DNA of 51,798 nucleotides, taken from NCBI GenBank assembly GCA_012729505.1, contig JAAYDA010000069.1:1-51798 (forward strand), written 5' to 3'. Source of the stretch: Syntrophomonadaceae bacterium. Its GTDB lineage: Bacteria > Bacillota > Syntrophomonadia > Syntrophomonadales > DTU052. This document shows positions 1-51,798 of the stretch, one piece after another; position 1 is the first letter of the stretch, and the number at the start of each line of letters is the position of its first letter. A model generated the notes under the pieces. The model was not told where the DNA came from and ran no database searches. It was given only the letters and a program-made list of their open reading frames with translations. The translations under genes were made by a program, and so were the position numbers.

Positions 1-69
1 AAATACGGAATGGTAACCATGTGCATCGGCGGCGGACAGGGAGCAGCCTCCATATTCGAGCTCTGCTAA
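1..69 (+). CDS. Thiolase (acetyl-CoA acetyltransferase), C-terminal end only
   Basis: Frame 1 is open from the window edge to a TAA at 67-69 and encodes 22 residues that include MCIGGGQGAA. This is the C-terminal signature of thiolases, whose CxGGG motif carries the active-site cysteine that acts as general base. The enzyme condenses two acetyl-CoA or cleaves 3-ketoacyl-CoA; the direction cannot be told from this fragment. In a genome rich in acyl-CoA dehydrogenases and ligases, beta-oxidation is the likely role (inference). The gene starts outside the window, and a hairpin terminator follows about 40 bases after the stop. Confidence 0.85.
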   Translation, partial: KYGMVTMCIGGGQGAASIFELC

Positions 70-108
70 TCCAATAGCTGTTGTGTAACTAAATGTGAGT
101 GCCATTGC

Positions 109-141
109 AGGGACCTGGCTGAAAGCCGGGTCCCTTGGTTT
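109..141 (+). terminator. Rho-independent terminator after the thiolase gene
   Basis: An 11-bp stem (110-120 with 124-134, one T-G pair) closes a GAA loop and is followed by a T-rich run. It lies 40 bases after the thiolase stop and separates that gene from ispA. Confidence 0.8.
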
Positions 142-280
142 TCAATAGTCAGCGGAATTCGCGCAGCCACCTGAACAGTATAACCATGACATTGCCGCTG
201 ATTAACAGCATTTTCTTGAAAAGGAGATGGCACCAGGTTATATTAAAAGTTGAAAATCATTAATAAAGCAAGGAGCTATA

Positions 281-1171
281 ATGAACCTTCAGGCTGAAAT
301 GGAAAAACGAAAACTCCTCATCGAAGGAGCTCTGGAGAAAATGATGCCGTCCGAAGACTGCCGGCCTCCTGTCATTCATCAGGCCATGCGGTATGCGGTT
401 TTTAACGGCGGCAAGCGATTGCGGCCTGTCTTAGTACTGGAAGGAGCGCGCTTAATGGGCGGGGACTTCGAAAGTGTTCTGCCCATAGCATGTGCCGTAG
501 AGTTGATTCATTCCTATTCATTGGTTCATGATGATCTGCCGGCCATGGATGATGATGATCTAAGGCGAGGGAAACCTACTTGTCACCTGGTTTTTGGGGA
601 GGCAATAGCCATTTTGGCCGGTGATGGGCTTTTGACTCTGGCTTTTGAGCTTATGTCCCAAGCGATCGGCAATGAATTGACGAATCACAAAAGGGTCCTG
701 GAAGCCTGGACAGAACTGGCTCAAGCCGCCGGCAGTAAGGGGATGATTGCCGGACAAGTGACGGATCTAATGTCCGAGGGTCAGGAAGTCAATGAAGAAA
801 CACTGCTATACACCCATTATAATAAGACCGGCGCCCTGTTCAAGGCATCTTTAAAGAGTGGTGCTATAATGTCGGGGGCCAATAGTATTCAATTACAGGC
901 TTTGGAAGCTTATGCTGAGCATTTCGGGCTTGCCTTTCAGATCACTGATGACATCCTGGATGTGGAGGGTGATGAGCTTTTAACCGGGAAAAAATGCGGC
1001 AGTGATGCCCGAAGTGAAAAATCAACTTTTGTTTCTGTTTATGGCCTGGACCAATCCCGGAAAATGGCGGAACAATGTGTAGAAAAGGCCATTCATTCTC
1101 TGGACATATTTGGAGAGGACGGGGAATTGCTGAAGGGGTTGGCCTTCAGTATTTTGCCCAGGAGAAAATAG
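281..1171 (+). CDS. ispA: Polyprenyl (farnesyl/geranyl) diphosphate synthase
   Basis: Short-chain trans-prenyl transferase of 296 residues, the usual length. It adds isopentenyl diphosphate units to allylic diphosphates in the cytoplasm, feeding quinone, carotenoid and undecaprenyl synthesis. Visible motifs are GGKRLRP (43-49) for isopentenyl diphosphate binding, the first aspartate-rich motif DDLPAMD (84-90) in the bacterial DDxxxxD form, and the second motif DDILD (223-227). The ATG is preceded by AAGGAG. The gene stands alone between the thiolase terminator and a convergent terminator. No xseB or dxs, common partners of ispA, is next to it. Product chain length (C15 or C20) is not certain. 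Confidence 0.93.
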   Translation: MNLQAEMEKRKLLIEGALEKMMPSEDCRPPVIHQAMRYAVFNGGKRLRPVLVLEGARLMGGDFESVLPIACAVELIHSYSLVHDDLPAMDDDDLRRGKPTCHLVFGEAIAILAGDGLLTLAFELMSQAIGNELTNHKRVLEAWTELAQAAGSKGMIAGQVTDLMSEGQEVNEETLLYTHYNKTGALFKASLKSGAIMSGANSIQLQALEAYAEHFGLAFQITDDILDVEGDELLTGKKCGSDARSEKSTFVSVYGLDQSRKMAEQCVEKAIHSLDIFGEDGELLKGLAFSILPRRK

Positions 1172-1211
1172 GTGAGTCCTGAAAATGAGGCTGTTTTTAA
1201 GAAATAACCAC

Positions 1212-1234
1212 CGCCGCAGCCTGCAACTGCGGCG
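1212..1234. terminator. Convergent hairpin between ispA and glcF
   Basis: A perfect 8-bp G+C stem (1212-1219 with 1227-1234) closes a 7-base loop between the converging ends of ispA and glcF. T-rich sequence follows on the plus strand, and AT-rich sequence lies on the other side, so it may work in both directions. Confidence 0.6.
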
Positions 1235-1269
1235 ATTTGTCTATAACACACCAGGGATCATGTGCTTTT

Positions 1270-2550
1270 TTAAGATTCCTGACCTGCGGCCAAGGCCAGC
1301 AATTCAACCGGATGCTGAACCGGTGTGTTATTGTAATGGAGATTAGAGCCGTGCTTAAGCTGTAATGTACAACTGGGGCAGCAGGTAGCTATAACATCCG
1401 CGCCGGTATCGGCAATGGTCTTCATTTTGCGATTCAGGATTTTCATGGATAAATCATAATGGGTAATACTGAAAGTACCCGAGGCCCCGCAGCATCTGTC
1501 AGAGTCCTGCATTTCAATGAGCTCCAGCCCGGGTATAAGTCCTAAGATATCACGAGGTGCCTGGCGAATTCCCTGAGCCTTCGCCAAATGACAAGGATCG
1601 TGATAAGTCACTTTCAGGTTAAGCGGTTTAAGTCCCTGATTATCAATTCCCACTATATCCAATAGAAATGTGTTCAGATCGTGGACGCGGGAACAAAATC
1701 TTTCAATTTGCTCATCGTAACCCTGATTCTCAAGCAGCATCTTAAGGCGTTTTTCGGATATGGCTGAAGAACACGAGCCGCAGTCAGTTATGATATAGTC
1801 CAACTCCAGGTCGTTAAACACCTTTAAGTTGTGAATAGCCAAGTCTTGGGCAGTGCTGATTTTGCCGTTGGCAATATGAGGCAGTCCACAGCATTTCATA
1901 TTATCTGGTATCACCACTTCACATCCCCAGGAAGTAAGAACTTCAACTGCAGCAATGGCTACCGATGGAGAAAAAAGGTCGGTTCCACAGCCCAGAAAAT
2001 AGCCGACCCGAAATTTTTTGTTTCCCCGGGGGGGATTAATTACGGGAAGAGTGGCCCGGGCCGTACGCATGACCGGATCATGCATTATTTGCTCGGCCTT
2101 TGAAAGGCCGCCGGGCAAAAGCTTAGTTAATCCCAAGGTACGTGCAAAACCTTGTAGTCCGGATTTGTTGGCAGCCCACATGAAGAAGCCGCCTGCTCTC
2201 AAAAGAGAAGGACGGGTCCAGATGCTATCGAAAAGAGCGTCCTTGATCATAGAGGGATTTTTCTCATATATATAGGAACGAGCATACTCATTTAACTCGG
2301 GAATATCCAATCCGGAGGGACAAACTCCCGAACAGGTTTCACATAACAGACAGTTGCTTAGTCTGTCATAAACTTGAGCATCCGGTTTTACCTTTCCATC
2401 GCGCAAAGCCTGTACCATAAAAATGTGACCTCGGGGGGCAACCGTTTCATTTTTTATTTCCGCCAAAACCGGACAAACTGTCCGACAGCGACCGCAACGA
2501 ACACATTTTTTCAATTGCTCATTTAAAAGGGGTACTTCTTTTAAGTTCAC
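1270..2550 (-). CDS. glcF: Iron-sulfur subunit of glycolate/D-lactate dehydrogenase (GlcF-like)
   Basis: Electron-transfer subunit that passes electrons from the flavin partner GlcD to an acceptor. Near the N-terminus are two ferredoxin-type clusters, CxxCxxCxxxCP and a second CLLCETCSGVCP about 50 residues later. The C-terminal half holds two CCG domains (KCCGLPH and RCCGASGTF) that in this family bind iron-sulfur centres. The frame is open to an ATG at 2589, but no ribosome binding site precedes it. A GTG at 2550 has AGGAGGA about 9 bases upstream and is the preferred start, giving 426 residues. It lies 67 bases downstream of glcD in one operon. The substrate may be D-lactate, glycolate or another 2-hydroxy acid; larA nearby favours lactate. 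Confidence 0.9.
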   Translation of the reverse strand: MNLKEVPLLNEQLKKCVRCGRCRTVCPVLAEIKNETVAPRGHIFMVQALRDGKVKPDAQVYDRLSNCLLCETCSGVCPSGLDIPELNEYARSYIYEKNPSMIKDALFDSIWTRPSLLRAGGFFMWAANKSGLQGFARTLGLTKLLPGGLSKAEQIMHDPVMRTARATLPVINPPRGNKKFRVGYFLGCGTDLFSPSVAIAAVEVLTSWGCEVVIPDNMKCCGLPHIANGKISTAQDLAIHNLKVFNDLELDYIITDCGSCSSAISEKRLKMLLENQGYDEQIERFCSRVHDLNTFLLDIVGIDNQGLKPLNLKVTYHDPCHLAKAQGIRQAPRDILGLIPGLELIEMQDSDRCCGASGTFSITHYDLSMKILNRKMKTIADTGADVIATCCPSCTLQLKHGSNLHYNNTPVQHPVELLALAAGQES

Positions 2551-2617
2551 CGCCAAAATCCTCCTCAATATCTTCATAACTGTGGTCATGAAGATATGCT
2601 AAATAGTCATTGATGAG

Positions 2618-4018
2618 TTAAAACACCTTCCCGGGATTCATTATCTTATGGGGGTCGAGGGCATTTTTTACAGCCTGCATCATATCAACTGCATCTCCAT
2701 GCTCTAAGCGGGCATATTCACGCCGAACGGCTCCGACTCCATGTTCTCCGGTAGTGGATCCGTTCAGCTCAATGGCCAGCAAATGAATATCGTCAACTAA
2801 TTTCAGTGCCCGTTCGACCTCTTCCGGGTTCTCCGGATCAATAATCGGAGCAGTATGCACATTGCCATCTCCGATATGACCATAATTTACTACTTGAATA
2901 CCGTGCTTTTTACCCAGAGCCCGTATTTTGCGCAGGGCATCCGCTACTCCGGAAAGAGGCACACTGATATCTTCCCCGGCGAAAATCCTGCTGCCATCGG
3001 CACGGACTCGGGTAGCGGCAGCAGCGGTTACACTGCGCCCCTCCCAAAGGGCTGCCATTCTGTCAGGTTCTGTTGCCCATTCGACGGTTTGGGCAAATTT
3101 GCTTACAATTTCAACGATGGTAGTTCCTTCCCATTCAACACTGGGAGGATTGCCATCTACCTCAAAAAGCAGGATGGCTTCGGCATCAGGCAGATTTATA
3201 TGGGGCTTAAACTCGTTAACGGCTTTTATGGCTGATGAATCAAGGATCTCGATGCCCGAAGGCAAAATACCGGCCCGATAGACTTCGAGGACCGCACGGG
3301 GAGCATCGTCCAATTCAGAGAAAACTGCCATGACTATTCCGCGGCCTTTAGGCTTCGGAAAAAGCCGCAGCCTGACCTGAGTGATCACCCCTAGTATTCC
3401 TTCTGATCCAACAAAAAGTTTGGTAATATTTAAGCCCGAAACGTTTTTTATGGCCTTGGATTTCATTCCTCCGGTAGTAATAACCCGGCCATCGGGAAGA
3501 ACTACCTCCAGACCCAGAATGTATTGTTCGGTACAGCCATATTTTACTGCCCGTAATCCGCTGGCATTGTTGGCCACCATGCCTCCGATGGTACACATTT
3601 TACTGCTCCCGGGGTCGGGAGGGAAAAACAAATTAAAGCCGGCCAGGTGATCGTTTAATTCGGAGTGGATGACTCCTGGTCTGACGGTGACCTGCATGTT
3701 GGCCGCATCAACCTCAACGATATCATCCCAGGATGATAAATCCATTACTATACCGCCGCTCATAGGTGCGCTGCCGCCGGTTTCTCCGGTTCCGGCGCCC
3801 CGAGGGGTTAAGGGGATTCTATTTTCATAAGCAAACTGCATAATTTTTTGTACTTCCTCAGTAGAGCGTGGCAAAACAACGGTATCCGGGGCCGACATCT
3901 GCAGCTTGGTCAAAAAAGAGCTGTCATACGAGTAATAAAGCAGGTCCAGGTCTTCTGTCAGGACTTGGTCTGCTCCCAGCATTTTCTTCAAGTGTTCTTT
4001 CATTGCATTTCGTTCCAT
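2618..4018 (-). CDS. glcD: FAD-linked 2-hydroxyacid (D-lactate/glycolate) dehydrogenase, GlcD-like
   Basis: A 466-residue flavoprotein of the vanillyl-alcohol-oxidase fold that oxidises a 2-hydroxy acid to the 2-keto acid. The N-terminal PCMH FAD-binding domain shows PRGAGTGETGGS and the glycine-rich IGGMVANNASG. The C-terminal half has NYGHIGDGNVH and TTGEHGVG, the His-rich metal and substrate site of the family. The ATG follows GGGGAGAG by 4 bases. It is the first gene of an operon with glcF and is divergent from larA, with 146 bases between the starts. The pair with a nickel lactate racemase points to D-lactate as substrate (inference). No lactate permease is in the window. Confidence 0.92.
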   Translation of the reverse strand: MERNAMKEHLKKMLGADQVLTEDLDLLYYSYDSSFLTKLQMSAPDTVVLPRSTEEVQKIMQFAYENRIPLTPRGAGTGETGGSAPMSGGIVMDLSSWDDIVEVDAANMQVTVRPGVIHSELNDHLAGFNLFFPPDPGSSKMCTIGGMVANNASGLRAVKYGCTEQYILGLEVVLPDGRVITTGGMKSKAIKNVSGLNITKLFVGSEGILGVITQVRLRLFPKPKGRGIVMAVFSELDDAPRAVLEVYRAGILPSGIEILDSSAIKAVNEFKPHINLPDAEAILLFEVDGNPPSVEWEGTTIVEIVSKFAQTVEWATEPDRMAALWEGRSVTAAAATRVRADGSRIFAGEDISVPLSGVADALRKIRALGKKHGIQVVNYGHIGDGNVHTAPIIDPENPEEVERALKLVDDIHLLAIELNGSTTGEHGVGAVRREYARLEHGDAVDMMQAVKNALDPHKIMNPGKVF

Positions 4019-4053
4019 AGCACTCTCCCCATCACAGGATTATTTCAGGGGTA

Positions 4054-4059
4054 ATTATA
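4054..4059 (-). promoter_or_regulatory. Candidate -10 element for glcDF
   Basis: On the minus strand TATAAT occurs 36 bases before the glcD start, preceded by TGT (extended -10, TGn). No good -35 is seen about 17 bases upstream, which is usual for extended -10 promoters. Confidence 0.45.
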
Positions 4060-4108
4060 ACATAACTGCGGCCTATTTTAGAATCTGCCTTGAATTTGGG
4101 CAGGATGG

Positions 4109-4140
4109 TTGACTTCTCCAAAAGCCCCCTTTAGTATAAT
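4109..4140 (+). promoter_or_regulatory. Candidate promoter for the larA-murB-dedA operon
   Basis: TTGACT (4109-4114) and a perfect TATAAT (4135-4140) lie just upstream of larA. The spacer is 20 bases, longer than the ideal 17, so either the -35 is not used as such or the promoter needs an activator. It is back-to-back with the glcDF promoter, so one regulator could control both. Confidence 0.5.
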
Positions 4141-4164
4141 ATCTACATAAAAGGGAGGTTAAGC

Positions 4165-5424
4165 ATGGATTTTACGTGGAAATCAGGTCACAAACAAATG
4201 CGGTTTTCGCTTCCGGACCAAAATATCAAAGCAATTCTGGAACGCCAACAATTTCCACAGCAAAATGACATCCCCTCGAATGTAGAAGATGCTCTGAAAG
4301 ATCCTGTCGGCAGCCTTGCTCTGGGCCGCTTGATTTCTGTCAAAAAAGCCAAATCGGTTTTGATCGTTGTAAATGATATAACCCGGCCTACCCCTTATGA
4401 TGTAATGCTGCCTCCGCTATTAAAGGAAATAAAAGGCGCCGGAATTGAGGATGATCAAATTACCTTTTTGATCGCCAACGGAATCCATCGCAGTCATACC
4501 GATGAGGAGAATCGATCTGTCTACGGAGAAGATGTCTGCTGCCGCTATCGTATTGTTAACCATTCTTCTGATGGGGACCTGATGAGCTTGGGGATTTTGC
4601 CGGAAGGAATCGACCTTCAAGTTAACCGATTGGTGAAGGAGCATGATTTGGTGGTGGCAACCGGTCTGATTGGCCTTCATTACATTGCAGGCTATTCCGG
4701 GGGGCGCAAATCAATAATTCCCGGTATTGCCGGGCGCAGGACGATTGAGGCTACCCACCGGCTGATGGCTGATGACCGTGCCTGTATTGGCAATCTTTGT
4801 GACAATCCGGTTAATGAATTGCTGCTGAAAGGTGCGCGCCGGGCCGGAGTAGATTTTATTCTCAATGTGATCACTGATGATAATAAGCAGATAGCAGCGG
4901 CGGTGGCCGGTGATCTGGAGGAGGCCTGGCTAAAAGGAGTGGAATATTGCCGCCAGGCAAGTATCTGCAGGTTGGATGGTCCGGCAGATATTGTTATTGC
5001 CGGTTGCGGGGGTTATCCTAAAGATATAAACCTTTATCAGGCCCAAAAAGCCTTGGAGCCCGCTACACAGGCCGTAAGGGACGGTGGGGTCATAATTCTG
5101 GTGGCCGGATGTCAGGAGGGCATGGGAGAAGAAATCTTTTTGCGATGGGTAACTGAGGCTCATGACCCCGAGGATATCAGACAGCGTTTTAAAATCCATT
5201 TTGAATTGGGAGGGCATAAAGCTTACGCTATATGTCGTACTATAGAAAAGTGCCAAGTGGTTATGGTTACTGACCTGGACCGTGACTTGGTAGAGAAGGC
5301 ATTTATGATATACCGGCCGACTGTTGAAGAGGCGATGGAGTATGCCTTCAGTCAGGTGGGGAATAATCCGGATATCGTAGTGATTCCTGAGGCTCCGAAT
5401 CTGGCGGTTGAATTGATCAGATAA
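4165..5424 (+). CDS. larA: Nickel-dependent lactate racemase (LarA family)
   Basis: A 419-residue member of the LarA/DUF2088 family, which interconverts L- and D-lactate or related 2-hydroxy acids using a nickel pincer nucleotide bound to a lysine. The residues known in the Lactobacillus plantarum enzyme (His108, His174, Lys184, His200) map to His108 (NGIHRSH), His172 (GLHYIAGYSGGRK), Lys182 and His198 (EATHR). The active site is therefore complete. The ATG follows AAGGGAGG. The gene is divergent from glcDF and leads an operon with murB 20 bases downstream. Cofactor genes larB, larC and larE are not in the window. Many LarA homologues act on other 2-hydroxy acids, so lactate is likely but not certain. 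Confidence 0.9.
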   Translation: MDFTWKSGHKQMRFSLPDQNIKAILERQQFPQQNDIPSNVEDALKDPVGSLALGRLISVKKAKSVLIVVNDITRPTPYDVMLPPLLKEIKGAGIEDDQITFLIANGIHRSHTDEENRSVYGEDVCCRYRIVNHSSDGDLMSLGILPEGIDLQVNRLVKEHDLVVATGLIGLHYIAGYSGGRKSIIPGIAGRRTIEATHRLMADDRACIGNLCDNPVNELLLKGARRAGVDFILNVITDDNKQIAAAVAGDLEEAWLKGVEYCRQASICRLDGPADIVIAGCGGYPKDINLYQAQKALEPATQAVRDGGVIILVAGCQEGMGEEIFLRWVTEAHDPEDIRQRFKIHFELGGHKAYAICRTIEKCQVVMVTDLDRDLVEKAFMIYRPTVEEAMEYAFSQVGNNPDIVVIPEAPNLAVELIR

Positions 5425-5444
5425 TTATAGGCGGGAGATTTCTT

Positions 5445-6344
5445 ATGTGTCTGGAGATTGAAAAGGTCATTCCGGCTGAAAAGATTAAATATGATGAACC
5501 CATGAATAATCACACCACTTTTGGTATTGGCGGCCCTGCAGATGTTATGGCTATGCCCGAAAACCTTCAGGAAATAAGGTCACTTATTCAATGGGCTCAA
5601 AGTAATGACTTGCCATTTATGGTTATAGGCGGGGGGAGCAATCTCATAGTAAGAGATGGCGGCATCAGGGGGCTGGTAATAAAATTGGCCTCGAATTTTG
5701 ACAAGACATGGATACATGATTTACAGATACGGGCCCAGTCGGGCATTAAGCTGTCCCGGTTGGCTGAGCTTGCGGCTGACCATGGTCTGGCCGGGCTGGA
5801 GTTTGCGGAAGGTATTCCCGGCAATCTGGGCGGGGCAGTTAACATGAATGCCGGTGCTTACGATGGTGAATTCAGCCAGGTGGTTAGTGGAGCAACTGTT
5901 TTAACTGTGTCAGGAGAGATCTTGTATCTGAATTCTGAGGAGTTGGAGTTTGGATATCGCTCTACCCGGATTCAAAAAACTAACGATATAATAGTTGAGG
6001 TTAATCTGCAGCTCCGCCGGGAGGATAAGGCAGTAATTCAACAAAGGATGCAGGAATTTTCCCGTCGGCGATGGGAGAAACAACCTCTTGAATATCCCTC
6101 GGCCGGCAGTATATTTAGGCGTCCTGCCGGCAGGTTTGTGGGTCCGATGATCGAAAATTTGGGATTAAAAGGTTTTCGCATTGGAGGTGCAAAAATCTCT
6201 GCCAAGCATGCCGGGTTTATCATCAATTGTGGACAGGCTACTGCCCGGGATGTGTTGGAGCTGATTGGGATAATCAAGCAGCGGGTCATGGCCGAGTATG
6301 GTATTGAGCTGGTTACCGAACCTTTAGTGGTTGGAGAGGATTAG
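5445..6344 (+). CDS. murB: UDP-N-acetylenolpyruvoylglucosamine reductase
   Basis: MurB reduces UDP-GlcNAc-enolpyruvate to UDP-MurNAc with NADPH and FAD, the second committed step of peptidoglycan synthesis. The 299 residues fit the shorter type IIb form of Gram-positive bacteria. Motifs seen are NHTTFGIGGPAD near the N-terminus, GGGSNLIVRD for the FAD phosphates, GIPGNLGGAVNMNAGAYDGE, and YPSAGSIFRRP, which holds the catalytic serine. A conserved glutamate lies in TEPLV at the C-terminus. It starts 20 bases after larA. Its position behind a lactate racemase and away from other mur genes is not the usual one. Confidence 0.95.
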   Translation: MCLEIEKVIPAEKIKYDEPMNNHTTFGIGGPADVMAMPENLQEIRSLIQWAQSNDLPFMVIGGGSNLIVRDGGIRGLVIKLASNFDKTWIHDLQIRAQSGIKLSRLAELAADHGLAGLEFAEGIPGNLGGAVNMNAGAYDGEFSQVVSGATVLTVSGEILYLNSEELEFGYRSTRIQKTNDIIVEVNLQLRREDKAVIQQRMQEFSRRRWEKQPLEYPSAGSIFRRPAGRFVGPMIENLGLKGFRIGGAKISAKHAGFIINCGQATARDVLELIGIIKQRVMAEYGIELVTEPLVVGED

Positions 6345-6388
6345 CTGAAATTTTCATCATCTGGATGGATATTGAGGAGTAAGATTAA

Positions 6389-7003
6389 TTGGAGTTTCTT
6401 GAAGCTTTATATGCTATTGCAACCGAATATATGGCTCTTATGGGTTACTGGGGCTTGATTGTGGGTATGAGCCTGGAAAGTGCTTGTATTCCGTTACCGT
6501 CTGAAATAATCCTCCCATTTGGAGGATACATGGTATCACAAGGGATTTTAAGGTTTTGGCCTGCAGTAGGGGCCGGTTTGCTGGGAGGAATGATTGGTTC
6601 TACCATAGCTTATCTGGTTGGTTATTATGGCGGTCGTCCCTTTATTCTCAGGTTTGGCAAGTACTTTTTTATTCGGAATCAGGATGTTAAGTGGGCAGAT
6701 GACTTGTTTAACCGTTATGGTGCCCAGATTGTCTTTTGGGCCCGGCTTTTACCGGTCATTCGAACCTTCATTTCTTTGCCCGCCGGTATTGCCCGAATGA
6801 GTTTTCTCCGATTTATTGTCTACACTGCGGCCGGATCATTGCCATGGACCATAATATTTGTATATGCCGGGGTGAAGATGGGTGACAACTGGGACTATAT
6901 TCGCTCGTTGTTTGAGAAGTTTGACGTATTGATCATCTTAGGGCTTATTGCAGTAGTGGTTTTCTGGTTTGGGAAACGTTTGCGGGAGAATTTCAACAGG
7001 TGA
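6389..7003 (+). CDS. DedA-family membrane protein
   Basis: A 204-residue membrane protein of the DedA/SNARE-associated (VTT) family. Members are linked to envelope integrity and to flipping of phospholipids or undecaprenyl phosphate. The family signature is present: ESACIPLPSEIILPFGGY near the N-terminus and a glycine-rich re-entrant segment, then FWARLLPVIRTFISLPAG with the conserved arginine and proline. About five hydrophobic segments are visible and the C-terminus is basic. The start is TTG at 6389, 9 bases after GAGGAG; no in-frame ATG fits better. It lies 44 bases after murB and 4 bases before the radical SAM gene. Confidence 0.88.
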   Translation: MEFLEALYAIATEYMALMGYWGLIVGMSLESACIPLPSEIILPFGGYMVSQGILRFWPAVGAGLLGGMIGSTIAYLVGYYGGRPFILRFGKYFFIRNQDVKWADDLFNRYGAQIVFWARLLPVIRTFISLPAGIARMSFLRFIVYTAAGSLPWTIIFVYAGVKMGDNWDYIRSLFEKFDVLIILGLIAVVVFWFGKRLRENFNR

Positions 7004-7007
7004 TTGG

Positions 7008-8714
7008 ATGCTGATATTGACAACTCTGAATTCCCAATATGTCCATACCAATCTGGCTCTGAAATATCTGAGGGGTGTGGCCTTGAAGCTTGGGGAACCC
7101 TTTGTTTTGATGGAATTTACTATCAATGAGTCCCCGGATGAGATTCTGTGGCGCATTTTTCAGCACAGACCGGAGATGGTGGCATTTTCATGCTATATAT
7201 GGAACATTCAGGACACGGTTAAGGTCATGAAAAACCTCCGCAAGGTTTGGCCGGAGGTTTTGATGGTGGTGGGTGGCCCTGAGGTTAGTTATGATTCCCA
7301 GTCTTTTTTGGATGAACATCCTTATGTAGATTTGGTGGTTCGTGGTGAAGGGGAAAAGACTTTTGAAGAGCTTCTGACTGCTTGGCGAGCCGGGTCTTCA
7401 ATGGAAGGGATCGCAGGCTTGACCTGGCGGCGAGACCGGGAAATCATAATGAATCCTGACCGGCCGGTCTTTGAGAATCTTGATTTGATTCCCCTGGCAT
7501 ATGGAACGGAAAATCCGGCAGCCGATGGCCGGATAGTATATTATGAGACCTCACGGGGCTGTCCCTTTAATTGCAGTTATTGCCTTTCTTCCACCCTGCG
7601 CGGAGTACGTTTTTTCACTGATGAACGGATTAAGCATGAGATTAAGGCTATGGTAACGGCGGGAGTTGGACAAGTCAAATTTGTGGATCGAAGCTTCAAT
7701 TGCCGACCCGAGCGGGCTTTGGAAATAATGAGATTCCTGGCTGAGCTGCCGGGCCAAACTTGTTTTCACTTCGAAATAATGGCCGACCTCCTTGATGAGG
7801 AAACTCTTAAGTTCTTGGCCACTGTGAAACCGGGCTTGTTTCAGTTTGAGATTGGGGTTCAGTCTACTAATTCGGAGACTTTGTCTAAAATTAACCGGCG
7901 TCAGGATTTGCGGCGGCTGGCCGAGAATCTGAGAGTTTTGCAGCGGATCGGCAACATTCGGATTCATCTCGATCTGATTGCGGGGCTTCCTGAAGAGAAT
8001 ATGGATTCTCTGGTGAAATCCTTCAACTGGACTTATGGGCTAAAGCCGGATTATTTGCAGTTGGGATTTCTGAAGCTTCTGAAAGGAACTGCAATTCGAC
8101 AACAGAGTGAGCAAGGTGACTATCTTTTCAAAGATTATCCGCCTTATGAGGTGCTGTCCAATCGCTGGCTAAGTTTTGGGGAAATCAGTTTCCTGAAGGT
8201 GGTTGAGGATCTGCTGCAAAAATACTATAATTCCCGGGTGTTTTCCTTTACCTTGAAATATTGTGAAGCAACCGTGTTCCCGGGTAATCCTTTTGGGTTT
8301 TATCAATCATTGGCCGATTATTGGATAAGAAAAGATCTGGTGGGCAGATCCTTGAAAAGGGAACGCCTTTATATATTTTTATTCCAATTTCTTTCCGGCT
8401 TGGAGGGGACAAACTCTAATGAGTTCAGGCAGCTGCTGATTTTGGATTTCGTTATTAATAATCGAAACTTGAACATTCCGACTGAGCTGGAGAGGATGCA
8501 GATTGAAAAACAGGGAACTCGAATCAAAGGGTTTTTGGCAGATCGGGAGCGGAAAATGCCGGGCTTTCGCAACAGGTATCGTCCGAGAATAGAGGTTTTC
8601 CCTCTGGATATTCTGGCCTTGGCCGGGATAAGCCTGCAGGAGAAAGAATCTCCCTATTATCTGGTTTTGTTCACATATGATGAAGATGTTAAACTGGAAT
8701 ATATAAATTTGTGA
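7008..8714 (+). CDS. B12-binding radical SAM protein (DUF4080 type)
   Basis: A 568-residue enzyme with an N-terminal cobalamin-binding Rossmann domain (about residues 1-130), a radical SAM core starting at SRGCPFNCSYC (the CxxxCxxC that binds the 4Fe-4S cluster), and a C-terminal region of the DUF4080 kind. VVGGPEVSYD and VRGEGEKTF are typical of the B12 domain in this family. The substrate is unknown; relatives act as methyltransferases or in cofactor and lipid modification. The ATG at 7008 follows the dedA stop by 4 bases, with AGG upstream. An in-frame TTG at 6969 would overlap dedA and is less likely. Co-transcription with the next gene is nearly certain. Confidence 0.85.
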   Translation: MLILTTLNSQYVHTNLALKYLRGVALKLGEPFVLMEFTINESPDEILWRIFQHRPEMVAFSCYIWNIQDTVKVMKNLRKVWPEVLMVVGGPEVSYDSQSFLDEHPYVDLVVRGEGEKTFEELLTAWRAGSSMEGIAGLTWRRDREIIMNPDRPVFENLDLIPLAYGTENPAADGRIVYYETSRGCPFNCSYCLSSTLRGVRFFTDERIKHEIKAMVTAGVGQVKFVDRSFNCRPERALEIMRFLAELPGQTCFHFEIMADLLDEETLKFLATVKPGLFQFEIGVQSTNSETLSKINRRQDLRRLAENLRVLQRIGNIRIHLDLIAGLPEENMDSLVKSFNWTYGLKPDYLQLGFLKLLKGTAIRQQSEQGDYLFKDYPPYEVLSNRWLSFGEISFLKVVEDLLQKYYNSRVFSFTLKYCEATVFPGNPFGFYQSLADYWIRKDLVGRSLKRERLYIFLFQFLSGLEGTNSNEFRQLLILDFVINNRNLNIPTELERMQIEKQGTRIKGFLADRERKMPGFRNRYRPRIEVFPLDILALAGISLQEKESPYYLVLFTYDEDVKLEYINL

Positions 8715-8725
8715 GGAAGATTGAT

Positions 8726-10081
8726 ATGAAACACCATCCGATTTTAATAATAGGTCATCGCAACCCAGATATAGACTCGATTGCGTCAGCTATTGCCTAT
8801 GCCCGGCTGAAGGAGATGGAGGGCAATACTAAGGTTATGGCCGGGGCCGCCGGGCAGCTGAATCGGGAAACCAGTTATGTTCTTGAAAAGCTGAGGATTC
8901 AACCCCCACCTTTGATTTCCGACGTTAAGGCTCGGGTCGAAGATTTACTGGATAATGAACCGGTGGTAATGCTTCATCCCGTTATGAAGCTGGGAGAAGC
9001 TGCTAATTTGCTTAGAGACAGACAATCAAAAACCCTGGCTATCACTGATAAAAATCAGCGGCTGTTAGGGGTAATGACGGTAGGGGACTTGGCGATGATA
9101 TTGCTGGATGGCGTAGGCGACCCGAACAGCCCCGAGGAAGCCGGAACCAGAGTACAGAGAATTATGGATACACCGTTATCAGAAATCATGAAGCCTCAGA
9201 ATCTGGTGGTATTTGACCAGAGTGATTTGGTGGCCGAGGCACGTGACATGATGTTAAAGACCCGTTATCGCAACTATCCGGTGGTTGATGAAGGCAATCA
9301 TTTCCTGGGGATGATATCCAGATACCATTTGTTGGGTATGCAAAGGAAGCCGGTGATTCTGGTCGATCACAATGAAAAGAGCCAGGCTTTGGAAGGCATT
9401 GAGGAGGCCGATCTATTAGAGATAATTGATCACCATCGGGTAGGGGATCTGGAAAGCATCAGTCCCATATATTTCAGAAATGAACCGGTGGGAGCAACTT
9501 GTACCCTGATAGCCAAAATCTACATAGAAAAAGGATATACACCTGAACCGAAAATCGCCGGGTTACTATTGTCCGGGATTCTGTCTGATACTATGATTTT
9601 TAAGTCACCAACCACTACCGGAACTGATCGGGAGATTGCTGAGTGGTTGGCTGAAATAAGCGGCTTGGAAATTGAAGAATGGGGCCGGGAGATTTTCCGG
9701 GTGGCTTCTCCCCTTGATTTAAACGAAACCCGAAATGCCATTAACGAAGACCTGAAAGAGTACAAATATGGCAACACAACCTTCGCCGTAGCCCAGATTG
9801 AAACGGCCGACATGACACACCTTGAACAGTATTTTCCGGAAATTCAAGAGACTATCGAGAAGATTAGTGCATCAAGAGGTTATGACTTGATGTTTTTGAT
9901 GGTAACCGATATTTTTGTAGGGGGGACTCAGCTGTTAATTGCCGGTGAGAAAGGTGATTTAGGAGTCAGGATCTTCAGCGATAATCACCGGCATGAGCTT
10001 TTCCTGAAAGGGGTTCTCTCCAGGAAAAAACAGATAATTCCTATTATTTTCCGGGGATTGGCCCAAAACGAATTAGTCTAG
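8726..10081 (+). CDS. ppaC: Manganese-dependent inorganic pyrophosphatase with CBS domains
   Basis: Family II (DHH) pyrophosphatase of about 451 residues that hydrolyses PPi in the cytoplasm. The metal-binding motifs are GHRNPDIDS at the N-terminus, VDHNE and the DHH of IDHHRVGD. The C-terminal DHHA2 domain has the PPi-binding SRKKQ (SRKKQIIPI). Two CBS domains are inserted between them (about residues 70-215). They bind adenine nucleotides and make the enzyme AMP-inhibited and ATP-activated in known cases. There is no DRTGG domain, as in the shorter Moorella-type enzymes. The ATG at 8726 has TGAGGAAG six bases upstream. A GTG at 8711 overlapping the previous stop is possible. PPi from the AMP-forming acyl-CoA ligases is an obvious substrate. 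Confidence 0.92.
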   Translation: MKHHPILIIGHRNPDIDSIASAIAYARLKEMEGNTKVMAGAAGQLNRETSYVLEKLRIQPPPLISDVKARVEDLLDNEPVVMLHPVMKLGEAANLLRDRQSKTLAITDKNQRLLGVMTVGDLAMILLDGVGDPNSPEEAGTRVQRIMDTPLSEIMKPQNLVVFDQSDLVAEARDMMLKTRYRNYPVVDEGNHFLGMISRYHLLGMQRKPVILVDHNEKSQALEGIEEADLLEIIDHHRVGDLESISPIYFRNEPVGATCTLIAKIYIEKGYTPEPKIAGLLLSGILSDTMIFKSPTTTGTDREIAEWLAEISGLEIEEWGREIFRVASPLDLNETRNAINEDLKEYKYGNTTFAVAQIETADMTHLEQYFPEIQETIEKISASRGYDLMFLMVTDIFVGGTQLLIAGEKGDLGVRIFSDNHRHELFLKGVLSRKKQIIPIIFRGLAQNELV

Positions 10082-10124
10082 GCAAGAGTCGGAACGCTTA
10101 ACAGAAAAGAAGTCAGGAGATATA

Positions 10125-10619
10125 ATGATGGGTATTATGGTTAGAGAATTCAAATGTGAAGATATTCCGGCCATGATTATTATATGGAATGAAATCGTGG
10201 AGGAAGGAATCGCTTTTCCTCAAATGGAGCTGCTGGATGAAAAGAGTGGCCAGGATTTTTTTAACAGCCAATCCTTTACCGGAGTGGCCATCGAGGAAGA
10301 TACCGGTCAAATAGTCGGGCTGTATATTCTGCACCCGAACAATATTGGCAGATGCGGACATATTTCTAATGCCAGCTATGCTGTAAAGAGCCATGAGCGA
10401 GGAAAGAGAATCGGGGAGATTATGGTTTTGCATTGTATTGCCAAGGCCAGGGAAAGCGGCTTTAAGATATTGCAGTTTAATGCGGTGGTAAGCACTAATA
10501 TCCCTGCTCTTTGCTTATATGCGAAGCTGGGCTTTGTACAGATGGGTACTATTCCCGGAGGGTTTCTCATGAAGGATGGAAGTTATCAGGACATCATTCC
10601 GCATTATTGTATTTTGTAA
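10125..10619 (+). CDS. GNAT-family N-acetyltransferase
   Basis: A 164-residue GNAT protein of the phosphinothricin-acetyltransferase/RimJ-like type. A conserved acetyl-CoA binding loop (SHERGKRIGEIM, a Q/RxxGxG/A-like motif) is followed by FNAVVSTNIPALCLYAKLGF, the beta5-alpha4 region of the fold. The substrate cannot be told. The ribosome binding site AGGAG precedes two possible ATGs (10125 and 10128). It ends the larA operon, 43 bases after the pyrophosphatase. Confidence 0.8.
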   Translation: MMGIMVREFKCEDIPAMIIIWNEIVEEGIAFPQMELLDEKSGQDFFNSQSFTGVAIEEDTGQIVGLYILHPNNIGRCGHISNASYAVKSHERGKRIGEIMVLHCIAKARESGFKILQFNAVVSTNIPALCLYAKLGFVQMGTIPGGFLMKDGSYQDIIPHYCIL

Positions 10620-10636
10620 AAAACAGGTTCCATTAA

Positions 10637-10810
10637 CTGCTGGGCAAACCGGATAATGCCGCTGGGGAAGTGGTATTTGTGTTCCGGACCGCTCCGGTTC
10701 AGCCTCAGGCAGGGGGAATGATTAACGGGCTCATTGCTCTGGCGGTAGTGATGGTTATTTTAGCCGCTGTGGGCAGAGGGCAGACAACCTCAGTTAAGCT
10801 GGAAGCCTGA
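10637..10810 (+). pseudogene. Possible gene remnant with one membrane segment
   Basis: A 57-codon open frame follows a stop codon at 10634. It has no ATG until codon 28 and only weak starts (GTG at 10670 and 10679 after GGGGAA). The predicted peptide reads like protein: a polar start, then a hydrophobic stretch (GLIALAVVMVILAAVG) and a short polar tail. I do not recognise it. It may be the 3' end of a lost membrane protein gene or a small membrane protein. Confidence 0.3.
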
Positions 10811-10852
10811 TTGCGACAATGCACATAATCTAGCCAGGCCGATAACGGGAGC

Positions 10853-10953
10853 TAAGATCAAGACGCCAGATAAGTCTGCGATTGAGGTGTACATTAGGTA
10901 CGTTGATTGAGCGGACTTTTCTGTCAACGCAGAGATTCGCTTATGTAATAGGT
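10853..10953 (+). repeat. Palindromic repeat family, copy A (extended)
   Basis: The core at 10872-10920 has 8-bp outer arms (AAGTCTGC / GCGGACTT, one T-G pair) around an inner GTAC...GTAC pair and ends in TTTT. About 42 of 49 core bases match copy D by eye, and similarity continues on both sides over about 100 bases. Translated in the shared frame, it keeps KSAIExYIRYxD but has an in-frame TGA. Confidence 0.75.
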
Positions 10954-10958
10954 CTGAA

Positions 10959-10983
10959 CACCCTCCATTGGAGGGTGAATTTT
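10959..10983 (+). terminator. Rho-independent terminator
   Basis: A perfect 8-bp stem, CACCCTCC (10959-10966) with GGAGGGTG (10970-10977), a 3-base loop and AATTTTTT after it. It is the clear end of the larA-to-GNAT transcript. Confidence 0.85.
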
Positions 10984-11151
10984 TTCGGCACTGACCTGCT
11001 GTTTGTACCTGTTGACAAAAAGTCCGGCGGGACCTTGGTTACAGCTGCAAAATGCCAGCTTACCATCTATTGACAACAGTAATTAGGTTTTATTTTGCGT
11101 GAAAGCCTGGCATTCTGAAAGTAGTTGAAGCATTAGTTGGAGGGATTATAA

Positions 11152-11862
11152 ATGCAGCCTGAGTTTGCAGCGGGATATAAAATAATGCTTGTATATTTTT
11201 TGGTCTGTGCCATAAGTGCAATTATCTTACGCCAGTTTATCCCAGTGCCTAAGGAGGTCTTTCGAAAAACTCTGCATATGATAGTTTTGGGCTCAATTTT
11301 CATCTTGATATATGGTTTCAAGACTTGGTGGATATCGGCATTGGCAGCGGTGGTATTTATTGCGATGGTATATCCTATTCTGGCGTTGGCAGAACACATA
11401 CCCGGCTATTCTCAACTGCTGACAGAACGAAAGCCCGGAGAAGTTAAAACCAGCCTGATAGCGGTGTTCGCTACTTTTGCATTGCTGATTTGTGTATGCT
11501 GGGGTTTGTTAGGGAAAAAATATTTAATAATCGCATCGGTTCTGGCCTGGGGTTTAGGTGACGCAGCGGCGGCATTGGTTGGCAAACGCTTCGGACGGCA
11601 CTTTATTGAAGGAAAGCTGGTTGAAGGACGCAAAAGTCTGGAGGGGACTCTGGCCATGTTTGGGGTTTCTTTTGCGGCGGTAATGGTGGTCCTGCTTGTA
11701 CATGGCTCAGTGAAGTGGTATGCTTACGTCCCGATTGCGGTGGTGACTGCGGCGGTATGTGCAGTTGTAGAGCTTTATACCAAGGCTGGCATGGATACGG
11801 TGACTTGTCCGCTGGCAGCGGCGGCAGTTATGATTCCGTTAGTTGGTATTTTGGGGGGGTGA
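11152..11862 (+). CDS. Dolichol/phytol-kinase-like CTP-dependent membrane lipid kinase
   Basis: A 236-residue integral membrane protein with about seven hydrophobic segments. It has the signature of the SEC59/DGK1/VTE5 group: RKTLHM near residue 40, and GLGDAAAALVGKRFG followed by GRKSLEGTLAM. In this group the motifs bind CTP to phosphorylate a polyprenol, phytol or diacylglycerol. It is often annotated as a phosphatidate cytidylyltransferase relative. In this bacterium the likely substrate is a polyprenol or diacylglycerol (inference). The ATG follows GGAGGG. It is the first gene of a four-gene set with a CDF-like protein and an ABC transporter. Confidence 0.75.
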   Translation: MQPEFAAGYKIMLVYFLVCAISAIILRQFIPVPKEVFRKTLHMIVLGSIFILIYGFKTWWISALAAVVFIAMVYPILALAEHIPGYSQLLTERKPGEVKTSLIAVFATFALLICVCWGLLGKKYLIIASVLAWGLGDAAAALVGKRFGRHFIEGKLVEGRKSLEGTLAMFGVSFAAVMVVLLVHGSVKWYAYVPIAVVTAAVCAVVELYTKAGMDTVTCPLAAAAVMIPLVGILGG

Positions 11863-11866
11863 TGTT

Positions 11867-12502
11867 GTGAAAACAAAATCAGGTGAGCGCACACTATTGG
11901 CTTCGGTGCTGCTGAGCTTGCCAGGCCCCATAGTCTTAGGAGCGGCACTTTTTTTTGGCCGCTCATCTACCCAATTAGCTGATTTTATTCGGCGTACTGC
12001 CGAGCTGATAGCTATAATTGTATCATGGATAATTTTCCGTATTGTCCATAATAGTGCTGAGCCGGACCTGGCTCGCAAGGAAAAGCTGGAACACATAGCC
12101 AACTTATGTGTAGGAGGAGCAATGTGTTTGTCCGGCTTGGTTATGATTTTGGTAGCACTGTTATCACATGAGACAGAAAAAGGCAACGTTATTCCAGGAT
12201 TGGTAATCGCATTGCTGGGGTTAACGGTTAACACCTGGTTCTGGCTGCGTTACCGCAAACTCAATCATGAAAAGCCGAATGCAATATTAGCCGTTCAAAG
12301 CAAGCTCTACCGTGCCAAATCACTGGTGGATGCCTGTGTGGCCGCAGCGTTAGCCGTCATTGTCGTTGCACCTGCTTCACCGGCGGTAATGTATGTGGAC
12401 CTGGGTGGTTCGATAATTGTTGCTGTCTATCTGATTTTGAATGGCAGTGCTGCCATACGCGGCAAACCGGCGGAAGTAAACTCACTGCCAGAGCCGCTCT
12501 GA
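11867..12502 (+). CDS. Membrane protein resembling the CDF cation-efflux transmembrane domain
   Basis: About 211 residues with five or six hydrophobic segments. The layout, including KSLVDACVAAAL in the fifth segment and a final hydrophobic segment near AVYLILNG, resembles the transmembrane domain of cation diffusion facilitators. It has no cytoplasmic C-terminal domain. The metal-binding HxxxD/DxxxD pairs are not complete: only one aspartate is seen in the expected place, so metal transport is doubtful. The GTG at 11867 follows a GGGGGG run by 7-8 bases and starts 4 bases after the previous stop, so the two are translationally coupled. Confidence 0.6.
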   Translation: MKTKSGERTLLASVLLSLPGPIVLGAALFFGRSSTQLADFIRRTAELIAIIVSWIIFRIVHNSAEPDLARKEKLEHIANLCVGGAMCLSGLVMILVALLSHETEKGNVIPGLVIALLGLTVNTWFWLRYRKLNHEKPNAILAVQSKLYRAKSLVDACVAAALAVIVVAPASPAVMYVDLGGSIIVAVYLILNGSAAIRGKPAEVNSLPEPL

Positions 12503-12551
12503 AGCTGTGTACCTGATAGAAAAGAAAAAACCTGATTTTGCGGAGGTTACT

Positions 12552-13259
12552 ATGCTGGAAATTGAACATGTGACTAAAAAATACGGCAAGGTTGTAGCCA
12601 ATGACGATATCAGCTTTAAAGTGGATGCAGGACAGATCGCAATTCTTCTCGGACCGAACGGGGCCGGAAAATCAACGATTATCAAATGTATTGCCGGGCT
12701 GCTGCGTTTTGATGGCAAGATTACTATTGAGGGCCACAATAATAAAACTCTGGAAGCTAAAAAATTGTTGGGCTATATACCTGAGACTCCGTCAGTCTAT
12801 GATCTGCTGACCGTAGAGGAGCACCTGGAATTTATTCGCCGTGCCTATCGTATGGAAGATGACGGGGGTGGAAAACAGTTGCTGGAACGTTTTGAACTGG
12901 CGGATAAGAAAAACAAGCTTGGTAAAGAGTTATCCAAAGGGATGCAACAGAAACTATCCATCTGCTGTGCAATGGTTCATCATCCCCGGGTAATCATTTT
13001 TGATGAGCCTATGGTAGGACTTGACCCTCATGCCATAAAAGAGATGAAGGCATTGTTCCGGGAGCAAAAGGAAGCAGGGGCAGCCTTGCTCATTTCCACT
13101 CATATGATTGACAGTGTGGAGGATTACTGGGATGCAACCCATATTATGATAAACGGTGGTTTTGCCGCCACCAAGTACAATCATCCCGATGATCTGCAAA
13201 CCCAAAGTCTGGAGGAGCTCTTTTTTGCAATTACTGAAAAAGGCGATGTTGATCATTGA
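12552..13259 (+). CDS. ABC transporter ATP-binding protein
   Basis: A 235-residue ABC ATPase with Walker A GPNGAGKS (34-41), signature LSKGMQQK, Walker B VIIFDEP and a switch histidine in STHM. It resembles EcsA/CcmA-type exporters. The frame opens at a GTG at 12507, but the ATG at 12552 has GGAGG 6 bases upstream and begins with the normal MLEIEHVTKKYG, so it is chosen. The last codons lie in a local duplication: ITEKG occurs at the C-terminus and again 31 bases later, just past the stop. It pairs with the permease that starts 27 bases downstream. Confidence 0.9.
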   Translation: MLEIEHVTKKYGKVVANDDISFKVDAGQIAILLGPNGAGKSTIIKCIAGLLRFDGKITIEGHNNKTLEAKKLLGYIPETPSVYDLLTVEEHLEFIRRAYRMEDDGGGKQLLERFELADKKNKLGKELSKGMQQKLSICCAMVHHPRVIIFDEPMVGLDPHAIKEMKALFREQKEAGAALLISTHMIDSVEDYWDATHIMINGGFAATKYNHPDDLQTQSLEELFFAITEKGDVDH

Positions 13260-13276
13260 CATTACTGAAAAAGGCG
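13230..13276 (+). repeat. Short direct repeat at the ABC ATPase stop codon
   Basis: Sixteen bases (ATTACTGAAAAAGGCG) occur at 13230-13245 and again at 13261-13276, a period of 31 bases. The second copy, read in its own frame, would end ITEKGGAD-stop. A recent tandem duplication has probably changed the C-terminus of the ATPase. Confidence 0.75.
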
Positions 13277-13286
13277 GGGCGGATTG

Positions 13287-14843
13287 ATGAATTCTCTAGC
13301 ATATATTTACCTCATGCGGCTGAAAAACGGCATAAAAGAGCTGATCAAAAAACCGGCGCAGCTAATCTATATTCTGTTTCTCCTTGGACTGATAATATTT
13401 TCTTTGACTGCGGGGGATAACCGGTCGGCAGAAACCGCATTTCGCGATTCTGCAGAATTGACGGCTATGGCTACAGCACTATATATTGTCATGTTCCTAA
13501 TGACCGTACATAACGGCTTTTCCAAAGGCGGCGCCATGTTTACCATGTCTGACGTAAATCTGGTGTTTCCAGCTCCTTTGAGCCCTTCAAGGGTGCTGTT
13601 CTATGGTTTGTTTCGCCAGATTAACACTTCATTGCTGTTGGGGCTGGTGATTTTGTTTCAATATGGATGGCTGAGCAACACTTACGGTGTGTCCGTCATG
13701 GTCTTGCTCAGCTTATTCTTGGGGTATGTGGCCACAGTGTTTTTGGGGCAGGTTACCGCTATGACTATCTACACCCTTTCCAGCAGTGATGAAGGTCTGA
13801 GAAAACGATTGCATGCCTTGGTGTGGATTTTAACTGCACTGCTGGTTCTTTATGCAGGTCTATATGTTTGGCAGTTTGCGGGAGATGGGATTTTGTCTGC
13901 GGCGGCAGCCGCGGCCAACAGTCTTGTGGCGCGATGCTTTCCGGTGGGCGGCTGGCTGGGATGGGTTTTTGCAGCGTCTGTCAGCGGAACAATCTTTATT
14001 CCCGGCCTGCTTGCCGGCTTAGCTTGGCTGGCTCTGCTGGTGGGCTTGATTAACATATCTGATCGAGACTGGTACGAAGATGTACTTAAAACTGCCGAGC
14101 TGACCCAATCAGCGGTGGTGGCCCAAAGAAAAGGCAACCTGGAAGCGGTGCCGGCAAAAGTGCGGATAGGCAGGACCGGATTGAATAAAGGGTGGGGTGC
14201 CGATACTTTTTACTACAAACACAAAATCGAAAACCGGCGTGGGGGATTATTCCTGCTTAACCGCAGCTCGCTGATTTTTGCAGTGCTCATCATTATTATG
14301 TCCCTGTTCATGAGGGAGGGTGGTATCGCAGCCATATTCGCCTTTGCCACCTATATGCAGCTGTTCACCACCGTGATGGGACGCATCAATAAGGAACTGA
14401 CCATTCATTTCATATATGTGGTGCCGGAACCTCCTTTCGCCAAACTGGTACAGAGCCTACGGGAAATGCTGCCGGGAGCTTTAATCGAAGCGGTTATAAT
14501 ATTCATCCCCGTGGGGTTTATATTAGGCTTGGGCAAGGCCGATATAGCTACCTGCGTCCTGGCTCGTTTCAGCTTTGCTCTGCTGTTTGCAGCGGGCAAT
14601 ATTATCGTGGAAAGATTCTGGAGCGGCGCAAGCAAGATGCTAACCATCTTTCTTTATTTTCTAATTATGGTGGTTCTGGCAGCCCCGGGGCTGATCCTGG
14701 CGGTGTTGGCAAGTTCCAATTTGATGCTGATCAGTGAGAATGTAACCGTCTTTTTGATGATGGCAATAGCAAATATCCCAGTGTCTTTTTTGGTCTTGTT
14801 CCTGTGCCGCAACATGCTGCAACACGCTGAATTGAATTATTAA
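13287..14843 (+). CDS. ABC exporter permease
   Basis: A 518-residue membrane protein with about ten to twelve hydrophobic segments and a cytoplasmic stretch near the middle (about residues 260-320). This layout matches putative ABC exporter permeases such as the EcsB/YthQ-like group. The substrate is unknown. The ATG at 13287 follows GGCGGGGCGGA; a TTG one codon earlier is less likely. Together with the ATPase upstream it forms a complete exporter. A 12-bp perfect hairpin follows its stop, ending the operon. Confidence 0.8.
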   Translation: MNSLAYIYLMRLKNGIKELIKKPAQLIYILFLLGLIIFSLTAGDNRSAETAFRDSAELTAMATALYIVMFLMTVHNGFSKGGAMFTMSDVNLVFPAPLSPSRVLFYGLFRQINTSLLLGLVILFQYGWLSNTYGVSVMVLLSLFLGYVATVFLGQVTAMTIYTLSSSDEGLRKRLHALVWILTALLVLYAGLYVWQFAGDGILSAAAAAANSLVARCFPVGGWLGWVFAASVSGTIFIPGLLAGLAWLALLVGLINISDRDWYEDVLKTAELTQSAVVAQRKGNLEAVPAKVRIGRTGLNKGWGADTFYYKHKIENRRGGLFLLNRSSLIFAVLIIIMSLFMREGGIAAIFAFATYMQLFTTVMGRINKELTIHFIYVVPEPPFAKLVQSLREMLPGALIEAVIIFIPVGFILGLGKADIATCVLARFSFALLFAAGNIIVERFWSGASKMLTIFLYFLIMVVLAAPGLILAVLASSNLMLISENVTVFLMMAIANIPVSFLVLFLCRNMLQHAELNY

Positions 14844-14866
14844 GGCAGGGAGTTCTCAAACAAAAA

Positions 14867-14932
14867 TGAATGCATCACAGGTACTCGCCGTGATGCATTC
14901 AAAATAGACGGGACAGACAGTTTGTCCCGGTG
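14867..14932. terminator. Two convergent hairpins between permease and acyl-CoA ligase
   Basis: The first hairpin has a perfect 12-bp stem (14867-14878 with 14890-14901) followed by AAAATA. The second, CGGGACA (14909-14915) with TGTCCCG (14923-14929), lies right after the stop of the minus-strand ligase. Together they end both converging transcripts. Confidence 0.7.
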
Positions 14933-14934
14933 TC

Positions 14935-16605
14935 TTAGCCGCTTTTAGCGGCCTCTTCCGCCCGCAGATCCTTGCGCAGGATCTTGCCGGTGCCGGTCTT
15001 GGGCAGGGAGTCGCGGAATTCGATAGCCCGAGGGTATTTATAGACCGACATCTGCTCACGGGCCCAGGCCACCAGTTCTTCTTCAGTGACTTTCCCAACA
15101 AAGTCGGGTTTCAGCACCACAAAGGCTTTTACATCTTCACCCCGGTAATCATGGGGAATACCAATTATCGCGCACTCATCGACAGCAGGGTGTTTGTAAA
15201 GGTATTCTTCCACCTCGGCAGGGAAGACGCTATAACCCGAAGCTTTGATCATTTCCTTCAGCCGGCCGCACAACCAGACGAAACCGTCCTCATCAATCTT
15301 GGCGATGTCGCCGGTTTTTACCCAACCAGGTTCCGGAAAGATTTCGGCTGTGGCTGTGGGGTTGTTCCAATAGCCGACTGCCACACTGTTATCATGAATC
15401 CAGAGTTCTCCTTCTTCACCCATGGGCATATCCTTATAGTTGTCTTCCGGATCTACAATGCGGATATCAACTCCGGAGAAAGGGAAGCCGATACTGCCGG
15501 GTTTAATCCATCGAGGAATTGTCTGAATAACTGTGGATACGGTTTCACTCATTCCGTAACCTTCCGCCAGGCGAATACCAAGGTCAAAGTATTTTTGTTG
15601 AACCGCTTCAGGTAGCGGCGCTCCGCCCATCCATGCGAGTTTCCAGGAGCTCAAATCATATTTCCCAGAATCGGGGTGGTTAATCAGAGCAATATTCATT
15701 GTGGTTATGGCGCCAAAACTGGTAACACGATAATGGCTGATGGCTTTTAAGGCTGTCAAGGGGTCGAAACGTGCTAGTATCACGATGGTGCTGCCTACAT
15801 AAACCGGAGAAATCATATGAGCGACCATTCCGGTAATGTGAAAGAGCGGTAGTGCAGCCAGGTTTATATCGTCTACCCATGCCGCATTATGGGAGTACAT
15901 GATGGCTTTCCATAAAAGGTTCCTATGAACCAGTATTGCGCCTTTGGGATAACCGGTAGTCCCTGAAGTGTACTGAAGCTGAGCTACGTCCTCCAGATCC
16001 AGCGATTCGATCTTCTCAATTGGATCGGCGCTGATAAATTCCTGCCAGCTGATAGCGCCGGGGCATGGTGGGTTGTCAGCGACGATATCATCAGGAAAAG
16101 GGAGCACAGGTTCTTCAGGGAGATATTCACTTAAGGATGTGACAATAACTTTTTCTAATGCTGTCAGACCATCACGAGCCTGCTCATAAACCGGATAAAG
16201 TCTGTCTTCCAGGATGGCAACCTTGGCGCCGCTATCGTTTAGAATGTACTGAAGCTCACCCTTCTTAAACATCGGGCTTCCTGGTACAACTACCGCACCA
16301 ACAGCGTGAATACCAAAATAAGCGAAAACAAACTGGGGACAATTCTGCATTCCAATATAAACCCGGTCACCCTTTTTCACTCCGAGCCGTTTTAGACCGC
16401 CTGCTACTTTTAATACCATATCTTTGAGTTCTGTCCAGGAAAATTCGGTTCCATAATAGATGAGAGAGGTTTTATCGCGGAATTTGTAAGCATTGTAAAC
16501 CAGGTGCTGAACAATCGGGTCTCGTCCCATGAAGACATCTTTGCCAAGGATATAGTCGTTTTGATAGTGTTTTTCCCATATTCTTTCCATAGGCTTAAAT
16601 TTCAT
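14935..16605 (-). CDS. AMP-forming acyl-CoA synthetase (medium/long-chain type)
   Basis: A 556-residue enzyme that activates a carboxylic acid to acyl-CoA with ATP, releasing AMP and PPi. Class I adenylation motifs in order: YTSGTTGYPKGA (P-loop), GYGMSET, GWVKTGDIAKIDEDGF, GRLKEMIKASGYSVFP (hinge) and the C-terminal catalytic lysine in PKTGTGKILRKDL. The frame is open to 16689, but the ATG at 16605 has AAGGAGG about 9 bases upstream and is clearly the start. It is a single minus-strand gene convergent with the ABC permease. Fatty acid is the likely substrate, given the neighbours; the chain length cannot be told. Confidence 0.9.
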   Translation of the reverse strand: MKFKPMERIWEKHYQNDYILGKDVFMGRDPIVQHLVYNAYKFRDKTSLIYYGTEFSWTELKDMVLKVAGGLKRLGVKKGDRVYIGMQNCPQFVFAYFGIHAVGAVVVPGSPMFKKGELQYILNDSGAKVAILEDRLYPVYEQARDGLTALEKVIVTSLSEYLPEEPVLPFPDDIVADNPPCPGAISWQEFISADPIEKIESLDLEDVAQLQYTSGTTGYPKGAILVHRNLLWKAIMYSHNAAWVDDINLAALPLFHITGMVAHMISPVYVGSTIVILARFDPLTALKAISHYRVTSFGAITTMNIALINHPDSGKYDLSSWKLAWMGGAPLPEAVQQKYFDLGIRLAEGYGMSETVSTVIQTIPRWIKPGSIGFPFSGVDIRIVDPEDNYKDMPMGEEGELWIHDNSVAVGYWNNPTATAEIFPEPGWVKTGDIAKIDEDGFVWLCGRLKEMIKASGYSVFPAEVEEYLYKHPAVDECAIIGIPHDYRGEDVKAFVVLKPDFVGKVTEEELVAWAREQMSVYKYPRAIEFRDSLPKTGTGKILRKDLRAEEAAKSG

Positions 16606-17124
16606 TATTATTGCCCTCCTTAAAACACCGATACTATTACGTCTTGCAGAAATAACAGCCAGCATCATGGAGCCAAGCCGTTGCAGCAATTCTCGAAAGC
16701 TGCAGGTGATTTTGTCAGAGCAGAATAGTGGGATAACATCCTAGCTATTCGTCTATTCGTAGTGTGTAACGCTGGAGAAAAATTTGTAATAATTAATGAT
16801 TATGAACCGTGCGAGATCGTCCAGCGCAGAGAAACCGTGTTCATCTGGCCATGCAGGGCAAAGCATCATGCTGGACTGTTTTGAGTGAAGTTCACCTCCA
16901 ATCAGGGAACACCCCATTTTTCTATATCTATATCCGGGAGACTCCTCCTTGCAATAGCTTGACAACATACAGAATAAACGCAAAATTGACCATGTTAAGG
17001 AAAATTTAATTATTGAAACAATTCAATTTTAGCACGTTATAAACACATAAGGATAGGGTTAGTTCTCAAACTATTTGAATAATGAGTGGTCCAATCTTTT
17101 TCAACATGGCATTTTCGGGATTGT
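16606..17124. other. Intergenic region between divergent ligase and CoA-transferase genes
   Basis: No convincing gene seen; short frames on both strands lack start signals. A distant inverted pair GTCCAGC/GCTGGAC lies near 16820-16880, and TTGACA near 16959 has no clear -10. ATTGAA (17012-17017) / TTCAAT (17022-17027) form a small dyad with a 4-base gap in AT-rich sequence, a possible operator for the gene at 17125. Confidence 0.5.
17012..17027. promoter_or_regulatory. Small dyad upstream of the CoA-transferase gene (possible operator)
   Basis: A perfect 6-bp inverted repeat, ATTGAA-ACAA-TTCAAT, lies about 100 bases before the start codon in an AT-rich stretch. It could bind a TetR- or FadR-like repressor. 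It is short and could be chance. Confidence 0.25.
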
Positions 17125-19077
17125 ATGTTGTCCAAAATGGATATTATGATATCATTAATTAGAGAATCTTTGACGGAGAAAGGCGGAATTGGCTTGGGTG
17201 AAAAAGCGAGACTTGATGATTTAAAACAGATGTACCCAGAAAAATTTACTACCGAATACAGAGTGTTTAAAAATATAAAACGTGGTAATAAAGTGTTTTT
17301 TGGAACTGGTGTGGGAGAACCGAGGTATCTGGTGAGAGCGTTGATGGAGTACTTAGATAAGAATCCAGCGGCGTTTTTTGATGTTGACATCTATTACGTC
17401 TGGACTCTTCAAGAAGAAACGGATTTTTATGAAAAGTATAAAAATAATTTCAGGATAAACTCATTTTTTATAGGTGATCCCAATAGGGATGCGATTAACC
17501 AGGGACTTGCTGATTACACCCCGGTTTTTACTTCCAAAATACCTAAGTTGTTTAATCGCAAAGCTTTTCCAATCGATATAGCTTTGATTCAGACATCTTT
17601 ACCGGATGAGCACGGCTATTTTAATTTGGGGGTTAACGTCGATATTGTCAAAGCCGCGGTGGAGAATGCTTCCCTGATTATTGTACAGCCTAATTCATAT
17701 ATGCCCAATGTTCATGGAGACGGTTTTATTCATGTTAATGATATAGACTATATTGTTCCTCATGATGAGCCTTTGCCAGAGTATGCTCCGGCCAAGGAAG
17801 GCGAGATTGAACTGCAGATTGGCAGTTATGTTGCCAGACTTATTCAGGACGGGGATACTATTCAAGTAGGTTATGGCAGCATACCGGCAGCTGTATTATC
17901 CTGTCTAAGCAACAAAAAACACCTTGGAGTCCATTCAGAACTTTTGACTGACGAGATTGTGGATTTGATGAAAATAGGGGTTATTGATAATACCCAGAAA
18001 AGCTTGAACAAGGGCAAAACAATCGGATCTTTTTGTTTGGGCAAGAGAGAGACATATGATTTCTTCAACAATAATCCTGCGGTTGAGCTTAGAAGACTGG
18101 ATTATGTATCTGATCTTATGAATATTGCTTCACATAATAATATGACTGCTGTTAATTCAGTTCTTCAAATTGACCTGACGGGTCAGGCTACAGCCGAATC
18201 ACTGGGTAATGTTTATTACAGCGGCATAACCGGATTTGCTAATTTTATGCGGGCCACCCTTCTGGCCAAGAGGGGAAAAACGATTATAGCTTTGAAATCT
18301 ACCGCCAAAAATGGAGAGGTTTCCAAAATTGTTCCCAATCTTCTGGAAGGCTCCGGTGTAAGTGTGCATAGAGCTGATGTCCAATATGTAGTGACTGAGT
18401 ATGGAATAGCCTATCTTCAAGGCAAGAACCTGCGGGAGAGAGCAATGGAATTAATATCTATTGCTCATCCCAAATTCAGACCCTGGCTTATTGAAGAGGC
18501 AAAAGCACGAAATCTGATTTACAAGGATCAGAAATTCATTCCGGGTTCCAGAGGCAAGTATTTAGTAGAATATGAAACTTATAAAACGACCAAAACCGGA
18601 CTTGATATTCTGTTAAGACCCATTAAAATCAGTGACGAACCACGTTTGAGAGAGTTCTTTAATTCTCTTTCAGATAATAGCCTGTTCACCAGGTTTTTTA
18701 GTCCGTTGCCATATGTAACCCACGAAAGCATACAAGATATAATTTCTGTTGATAATGCCAAAGGTGTGTCGATTCTTGCGGTAGTTCCCGATGAAGAAAA
18801 TCAAATAGTAATAGGTATGGGGCAATACTCTATGAATGATACCGATTATTCAGCAGAGGTTAGCTTTGCAACCAGCGATAATTACCAAAATAATGGAATT
18901 TCCTCGATTTTGCTTAATCATTTGACTTATCTGGCCTTGAAAAACGGGATACAAAGCTTTACTGCTTCCGTGCTGATGCAAAACGGGTCAATGATTCATG
19001 TGCTTAAAAAAGCAGGATTTGCACATAAGTCTACCAGTGACGGCGTATTTGAATTTGAAAAGATACTTAGAATGTAG
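17125..19077 (+). CDS. Acetyl-CoA hydrolase/CoA-transferase fused to a GNAT domain
   Basis: A protein of about 651 residues in two parts. Residues 1 to about 490 are the acetyl-CoA hydrolase/4-hydroxybutyrate CoA-transferase family, with QVGYGSIPAAV and GVHSELLTDEIV, whose glutamate is the likely CoA-thioester residue. Residues from about 495 to the end form a GNAT acetyltransferase (LLRPIKISDEPRLREFF, NNGISSILLNHL, HVLKKAGF). The hydrolase part could move CoA between acetate and another acid in fatty acid use. The GNAT part may acetylate a protein or sense acetyl-CoA. Starts are unclear: ATG 17125 after GGGA (short spacing), ATG 17137 and ATG 17146 are all possible. The gene is more AT-rich than its neighbours. 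Confidence 0.82.
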   Translation: MLSKMDIMISLIRESLTEKGGIGLGEKARLDDLKQMYPEKFTTEYRVFKNIKRGNKVFFGTGVGEPRYLVRALMEYLDKNPAAFFDVDIYYVWTLQEETDFYEKYKNNFRINSFFIGDPNRDAINQGLADYTPVFTSKIPKLFNRKAFPIDIALIQTSLPDEHGYFNLGVNVDIVKAAVENASLIIVQPNSYMPNVHGDGFIHVNDIDYIVPHDEPLPEYAPAKEGEIELQIGSYVARLIQDGDTIQVGYGSIPAAVLSCLSNKKHLGVHSELLTDEIVDLMKIGVIDNTQKSLNKGKTIGSFCLGKRETYDFFNNNPAVELRRLDYVSDLMNIASHNNMTAVNSVLQIDLTGQATAESLGNVYYSGITGFANFMRATLLAKRGKTIIALKSTAKNGEVSKIVPNLLEGSGVSVHRADVQYVVTEYGIAYLQGKNLRERAMELISIAHPKFRPWLIEEAKARNLIYKDQKFIPGSRGKYLVEYETYKTTKTGLDILLRPIKISDEPRLREFFNSLSDNSLFTRFFSPLPYVTHESIQDIISVDNAKGVSILAVVPDEENQIVIGMGQYSMNDTDYSAEVSFATSDNYQNNGISSILLNHLTYLALKNGIQSFTASVLMQNGSMIHVLKKAGFAHKSTSDGVFEFEKILRM

Positions 19078-19184
19078 GATGGAAGGCTCAATAATTTAGC
19101 TGAGTGTTATCTGGGTGTTGATTTTTGGGTTTATGTCGATTTATAATCTATTTTAGTACGGTAGGATGGGAGGAAATAATATAA

Positions 19185-20819
19185 ATGCCTATTACGGAAT
19201 TATTATCGAACAATGCTGAGAAATTTGGACAAGAGGTTTGTTTGACGGAGATTAATATGGATCTCCAGGAAAGACACAATGTTACCTGGCTTGAGTATGA
19301 ATTGATTGAAAACAGTCCGGCCGGTGAGTATCGCCGTCAGATGACTTGGGGAGTTTTCAATGAAAAGGCTAATCGAATGGCTAATTTTCTGCTCAGGAGG
19401 GGGATAAAAAAAGGGGACAAGGTAGCTATTCTTTTAATGAATTGTTTAGAGTGGCTGCCTATTTATTTTGGGATAATCAAAACCGGCGCCATAGTTGTGC
19501 CTTTGAATTTCAGGTACACTGCTGAGGAAATAAAATACTGTTTGGAATTATCTGAAGCGAGTGCTTTGGTTTTTGGTCCCGAGTTTATTGATCGAATGGA
19601 GAAGATTCGGGATCAGATCCCTAATGTGAATATCCTTTTGTTTGCCGGAGAAAGTCGGCCGCTTTTTGCCGAAAGCTATGATCGCCTTACGGCTAATTTT
19701 TCCTCTGAAGACCCGGGAATTCACCTGTCTGAAGAAGATGATGCAGCTATTTATTTTTCTTCCGGGACTACGGGATTTCCAAAAGCAATTTTGCATACCC
19801 ATCACAGTCTGATGTCGGCATGTTATACGGAAAAAGCCCATCATGGACAAAGCCGGGAAGATAAATTTTTATGTATTCCTCCACTCTATCATACCGGAGC
19901 CAAGATGCATTGGTTTGGCAGTCTGCTGTCGGGGAGCGGTGCGGTTCTTCTCCGGGGCGTCAGGCCGGAATGGATACTGAAAACGGTTTCTGAAGAAAAG
20001 ATCACTATTGTTTGGCTTTTAGTGCCCTGGGCCCAGGATATCCTGGATGCGATTGAAAGTGGGGAAGTACGGCTGGAGGATTATGAGCTCTCACAGTGGA
20101 GGCTGATGCATATCGGGGCCCAGCCGGTTCCACCCAGCCTTATTAAACGGTGGAAAAAGCACTTTCCCAACCACCTCTATGATACAAACTATGGCCTGAG
20201 TGAATCCTGCGGTCCGGGAAGTGTCCATTTAGGCACGGAGAATATTCATAAGGTTGGTGCTATTGGAATACCGGGCCATAAGTGGAGTGCCAAAATTGTG
20301 GATGAGAACAGATGTGCCGTAGATCAGGGACAGGTAGGGGAATTGGCTGTTAGTGGCCCGGGATTAATGAAATGTTACTTCAACGACCCCAAGGCTACTG
20401 CGGATGTGCTCAAGGATGGCTGGCTGTTTACCGGAGATATGGCCCGAATGGATGAAGAGGGGTTCATCTATTTGGTAGACCGCAAGAAAGATGTGATAAT
20501 CAGCGGCGGGGAAAATATTTATCCAGTGCAAATTGAAGATTTCCTGCGTGCCCATAATGCAGTTAAGGATGTGGCGGTCATTGGTTTGCCGGATAAGCGG
20601 GTTGGGGAGATAGCGGCGGCGATTATAGAGCTAAAACCGGAGGTTCAGTGTACGGAAGAAGAAATCCGAGAATTTTGTGCTTCACTGCCTCGCTATAAGC
20701 GTCCGCGCAAAATCATTTTTGATGATGTACCCAGGAATCCCACCGGCAAGATAGAAAAACCGCGTTTAAGAGAAAAATACGGTGTGACTGGTATAGTAGC
20801 AGCTCAAACCGGGAGTTAA
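19185..20819 (+). CDS. AMP-forming acyl-CoA synthetase
   Basis: A 544-residue class I adenylating enzyme. Motifs seen: IYFSSGTTGFPKAI (P-loop), NYGLSESCGPG, GWLFTGDMARMDEEGF, DRKKDVIISGGENIYP and the catalytic lysine in NPTGKIEKP. The N-terminal 60 residues include a short insertion before the usual core. The ATG follows GGGAGGAAATAATATAA. It lies about 107 bases after the CoA-transferase fusion gene and may share its transcript, which would join acid activation by ATP with CoA transfer. The palindromic repeat copy B lies just after the stop and probably ends transcription. Substrate unknown, likely a fatty or aromatic acid. Confidence 0.88.
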   Translation: MPITELLSNNAEKFGQEVCLTEINMDLQERHNVTWLEYELIENSPAGEYRRQMTWGVFNEKANRMANFLLRRGIKKGDKVAILLMNCLEWLPIYFGIIKTGAIVVPLNFRYTAEEIKYCLELSEASALVFGPEFIDRMEKIRDQIPNVNILLFAGESRPLFAESYDRLTANFSSEDPGIHLSEEDDAAIYFSSGTTGFPKAILHTHHSLMSACYTEKAHHGQSREDKFLCIPPLYHTGAKMHWFGSLLSGSGAVLLRGVRPEWILKTVSEEKITIVWLLVPWAQDILDAIESGEVRLEDYELSQWRLMHIGAQPVPPSLIKRWKKHFPNHLYDTNYGLSESCGPGSVHLGTENIHKVGAIGIPGHKWSAKIVDENRCAVDQGQVGELAVSGPGLMKCYFNDPKATADVLKDGWLFTGDMARMDEEGFIYLVDRKKDVIISGGENIYPVQIEDFLRAHNAVKDVAVIGLPDKRVGEIAAAIIELKPEVQCTEEEIREFCASLPRYKRPRKIIFDDVPRNPTGKIEKPRLREKYGVTGIVAAQTGS

Positions 20820-20849
20820 AACATAAAATGACCTTAGTAAGCAAAAACC

Positions 20850-20897
20850 AGCCCGCGATTGAGGCGTACTTACGGTACGCTGATCGAGCGGGCTTCT
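20850..20897 (+). repeat. Palindromic repeat family, copy B (terminator-like)
   Basis: The arms GCCCGC (20851-20856) and GCGGGC (20888-20893) enclose an inner GCGTAC / GTACGC pair, followed by TTCTTCATTTCT. It matches copies A and D at most core positions. It lies 30 bases after the ligase stop, in the right place for a terminator. The shared frame reads PAIEAYLRYADRAGFF. Confidence 0.75.
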
Positions 20898-20933
20898 TCA
20901 TTTCTATAATGTTTGTTAAAATTAATTTTGATA

Positions 20934-21067
20934 GTGAGGCGTGAGGCGGGAGGCGAAAGGCGAAACGGGGGAACGGGGGAACGGAGACGCGGATATAACA
21001 AGTGAGGCGGGAGGCGGGAGGCGACGGAAAACGGGGAACCGGAGAACGTCAGGAAGTAGGAGAGATT
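20934..21067 (+). repeat. Purine-rich degenerate tandem repeat
   Basis: Repeated GAGGCG/GGGAGGCG and GGGGGAACG units, e.g. GTGAGGCGGGAGGCG seen near 20941 and again near 21001. The composition is unlike the flanks: almost no C or T on the plus strand. It lies between repeat copy B and the helicase-like gene and can be read as its N-terminus, but probably is not coding. Confidence 0.6.
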
Positions 21068-21090
21068 TGGTTCCCGCCTGGACCAGGAGG

Positions 21091-23049
21091 TTGATTTACA
21101 TAGAGAATATTCTTTACTATGGGAATGCCCTGACCGGGAAAACAACTAAATTGATAGCTCATTATCGGGATTTAACCGAAAAGGGGTTAAAAACTGATTC
21201 TATTCTGGTGCTGGTTCAGGATGGCAGAGAGATTACCAGATGGAGAGAGCATCTCTTGAAAGCATTACCGATAGCCGGTTCTTTGCAGGTCTTCTCCTAT
21301 TGGGGATTTGTTCAATCGGAGGTGGCACGCCATTGGAATTGGGCCGAAAAAGAGCTGTACGGTTCCCTCGCCAGTGTAAGACCATCCTTTATTACGGCAG
21401 AAATTGCCCATTTCTTGATCACAATTATGGTGAATGACCACCGGATGAAAGGAAAAATGAATACGGTAGCTACCCCGGAGCAGATGGCGATTCAAATTCT
21501 TAATAATATGAATTTGGCCGCGACTTTCGGGATGAAATTAGACGAAGCCTTTTTGAGAGTGCAGAGTGTGGAGACAGATCCGGCCAGAAGAATTGTTATA
21601 GGAGAAGCACTGGCGGTGGCCCGGGGGTTCCGAAAGACATGTGTCGAATCCCGGAGTTTCGATTACAGTATGGCGGTGGAAATTTTCAACACCATACTTT
21701 TGCGAGACAGCAGATATCGGGAGATGCTGTCTAAACGATTTAAGGTTCTCATCGCAGATAACCTTGAAGAGGGAGTCCCCAGCCAAACTGATTTGGTCGA
21801 GCTGATGCTGCAAAGCTGCAGATCTTTTGCGGTCTTTGACCCCGACGGAGGGCATACCGATTTTTTTGGGGCTGATCCTGATTACGCCTGGGATAAGCTG
21901 CACTCCCTTTATAAAATAGAAAGATGCCTGCTAAACCCGAACACAATTCTGGCAGATACTGTGGCAAGCAACATCAAGAACGGTCTTACTCTTGAGACAT
22001 GCTCAGTTGAAAAACCGCTGATAAAATTGATTGATATGGATTATCGCAGTGAGCTGATCCTTAGTCTCGCCGAACATATAGAGAAATTAAATTCTCAAGG
22101 ATGCTCTTTGGATGAAATAGCGATAATTGCTCCGGTTATCGACCGGGTTTTGGAGGTATCTTTAAAAACTCTTCTTAAATCAAAACACATTCAGGTGCAG
22201 CTGTTAAACCGCCGTGAATATTTAGCTGACAAGGAATTCGCTCAGGTGATGGTGGTTTTGGTTTCGTTGATTGAGAAAAGTCCTCTGGCAGTTTCAGAAC
22301 TGGCTCAAGCATTCAAGATCATCCTGGGATTAGATCCGGTTAGAAGCAATCTGCTGGCCAAATTCAGTAACTCTAAAGGTCTTGAAGCAGCACTCCCTGC
22401 TGATTTAATTGGAAGGATCGGATTTGCCGCCAACAATCGTTACCGGGAGTTCTGCGATTGGATTATTGCCAAACGTAATTTATCGGCTGATGCCAGTATT
22501 TTTCAGCAGCTTTTCGGCGAAGTAATGGCAGGTCTGGTCCGTGAAGAGGGGGATCTTTCAGCCTCAAGACAGCTGATTCAATCTGCTGTTTCTTTTGAAA
22601 AATCCCAGGGAAAAATTGATTTGCTTAAGGGTATGTCCTTTGTTGAAGGCTTTGCAAACATGATCAGACAAGGTACTATTGCTGCGGAAGCCGGGAAGAT
22701 TCAGGGGGCGGAGAATAATGGAGTGGTCTTAGCCACACCTCTGGCCATTTTTAAATCAAGCCGTTCCTTTAAATATCAGTTCTGGGTGGATGGCTCCAGT
22801 GAATCATGGACCCCCAGGAGAGCCAGGGAGATAAACAATTATCATCTTATGTCCAAAGGCTGGAATGGCAGGTGGGATGACTCGATGGATATAGTAAAAA
22901 AAGCTGAGGGTGCTGCTAAGACCGTCTCCGGATTGATACTAAGGTGTACTGGGGAAATTGTTTTACTGGTCAGTGAATATAACAGTATGGGACAGGAGCA
23001 GGAGGGTGATCTTCCTGATATTATCAGGGGGAGTGTTGGTCAAGTATGA
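21091..23049 (+). CDS. Degenerate UvrD/AddB-like ATPase subunit
   Basis: About 652 residues, the first of three overlapping genes that together look like a split AddAB recombination complex. The N-terminal P-loop GNALTGKTT (11-19) and a motif II-like LIADNLEEGVPSQ (aspartate near 223) follow the layout of a superfamily 1 helicase, but motif II departs from DExQ. AddB subunits are likewise degenerate helicases that scan for Chi, so an AddB-like role without its own nuclease is proposed (inference). The frame is open back to a GTG at 20941 through a purine-rich repeat and is unlikely to be coding there. A TTG at 21091 directly after AGGAGG is the working start; the true one may be a few codons downstream. 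Confidence 0.65.
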   Translation: MIYIENILYYGNALTGKTTKLIAHYRDLTEKGLKTDSILVLVQDGREITRWREHLLKALPIAGSLQVFSYWGFVQSEVARHWNWAEKELYGSLASVRPSFITAEIAHFLITIMVNDHRMKGKMNTVATPEQMAIQILNNMNLAATFGMKLDEAFLRVQSVETDPARRIVIGEALAVARGFRKTCVESRSFDYSMAVEIFNTILLRDSRYREMLSKRFKVLIADNLEEGVPSQTDLVELMLQSCRSFAVFDPDGGHTDFFGADPDYAWDKLHSLYKIERCLLNPNTILADTVASNIKNGLTLETCSVEKPLIKLIDMDYRSELILSLAEHIEKLNSQGCSLDEIAIIAPVIDRVLEVSLKTLLKSKHIQVQLLNRREYLADKEFAQVMVVLVSLIEKSPLAVSELAQAFKIILGLDPVRSNLLAKFSNSKGLEAALPADLIGRIGFAANNRYREFCDWIIAKRNLSADASIFQQLFGEVMAGLVREEGDLSASRQLIQSAVSFEKSQGKIDLLKGMSFVEGFANMIRQGTIAAEAGKIQGAENNGVVLATPLAIFKSSRSFKYQFWVDGSSESWTPRRAREINNYHLMSKGWNGRWDDSMDIVKKAEGAAKTVSGLILRCTGEIVLLVSEYNSMGQEQEGDLPDIIRGSVGQV

Positions 23050-25226
23050 TTTCATTAAGGCCGGGGCAAGTGGAGGTTTCTCAGTATCAGAGCGGTGTGC
23101 TGGCAGTTCCTGCTGTACCGGGTGCAGGCAAAACTACTTGTCTTTGCCACCTGGCATGCAACCTGATAGCTAATGATTTGGGGCCGGGGAAGAAGATACT
23201 GATTGTTACGGTTATGAATTCGGCGGTATCTAATTTCAGGCATAAAATGCGAAATCTTTTGCAGGAACAGGGGATTCAAGCCAAAGGATATGAAGTAAAA
23301 ACCCTTCATTCGTTAGGGCTTTTAATACTAAAACAGAAGCCGGAAAAGGTATTGGTCAACAGTGCCTTTGACATTCTTACCGGAGATGACAGGATTGGCA
23401 TCATTAATGGATTAACAGACCGGTGGATCAGCTCAAACCGGGATAGATGGCAGCCATACCTTAAGCTTTCTTCTGATGACAGATGGTATCAAAGGGGCGT
23501 CAATTCGTGGATTTCCGGCATTAAAGATATGGTGAACTCCACTATCACCCGGATTAAGCTGCAAGGATTCTCTGTTCAGGAACAAGAGGGGATTCAACAG
23601 AGAGTGCTTTCAGGAGAGGATTCATTTCTGAAATGGGCCTTCGAAATTATGATGGAGTATGACCGTTACATAAGAAACATGGGGCGGGTTGATTTTGACG
23701 ATTTAATTGTTTTTGCCTATCGTCTTCTTCTGGATGATATGGAATTGAGACAGAGAATGCAGGAGCGGTGGGCTTATGTATTTGAAGATGAGGCCCAGGA
23801 TTCCACTCCTTTGCAGGAAAAACTGGTTAGGATATTGAGTGAGAAGTCCGGCAACCTCTTAAGGGTGGGTGACATTAATCAAGGCATAATGGGCTTTACC
23901 GGTACTGATCCATCTCTTTTTTCTCGCTTTTGCAGTGAAGCCGCGAACCAGCCCATCTCTGTTGCGAGCCGAAGCACCCAGGATATTATGGATTTTGCCA
24001 ATCATTTTGTGGGTTGGGTAAGGGGTTCTTTTCCCCTTGAAGCCTGCCGCAATGCCTTGGCTGATCAGCAGATAAGGGGAACATACGGGGATGACCCTTT
24101 TCCTAATCCTGTTGTTGATGGCTTCGCTTTAACTGTTCATGATTATGAAACCGGTGATGAAGAATTAAATGCAATAGCTCATAAAGCAGCTGTGGCTGCT
24201 AAAATGTTTCCTCACCAGACTATTGCCGTATTGACCAGGGACAACTGGTCCCTCAACGGACTGGCAAAGCGTCTTGCTGAGCTGAAAGTACCCTGGGAGG
24301 ATGTTTCGCGCGGGACAACAGCTGACCAGCAAAGCCTGGAGGATGTTCAGACCATAGTTTCTTTTCTGGCAGAACCGGATAACGAAGTGCGGTTTCGTGA
24401 GTTGGCGGAAAGGTTTATGGCCGGACTTGATCCTGACGAATTAGATCTGCTGAATAATTACCTTAAAGAACGGAATCCGGAAGATCTTTTATATCCGATC
24501 GATGGGTTTGAAATAGGCAGCATTCCGGAGGAGCTATGGGCTTCAGGTTCATGGAACAAGGTTGAGGAGCTATTATTTGATTTAAGAAGATGGCTGGAAT
24601 ATTCACATCTTCCCGCCGATGATCTGATCCTCCAGTTGGCTGGAGAGATGGCACTGGATAAAGAACAGCGCGAGCTGGTTAACAGCTATGCCGGTCAGAT
24701 TTCCCGGTTGCTGAGTGATGGCCCACACCACGATTTATTTTCGGTGACTCAAGCTCAGGAGCTGGATAGAAACATGAAACTGGTTATTCGCAATTTAAGG
24801 GACAGAAAAGGTTATTCTCCTAAACCTGGAACAGTTTCTTTATCCACTATGCATCGTTCGAAAGGGTTGGAGTGGGATATTGTATATCTGACAGGACTGG
24901 CGGTTGACCATTTCCCTGATTCACTTAACCAACGTTTCCCCGGGGATATTTGGTCGGTAAAGGAGGAGTTTCGTAATCCGTCTGCACTGGCATTGGCTCA
25001 GTTAAATGCGGCGGAGGCAGGAACCGGATTGGATCCGGGAGAAATAGCTGTTGAGGCTAAGATTCAGGAAATATCCGAAAATCTTAGAGTAATTTATGTG
25101 GCTATAACCCGCGCCCGGGAGAGATTAATTATTTCTTCGCATAAAAAAAATACCTACAATAAGGTGTTGGAGTCCAGCAGTATTTTTACGGAGATAGCAG
25201 CTTATGTTAAACAGAATTCTAAGTAG
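23046..25226 (+). CDS. UvrD/AddA-like superfamily 1 DNA helicase
   Basis: A 726-residue ATP-dependent 3'-5' helicase. All main motifs are visible: AVPGAGKTT (Walker A, about 22-31), FEDEAQDSTPLQ (motif II, about 247), LLRVGDINQGIMGFTG (motif III), STMHRSKGLEWDIVYLTGL (motif V) and YVAITRARERL (motif VI). It has no C-terminal nuclease domain, unlike AddA or RecB. The start overlaps the end of the upstream gene by 4 bases, and its end overlaps the next gene by 23, so the three are translationally coupled. It likely powers unwinding of broken DNA ends in a complex with its neighbours. Confidence 0.9.
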   Translation: MISLRPGQVEVSQYQSGVLAVPAVPGAGKTTCLCHLACNLIANDLGPGKKILIVTVMNSAVSNFRHKMRNLLQEQGIQAKGYEVKTLHSLGLLILKQKPEKVLVNSAFDILTGDDRIGIINGLTDRWISSNRDRWQPYLKLSSDDRWYQRGVNSWISGIKDMVNSTITRIKLQGFSVQEQEGIQQRVLSGEDSFLKWAFEIMMEYDRYIRNMGRVDFDDLIVFAYRLLLDDMELRQRMQERWAYVFEDEAQDSTPLQEKLVRILSEKSGNLLRVGDINQGIMGFTGTDPSLFSRFCSEAANQPISVASRSTQDIMDFANHFVGWVRGSFPLEACRNALADQQIRGTYGDDPFPNPVVDGFALTVHDYETGDEELNAIAHKAAVAAKMFPHQTIAVLTRDNWSLNGLAKRLAELKVPWEDVSRGTTADQQSLEDVQTIVSFLAEPDNEVRFRELAERFMAGLDPDELDLLNNYLKERNPEDLLYPIDGFEIGSIPEELWASGSWNKVEELLFDLRRWLEYSHLPADDLILQLAGEMALDKEQRELVNSYAGQISRLLSDGPHHDLFSVTQAQELDRNMKLVIRNLRDRKGYSPKPGTVSLSTMHRSKGLEWDIVYLTGLAVDHFPDSLNQRFPGDIWSVKEEFRNPSALALAQLNAAEAGTGLDPGEIAVEAKIQEISENLRVIYVAITRARERLIISSHKKNTYNKVLESSSIFTEIAAYVKQNSK

Positions 25227-25965
25227 ATTGAGTTTCAGCCAATTGTCATTCTCTACGTATATGGCATGTCAGCTCAAGTTCAGACGGAGATATGTGGAAC
25301 AATTGTATTGGCCTCAAGTGATGTCTGAGGAAGTGGAATTGGGTCAAGCCTTTCACACCTTGAGTGAAAGGTATTATCTCACCGGAGAGATGGATAACTA
25401 TCCGGGCCTCCTGGGGCAATGGGGGAGGAACCTTAAAGAATTTTATCCTTATGACAGCTCATTGGAGATTTTTCCGGAGCAGCAGGTGAGATTTAATGGT
25501 GACATTCGCCTGGTTGCAAAGTATGATTTATTGGTTAATGGTGAGAAGCTGTTGATCTATGATTGGAAAACCACCAAGAAAATCAAGCGAAGCTATTATG
25601 AAAACTCTCTGCAGACTTTGCTCTACCGCTATCTTATGGCAGAAGCGGGAGGGGAATACCTGGGCAGAATCATAAAGCCCCGCGATATTATAATGTGCTA
25701 TTGGAATCCGTCTTTTCCCCGGGAACCCCTATACTTGCCATATGATGAGATCAAATATAGACGGGATGGGAAATTCCTGCGGGATATTATAAATGAGATT
25801 ATGCAAAAGCCTTGGGATGAATTTTTCCCTGTGACTGATGAACGAATATGTTCTTATTGTGAGTATTCTCCAATTTGTCACGGCAAGCCTGGGGAAGGGG
25901 AGACGGATTTTGATGCCGAGGATCTTTCGCTATCCTGGGATGATATAGACGAGTTTCTCGTTTAA
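25204..25965 (+). CDS. Stand-alone RecB/AddB-type PD-(D/E)XK nuclease with 4Fe-4S cluster
   Basis: A 253-residue nuclease. The catalytic set is His51 (GQAFHTLSERY), Asp108 (KYDLL) and Asp120 with Lys122 (IYDWKTTKK). Four cysteines, C22, C216, C219 and C225, form the C-Xn-C-X2-C-X5-C pattern that binds a 4Fe-4S cluster in the AddB nuclease domain and Cas4. In AddAB this domain is fused to the helicase subunit; here it is its own gene, overlapping the helicase gene by 23 bases. It probably cuts single strands as they leave the helicase. No cas genes are nearby, so a Cas4 role is unlikely. Confidence 0.88.
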   Translation: MLNRILSRLSFSQLSFSTYMACQLKFRRRYVEQLYWPQVMSEEVELGQAFHTLSERYYLTGEMDNYPGLLGQWGRNLKEFYPYDSSLEIFPEQQVRFNGDIRLVAKYDLLVNGEKLLIYDWKTTKKIKRSYYENSLQTLLYRYLMAEAGGEYLGRIIKPRDIIMCYWNPSFPREPLYLPYDEIKYRRDGKFLRDIINEIMQKPWDEFFPVTDERICSYCEYSPICHGKPGEGETDFDAEDLSLSWDDIDEFLV

Positions 25966-25976
25966 TGAGGTGAAAA

Positions 25977-28208
25977 ATGCGATTCAGACTAATGAGTAAT
26001 GAAATACCGGAAGAATTCATAACCAAAACCGGTTCATCTCTTCTGGCCGCTATTCTGTGGAATCGCGGCTACCGTTCACTGGATGATATTAAACCATTCC
26101 TTAACCCTGATTCTTATGTACCCTCCGGCCATGAGGTTCTACCCGGCCTCTTTGAAGCAGCCGAAATTGTTAAAGAAACGGTCCGGAATTCAGGCAAAAT
26201 CGCAATTTATGGTGATTACGACGTGGATGGGATAACATCTGCCGCGCTTCTGGTGAGAACCTTACGGAAGGCCGGCGGTGAGGTGGTGTACCATATACCG
26301 AACAGATTTACCGAAGGTTATGGAATGAACCCGGATGTGATCAGACAACTGGCTGCCAGCGGCTGCAGTCTTATTGTGACCTGTGACTGTGGAATCAGCA
26401 ATCATAACGAAATATTGCTGGCCAAAGAGCTGGGGATGAGGGTAATTGTAACAGACCATCATACTCTGCCGGAGGTGATGGTTGAGGCCGATGTGGCAGT
26501 GAATCCTAAGATGCTGGATGAAAATCATCCCTGTTATTATATTCCCGGGGTGGGAGTGGCATATCTTCTGTCTCAGGCTGTGCAGAGTGTGATGGCTTTT
26601 GAATTGGATTTTGATCCTTTGCAGCTGGTGGCCCTGGGGGTAATCTGCGATGTAGTCCCGTTGGCCAAAGAAAACCGATACTGGGCCCGGAAAGGATTGA
26701 CTGCCTTAAATTCTGAGGAGGGGACATTGCCGGGAATCAAAGCTCTTGTTGAGGTTGCCCGGGTTAAATATGTTGATGAAGATACGGTTGGGTTTCAGAT
26801 TGGTCCCCGGTTAAATGCACCTGGCCGCATGGCATCGGCGGAAATATGTGTGGAATTATTGCTGACAGATGACAGGGAGAAGGCTTATCAGCTGGCAGCT
26901 GAAATCGATGCCCTTAATGAAGAGAGAAAGCTTCTGGTCAGTCAGGTCCTCCATTCCCTTGATGGAGTTGAACCGGATGGCTGTATTGTGGAATATAATG
27001 AATTCTGGCATGAAGGTATTATTGGTATTGTCGCCGGCAGACTTTGTGAGACTTATCAGGTGCCGGTAGTTCTTATGACCGGTAAAAAGGATGGCTCGAT
27101 TATAACCGGTTCGGCCCGTTCAGTTGAAGGGGTTAATGTTTTTGATGTTTTTTCCAGGGTGCAGAGCCTTTTGGTTAAATTTGGAGGACATGCCGGTGCA
27201 GCCGGACTGAGCACTACCAAGGATAAACTTCCCGAGCTTATAAGGAGACTTAGAACAGAGTTATCGGTTGATAAATCAGAGGCCGAATTGTTTATTGATC
27301 TGGAAGCTAAGTTTGATTATTTTGATCTTACTGTTTATCAGGAGCTAAAAAAACTGGCACCTTATGGAGAAGAGTTCCCCAGGCCGATATTCAGATCAGC
27401 GGGGGTAGAAATAACAGGCTTCGAAACCATAGGAAATGGGAAGCATACCCGATTAAAGCTTAAACATGGCAATGGGTCAGTTACCGGAGTGTGGTGGAAT
27501 ACTCTGATATCTGATATCTTCACTAATGCTTCCCTGACTTTCAGAATTGGTGTTAATGATTTCAATGAGGAACAGACTTTGCAGCTAGAAGTTTTGGGAT
27601 TGGAAGGCCCTCAAATCACAAGGGGGCGGAGTTTGGAATTGGAGGATATGAGATACCTGCCTGGTGTCAGGCCTCCTGATTTTTTCGGCCCGCAAATTGG
27701 AATATTTGCAGAAGGCTTAAGAGCAGATGAGGGATCTTTCGACCGGACCGGGATACAATTATGCCAGACTCTGGTATTGGCCACAATACCACCGGGGTTG
27801 ACTCTGTTAAAACACCTGGTGGACAAAAGCCGGTGCTCAAAGCTGGTGCTGGGGTATGAGGCAAGCACCTCAAGGCCCCCTTTAATGCACCGTTTAATGG
27901 GGATAGTAAAGGCAGGAATCAAGAATGGCTCGGTACTGACCATCCCGGGAATCGCCTCTGCATGTGAGGCCTCAGACAGTGCTGTAATCGCAGGCTTAAA
28001 GCTATTAGAATCCAACGGATATTTGAAGCTTGAAATGGAAGGGAGCCATTTGAATATCCAGCTTCTGCCGGGTGAGAGAATAAGTAAAGAAAACATATAC
28101 TACCGGCGACTGGTGGTGGCTGAAGAAGAAACAGCCGCCTTCAGAGAGTGGATGAGTTCAGTCACGCCAGAGGAATTGGCAGCGTTAATTAATGCCGGTA
28201 GTAATTGA
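25977..28208 (+). CDS. recJ: Single-stranded-DNA-specific exonuclease RecJ
   Basis: A 743-residue 5'-3' exonuclease of the DHH family used in recombination and mismatch repair. Catalytic motifs are YGDYDVDG (about 78-85), TCDCGISN and TDHHTLPE, then GPRLNAPGRM, and the DHHA1 motif FGGHAGAAGLS. After the core and OB fold comes a C-terminal extension of about 170 residues as in other Firmicutes; part of it looks like a winged helix. The ATG has GAGGTG upstream, only 11 bases after the nuclease gene. It is therefore the fourth gene of a DNA end-processing operon, which supports the AddAB-like reading of the upstream three. Confidence 0.94.
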   Translation: MRFRLMSNEIPEEFITKTGSSLLAAILWNRGYRSLDDIKPFLNPDSYVPSGHEVLPGLFEAAEIVKETVRNSGKIAIYGDYDVDGITSAALLVRTLRKAGGEVVYHIPNRFTEGYGMNPDVIRQLAASGCSLIVTCDCGISNHNEILLAKELGMRVIVTDHHTLPEVMVEADVAVNPKMLDENHPCYYIPGVGVAYLLSQAVQSVMAFELDFDPLQLVALGVICDVVPLAKENRYWARKGLTALNSEEGTLPGIKALVEVARVKYVDEDTVGFQIGPRLNAPGRMASAEICVELLLTDDREKAYQLAAEIDALNEERKLLVSQVLHSLDGVEPDGCIVEYNEFWHEGIIGIVAGRLCETYQVPVVLMTGKKDGSIITGSARSVEGVNVFDVFSRVQSLLVKFGGHAGAAGLSTTKDKLPELIRRLRTELSVDKSEAELFIDLEAKFDYFDLTVYQELKKLAPYGEEFPRPIFRSAGVEITGFETIGNGKHTRLKLKHGNGSVTGVWWNTLISDIFTNASLTFRIGVNDFNEEQTLQLEVLGLEGPQITRGRSLELEDMRYLPGVRPPDFFGPQIGIFAEGLRADEGSFDRTGIQLCQTLVLATIPPGLTLLKHLVDKSRCSKLVLGYEASTSRPPLMHRLMGIVKAGIKNGSVLTIPGIASACEASDSAVIAGLKLLESNGYLKLEMEGSHLNIQLLPGERISKENIYYRRLVVAEEETAAFREWMSSVTPEELAALINAGSN

Positions 28209-28229
28209 AGTAAAAAGTGCTCCCGCTGA

Positions 28230-29447
28230 TCAGCTGGACTTGTATTTCGAGCCCGCTTCTTTCCGGAGGTACTGCACGGTTTTATTCATGTGGGTCTGGT
28301 GGGATCCCTTCACGAGAATGAGCGCATCCGGCTTGATCATTGTTTTAATGTGGCGATGTAATGATTTGCGGTTAAAGGTATGAATGGCTCTGCCCGGCGG
28401 GAAGCCGTGCTTAACAGCGGTAGTCTGGATTTCCTGGGCAGATTTGCCATAAGTAAAAAGGAAGTCGATATTCTGGCCGGAAACGTATCGCCCCACAGTC
28501 TGATGTCCCGTTTTTGAGTAGCGGCCCAGTTCGGACATGCTGCCCAGTACCAGAATTTTAGGGCGGCCCGGGAGATTTGAAAGCACATCTATGGCAGCCT
28601 TGACAGAATGGGGATTGGCATTAAATGTGTCGTCGATGATTCGGGCTTTGTTTTTGGTACGATAGACAACCAGGCGACGGTGGGGTTTACTGTAGCTTCT
28701 CAGTCCGGCTTTAATATCACCGGCATTAAAACCTAAACGGTCAGAAACAGCAATAGAAAAAAGGGCATTGTAAACATTATGCACCCCATAAACCGGAATA
28801 GAAAAGTTATGATCAATTCCTTTCAGGGTGACGTTAAATGACATGCCGTTATCAGCATAACGAATGTTATGTGCAGTGTAGTCGCTTTTTCCTTTAATAG
28901 ATACGGTTTTGATGGTTCCGCGGAAAGGTTTGAGCTTCAGTTTTTTTGAATTGGCGTCATCGGCGTTAAGATAGAGGGTTCCGGTTTTCTTCATATATTG
29001 GGCAAGTTGAGATTTGGCTTTGATCAAACTGGAAAGGTCGCCGCCAAAGTTTCCTATGTGAGCGGTTCCAACCATAGTAATCACCGCAATATTTGGCTTT
29101 ATTATCTGACATTGCCGGCGCAGATGCCCACGGCCCGACATTCCGAATTCAAGAACTGCCGCCTGGTGAAAGGGACGTATACTCTTGGCGTGTTTACGCA
29201 TGGACTTGCGGTTATTCCGATTATACATAGACTTGTATACCTTCCACCTTCTCTTCAATATGGAAGCAATCATCTCTTTGGTGGTGGTTTTGCCCGAACT
29301 CCCGGCCACAGCAATAATCGGCTTTTTTAAAACAACCTGCTTCAGAAACAATCCCCCTCTCCTGTTTTCAAGATAATATATGCACCCATTTATTAATTCG
29401 TCCACGAAAATACCGAATGTTTCGGTGAAAGCTGCATGATTAGACAC
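28230..29447 (-). CDS. MurF-like Mur ligase without the usual N-terminal domain
   Basis: A 405-residue Mur ligase with P-loop AGSSGKTTT (48-56), a carbamylated-lysine region near SLIKAKSQL, NADDANSKKL and DDTFNANPHSVKAA, followed by LGSMSELG as in MurF. MurF joins D-Ala-D-Ala to UDP-MurNAc-tripeptide. Here the UDP-substrate domain before the P-loop is missing (about 45 residues instead of about 100), so the substrate may differ. It is rich in Lys and Arg. The GTG at 29447 has no ribosome binding site. A TTG at 29351 has AGGAG 7 bases upstream and could be the true start. It is single and convergent with recJ (21 bases between stops). Confidence 0.75.
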   Translation of the reverse strand: MSNHAAFTETFGIFVDELINGCIYYLENRRGGLFLKQVVLKKPIIAVAGSSGKTTTKEMIASILKRRWKVYKSMYNRNNRKSMRKHAKSIRPFHQAAVLEFGMSGRGHLRRQCQIIKPNIAVITMVGTAHIGNFGGDLSSLIKAKSQLAQYMKKTGTLYLNADDANSKKLKLKPFRGTIKTVSIKGKSDYTAHNIRYADNGMSFNVTLKGIDHNFSIPVYGVHNVYNALFSIAVSDRLGFNAGDIKAGLRSYSKPHRRLVVYRTKNKARIIDDTFNANPHSVKAAIDVLSNLPGRPKILVLGSMSELGRYSKTGHQTVGRYVSGQNIDFLFTYGKSAQEIQTTAVKHGFPPGRAIHTFNRKSLHRHIKTMIKPDALILVKGSHQTHMNKTVQYLRKEAGSKYKSS

Positions 29448-29529
29448 ATTATAAGGTAAGATTAAAGCAGAATCTATTTATTAGGTTTTAGATATTCTTA
29501 TAACAATATATAGAAAGGAGCCCTGTAAA

Positions 29530-30666
29530 ATGGATTTTAAATTGAGTAAAGAACAGGAAATGATTCAAAAGGCGGCCCGTGAATTTGCTGAGAAAAGCAT
29601 TAGGCCCATAGCCGGACAGATTGAGAAGGAAGGCATGATTCCTGCAGAAATCATGCAAGGTATGGCTGATTTAGAGCTCTTTGGAATAGCCTATCCTGAA
29701 GAGTATGGCGGAACAGGTGCCGGATATGTTTGTTATGTTCTGGCTGCGGAACAGATTGCTCAGGCCAGTTCCAGTGTCGCCGGAGTCTATTCGGTTCATT
29801 ACCTGGGTACCAGTGCCATCGCCAGCTTTGGGAGTCCCGAGCAAAAAGCCAAATATTTGCCTTTGGCCGGAAGCGGGGAAAAGATCTCCTCCTTTGCGTT
29901 TACAGAGCCTGGAACAGGGTCAGACCCCAAGCAGATTACTACCGTTGCAATCAGGGATGGAGATGATTATGTTATTAATGGAGTCAAACGATTTATCTCC
30001 GCCGCTTATTTGGAAGGACCTATCGTTATTTTTGCCAGAGATTCAGAAACCGGTCATCCTACTGCTTTGCTGGTGGATAAATTCTGTCCCGGTTATTCGG
30101 TGTCTGAGCCGTGGAAAAAGATCGGCCTTCATGGCAGTAAGGTTGTGGATGTGTATCTCAAAGATGTCCGGGTTCCTGCTTCCGCCGTCCTTGGACCTAA
30201 AGGCCAGGGATATCAGGTTTTGCAGGCGGGCATTTCTTTCGGGAAAGTAGGGATGTGTGCCGGCAGCCTCGGGGGAATGCAGGCAGCATTAGATGCCAGT
30301 ATCAAATACGCCAAAGAAAAAAGCCATCGCGAAGGCACCATTGCCAAATTTCCTACTATTCAAGTGGCCATAGCAAAAATGGCGGAAAAGGTAGAAGCTT
30401 CACGCTGGCTTACTTATCGATTAGCCTGGCTGGCCGACAACACCACCGATTTAATCTCATTTGCAAAAATGGCGGCAATGACCAAAGCGTTTGTAGCGGA
30501 AGCGGGGGTTGACGTGGCCCGGCTTGCTGTTGGAGTACATGGCTCCTATGGTCTTATGGATGATTACGAAGTATCGCACATCTATTGTGATGCCATTATT
30601 TCCGAACAGACGGAAGGAGTTGCAGATATGCAGCGTCTGATCACCGGAGGCAGCCTATTGCGCTAA
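29530..30666 (+). CDS. Acyl-CoA dehydrogenase
   Basis: A 378-residue FAD enzyme that forms trans-2-enoyl-CoA from acyl-CoA and passes electrons to ETF. It shows the N-terminal helix domain (LSKEQEMIQKAAREFAEK), FAFTEPGTGSDP (FAD/substrate loop), and a C-terminal SEQTEGVADMQRL. The glutamate before Gly in that last motif aligns with the catalytic base of the short-chain group, though the usual YEGT reads TEGV here. The ATG follows AAAGGAG. It is transcribed alone. No etfAB genes are in the window. The substrate could be butyryl-CoA or another short or branched acyl-CoA. Confidence 0.92.
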   Translation: MDFKLSKEQEMIQKAAREFAEKSIRPIAGQIEKEGMIPAEIMQGMADLELFGIAYPEEYGGTGAGYVCYVLAAEQIAQASSSVAGVYSVHYLGTSAIASFGSPEQKAKYLPLAGSGEKISSFAFTEPGTGSDPKQITTVAIRDGDDYVINGVKRFISAAYLEGPIVIFARDSETGHPTALLVDKFCPGYSVSEPWKKIGLHGSKVVDVYLKDVRVPASAVLGPKGQGYQVLQAGISFGKVGMCAGSLGGMQAALDASIKYAKEKSHREGTIAKFPTIQVAIAKMAEKVEASRWLTYRLAWLADNTTDLISFAKMAAMTKAFVAEAGVDVARLAVGVHGSYGLMDDYEVSHIYCDAIISEQTEGVADMQRLITGGSLLR

Positions 30667-31104
30667 GATTTTTGCAGCTATAATAATACCTGGCCAGGAT
30701 AATTCCGGCTGAAAGCCGGGGGGCCATGCAATACCATGATTAATAATGGGGAGACGGTAATGTGCCGTTCTCCTCATTATATATTTCCCCGGAAACATAT
30801 GACTTCACCCCAATAATCAGCTGGAAAATCAAATCGCAATATGAGGGAGGTTAATTCTAAACCGATATGGTAAATTTTTTTGGCAGGAATTATTAGTATC
30901 GAAGGATAATTTATTCTGGTAGGTTAAATAATTTTCTGCTGGTGATTTATTCACTTATGCCATATAATCAATCAGGCTGCCCCATTTAGAATCATGATAA
31001 TGACTGCGGTTGTCATATTCTAAAATAGGTGAGGCAACGAACGATTTGCAAAGAAGGATTTGCGGGTATTTGTTGTAAAGAGGAAAGCTGGAGGAAATGC
31101 AGAT
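30667..31104. other. Intergenic region with two hairpins
   Basis: No gene seen. It contains two hairpins after the dehydrogenase gene (30691-30779) and a weak dyad TAGAAT (30987-30992) / ATTCTA (31017-31022) ahead of psd. The rest is AT-rich and probably holds the psd promoter, though no clear -35/-10 pair is seen. Confidence 0.5.
30691..30779 (+). terminator. Tandem hairpins ending the acyl-CoA dehydrogenase transcript
   Basis: Hairpin 1: CCGGCT-GAA-AGCCGG (30705-30719) inside an outer TGGCC/GGCCA pair. Hairpin 2: 30744-30757 with 30765-30779, a 13-14-bp stem with one bulge and a 7-base loop, followed by TATATTT. Confidence 0.65.
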
Positions 31105-31737
31105 ATGAAGCAATATCCTGTTGCCAAAGAAGGCTGGTCCATAATAATAGTTCTGCTGTTGATCAGTTTGCTTACCGGGCATTTCTTCGGATGGTGGGCC
31201 ATACTGCCCTTCACTGCAGCTATTTTTACGGTCTTTTTTTTTCGCAACCCCCAAAGGTCGATTCCAGACATGGATGGAATCTTTGTCTCACCTGCAGATG
31301 GTGTCATTATTAACATTGAGCAACAGCACGAAGACCGTTATCTGGGGGAGGAGGCTGTTAAAATCAGTATCTTCTTAAGCCTTTTTAATGTTCATGTTAA
31401 TCGCAGCCCAGTGGAAGGAAAAGTAGCGTATCTGGAGCAGTTTTCCGGGAAAAACCTGCCGGCCAATCGTCTCGAAGCCGGCCATTTGAATGTTAAGAAT
31501 TGTATGGGGCTTGAGAGTGAATGGGGTAAAGTCATGGTAGTTCAGATCACCGGCTTGATTGCCCGACGTCTTGTATGTTGGGCCAGAGTTGGCGACCAGC
31601 TGGAACGCGGAGAGAGATTTGGGCTGATAAAATTTGGCTCATGTACGGAAATATATCTGCCTAAAAATATAGTGCTGAACGTAAAGCCCGGGGACCGGGT
31701 AAAAGGTGGAGCAACAACACTGGGGAGGTTTGAGTAA
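31105..31737 (+). CDS. psd: Phosphatidylserine decarboxylase (short, pyruvoyl type)
   Basis: A 210-residue proenzyme that makes phosphatidylethanolamine from phosphatidylserine at the membrane. Two hydrophobic segments lie at residues 12-46, then FRNPQR, VSPADG and LFNVHVNRSPVEG, typical of the family. Self-cleavage before Ser179 in KFGSCTE gives the pyruvoyl group; the length matches the short archaeal/Firmicute form. The ATG at 31105 follows GGAGG by about 10 bases. A TTG at 31060 opens the same frame but has no support. It overlaps pssA by one base, so decarboxylase and synthase are coupled. Confidence 0.92.
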   Translation: MKQYPVAKEGWSIIIVLLLISLLTGHFFGWWAILPFTAAIFTVFFFRNPQRSIPDMDGIFVSPADGVIINIEQQHEDRYLGEEAVKISIFLSLFNVHVNRSPVEGKVAYLEQFSGKNLPANRLEAGHLNVKNCMGLESEWGKVMVVQITGLIARRLVCWARVGDQLERGERFGLIKFGSCTEIYLPKNIVLNVKPGDRVKGGATTLGRFE

Positions 31738-32261
31738 TGGTATTCCTGCCCAATATGCTAACATTATTTAATCTTATTTTCGGAGTAATTTCGTTAATGT
31801 ATGCTTTCGAAAATGAAGTCATTCTGGCGGCGGTGTTTATTTTGCTGGCCGGGGTAATGGATGTTTTAGATGGAAAAGTAGCCCGGAAGCTTAATGTGTC
31901 TTCCGACTTTGGCAAGGAACTAGATTCTTTGGCGGATTTAGTGTCCTTTGGAGTGGCCCCGGCGTTTCTGGTTTTTGTTTTATTTCGCACGTCTCCAATT
32001 TCTCAGCTGCAGAGTTTCATGATTGTCGCTTCCGGATTGATTTTTATCATGAGTGGTGCTTACCGATTAGCAAGATTTAATGTGCTGAACATATCCGAAT
32101 TTTTTGTGGGAGTACCTATTACCATGGCCGGAGGAATTGTTGGTTTGGCGGTATTGGCCTGGCCGGGCGCAAGTGGCTGGTTTTATGTGACAACTCTGTT
32201 GGTTCTCTCCGGGCTGATGATCAGCAAAATATCAGTTCCCAAGCTCTTCCGCTTTCGTTAA
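31737..32261 (+). CDS. pssA: CDP-diacylglycerol-serine O-phosphatidyltransferase
   Basis: A 174-residue membrane enzyme that makes phosphatidylserine from CDP-diacylglycerol and serine. The CDP-alcohol phosphatidyltransferase motif is complete: D42, D45-G46, A49-R50, G59, D63 and D67. About five or six hydrophobic segments surround it. It follows psd with a one-base overlap, the standard Firmicute arrangement. Together they supply phosphatidylethanolamine. The tail after LPKLFRFR-like residues is short compared with longer homologues. Confidence 0.93.
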   Translation: MVFLPNMLTLFNLIFGVISLMYAFENEVILAAVFILLAGVMDVLDGKVARKLNVSSDFGKELDSLADLVSFGVAPAFLVFVLFRTSPISQLQSFMIVASGLIFIMSGAYRLARFNVLNISEFFVGVPITMAGGIVGLAVLAWPGASGWFYVTTLLVLSGLMISKISVPKLFRFR

Positions 32262-32391
32262 CGCAAGTTAACCCCTATCAGATTGAAAATAGTTTCTAAA
32301 TTATTCATATATAATTAATATTTTTTGCAGGATGTTTGGCCTTATTTGTCGAAACGACCAATTATAATCAATCTGCAAGGAAGTACCTGCT

Positions 32392-33864
32392 ATGTCTACC
32401 ATGAGTTTCAACTCGTTGCGTAAAATCCTGCTGTTAATTGTCTCAATTGTTGTTTGTTGGTCATTTCTGGTTATAGAGACCCAGGCTTCCACAGGAACTG
32501 TAACGGGTTCAGTTCTTAATATTCGTGATGGGCCGGGAACCCAGTATGCAAAAAAAGGTTCATTGCTAAAGGGAGCCTCAGTTACCATCACCGAGAGCCG
32601 GGGTTCGTGGCTTAAAATCAAGCTGAACAGCGGCTTGGCAGGATGGGTTCATGTCGATTACATAAAAACTTCAACCCCGTCCACTTCAACACCTGCTGTG
32701 TCATCGGTTTCTCAAGGTGCAACCGGCACTGTTACCGGTTCGGTTGTTAATGTCCGGGAGGGGCCTGGCACTCAGTACAACAAAAAGGGATCGGTTGCTA
32801 AGGGACAAAAAGTCAAAATAAATGCTGCCAGCTCCTCTTGGGTGAACATTACCCTTGGCAATGGAGTAGTGGGTTGGATCTCTGCTCAATATGTTAAAGC
32901 CGATCCTGTGGCAGAAAATCCGGTCAATAATGAGCCAACCCCCGCATCAAGCAACGATTCGTCCTCTAAGATCGAAGTCACCGGATCTATAGTTAACCTG
33001 CGGGAAGGCCCGGGAACCCATTACCTTACCCGGGGTCAGGTTAGTAAAGGTGATCAGCTGGATCTGATGGAAGAGCAGAATGGATGGTACAAGGTGCAAA
33101 CATCGCGAGGTATAGCCTGGTTAGCAGGTGGGCTGGCTCGAGTCCTGACGCCACCATCAGCCATTGCTGAGGAAATTCAATCACCAGCTAATCCCGTACC
33201 CGTTGAAGATCCAATTACTCCAACCGGCGAAATTCCTTTACCAGGGGAAATTAATTCGAATTCGGAGACGCCCTCAAAATTGCCGGGAATTGCCAGAGTA
33301 ATGCTGGATCCTGGTCATGGCGGGCAAGATCCGGGGGCCATTGGTATCACCGGCAGCTATGAGAAGGATGTGAATCTGACTATAGCTAATAAGACCGCCC
33401 AACTGTTAAGAAATTCTGGTGTGGATGTGCTAATGACCCGTAGTGACGACAGATACATTACCTTGAATGGCAGGGTCGACATTGCTAATGCGTCAGACGC
33501 ATCGATTTTTGTCAGCATTCATTCCAACAGTACGACCAACCGGGAAACCAACGGGACCATGGTGTTCTATTATGTTGATCAGAATATCCCGGCGGCAGTT
33601 GCTCAGGCTTCGGAACGGGAGCAACTGGCGCGAATCATACAAAACAACCTGGTGCGAAGCTTAGGACGTGCTGACAAAGGCGTGCGGCAGAACAATTATG
33701 TAGTCATCAGATATACAGAGATTCCTGCTATTCTGGTTGAAACCGCTTACCTTAGCAATCTGGAAGAAGAGATGCTTTTGAATGACATTGCATTCCAGGA
33801 TCGTGCGGCTCAAGCTATAACCAATGGTATTATTGAATACTTTACGTCAAAAGGCATTCTCTAA
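32392..33864 (+). CDS. Secreted N-acetylmuramoyl-L-alanine amidase with three SH3b domains
   Basis: A 490-residue exported cell wall hydrolase. An N-terminal signal peptide (basic start, hydrophobic 13-28, cut near TQAS) is followed by three bacterial SH3 repeats (about 33-95, 105-170 and 190-245). Each starts TGSxxNxRxGPGTxY and binds the wall. A Pro/Thr-rich linker leads to an Amidase_3 domain (about 295-485) with zinc ligands in DPGHGGQDPG, EKDVNL and SIHSNS and the catalytic glutamate in LVETAYLSN. It cleaves the MurNAc-L-Ala bond, perhaps in cell separation or sporulation. The ATG follows GGAAG. Confidence 0.93.
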   Translation: MSTMSFNSLRKILLLIVSIVVCWSFLVIETQASTGTVTGSVLNIRDGPGTQYAKKGSLLKGASVTITESRGSWLKIKLNSGLAGWVHVDYIKTSTPSTSTPAVSSVSQGATGTVTGSVVNVREGPGTQYNKKGSVAKGQKVKINAASSSWVNITLGNGVVGWISAQYVKADPVAENPVNNEPTPASSNDSSSKIEVTGSIVNLREGPGTHYLTRGQVSKGDQLDLMEEQNGWYKVQTSRGIAWLAGGLARVLTPPSAIAEEIQSPANPVPVEDPITPTGEIPLPGEINSNSETPSKLPGIARVMLDPGHGGQDPGAIGITGSYEKDVNLTIANKTAQLLRNSGVDVLMTRSDDRYITLNGRVDIANASDASIFVSIHSNSTTNRETNGTMVFYYVDQNIPAAVAQASEREQLARIIQNNLVRSLGRADKGVRQNNYVVIRYTEIPAILVETAYLSNLEEEMLLNDIAFQDRAAQAITNGIIEYFTSKGIL

Positions 33865-33936
33865 TAAAAGTAACCAAGAAAAAAGAACAGGCTGATTGAG
33901 CGGGGGATTCCCGGTAGCGATGAGATTAGCCTTCGT

Positions 33937-33982
33937 CATCTAACGAACAGCATTGGCATATGCCAATGCTGTTCGTTAGATG
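33937..33982. repeat. Perfect 46-bp palindrome
   Basis: The 23 bases at 33937-33959 are the exact reverse complement of 33960-33982, with no central loop and no mismatch. It lies about 70 bases after the amidase stop and 57 bases before the carbonic anhydrase start. There is no T-run after it, so it is not a standard terminator. Possible uses: a cruciform, a large dyad operator or the scar of an element. Confidence 0.9.
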
Positions 33983-34038
33983 TGCCCGGCTGTAATATGG
34001 CATAATGAGAGTAATAAATTTGAGAGGGGGAGTCAGAT

Positions 34039-34569
34039 GTGGCAATTTATGAATTCGAAGGCAAAGTACCTCAGATCGGCGTGAATTCATTTGTTCATCC
34101 GGACGCAGTCCTGATCGGTGCGGTAGAAATCGGAGCAAATTGTTATATCGGCGCCAATGCCGTATTGCGTGCTGACACAGGGAAGATAAAAATTGGCAGC
34201 GGTACAAATGTACAGGATGGGGTTGTTATTCATGCAGACCCCGAAACAACGGCATTGATTGGAGAAAATAATCTGATCGGACATAAGGCCATGCTGCATG
34301 GGCCGCTGGTTATGGGTGAAGACATAATGATAGGCATAGGCGCCATTGTACTTATGAACTGTGAAATCGGAGATGGGTGTGTTATTGCGGCAGGAAGTGT
34401 AATAAAAAACAATAGTAAAATTCCCGCTCGGCGAATGATGGCGGGAATACCTGCCCAGGAGGTACGCCAGGTATCGGATCAAGTGGTGACATTTACGCAA
34501 ATCGGGGTCAAAATTTATCAGGAATTGGCGGAGCGTTCCCTCCGGGGCCTGAAAAGAGTTGACCTCTAG
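34039..34569 (+). CDS. Gamma-class carbonic anhydrase-like protein
   Basis: A 176-residue left-handed beta-helix protein built of hexapeptide repeats ([LIV]-G-x-x-x-x). The three zinc or iron ligands of gamma carbonic anhydrases are present: His65 (GVVIHADP), His82 and His87 (IGHKAMLHG). It probably interconverts CO2 and bicarbonate in the cytoplasm, or acts as a YrdA/PaaY-type protein with thioesterase side activity. The GTG at 34039 follows GAGAGGGGGAG; an ATG 2 bases earlier is in another frame and gives no known protein. It lies directly downstream of the 46-bp palindrome. Confidence 0.88.
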   Translation: MAIYEFEGKVPQIGVNSFVHPDAVLIGAVEIGANCYIGANAVLRADTGKIKIGSGTNVQDGVVIHADPETTALIGENNLIGHKAMLHGPLVMGEDIMIGIGAIVLMNCEIGDGCVIAAGSVIKNNSKIPARRMMAGIPAQEVRQVSDQVVTFTQIGVKIYQELAERSLRGLKRVDL

Positions 34570-34617
34570 ATAGCTGCTGGTGATGAATTAACGATACCAG
34601 GACAGAGGTGACAATTA

Positions 34618-35424
34618 ATGCTGGAAGTTAAACATCATGACGGGGTCCAGCTTACCAGAGGGATATTGAGCTTTCTAGGTGACCCTCTCAAAGCATGTTT
34701 CTATTTAGTGGATGGTCTTATGATCGATACCGGATCACGTACTATGGAGAGAGATGTGGTCCCATTATTGGAGGAAGTCAGGATAGAACAACTGGTTCTC
34801 ACTCATTTCCATGAGGATCATGTGGGTTTATCCTCCTGGGTGGCCAAAGCAAAAGGTGCTGAGGTCTTTATTCATGAGGATGCAGTAGAAAACACCAAGA
34901 AAAAAATTAATCTTCCCTGGTATCGCCGCAGCAGTTGGGGGATACCGGAACCTTTTGCTTCTAAACCATGTCCTTCGGTAATCGAAACGGATAATCACCG
35001 TTTCACAGTAATACCGACCCCGGGACACACCGACGATCATGTAGTATTCTACGAAGAATCTCGCGGATGGATCTTCACCGGTGATATGTTTGTGAATGCC
35101 ACTCCTGTGCAATGGGATCCAAGAGAATCGGCATCCGAAACTATTGACTCGCTTAAAAAGATACTCAGCCTTGATTTCGATACGGTTTTTTGCGGTCATG
35201 CCGGTATTCGCCGCAATGGAAAACGACTGATCCAGGCAAAACTTGATTATTTATTAAATTTGCAGGATAAAGTGTGGAGTCTGGTCCAAAAAGGATATTC
35301 GGTCCGTCAGATTAACCATTCGCTTTTTCCTAAAAAACCGCCCAGTACATATCTTACCTTGGGAGCATGGTCGTCATATCATCTGGTTAATTCATTGTAT
35401 CGGTCAAGTGTGGAACAGCCTTAG
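34618..35424 (+). CDS. Metallo-beta-lactamase-fold hydrolase
   Basis: A 268-residue MBL protein with two-metal site motifs THFHEDHVG (HxHxDH), TPGHTDDHV and TGDMF, and a C-terminal FCGHAG histidine. It resembles the glyoxalase II/lactonase-like group. A C-terminal helical segment of about 60 residues follows the core. The substrate is unknown. It is 48 bases after the carbonic anhydrase gene and may share its transcript. Confidence 0.82.
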   Translation: MLEVKHHDGVQLTRGILSFLGDPLKACFYLVDGLMIDTGSRTMERDVVPLLEEVRIEQLVLTHFHEDHVGLSSWVAKAKGAEVFIHEDAVENTKKKINLPWYRRSSWGIPEPFASKPCPSVIETDNHRFTVIPTPGHTDDHVVFYEESRGWIFTGDMFVNATPVQWDPRESASETIDSLKKILSLDFDTVFCGHAGIRRNGKRLIQAKLDYLLNLQDKVWSLVQKGYSVRQINHSLFPKKPPSTYLTLGAWSSYHLVNSLYRSSVEQP

Positions 35425-35465
35425 AAGAATATAATGCTATACGGGGGGGGGAAGGAACGCCTTTG

Positions 35466-36794
35466 ATGAACGAACTGATCATAATATTGGATATCATTAT
35501 CGTAGTCTTGCTGCTAATTATTCTGTGGCGGACTTGGAATCAGAATTCTTCCCTGTCACCTGAAATAGAACGGCTGCTAAGAGAACAGGAAAAGCTGGAA
35601 CGAACCATTCGTGAGGAGATGGGTCGAAACCGGGATGAGGCTGCGGCCCATTTCAGATTGGAACGGGAAGAGCTGAACCGCTCATTCAGTTTATTAAGGG
35701 ATTCTCAATTTAATCATATGGCGGAAGCTTCGCAGCTGCAGCACCAACAGCTGGAATCCTTTGGCAAACAGTTGGCACAATTGGCCCAAGGTAATGATCA
35801 AAGACTTGAAAACATGCGGCAGACCATTGAAAATCGAATGGCGGCACTGCAGAAAGATAATAATTACAAACTGGAACAAATGCGAATGACGGTGGATGAG
35901 AAGCTGCAATCGACGCTGGAGGTTCGCCTGGGAGAGTCATTCAAGCTGGTGAGTGAACGATTGGAAATGGTCCATAAAGGACTGGGGGAGATGCACGCAC
36001 TGGCCGCCGGGGTGGGAGACTTGAAAAAGGTGCTTGCTAACGTTAAAACACGGGGAACCTGGGGAGAGGTTCAGCTGGGGAACATACTTGAACAAGTATT
36101 GGCTGCCGAACAGTTTGCGACTAATGTGGTTACCAAAAAAGGGAGTACGGCTCGGGTTGAATATGCGATAAGACTGCCGGGGCAGAGCAGTGATGAAATG
36201 ATCTGGCTGCCGGTAGATGCAAAATTTCCTCAGGAAGATTATTTAAGATTAGTTGAGGCATGTGAGGATGGAGATGCGGTGGCAGCCGAGGAAGCAGCCA
36301 AGCAATTGGCAGTAAGAATTAAGGCTGAAGCTCGGGAAATTGCTGAAAAATACCTTGATCCCCCCCACACCACCGATTTTGCCATAATGTTTCTTCCGAC
36401 TGAAGGACTATATGCGGAGGTGTCGCGCCATCCCGGCCTTACTGAAGAATTACAGAGGTTATATCGAGTGAGTATTACCGGTCCCAATACTATGGCCGCC
36501 TTTTTAACCAGTCTTTCCATGGGATTCCGCACCTTGGCCATTCAAAAGCGTTCCAGCGAAGTCTGGAATCTTTTACGGGCCGTCAAAACTGAATTCAGCA
36601 AATTCGGGCAGGCTTTGGAAAAAACCCAGAAAAAGCTCCAGGAGGCCAGCAATACCATCGAAAAGGCCGCCAACCGATCACGGCAAATCGAAAAGAAGCT
36701 TAATGGTATTGAAAGCCTGCCGGATACCGAGGTCAATGAATATTTAGATGAAATTCAAGAGCTTGATGAGCGAATATCAGGGGTTACTCTATAA
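35466..36794 (+). CDS. rmuC: DNA recombination protein RmuC
   Basis: A 442-residue protein with one N-terminal membrane segment (about 5-22), a long coiled coil (about 35-165), then the RmuC domain related to restriction endonucleases (RGTWGEVQLGNILEQ, WLPVDAKFPQEDY, FLPTEGLYAEV, SITGPNTMAAFLTSL). RmuC limits inversions at short inverted repeats, presumably by cutting DNA structures. ATG 35466 follows GGAAGGAA; a TTG one codon earlier is less likely. Its end overlaps the convergent sodC gene by 11 bases. The number of palindromes in this window gives it possible local targets (inference). Confidence 0.93.
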   Translation: MNELIIILDIIIVVLLLIILWRTWNQNSSLSPEIERLLREQEKLERTIREEMGRNRDEAAAHFRLEREELNRSFSLLRDSQFNHMAEASQLQHQQLESFGKQLAQLAQGNDQRLENMRQTIENRMAALQKDNNYKLEQMRMTVDEKLQSTLEVRLGESFKLVSERLEMVHKGLGEMHALAAGVGDLKKVLANVKTRGTWGEVQLGNILEQVLAAEQFATNVVTKKGSTARVEYAIRLPGQSSDEMIWLPVDAKFPQEDYLRLVEACEDGDAVAAEEAAKQLAVRIKAEAREIAEKYLDPPHTTDFAIMFLPTEGLYAEVSRHPGLTEELQRLYRVSITGPNTMAAFLTSLSMGFRTLAIQKRSSEVWNLLRAVKTEFSKFGQALEKTQKKLQEASNTIEKAANRSRQIEKKLNGIESLPDTEVNEYLDEIQELDERISGVTL

Positions 36795-37242
36795 TTCCGC
36801 ATGCCAGCCGTCTTCCTGCATTGCCTGACGGCTGAGAGCGGTAATCATCGGGATTCTCATGGATGATTACCGCTTTGCCAATCACATCCCGAACCCGGAA
36901 ACGTTTAGTAAAAAATTTCATAATAGCGCGGCCATTTTGAGAAAACAGAACCGGGAAATCTCCGGCATGGTTGCCATGGGGCTGGTGATCGGGATTCCAG
37001 TGTTCCCCTGCCTTCAAAAAGGGTTCAGCCGGGTTGCCAACCAGGCAGGTTCCAAATTCGTGAAGATGAAATCCGTGTGGTCCTACTGGAGACTGTTCAG
37101 GTTTGGCAGGCTGATAAGGCGGAAGCCCTGAGATATCAACCGACACCCAGACACCCCTGCCAAAATCTCGAAATACTATGGTTCCGTTGATCTGAGGTGC
37201 CAAGGGACCGCCGCGAATGCGAGCAATAGCCGTCGATCGCAT
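36784..37242 (-). CDS. sodC: Cu/Zn superoxide dismutase, no signal peptide seen
   Basis: A 152-residue SodC that converts superoxide to H2O2 and O2. All metal ligands are present: His59, His61 and His128 for copper, His81 bridging, His89, His92 and Asp95 for zinc, and the disulfide pair Cys66 and Cys148. Motifs: GFHLHEFG, GEHWNPDH, HGNHAGDFP, SGNAGRRLACG. The frame is open to 37419, but ATG 37242 has GGAAGG upstream and gives a normal domain with no signal peptide, so it may be cytoplasmic. It is convergent with rmuC (11 bases overlap) and divergent from the next acyl-CoA dehydrogenase. The 3' coding region holds two strong inverted repeats. Confidence 0.9.
   Translation of the reverse strand: MRSTAIARIRGGPLAPQINGTIVFRDFGRGVWVSVDISGLPPYQPAKPEQSPVGPHGFHLHEFGTCLVGNPAEPFLKAGEHWNPDHQPHGNHAGDFPVLFSQNGRAIMKFFTKRFRVRDVIGKAVIIHENPDDYRSQPSGNAGRRLACGIIE
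36805..36874. terminator. Two perfect inverted repeats inside the sodC 3' end, just past rmuC
   Basis: CAGCCGTC (36805-36812) pairs with GACGGCTG (36827-36834), and the 13-base arm 36837-36849 pairs perfectly with 36862-36874. Both lie within sodC codons but directly after the rmuC stop, so they may end the rmuC transcript. No T-run follows. Confidence 0.45.
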
Positions 37243-37439
37243 TAGTATAACCTTCCTTCTGATATTTTTGCTCTGGGTTTCTAATCCATAGTATGAAATG
37301 GAAATAGAATGTGTGGCTAACAGGTTAGGGGATTGGAGGCTTACTTGAGTGGAATAAACCAGTCGATTCGTGATAAAATTCGAGTCAGGAAACATTGGCG
37401 GAGCAATGAAAACGAACAACCATGAAAGGAGCGATTAAG

Positions 37440-38579
37440 TTGGATTTTAGACTGACCGAGGAACAGGAATTGATTCAAGCTAATATGCGAGAATTTGCAG
37501 AGAGGTATGTGGATCCAATTGCGGCTTCTATCGACGAGGAAAGTCGGTATCCAGCCGAAGTATTTGCCCGATTAGCTGAGATGGGTTGGATGGGAATTCC
37601 CTATTCCCAGGAATATGGCGGGGCAGGGTCCGACTACCTGACATTTACCGTGGTTGTGGAGGAATTATCCAAATCATGTGCCGCTACCGGTTTTACCCTC
37701 TCCTGCCATACTGCACTGGCTAGCGGACCTATTGCAAATTTCGGTACCGAAGAGCAAAAAAAGCAGTACTTAACTCCATTATGCCAGGGAAAGCATATCG
37801 GAGCATTTGCCCTGACCGAGCCTGGGGCCGGAACAGACGTGGGCGCCGGTTCCACTACCGCAGAATCCGATGGTGATGAATACATCCTCAACGGGACCAA
37901 GACTTTTACTTCCAACGGACCTATTGCCGATACTTTTGTAGTTTTTGCTGTTACCGACAAAACCAAAGGCACCAAAGGAATGAGTGCGTTTATTGTACCA
38001 GCCGGGACCCCGGGGCTTAGTGTGGGTGCGCACTTTTTCAAAATGGGGATCAGAGCTTCCCAAACTTCTGAAATTCACTTAAAGAATTGCCGCATCCCCA
38101 AGCAAAACTTATTGGGGCAGGAGGGGCAAGGCTTCAGAATAGCCCTGCAAACTTTAGATAACGGCCGGATTCAAGTTGCCGCCCAGGCCGTAGGCATAGC
38201 CCAGGCCGCCCTTGATGAGTCGGTGAAATACGCTAAAGAAAGGATTCAGTTTGGGAAACCCATATCAGCCAACCAAGCTATTCAGTGGATGATTGCCGAT
38301 ATGGCCACCGATATTTCTGCAGCGCGATTTCTCACTTACCATGCTGCATTTCTCAAAGATCAAGGCCGGCCTTATTCCAAGGAAGCTGCAATGGCTAAGG
38401 TGTTTGCGTCTGAGATGGCTAACCGCCATGCCTCAAAGGCAGTACAGATACACGGGGGTTATGGCTATATAAAGGGTCAGAAAGTAGAAAGACTAATGCG
38501 CGATGCTAAGATCACCGAAATATATGAGGGAACTTCTGAGGCCCAACGTATGGTTATTTCCAGCAATGTGCTCAGATAA
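37440..38579 (+). CDS. Acyl-CoA dehydrogenase (short-chain/butyryl type)
   Basis: A 379-residue FAD enzyme with FALTEPGAGTDVG, IKGQKVERLMRDAKI and the textbook IYEGTSEAQRMVI, whose glutamate is the catalytic base of butyryl- and short-chain acyl-CoA dehydrogenases. The reaction is butyryl-CoA to crotonyl-CoA or its reverse, with ETF. The frame has an ATG at 37422, but TTG 37440 lies 8 bases after AAAGGAG and starts the protein at the normal LDFRLTEEQ, so it is chosen. It is a single gene with a strong terminator 95 bases after the stop. Confidence 0.93.
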   Translation: MDFRLTEEQELIQANMREFAERYVDPIAASIDEESRYPAEVFARLAEMGWMGIPYSQEYGGAGSDYLTFTVVVEELSKSCAATGFTLSCHTALASGPIANFGTEEQKKQYLTPLCQGKHIGAFALTEPGAGTDVGAGSTTAESDGDEYILNGTKTFTSNGPIADTFVVFAVTDKTKGTKGMSAFIVPAGTPGLSVGAHFFKMGIRASQTSEIHLKNCRIPKQNLLGQEGQGFRIALQTLDNGRIQVAAQAVGIAQAALDESVKYAKERIQFGKPISANQAIQWMIADMATDISAARFLTYHAAFLKDQGRPYSKEAAMAKVFASEMANRHASKAVQIHGGYGYIKGQKVERLMRDAKITEIYEGTSEAQRMVISSNVLR

Positions 38580-38673
38580 GCAGCTCATGGGGTAAATCCT
38601 CCTCATATATTTGTGCCTTCCGCTGTACTCAATATGACACTTTTCTGATCATTGACATGAAATATGCTTGTTT

Positions 38674-38706
38674 AACCCGGGACCAAAAATCCCGGGTTAT
38701 TTTCGC
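38674..38706 (+). terminator. Rho-independent terminator after acyl-CoA dehydrogenase
   Basis: A perfect 9-bp stem, AACCCGGGA (38674-38682) with TCCCGGGTT (38690-38698), loop CCAAAAA, followed by ATTTTCG. Confidence 0.85.
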
Positions 38707-38800
38707 GGCAAATCGCTTCTTCGACAGAATTGGAAAAATGCACTTGTAGTCAGGCGGTCTGGATTTCCGCTAAGCTTATCCCTGAGGAGGCGAAGAATCA

Positions 38801-39505
38801 ATGATTAAAAGAATTTCCGCAATTATCGTGCTGGCAGTTTTCGGTGTATTCCTTTGTACTTATAATCCCGGGGTGGCCGGTGAGTTTACTGCCGCCAATG
38901 TTAAACAAGTCCAGGTTACGGCTAACAACCTTCATCTAAGAACAGGGGCCGGAACTAATCACACCATTATTACCACTCTTCATAAAGGCAATGTTCTTGA
39001 AGTGCTGGGCAAGATTGATGACTGGTATGTGGTGAAAATGACCGATGATACTGTTGGATGTGTTGTAACCAGATATGTAAAATCATATAATCCTGCTCCT
39101 GTAACAAATCCTTCCGACACCAGCAGTGCAACTGCCATGCAAACGGAGATGCTGGGGTATATTAATAAAGCGCGGACCGATGCCAATTTGGCACCATTAA
39201 AGCTGGACAAGGCGCTATGTGACGGAGCCCTGCTAAAATCCCAGGATATGGTCAATAATAACTACTTCAATCATCAATCACCCAAATATGGCAGTCCATT
39301 TGAAATGATGGGGAAATTAGGTATCAAATACAATTATGCCGGTGAGAACATTGCCAAACACCTTACGGTGAAAAGTGCCCACGAAGGATTTATGAACTCG
39401 TCCGGGCACCGTGCCAATATCTTAGGAGCCAACTACGGAAAAGTTGGATTAGGCTTTGTGAAAAGCGGAGGTTATCTCTACGTAACCCAATGGTTTACAA
39501 ATTAA
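38801..39505 (+). CDS. Secreted CAP-domain (SCP/YkwD-like) protein with an SH3b domain
   Basis: A 234-residue exported protein. The signal peptide spans about 1-27. An SH3b domain (about 33-92, VTANNLHLRTGAGTNH) is followed by a CAP domain (about 105-234) with NKARTDANLAPLKLDKAL, NHQSPKYGSP, GENIAK, SSGHRANILGANYGKVGLG. CAP proteins in spore formers (YkwD, SafA-linked) are surface or spore-envelope proteins of uncertain activity. The ATG follows GAGGAGG. Monocistronic: a strong terminator follows. Confidence 0.9.
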   Translation: MIKRISAIIVLAVFGVFLCTYNPGVAGEFTAANVKQVQVTANNLHLRTGAGTNHTIITTLHKGNVLEVLGKIDDWYVVKMTDDTVGCVVTRYVKSYNPAPVTNPSDTSSATAMQTEMLGYINKARTDANLAPLKLDKALCDGALLKSQDMVNNNYFNHQSPKYGSPFEMMGKLGIKYNYAGENIAKHLTVKSAHEGFMNSSGHRANILGANYGKVGLGFVKSGGYLYVTQWFTN

Positions 39506-39533
39506 TTTAAGAATACTACTCTAAAATAATACC

Positions 39534-39578
39534 GGCGAAGGCAGTTGATAGAAACAGCATCACTGCTTTCGCCTTTTT
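39534..39578 (+). terminator. Rho-independent terminator after the CAP-domain gene
   Basis: A 12-bp stem with one mismatch, 39534-39545 with 39562-39573, followed by TTTTTGATTTT. Confidence 0.85.
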
Positions 39579-39671
39579 GATTTTGCGACATAAGAATATA
39601 GAATAAAGATGTTCTTAAGTTATAATCAATAAAAATACCGATATTACAGTCTGCTTTATCCGATGACTAAT

Positions 39672-39781
39672 CTGCCCTAAGACCCCCGCCTCTATAGTCG
39701 GCGGGTGCCCAAGGGCAGTTAAGTCCCTGGATCCGTGCGACTAAGATTCAGATGGAGTCAAAATTTCATCTGAATCAAGTC
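39672..39781. mobile_element. Hairpin pair resembling an IS200/IS605-type end (remnant)
   Basis: Hairpin 1: CTGCCCT (39672-39678) pairs with AGGGCAG (39712-39718) around an inner CCCGCC/GGCGGG pair. Hairpin 2: GATTCAGATG (39745-39754) pairs perfectly with CATCTGAATC (39767-39776), extended by GACT/AGTC. From memory, CCCCCGCCTCTATAG-type hairpins occur at ends of IS200/IS605 elements. No tnpA or tnpB is present, so it could be a solo end or an unrelated structured RNA. Confidence 0.35.
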
Positions 39782-39836
39782 TTACTTTATCTGCAAAACG
39801 ATAATAGCACTGACATTGTTTATGAGGGATCATCTC

Positions 39837-40985
39837 GTGATCAGATTACTTAATAAGTTATTGAGAATAAATCTTCGGGTTATTATTCTAACTCTGCTGC
39901 TGTTAGTGTTGTTCGATGTCGCACTTCAACAAGCCATAATACCTTATTATCTAGATTCGAATCGTAGCTCAGGCCGGATTAGGGGAACTGCTACTGCTCC
40001 TGCCATAAAAAGGCTTCCCGCTGACGATGCTAACACTCTCAGTTTGTGGAAGGCTCAGTTGGCAGAGGAACAAGGGTTTACAGTAGTTTTTCTCGGTGAC
40101 TCTATTGATCATGGCGGAGGAGTCGCTGCTGAACACAATACTCTACCCGCATTCTTTAGTCAGCGTCTATCACTTCTTTATCCGGAAAAGGATATCAAGG
40201 TGTTTAATTTCAGCCTGCCGGGATGTACTCCGGCAGATACTTACAATATTCTGAGCTTTATTGCCGATATCAAACCGGATCTGGTTATATATGATGTAAA
40301 CATGGGCTGGTTCGGGACAAAAAATGAAATGGAACACCCGCTGCTGGCTGAATTGACTGAGGTAGAAGAGGAGCATTCTCCACCTCTGCCTTTGCCAGCC
40401 AAAGCCCTGACCGGTGCCGAGATCGAAAAAATCCTTACCAGCTATGCAACCGACTACTGGTCTTTGTATCGCAACCGCATTTTTCTTAATTATGTTTGGT
40501 TTGGAAAACCCCTTGCAGAGCATTTTCAAATCAAGACCACAGCCGAGGAACTTGATACAGATGCCGGTAATCTATTAAGCGATGAAGAAATATATAAGCC
40601 CTGGTATTTGAAGGACTTTGACGATTTAAAAAAGGCTGAAGGCAAATTAGGGCATTTCACCCTTGATGAGCATAACCCGCATTGGGGCATGTACAATCGG
40701 CTGTTGGAGAAACTGGCCCAAGAGAATATAAATTCGGTGTTTTTTATGATACCTCGCAACCGAACTTTATATGAAAAATATAATCTCTTAGATGAAAAGG
40801 TGCTTAATGATCAGCAGGAGATATTAGCTGCCGCGGCCCGAAAATATGGGGCAGTGGTTTATGATTATACTTTTGCCGTAAATGATCTTTACTTTACTGA
40901 TTCAGTGCATCTCACTGCTGAGGGCAATAGGGATTTGGCTTATTTATTAGTTGCAGATATTGTCGAGGATAATTTGATGAAATAG
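39837..40985 (+). CDS. Membrane-anchored SGNH-fold protein (DltD/AlgX-like acyltransferase)
   Basis: A 382-residue protein with one N-terminal membrane segment (about 14-32) and an extracellular SGNH domain. It has the nucleophile Ser89 in FLGDSIDHG, a glycine in NFSLPGCTP, an asparagine in YDVNMGWF, and Asp355 with His358 in DSVHLTAEG. The size and topology match DltD, which works with DltB to acylate teichoic acids. It sits 9 bases upstream of an MBOAT gene and two genes before a DltX-like microprotein, so it probably transfers the acyl group to a surface polymer (inference). The GTG at 39837 follows GAGGGA by 7 bases; an ATG at 39822 is possible. Confidence 0.78.
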   Translation: MIRLLNKLLRINLRVIILTLLLLVLFDVALQQAIIPYYLDSNRSSGRIRGTATAPAIKRLPADDANTLSLWKAQLAEEQGFTVVFLGDSIDHGGGVAAEHNTLPAFFSQRLSLLYPEKDIKVFNFSLPGCTPADTYNILSFIADIKPDLVIYDVNMGWFGTKNEMEHPLLAELTEVEEEHSPPLPLPAKALTGAEIEKILTSYATDYWSLYRNRIFLNYVWFGKPLAEHFQIKTTAEELDTDAGNLLSDEEIYKPWYLKDFDDLKKAEGKLGHFTLDEHNPHWGMYNRLLEKLAQENINSVFFMIPRNRTLYEKYNLLDEKVLNDQQEILAAAARKYGAVVYDYTFAVNDLYFTDSVHLTAEGNRDLAYLLVADIVEDNLMK

Positions 40986-40994
40986 AGGGTCACT

Positions 40995-42176
40995 ATGCTT
41001 AATACATGGACATTTATGGCTTATGTTCTTGTATCAGTATTCTTATTCTGGGTTATTCCGGCCCGATTTCGGCCAGCCTTTCTGGTCTTGATCAGTGCCG
41101 GTTATTTCTATTGCTACTATCCGAAAGAAGTTTTATTTCTTCTGGTGCTGTCCATGGTCGTATATTTGGCCGGAGTCATTCAAGACCGGGAAGTGCTTCC
41201 CCGGACATCTTTGACAATTGGCACGGTTATTCTTCTGGTTGGAATCCTGGCTTATTTCAAATATTCCGGTTTCATTCTGGAGAACCTCAAACCCTTATTA
41301 GAGCCATTATTGCAGACCAGGCTATCCATCCCGAAAATATTTATTCCCATTGGAATATCGTATTTCACCTTTAAAATGATCCACTACATTGTTGATATCA
41401 GTCGCAAGCAGATAGAAAGGCATAACCTGATCATGTTTTTGAGTTATATATTCTTTTATCCTATTCTGGTGTCAGGACCGATTGAAAGATTTCAGCCGTT
41501 CTCGAAGCAGCTTCGGGAAAGCGCCGGTTTTCAACGGGGCTATGTGATGGAAGGATTGCCCCGGATCGGGTCGGGACTGTTTAAAAAGATCGTATTGGCA
41601 GATACCCTGGGAGCAACTGCGGTTTTACTGCAGCAGCCCGACCTGCTGGCATGGCAGTACTGGTTAGCGAGTTTAGCTTTTACTCTGCAGCTTTATTTCG
41701 ATTTTTCAGGGTATTCGGATATGGCCATAGGTATCTCGCGTCTATTCGGCATCAGGGTGATGGAGAATTTCAATTGGCCTTATTTGGCAGCGAATATTTC
41801 AGACTTTTGGAAGAGATGGCACATGTCCCTTACCGGATGGTTTCGGGATTACCTGTTTATACCGCTGGGAGGCAGCCGAGGCAACTTGAGTATGATAATC
41901 AGGAATACACTGATCGTAATGGCGGTGACTGGCTTGTGGCATGGGGCGGGATGGCATTTTATATTTTGGGGTCTTTATCATGCCGGGGGATTAATTATAC
42001 TGCGTTTATACCGAAAATACCTGCTTCCTGTTCTGGCGCAGAAAACTGACTTTATGAGCTCGGCCCCGGCCCAGGCTCTAGGCGTATTGTTGACTTTCGC
42101 TTTCGTTAATATTGGCTGGATATTTTTTGCCTGTGATATGGAACAGAGCATTTATGTGCTAAAACACCTGTTTTAG
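40995..42176 (+). CDS. MBOAT-family O-acyltransferase (DltB/AlgI-like)
   Basis: A 393-residue polytopic membrane protein that moves an acyl group across the membrane. The two key histidines are His276 in KRWHMSLTGWFRDYL and His316 in GLWHGAGWHFIFWG, matching the tunnel histidines of DltB. YFDFSGYSDMAIGISRLFG is another family hallmark. The start is 9 bases after the SGNH gene and the stop 27 bases before the microprotein gene. No dltA or dltC is present, so the donor is unlikely to be D-alanyl-carrier protein; acetyl or another acyl-CoA is more probable (inference). Confidence 0.92.
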   Translation: MLNTWTFMAYVLVSVFLFWVIPARFRPAFLVLISAGYFYCYYPKEVLFLLVLSMVVYLAGVIQDREVLPRTSLTIGTVILLVGILAYFKYSGFILENLKPLLEPLLQTRLSIPKIFIPIGISYFTFKMIHYIVDISRKQIERHNLIMFLSYIFFYPILVSGPIERFQPFSKQLRESAGFQRGYVMEGLPRIGSGLFKKIVLADTLGATAVLLQQPDLLAWQYWLASLAFTLQLYFDFSGYSDMAIGISRLFGIRVMENFNWPYLAANISDFWKRWHMSLTGWFRDYLFIPLGGSRGNLSMIIRNTLIVMAVTGLWHGAGWHFIFWGLYHAGGLIILRLYRKYLLPVLAQKTDFMSSAPAQALGVLLTFAFVNIGWIFFACDMEQSIYVLKHLF

Positions 42177-42203
42177 TAGTCGAACAATAATAAGGGGGAT
42201 ATT

Positions 42204-42317
42204 ATGAGAAACATAATAGAGGATATAGGCAAAGCGATATTTTGGTTTTTGATTGTAGTTACCATCGTTTTGTTTTCTACGGGAGGCTACCAGACCTTCA
42301 TATATCAAAACTTCTGA
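42204..42317 (+). CDS. DltX-like 37-residue membrane microprotein
   Basis: A short frame with ATG 42204, GGGGG ribosome binding site 6 bases upstream, and TGA 42315-42317. It has an N-terminal polar helix, one membrane segment (about 12-26) and the C-terminus GGYQTFIYQNF. DltX, the small protein of the D-alanylation system, ends in a very similar FIYxxF motif, whose tyrosine is proposed to carry the acyl group between DltB and DltD. The place after an MBOAT gene with an SGNH partner supports the reading. It is easily missed by gene finders for its size. The claim rests on motif, size and context; no search was run. Confidence 0.75.
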   Translation: MRNIIEDIGKAIFWFLIVVTIVLFSTGGYQTFIYQNF

Positions 42318-42360
42318 CCTGGTCAAAAATCTGGAACCGGCCAAAGAGGACGACTTCCCG

Positions 42361-42461
42361 GACCGATGACAAAGCGAATCTCTGTGCTGCTGGAAAACTC
42401 CGCTCGATCAAGATACCTTATGTACGTCTCAATCGCAGACTTTCCCTGCGCCTTGATCTTC
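42361..42461 (-). repeat. Palindromic repeat family, copy D (extended)
   Basis: On the minus strand the core (42394-42443) matches copy A at about 42 of 49 bases, with similarity on both sides. The outer arms are weaker (AAGTCTGC / GCGGAGTT). In the shared frame it reads KSAIETYIRYLDRAEF without a stop, inside a 65-codon frame (ATG at 42520) that overlaps the end of the acyl-CoA ligase. That frame has no ribosome binding site. Confidence 0.7.
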
Positions 42462-42491
42462 ACTCCTGTCATCAGTGACTGGATATCATGC

Positions 42492-44420
42492 TTAATTTCC
42501 GGTTTTAAAGTATATTTCATCAATAATATTGTGGTAGTTTTCCAGGATGACACGTTTTTTGGGCTTCTGGGTAGGGGTTAGCTCTCCGTTTTCTTCGAGA
42601 AATCTTCTGTTAATTATCTGATGCTGTTTAATGGCCTCAAAGGACTCCAGGCCCTGGTTGGCTTGGGTGATGGCCTCTGCTATCATCATTTTCAATATCG
42701 GCTGGGAAATAAAATCCATGCCAACTTCTACACACATATGAGCACCGTTGACGTCGGCATATTTCACCTGGGATTTGTCAAAGGATACTCCCTGCCTGGC
42801 AAACAGATCGATAAAATAGTTGAAGTTTGGCACTGCCAAAATGGAGATAAAGGGACGCTCATCGCCAATCACAAAAACCTGATCAATACTTATCGTAGTG
42901 GCAAACAGGCTTTCCAGCTTGAGGGGTGCCACATTTTTCCCGGTGGAAAGACATATTATCATCTTTTTGCGGTCTATAATGGTATAGTAGCCATCCTCAT
43001 CCACCGTAACCAGGTCCCCGGTACGGAACCATCCGTCAGGGGTAAATGCAGCCGCAGTTTCCTCAGGCTTGTTAAGATATTCGCTGAATACACCTGCACC
43101 TGAGACTTCCAGTTCACCATCTTCTGCTACCCGGCAAAATGAACGATTGGCCTCCGGGCCAATGGTACCCGGCTTGGCGCCGCACATGGGATTATAGGTA
43201 ACGGCGCTGGTGGTTTCAGTAAGGCCATAGCCCTCTAAAACCGGCAGGCCTACAGTATAGAAAAACTTTAGCAAATCAGGGGCGATTCCCGAGCTGGCTG
43301 AAAAGGAAAAACGAAAACGATCACCGAAAATCCCTCTTACCTTGGCAAAAAGCCGGTCGGCTACAGCATACTGCAGCCGGAGTCCCAGAGACAGTTTTGA
43401 TTTTATGCTGAACTCAGGACGCATATCGACGCGGCCATGAGAGTCGGTTCGATGGGCCAATACTTGTTGGCCTACATTTAATGCCCAATCAAACAGTTTC
43501 TTTTTGGCCGAACTCTCTGAGAGCTGCTGCTGAAACTGCATGTAGATTTTTTCGTACAGCCGGGGTACACAGCTAAACCAGGTAGGATTATAATGCGGCA
43601 AATCGTTGACCAAGGTGGCGGGACTGTCGGCATAAGCAATCGAGGCGCCTAAAGAAAGTGCCGCCCATTGGGAGCAGACCCGGTCAAATATGTGGGAGAG
43701 GGGCAGGAATGAAAGAACCCGGTCCTCATTAGTCAGAGGATGACCAACTTTGTTAAAATATTCGAATGTGCCGTCAACACGGGAAGTGAAGCACTCGTGT
43801 GTCAGTATTACTCCTTTGCCGATTCCGGTAGTCCCGGAAGTATACAATATTGTTGCCCAGTCAGCGGAGCTATTTCCTTTCCAGCGGGACTCATAAACGG
43901 GAAACAGGTCTGGGGAATTGTCCCTCCCCAGAATCATAAGGTCTTGGAGGGATAAGATTCTTTCGTCCCCGGTATCGATATCATTACTGATAACGATAAT
44001 CTTTTTTAAGCCCGGCATCTGCTCAAGTCCCGGCAGAATAGTATTGAGAATCTGTTGATTGCCGACAAAAATAATCTCACACTGTGAATCATTAACGATA
44101 TATGATACTTCATGCAAGGAAAGGGTCGGATAGATGGTGACCAAGACCGCTCCGCAGTTGATGGTGGCAACGTCAGCATGGGTCCAATAGGGACTGTTGG
44201 CTGCCATGATACCCACGCGATCCTGTTTTTTCACTCCCAGGGCAAGGAGCCCCAAGGCAATAGATTCAACTCGATCTTTCATTTCATTCCAGGTAAAGAC
44301 TCCATTGTTATCACCTTGATAAAGCTCAGGGTTAAAGAGCTGGGCCACCTGGTCAGGATATAGACCGGCATTCCTATAAAATGCCTGACTTACGGTAAGA
44401 TTTTCTACATGGTTGTACAT
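42492..44420 (-). CDS. Long-chain acyl-CoA synthetase (FAA1/FadD15 type)
   Basis: A 642-residue AMP-forming ligase of the long (bacterial FAA1-like) group. Motifs: TILYTSGTTGIGKGVILTH, GYGLTETTSAVTYN, GWFRTGDLVTVDEDGYY and DRKKMIICLSTGKNVAP. The C-terminal lysine region TPTQKPKKRVI replaces the shorter PxTxxGK tail. It activates long-chain fatty acids at the membrane. It is the third acyl-CoA ligase in the window and the longest. The ATG follows GGGGGCAG. It is a single minus-strand gene, with palindromic repeat copy D just past its end as a possible terminator. Confidence 0.9.
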   Translation of the reverse strand: MYNHVENLTVSQAFYRNAGLYPDQVAQLFNPELYQGDNNGVFTWNEMKDRVESIALGLLALGVKKQDRVGIMAANSPYWTHADVATINCGAVLVTIYPTLSLHEVSYIVNDSQCEIIFVGNQQILNTILPGLEQMPGLKKIIVISNDIDTGDERILSLQDLMILGRDNSPDLFPVYESRWKGNSSADWATILYTSGTTGIGKGVILTHECFTSRVDGTFEYFNKVGHPLTNEDRVLSFLPLSHIFDRVCSQWAALSLGASIAYADSPATLVNDLPHYNPTWFSCVPRLYEKIYMQFQQQLSESSAKKKLFDWALNVGQQVLAHRTDSHGRVDMRPEFSIKSKLSLGLRLQYAVADRLFAKVRGIFGDRFRFSFSASSGIAPDLLKFFYTVGLPVLEGYGLTETTSAVTYNPMCGAKPGTIGPEANRSFCRVAEDGELEVSGAGVFSEYLNKPEETAAAFTPDGWFRTGDLVTVDEDGYYTIIDRKKMIICLSTGKNVAPLKLESLFATTISIDQVFVIGDERPFISILAVPNFNYFIDLFARQGVSFDKSQVKYADVNGAHMCVEVGMDFISQPILKMMIAEAITQANQGLESFEAIKQHQIINRRFLEENGELTPTQKPKKRVILENYHNIIDEIYFKTGN

Positions 44421-44599
44421 ACTTCTGCCCCCTAATTATGAATATAATCCGTAATACAGACAGCACTTTTTCTTATAACAACATTCTTAATATTGCTGCA
44501 GATTCCTTCCAGATTGAATAATTTGTTAGGGTTGATTCGGAAAACCTTTTCAAGGGTAACACAAAAAGAAGGAGCATCCAATACAATACGCCAGACCTT

Positions 44600-44981
44600 A
44601 GGGAAAATGTCATGTCCACAATTGGGAAACGAGGAATCGGAGTGCGGGGTGAGTTCCAACGTAGTCAGGCGGGATCCAAATCTCATAAAAAGAGATTTGT
44701 ACTTCCCGCTTGGTTCAGCGTGGAGCGCTGAACTTCCTTTTTGGGATGAAGACCGAGCAAACTCCTGCGAAGGTAAGGGCTGGAGAGCAGCCGAAGGACA
44801 GGAGGTCCTGAGTCCGCCTCCTGAGCCATGGAGGGCGAATTGGCGGTGTGCTGCTCGGAGGCCGCACCTGAGCAGTTGAGATTGCCGGTTCTTCATTCCG
44901 GGAACAAGTGGAATTCACCCGGGGCGGAGGTTGGCCTCTCCTTAAATTGTGCCCATGTTGGCCCAACATGGCATTTTCCCT
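44600..44981. mobile_element. 382-bp structured element with terminal inverted repeats (MITE-like)
   Basis: AGGGAAAATGTCATGT (44600-44615) is repeated inverted at 44966-44981 with 15 of 16 bases matching. A further CACAATT occurs inward of both ends. The interior is more GC-rich than the flanks and full of hairpins, e.g. GTTCAGCG/CGCTGAAC around 44712-44732 and AAATCTC/GAGATTT near 44680. GACC occurs just outside both ends, but 2 bases from the left arm, so no clean target duplication is seen. It could be a MITE or a structured RNA gene. Confidence 0.5.
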
Positions 44982-44994
44982 GACCAGGTTGCTC

Positions 44995-45045
44995 AAAAGC
45001 CCGCTCAATCAACGTAACCGCTTTACGTGACAGTCGCGGGCTTTT
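44995..45045 (-). repeat. Palindromic repeat family, copy C (bidirectional terminator-like)
   Basis: A perfect 10-bp outer stem, AAAAGCCCGC (44995-45004) with GCGGGCTTTT (45036-45045), plus an inner ACGTAA/TTTACGT pair. Read on the minus strand, its right half (TACGTTGATTGAGCGG) equals copy A. The left half has diverged, and the shared reading frame is broken. Confidence 0.75.
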
Positions 45046-45075
45046 GCGAATATTTTGTTATGGATTGGCAAGATT

Positions 45076-45270
45076 TCAGTTCTTCTGTTTTCCCGAGCTT
45101 TCATCAATAGAAGGGGGAGGGGAAAGTGGAATACGGCCGGCCTTGGCTGCGGCATTGCGAAGAATATATTCTATTTGAGAATTTACACTGCGAAATTCGT
45201 CAGCGGCCCAGCGTTCCAGTGCATCATACAATTTTGGATCGATTCTCAGCGGAAAACTTTTCTTCTTCAT
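45076..45270 (-). CDS. Arc/MetJ-type ribbon-helix-helix DNA-binding protein
   Basis: A 64-residue protein beginning [22 protein letters not shown], the beta-strand and first helix of an Arc-like ribbon-helix-helix domain, with [13 protein letters not shown] as the second helix. The C-terminus is Pro/Ser-rich and polar. Such proteins bind DNA as dimers and often regulate their own operon. The frame is open further upstream (45342), but the ATG at 45270 starts the domain normally. It lies 13 bases after the SPFH gene on the same strand. The pair suggests it controls SPFH expression or is its partner. Confidence 0.8.
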
Positions 45271-45283
45271 AATTAACTCGCAT

Positions 45284-46126
45284 TTAATATAGTGTACCTG
45301 TATTAATAACCGGTTGAGCGGAACGATCTGATACGATGGCAACCAAAAGGTTATTTATCATAGCTACTTTTCGTTCCTCATCCAGTTGTAAGGTACCTGC
45401 GGACTGTAATTGGTCAATGGCATCCTGGGCCATGCCAACCGCACCCTGGACAATAATCTGCCGGGCGGCAAGAATAGCGGATGCCTGCTGACGCTGCAGC
45501 ATTGCCCCGGCAATTTCGGTTGCATAAGCCAGATGAGTAAGACGGGCTTCAATAATTTCAACCCCGGCCACTCCCAGACGCTCCTGGAGTTCACGGGCCA
45601 ATTCTTCAGCAACCTCTTCAATATTGCCCCGGAGGGAATAGCCTTCGTCTTTAAAATTATCGTAGGGATATTTGGTTGCCACATGACGTAAAGCTGCTTC
45701 ACTCTGGATTCTTACAAATGTCTCATAGTCGTCCACATCAAATACGGCTTTGGCAGAATCAACAACCTTGAAGACAATAACCGCACCGATCTCTATCGGG
45801 TTGCCTTCCACATCGTTAACTTTTAAGGTTTCACTGTTGAAATTGCGTACCCGCAGAGATACCTTTTTTCTTAAGGTAGCGGGGATAGTCATCCACAGGC
45901 CGTCATTAATTATGGAACCCACATAGCGCCCAAAGAAAGTGATTACCTTGGCTTCATTGGGCTGAACAACGGTGACGCCTGTACTAAGGACACCCATGAC
46001 CACAAGCAGCAGAGCACCCAATAGGAATTGAAAGTTTATCAGGGCCCAGATACCGCCTATAGTCAGGAGCAGAATAATCAGAATTCCTACGAAACCATTT
46101 AATTTGAATGCGTTTTTCTGAATCAT
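45284..46126 (-). CDS. SPFH/Band 7 membrane-scaffold protein
   Basis: A 280-residue stomatin/prohibitin-like protein. Two hydrophobic segments (about 12-55) are followed by the Band 7 domain, with [19 protein letters not shown] at its start, [19 protein letters not shown] and the basic helix [21 protein letters not shown], then an Ala/Gln-rich oligomerisation helix. SPFH proteins form ring scaffolds in the membrane and control proteases or lipid domains. No NfeD or HflK/C partner is present; the only partner is the small ribbon-helix-helix gene downstream. The ATG follows GGGAG. Confidence 0.9.
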
Positions 46127-46452
46127 GCTGACAACTCCCTAAATAGATTTGGTATTTAAATGATATCAGAATGATATGTAAAACGGAAGGGCGGAAGAAA
46201 AAATATTCGCTGGTAAATCGTGGCGGGTGGGGATTGAATAAGGTTATAAATGGAATGATTGAGAAATAATAGATGAAGAGAAGCATTACACATTCGGGAG
46301 TATCAGGTTGTGTGGCCATATTCTTACCGATGCTGTTATTTATAGAATCGAACTATTATAATTCGGAATTTACCGGCAATTCTTTTTTTATTGGTTCGTT
46401 TCTAATACAATGGTCACATCGATTTCCAATTAATAGATTGAAAGAGGAAAGA
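46127..46452. other. Divergent intergenic region between SPFH and the FAS II operon
   Basis: The frame of the next gene is open back to 46273 but has no ribosome binding site there, so it is treated as non-coding. AT-rich; a TACAAT near 46406 could be the -10 for the FAS operon, but no good -35 and no FapR-type palindrome is seen. Confidence 0.45.
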
Positions 46453-47505
46453 ATGGAATTTAAACCGCTGATAATCGGTAATCATACTGCAGCTGTTCCA
46501 ATAATCCAAGGTGGCATGGGAGTAGGCATATCCTTGTCGGGTTTGGCCTCTGCCGTAAGCCGCCAAGGTGCTATTGGGGTTATATCTGCTATTGAGATCG
46601 GCATGGATGAACCCGATTACCGTCAGAACAAACGAAAGGCCAATATTCAAGGTTTGCGCAACGAGATTCGTCGAACCAGGGCTTTGGCCGATGGGGGTGT
46701 ATTTGGAGTAAACATAATGGCGGCCATCAACAACTATGAGGAGATGGTCCGGACAGCGGTGGAGGAAGAGGTTGACATCATTATTGTTGGCGCCGGCCTT
46801 CCTCTGAATCTTCCCGGCTTTGTACGCGGTACAAATACTGCCGTTGTGCCTATAGTTTCATCAGCTAAAGCTTTTCAGCTGATTGGACGCAAATGGGCCA
46901 GGGACTTCGGATATTCTCCGGATGCTGTAATAGTGGAAGGTCCTCTGGCCGGTGGGCATCTGGGCTTTTCCCGCTCACAGCTGGAAAGACTGGATGAGAA
47001 TAGATTGGAAAATATCGTTATTGATGTTCTGACTGAGGCCCAAAGGTTTGAAGACAGCTCCGGAAGGCCGATTCCGGTAATTGCGGCTGGGGGTATATGG
47101 GACAAGGAAGACATTAAGCGTTTTATTAACCTTGGCTGTCAGGGGGTGCAGATGGGAACACGTTTTGTAGCCACCTTTGAATGTGATGCTTCTGATGAAT
47201 TCAAGGAAGCTTATCTGGATGCTGACGAGGATGATGTTCTTATAATAACCAGCCCGGTGGGTATGCCGGGCCGAGTGATTCGGGGCAGCTTCATTGATTC
47301 TCTCGGTGAAGGCGAGAAAATCAAATGTAGATATAACTGTTTGAAAACGTGCAATCCTGCCGAAGCGCCTTACTGTATTGCGGATGCGTTGATTAACGCC
47401 AAAACAGGCAACATGGATAAGGGGTTTGCTTTTTGCGGTGCTAATGTGGGCCGTGTTGACCGTATTGTATCGGTAAAAGAGTTGATCCGGGAATTGACCC
47501 AATGA
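46453..47505 (+). CDS. NMO/FabK-like FMN flavoprotein
   Basis: A 350-residue TIM-barrel flavoprotein of the nitronate monooxygenase/enoyl reductase II superfamily. IIQGGMGVGIS at the N-terminus, EGPLAGGHLGFS and AAGGIWDKEDIKRFINLGCQGVQMGTRF form the FMN phosphate site. The C-terminus has a cysteine-rich segment (CRYNCLKTCNPAEAPYC) not found in FabK and suggestive of metal or iron-sulfur binding. The start ATG 46453 follows AAGAGGAAAG. It is the first gene of the FAS II operon and 25 bases or less from fabH, so a role in fatty acid synthesis is likely, but the reaction is unknown. Confidence 0.82.
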   Translation: MEFKPLIIGNHTAAVPIIQGGMGVGISLSGLASAVSRQGAIGVISAIEIGMDEPDYRQNKRKANIQGLRNEIRRTRALADGGVFGVNIMAAINNYEEMVRTAVEEEVDIIIVGAGLPLNLPGFVRGTNTAVVPIVSSAKAFQLIGRKWARDFGYSPDAVIVEGPLAGGHLGFSRSQLERLDENRLENIVIDVLTEAQRFEDSSGRPIPVIAAGGIWDKEDIKRFINLGCQGVQMGTRFVATFECDASDEFKEAYLDADEDDVLIITSPVGMPGRVIRGSFIDSLGEGEKIKCRYNCLKTCNPAEAPYCIADALINAKTGNMDKGFAFCGANVGRVDRIVSVKELIRELTQ

Positions 47506-47530
47506 TTTAATGGGTCGTCAGGAATTAGGA

Positions 47531-48547
47531 GTGATTACGATAGATCAAGCTATGACATCTGTGGTTTTAGGAATAGGGACAGCGGTCCCTGAAAAAATAT
47601 TGACTAATATTGAACTGGAATCGATGGTTGACACTACTGAGGAATGGATTCTGAGCCGTACCGGTATTGAAGAACGCCGGATTGCAGCTTGTGCCCAAGC
47701 AACTTCAGATCTGGCTTTGTCAGCCAGTAAAGCGGCCCTGGAGCAGGGGGGGATCTCGGCAGACCAGCTGGATCTTATTCTGGTGGCAACGGTGACTCCT
47801 GATATGATTTTCCCTTCAACTGCCTGTATTCTGCAAAGGGCTCTGGGGGCGGTCAATGCCGGGGCTTTTGACTTATCAGCCGGGTGCACCGGATTTGTAT
47901 ATGCTCTGACGGTGGCTGAGCAGTTTTTGGCGAGTGGCAAATGCCGCTATGTTTTAATTGCGGCAGCGGAAACATTATCCCGGATAACAAATTACGAGGA
48001 TCGCAATACTTGCATCCTGTTTGGTGACGGCGCGGGAGCTGTTGTTTTGGGACGAGGCTCTAAACCCTACGGAATCATATCTGCTTATCTGGGGGCCGAT
48101 GGCAATGGTGAGTCATTGCTCTATGTTCCGGCTGGCGGCTCACGTCTGCCTGCATCTCCGCAAACGGTGGCAGATAATCTCCATTACATTCATATGCAGG
48201 GTAATGAAGTTTTTAAGTTTGCGGTAAGTGTTATTCCGGAATGTATTGACCGGGTTCTTAACCAGTCGGGAATGGCTATGGAGGATGTTGATCATTTTGT
48301 ATTCCATCAGGCCAATCGGCGTATTCTGCAAACGGCGGTGAAACGTCTGGGGATTTCCTGGGAAAAAGTAATCGTCAACCTGGAGAGATATGGTAATGTT
48401 TCAGCGGCTTCTATTCCACTGGCTCTGGGAGAGGCGGTTGAAGATGGCCGGATTAAGGAGGGCGATCTGATAATGATGGTGGCTTTTGGGGCGGGTCTGA
48501 CTATGGGGGCGGTTCTGATGCGATGGGGTGGGGCAGGAAATGATTAA
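47531..48547 (+). CDS. fabH: 3-oxoacyl-ACP synthase III
   Basis: FabH condenses an acyl-CoA starter with malonyl-ACP, the first step of fatty acid elongation. The catalytic triad is visible: cysteine in SAGCTGFVYAL, histidine in HQANRRIL and asparagine in YGNVSAASIP. The start is unclear. GTG 47531 has AGGA 7 bases upstream and is used here. ATG 47552 has no ribosome binding site but places the active cysteine at position 112, as in the E. coli enzyme. An ATG at 47510 is also in frame. It overlaps fabK by 8 bases. Confidence 0.93.
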   Translation: MITIDQAMTSVVLGIGTAVPEKILTNIELESMVDTTEEWILSRTGIEERRIAACAQATSDLALSASKAALEQGGISADQLDLILVATVTPDMIFPSTACILQRALGAVNAGAFDLSAGCTGFVYALTVAEQFLASGKCRYVLIAAAETLSRITNYEDRNTCILFGDGAGAVVLGRGSKPYGIISAYLGADGNGESLLYVPAGGSRLPASPQTVADNLHYIHMQGNEVFKFAVSVIPECIDRVLNQSGMAMEDVDHFVFHQANRRILQTAVKRLGISWEKVIVNLERYGNVSAASIPLALGEAVEDGRIKEGDLIMMVAFGAGLTMGAVLMRWGGAGND

Positions 48548-49493
48548 GACCAGAGTAACGGAAATGTTAGGAATAAGATTCCCTTTGTTTCAAGGGGGAA
48601 TGGCCTGGATAGCCACTGGCCAACTGGCGGGTGCGGTTTCTTCAGCGGGAGGTCTGGGAATTATCGGCTCGGGGACGGCCGATGTCCAGTGGCTGCAAAG
48701 GGAAATAGAGGCGGCTCGCCGTCTGACTGAACATCCCTTTGGAGTTAACCTGGTTTTGACTTCTCCACATATTGAAGAAAATATTGCTCTGGTAATAAAG
48801 GAAAAAATTCCGGTAGTAACTACCGGGGCGGGCAATCCAGGCAAATATTTGCCGCTTTTCAGGGATCAGGGCATAAAGGTGATGCCGGTGGTTGCTTCGG
48901 TGGCATTGGCCCGAAGGCTGGCACGGCTGGGTGCTGATGCGATTATTGCCGAAGGTGTGGAGTCGGGCGGCCATGTGGGTGAGATGACTACCATGTGTCT
49001 GGTGCCTATGATAGCTGATGTCCTTGATATTCCGGTTATAGCGGCCGGAGGCATAGCCGATGGCCGGGGGATGCTGGCAGCTTTTGCCTTAGGAGCGGAA
49101 GCGGTACAGATGGGAACTCGCTTTATCTGTGCCGAGGAGTGCCCGGCCCATCCGGACTACCAGCAAAAGGTAATCAAAGCAAAGGATAGAGATACTGAAG
49201 TATGTGGCCTTACTACCCTTTATCCGGTTCGGGCGCTGCGCAATTCTTTTGTTCGCTATTATCTGGAACAAGAAAGGGCCGGAGCAGACCAGGAGATGCT
49301 GAGAAAGTTAGGGGCAGGCAAATATCCGGAGGCGGCTCTGGGCGGAGACATTGAGAATGGCTCGATACTGGCGGGTCAGGTGTCCGGCTTAGTTAACCGG
49401 GTTGAGCCTGCGGCGGCCATAGTAAAAGATGTGATGGAAACGGCGGAGGCCTTGCTGTTGAATAGACTGGGGGTTGAGCAATGGTCCGAATAG
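48540..49493 (+). CDS. fabK: Enoyl-ACP reductase II
   Basis: A 317-residue FMN enzyme that reduces trans-2-enoyl-ACP with NAD(P)H in the last step of each elongation round. FabK motifs: FPLFQGGMAWIATGQLAGAV, VTTGAGNPGKYL, AEGVESGGHVGEM, AAGGIADGRGM and GAEAVQMGTRF. The ATG at 48540 follows GGGGCAGGA and overlaps the fabH end. It lies between fabH and fabD as in Streptococcus and Clostridia, which supports the FabK call over nitronate monooxygenase. Bacteria with FabK are usually resistant to triclosan (family knowledge). Confidence 0.93.
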   Translation: MIKTRVTEMLGIRFPLFQGGMAWIATGQLAGAVSSAGGLGIIGSGTADVQWLQREIEAARRLTEHPFGVNLVLTSPHIEENIALVIKEKIPVVTTGAGNPGKYLPLFRDQGIKVMPVVASVALARRLARLGADAIIAEGVESGGHVGEMTTMCLVPMIADVLDIPVIAAGGIADGRGMLAAFALGAEAVQMGTRFICAEECPAHPDYQQKVIKAKDRDTEVCGLTTLYPVRALRNSFVRYYLEQERAGADQEMLRKLGAGKYPEAALGGDIENGSILAGQVSGLVNRVEPAAAIVKDVMETAEALLLNRLGVEQWSE

Positions 49494-50410
49494 GAATGGT
49501 GTTTCCGGGGCAGGGAGCTCAATATGCAGGGATGGGCCGCGATCTGGCCGGTCATTATCAGGTGGCACGAGAGGTTTTTCAACGAGCTGATAATGCTTTG
49601 GAATATTCGTTAAGCACTTTATGTTTTGAGGGTCCCGAGGAAGAGCTTAACCGGACTGAGGTGACCCAACCTGCTATCCTGACGGTCAGCATTGCCGTCT
49701 GGGAGGTTATGAAATCTCTGGGCATCAAGGTTGAGATGGCTGCGGGTTTGAGCCTGGGGGAATATAGTGCTCTGGTAGCGGCGGGAGTCATTGAATTGGA
49801 GGAAGCGGTTAAACTCGTGGCCCGGAGGGGGCAGCTTATGCAAGAGGCAGTTCCTGAGGGACGGGGAATGATGGCTGCTTGTCTGGGACTGGAGGTTGAG
49901 AAGGTTGAGTCCGCCTGCCGGGAGGGTTCAAATCGTGGCTTAGTCGGCATTGCCAATTATAATTGTCCCGGACAGCTGGTGATATCCGGAGAAAAGGCGG
50001 CAGTTGAGGCAGCCGGTGAAGCAATCAAAGAGCAGGGGGGACGGTTTATTCCATTGGCGGTCAGTGTCCCATCACATTCCCTGCTCATGAAGGAAGCGGC
50101 CCTTAAGTTTGGTGCCGAAATTGAAGATATAGTCTGGCAACAGCCTATATTCCCTGTAATCAGCAATGTTTCGGCCCTTGAAGCGGCACCGGATGATCTG
50201 CGGGATATTTTGATAAAGCAGCTCTACAGCCCGGTGCGATGGCAGCAGTCTATTGAATATATGGCTGATAAGGTGGATTGCTTTATCGAGCTGGGGCCGG
50301 GAAAGACCTTGTCGGCTCTTATAAAAAAGATAAGCAGAAACAAGCTGAGGGGAAATATAGAGGATGGCAGCTCAATGAATACAGTGTTAAACAGACTAAG
50401 GGGGGAGTAA
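49481..50410 (+). CDS. fabD: Malonyl-CoA:ACP transacylase
   Basis: A 309-residue enzyme that loads malonate onto acyl carrier protein. FPGQGAQYAGMG lies at the N-terminus, the active serine is Ser91 in GLSLGEYSAL and the histidine is His199 in VPSHSLLM. A conserved arginine lies in ARRGQLMQ. It overlaps fabK by 13 bases, so the two are translationally coupled. In most Firmicute clusters fabG follows here. Instead, a 76-base gap leads to acpP. Confidence 0.95.
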   Translation: MVRIGMVFPGQGAQYAGMGRDLAGHYQVAREVFQRADNALEYSLSTLCFEGPEEELNRTEVTQPAILTVSIAVWEVMKSLGIKVEMAAGLSLGEYSALVAAGVIELEEAVKLVARRGQLMQEAVPEGRGMMAACLGLEVEKVESACREGSNRGLVGIANYNCPGQLVISGEKAAVEAAGEAIKEQGGRFIPLAVSVPSHSLLMKEAALKFGAEIEDIVWQQPIFPVISNVSALEAAPDDLRDILIKQLYSPVRWQQSIEYMADKVDCFIELGPGKTLSALIKKISRNKLRGNIEDGSSMNTVLNRLRGE

Positions 50411-50486
50411 ATAGATTTGATTCTTAAGGTTGAAAGCAAATTTACAGATTAAATTGGTGATTATTTAATTTAAGGAGGGCAAAAAA

Positions 50487-50726
50487 ATGGCGATTCTTGA
50501 TGATCTTAAAGACATAATCGTGGATATCCTGGATGTTCAGGCCCAAGAGATTACTGAAGAGTCTAAGCTGGTAGAGGATTTGAAGGCTGATTCCCTGGAT
50601 ATTGTTGAGATGCTGATGCAGATAGAGGATAAGTTCGGTCTGCAAATACCAGAATCTACGGCGGAAGACTTTAAAACGGTTAAGGATGTTGTAGATTATC
50701 TGGAGAAGCGCCTGCAGGAAAAGTAG
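50487..50726 (+). CDS. acpP: Acyl carrier protein
   Basis: A 79-residue acidic four-helix protein. Ser36 in ADSLDIVEM carries the 4'-phosphopantetheine arm that holds the growing acyl chain. The ATG follows a strong AAGGAGGG. The start of fabF lies 13 bases after the stop. The strong ribosome binding site fits the high level at which acyl carrier protein is made. Confidence 0.96.
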
Positions 50727-50739
50727 AGGTGAGCCGAAG

Positions 50740-51798
50740 ATGAAACGAAGGAGAGTAGTAGTTACCGGCCTGGGGGTTATTAGTCCGGTGGGAAATGATC
50801 TGTCTGCTTTTTGGGATAATCTGATTCGGGGGAAGAGCGGGGTCAGAAGTATTGATAAATTTGATGCTTCTCAGCTTTCTACCAGGATTGCTGCTCAGGT
50901 GCTGGATTTCACTCCTGAGAATTATATAAATCGGAAAGATGCCCGCCGCATGGATCGAAGCGTCCAATTCGCCTGTGGGGCTGCCCGGATGGCTTTGGAA
51001 GATGCCAACCTGACTATAACAGATGAAATTGCTGAGCGGGCAGGGGTTTGGATAGGATCAGGCATAGGCGGCCTTGAAACCATGGAGGATCAGCATCAGA
51101 ACCTGTTGAACAAAGGACCGGGTAGTGTCAGCCCATTTCTTATCCCGATGATGATTTCGAATATGGCTGCCGGTCAGGTTTCAATTATGACCGGGGCTCA
51201 AGGGCCTAATGGCTGTACGGTTACGGCGTGTGCAACCGGTACCAACTCTATTGGTGAGGCTTTTCGTTTCATCCAGCGGGATGATGCGGACATTATGATT
51301 ACCGGAGGCACGGAGGCATCTGTTACTCCTCTGGGAATGGCGGGTTTTTGCGCCATGAAGGCCATGTCAACCCGTAATGATGATCCGGCTGGGGCCAGTC
51401 GTCCCTTTGACAGAGAGCGAGATGGCTTTGTAATGGGCGAAGGCTCAGGAATACTGGTTTTGGAAGAGCTGGAACATGCTCTTAATCGGAATGCTCGTAT
51501 ATATGGGGAGTTACTGGGCTATGGAGCTACGGCAGATGCTTATCATATTGTGCAGCCTGAACCAAGCGGAGATGGTGCCGCCCGGGCCCTGGCCCTGGCC
51601 TTGTCTGATGCGGGTAAGAGACCAGAGGATATAGACTATATTAATGCTCATGGCACCAGCACTGAAATTAATGATGCTATGGAAACCATGGCCATAAAAA
51701 GGGTATGGGGAGATTACGCATCTGAAGTTGCCGTCAGCTCCACCAAAGGTGTTACCGGGCATATGCTGGGAGCGGCAGGTGCTGTTGAGTTTATGGCT
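50740..51798 (+). CDS. fabF: 3-oxoacyl-ACP synthase II (partial, runs off the window)
   Basis: FabF elongates acyl-ACP with malonyl-ACP. 353 codons are visible with no stop. The active site is complete so far: Cys164 in TACATGTNS, His304 in [11 protein letters not shown], Lys336 in SSTKG and His341 in [11 protein letters not shown]. The phenylalanine gatekeeper loop near the C-terminus is outside the window. The ATG 50740 follows GAGGTGAG. Confidence 0.95.

What the first reader, a model, noticed from the sequence alone, without database searches (positions are those of the whole stretch)
21091..25965. Three-gene split of an AddAB-like helicase-nuclease, followed by recJ
A degenerate P-loop ATPase, a full UvrD-type helicase and a free PD-(D/E)XK nuclease with the AddB-type 4Fe-4S cysteines overlap one another, with recJ 11 bases behind. 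In standard AddAB both nuclease domains are fused to the helicase subunits. Here the only nuclease is a separate protein, so strand cutting and end recognition may differ.
Basis: partly seen in the sequence, partly recalled or inferred. Interest (0 to 1): 0.6.

Follow-up and report, generated by a model that had tools for sequence, protein, structure and literature searches.

The report
Four-gene DNA helicase-nuclease module with RecJ
The bacterium carries, besides its normal DNA-break-processing enzyme, a second, separately encoded and widely conserved set of four genes (a dead helicase, a live helicase, an iron-sulphur nuclease and a dedicated copy of the exonuclease RecJ) that probably work together to unwind and trim DNA, and that nobody seems to have described as one system.

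Summary
Three overlapping genes (21091-25965) encode a degenerate SF1 helicase, an intact UvrD-type helicase and a free AddB-type Fe-S PD-(D/E)XK nuclease, with recJ 11 bases behind.

The interpretation "three-gene split of AddAB" is not right as stated. The same genome holds an ordinary fused AddA-AddB pair on another contig. Of the 27 genomes with gene 1 in a 398-genome phylum sample, most also have AddAB, and AddB absence is no commoner among trio genomes than among the rest (2 of 14 against 19 of 185). Only one nearly complete genus has the trio and no AddAB.

The real unit has four genes. The neighbouring recJ is a second RecJ paralogue that forms its own well-supported clade, apart from the housekeeping RecJ of the same genomes. 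The order gene1-helicase-nuclease-recJ recurs in about 24 genomes spread over most of the 17 Bacillota families found, and on a Salinibacter plasmid (Rhodothermota). Catalytic residues of helicase and nuclease are invariant, while gene 1 keeps only Walker A.

Hudaiberdiev et al. 2017 noted an unfused UvrD + Cas4-like operon in Clostridiales; I found no description of gene 1 or the RecJ link.

Best reading: a parallel DNA-end processing machine of AddAB/AdnAB design, in pieces, with its own 5'-3' exonuclease. Biological role undecided.

The parts
21091..23049 (+). gene 1: degenerate SF1 (UvrD-like) helicase, 652 aa; Walker A kept, catalytic motifs lost; proposed inert arm or scaffold. Start codon uncertain (TTG 21091 directly behind AGGAGG; a GTG at 20941 also opens the frame but lies in repeat DNA)
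23046..25226 (+). gene 2: SF1A UvrD-type helicase, 726 aa, all motif residues checked are invariant, no nuclease domain; proposed 3'-5' motor
25204..25965 (+). gene 3: free PD-(D/E)XK (RecB/Cas4/AddB-type) nuclease, 253 aa; active site H51, D108, D120, K122, Q137, Y141; Fe-S cysteines C22, C216, C219, C225
25977..28208 (+). gene 4: RecJ paralogue (743 aa) of a clade specific to this operon; DHH, DHHA1 and RecJ_OB domains intact; a different, longer RecJ is elsewhere in the genome (contig C80)

Best explanation
The locus encodes a conserved four-component DNA-processing module that runs alongside AddAB and does not replace it. Gene 2 is the motor, an active 3'-5' SF1A helicase. Gene 1 is its catalytically dead paralogue, which may still bind ATP and probably serves as a scaffold or DNA-end/strand-holding arm, as AddB, RecC and AdnA do in their complexes. 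Gene 3 is the Fe-S PD-(D/E)XK nuclease, probably docked on gene 1 or 2, cutting single strands released by the motor. The dedicated RecJ paralogue degrades the 5'-ended strand. The net result would be resection or complete degradation of a DNA end, gap or reversed fork. Shown by sequence: families, intact and lost motifs, conserved operon, RecJ clade, coexistence with AddAB. Inferred: physical complex, polarity, substrate, and a role in recombinational repair or clearance of damaged DNA.
For: The order gene1-gene2-gene3-recJ on one strand, overlapping or adjacent, recurs in about 24 Bacillota genomes, while flanking genes are varied housekeeping genes. All four also lie on Salinibacter ruber plasmid pSR56, with strong profile scores for the trio (413/581/163 bits). 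The operon RecJ clade has 100/100 support and is apart from housekeeping RecJs of the same genomes. Distances of gene 1, gene 2 and operon RecJ correlate at 0.90-0.92, against 0.75-0.84 for genes 1 and 2 with housekeeping RecJ. Catalytic residues of motor and nuclease are invariant, and gene 1 is degenerate in a consistent way. Profile matches are to PcrA, AddA, AdnB and RecB (gene 2), PcrA and AdnA (gene 1) and the AddB nuclease (gene 3). Hudaiberdiev et al. 2017 (PMC5704561) proposed DNA repair for an unfused UvrD/Cas4-like operon in Clostridiales.
Against: No experiment or structure shows a complex. Single-sequence AlphaFold models were useless (pLDDT 33 and 35). Distance correlations do not separate co-evolution from shared ancestry well, since housekeeping RecJ also correlates, and gene 3 correlates less. 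Patchy distribution (27 of 398 genomes, 2 of 61 close relatives) is unlike core repair genes. Two trio genomes (G104, G396) lack recJ next door, and a solo gene 1 occurs in Ilyobacter.
Confidence: 0.6

Rival explanations
1. Defence or uptake control: the module degrades incoming plasmid, phage or transforming DNA, and repair is secondary.
For: In Synechococcus elongatus, loss of uvrD, recJcy (a second RecJ), cas4 and Synpcc7942_0992 (a PD-(D/E)XK protein) each raises RSF1010 maintenance and natural transformation (PMC10653904): the same three enzyme types giving one phenotype. Patchy distribution and a plasmid-borne copy fit.
Against: I could not test whether those cyanobacterial proteins are orthologues. 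PADLOC finds only generic GajB and Cas4 similarity. Neighbours are housekeeping genes. No true members in 50,697 phage records or viral contigs.
Confidence: 0.22
2. Split AddAB: a three-polypeptide form of AddAB that does AddAB's job.
For: AddB-type Fe-S nuclease; gene 1 aligns with the AddB N-terminus; one nearly complete genus (G064, G110) has the trio and no AddA or AddB.
Against: Fused AddAB in the same genome. AddB absence is not linked to trio presence: 2/14 against 19/185, Fisher p = 0.65. Gene 1 is equally close to UvrD-type proteins, and no AddB model matches it.
Confidence: 0.08
3. Four separately acting repair proteins that share an operon for co-expression only, without a complex: RecJ with a helicase partner for gap or mismatch repair, and the nuclease acting elsewhere.
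For: RecJ normally works with a separate helicase such as RecQ or UvrD (established knowledge); two trio genomes lack the adjacent recJ.
Against: Overlapping reading frames, fixed order across families and a phylum boundary, and consistent loss of gene 1 catalysis argue for a structural partner.
Confidence: 0.1

Closest known systems
AddAB (RexAB) helicase-nuclease
   Same: One active SF1A motor, one degenerate SF1 partner, and an Fe-S PD-(D/E)XK nuclease of AddB type
   Different: Nuclease is free; the motor has no nuclease domain; gene 1 is not matched by AddB models; linked to a dedicated RecJ; coexists with true AddAB
AdnAB of mycobacteria
   Same: Two UvrD-like subunits, one of them degenerate; the gene 1 profile matches AdnA (6ppj_A, E 3.5e-4) and the gene 2 profile matches AdnB
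   Different: In AdnAB each subunit carries its own nuclease domain (established knowledge)
Unfused UvrD + Cas4-like operon of Clostridiales (Hudaiberdiev et al. 2017, PMC5704561)
   Same: Very probably the gene 2-gene 3 pair; a DNA-repair role was suggested there
   Different: The text does not mention the degenerate partner or RecJ; which loci the figure shows could not be checked
S. elongatus UvrD / RecJcy / PD-(D/E)XK functional set (PMC10653904)
   Same: Same three enzyme types, including a second RecJ, with one shared phenotype
   Different: Not described as an operon; orthology untested; acts in a background with Argonaute
Gabija GajB helicases
   Same: Generic SF1A similarity
   Different: No GajA partner here; the weak gene 1 hits in G406, G432 and G394 lie in real Gabija loci

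Membership tests
AddAB | AddA: SF1A motor fused to a C-terminal RecB-type nuclease | tested here: not met
   Gene 2 (726 aa) ends about 40 residues after motif VI and has no PDDEXK match
AddAB | AddB: degenerate SF1 protein fused to an Fe-S PD-(D/E)XK nuclease, recognisable by AddB models | tested here: not met
   Gene 1 has no AddB or ADDB_N match and no nuclease; hhalign to the AddB N-terminus E 4.8e-13, but an equal or better match to UvrD-type and AddA profiles
AddAB | AddB-type nuclease with four Fe-S cysteines | tested here: met
   Present on the separate gene 3, 24/24 relatives
AddAB | Chi recognition, dual-strand resection, RecA-dependent repair | not testable with these tools
   needs biochemistry
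AdnAB | Both subunits carry motor and nuclease domains | tested here: not met
   No nuclease on gene 1 or gene 2
RecBCD | RecB with nuclease, RecC, and the 5'-3' motor RecD | tested here: not met
   No RecC or RecD model match worth noting among the trio
Cas4 | Cas4 model above its curated cut-off, CRISPR context | tested here: not met
   TIGR00372 15 bits against a cut-off of 65; best other member E 2.6e-8; no cas genes in the operon
RecJ | DHH, DHHA1 and OB domains over the family cut-off | tested here: met
   TIGR00644 487 bits, cut-off 397; DHH and GGH motifs present
Gabija | GajA OLD-type nuclease next to GajB | tested here: not met
   No GajA in the operon

The most novel reading that the evidence does not exclude
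A further architectural class of bacterial DNA-end processing machine, next to RecBCD, AddAB and AdnAB: a multi-subunit assembly of dead SF1 arm, SF1A motor and Fe-S nuclease, with a dedicated RecJ supplying the second strand's exonuclease. In lineages such as the G064/G110 genus it could be the 'still-unknown presynaptic mechanism' postulated by Rocha et al. 2005 (PMC1193525).
Probability: 0.3. Interest if true: 0.8.

Novelty: new variant of a known kind. Interest (0 to 1): 0.52.

Why it matters
Bacterial DNA-end resection is taught as three machines (RecBCD, AddAB, AdnAB). A conserved four-gene module of the same kinds of parts, but unfused and with its own RecJ, would show how such machines are assembled or taken apart in evolution. 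It could explain recombination or DNA clearance in genomes without the known systems, and it makes a testable prediction about the unexplained UvrD/RecJcy/PD-(D/E)XK phenotype in cyanobacteria.

Tried and rejected
1) Replacement of AddAB: rejected for this genome (fused AddAB on C20) and in general (Fisher p = 0.65); kept only as a possibility for the G064/G110 genus. TIGR02785 alone looked like mutual exclusion (1 of 27 trio genomes over its cut-off), but this was an artefact of divergent AddA sequences: PF12705 and home-made AddA/AddB profiles found AddAB in most of them.
2) Phage or mobile origin: no phage hits; viral-contig matches are generic UvrD without the nuclease of this family.
3) Known defence system: PADLOC gives only weak GajB/Cas4 similarity; weak gene 1 hits in other genomes were Gabija or other SF1 helicases.
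4) A fifth conserved gene: neighbour clustering found only lineage-specific housekeeping genes.
5) Structure: single-sequence AlphaFold failed (pLDDT 33 and 35); no fold search was run because a match would be meaningless, and the relatives fetched by the genome search are not among the sequences that structure prediction admits.
6) A related-loci scan of genome contigs with gene 3 returned only a spurious locus (L008).
7) A search of cyanobacterial genomes was not possible ('of' accepts only genome handles).
8) PDB 9iab, the best PDB match of gene 3, turned out to belong to a PD-(D/E)XK family found next to a Piwi gene in Nostoc, so it is a distant relative.

Full report
What is there. Three overlapping genes at 21091-25965 (+) encode a 652-aa degenerate SF1 protein, a 726-aa UvrD-type helicase and a 253-aa PD-(D/E)XK protein, and recJ (743 aa) starts 11 bases later. 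The start of gene 1 is uncertain: AGGAGG abuts the TTG, and the region upstream is repeat DNA.

Is it real? A search of 398 genomes of the phylum found gene 1 relatives in 27 genomes of 17 families with full-length or strong matches, plus a few weak SF1 hits. In the 60 nearest relatives only one further genome had it (G003), so distribution is patchy. Neighbourhoods were fetched and mapped. The order gene1-helicase-nuclease-recJ, on one strand with short gaps or overlaps, recurs in about 24 of the 27 or so trio loci. The exceptions are G104 and G396 (no recJ next door) and contigs that end there. Outside the four genes nothing is conserved between families.

Anatomy. In 24 gene 1 sequences Walker A is kept (K in 23/24) and the motif II aspartate is invariant. 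The catalytic glutamate after it is D or N in 23 of 24, the motif III Gln is replaced by Gly in nearly all, and motifs V and VI are unrecognisable. In 23 helicases all motif residues checked are invariant. In 24 nucleases the RecB-type active site (H51, D108, D120, K122, Q137, Y141) and the four cysteines (22, 216, 219, 225) are invariant. The gene 1 profile matches PcrA (E 4e-9) and AdnA (3.5e-4) among solved structures but not AddB. By hhalign it aligns over 602 columns with its own partner helicase (E 2.8e-15), over 392 with AddA (7e-16) and over 333 with the AddB N-terminus (5e-13). It is thus a dead SF1 paralogue of no clearly closer affinity to AddB. The nuclease aligns with the AddB C-terminal nuclease including all cysteines (E 3e-13).

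Is it AddAB in pieces? No, not in this genome. Contig C20 carries a fused AddB (1005 aa) and AddA (1082 aa), both with PD-(D/E)XK domains, AddB with its four invariant cysteines. Fused AddAB was found in most other trio genomes. Among 199 genomes at least 95% complete, AddB is missing in 2 of 14 with the trio and 19 of 185 without it (Fisher p = 0.65). The two are G064 and G110, one genus, 99% complete, G110 in 2 contigs. They have no AddA or AddB by three searches; there the trio is the only candidate of this kind. Five further genomes (G003, G148, G178, G333, G425; 80-94% complete) also gave none, or only a fragment, and are inconclusive.

RecJ is a part. Most trio genomes have two RecJs; the own genome has one in the window and a longer one on C80. 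In a maximum-likelihood tree the 20 Bacillota operon RecJs, the Salinibacter plasmid RecJ and the sole RecJ of G104 form one clade (100/100) apart from the 19 other housekeeping RecJs. G104 is telling: its trio has no adjacent recJ, yet the genome's only RecJ belongs to the operon lineage. The Salinibacter ruber plasmid pSR56, in another phylum, carries all four genes in the same order.

How it probably works. Gene 2 translocates 3'-5' and unwinds; gene 1 is the inert arm that holds the complex or one strand; gene 3 cuts unwound strands; RecJ removes the 5' strand. This is inference from the known workings of AddAB, AdnAB and RecJ. Whether the purpose is recombinational repair or clearing incoming DNA is open. 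For repair: housekeeping context, conserved chromosomal operon, and the suggestion of Hudaiberdiev et al. 2017 for an unfused UvrD/Cas4-like operon in Clostridiales (PMC5704561). For incoming DNA: in S. elongatus, mutants in uvrD, recJcy, cas4 and a PD-(D/E)XK gene share raised plasmid maintenance and transformation (PMC10653904). I could not test orthology with those genes, so this is a lead only.

Novelty. The gene 2/gene 3 pair was noticed in 2017. In the open literature searched here I found no description of the degenerate partner, the RecJ paralogue or the four-gene unit. Subscription-only papers and preprints were not searchable. I rate it a new variant of a known kind: AddAB/AdnAB-type parts in a different arrangement.

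Limits. No structure, no biochemistry. Single-sequence models failed. Only one phylum could be surveyed, with plasmids giving Rhodothermota and a solo gene 1 in Fusobacteriota.

Noticed in passing
window 20930-21085: Purine-rich repeat (GAGGCGGGAGGCG / CGGGGGAACGG) directly upstream of gene 1; parts of it match 36 other places in the same genome, so it is a dispersed repeat.
   Followed up: partly
L092:7983-9956 (Ilyobacter polytropus pILYOP01): A full-length gene 1 relative (425 bits to profile A1) without the helicase, nuclease or recJ nearby: gene 1 can stand alone in Fusobacteriota.
   Followed up: partly
L164:5653-8705 (Nostoc sp. CENA543 plasmid pCENA543b): PD-(D/E)XK nuclease overlapping a Piwi/Argonaute gene, the same family as PDB 9iab; distantly related to gene 3.
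   Followed up: partly
L076, L077, L078, L079, L080, L086: AddB in G139, G280, G326, G410, G232 and G390 is short (about 855-897 aa against about 1005-1160), next to a normal-length AddA.
   Followed up: no
L072 and L089 (G142): One genome carries at least two AddA genes with AddB partners besides the trio.
   Followed up: no
L059, L062, L064: Gabija loci (GajA E < 1e-200 next to a UvrD-like helicase) turned up as weak gene 1 hits. L061 and L063 have similar helicase + about 660-aa pairs with no PADLOC match.
   Followed up: partly
L009:2750-7875 (G003), L068 (G425): In these relatives helicase, recJ or gene 1 are split into two reading frames, either draft errors or decay.
   Followed up: no
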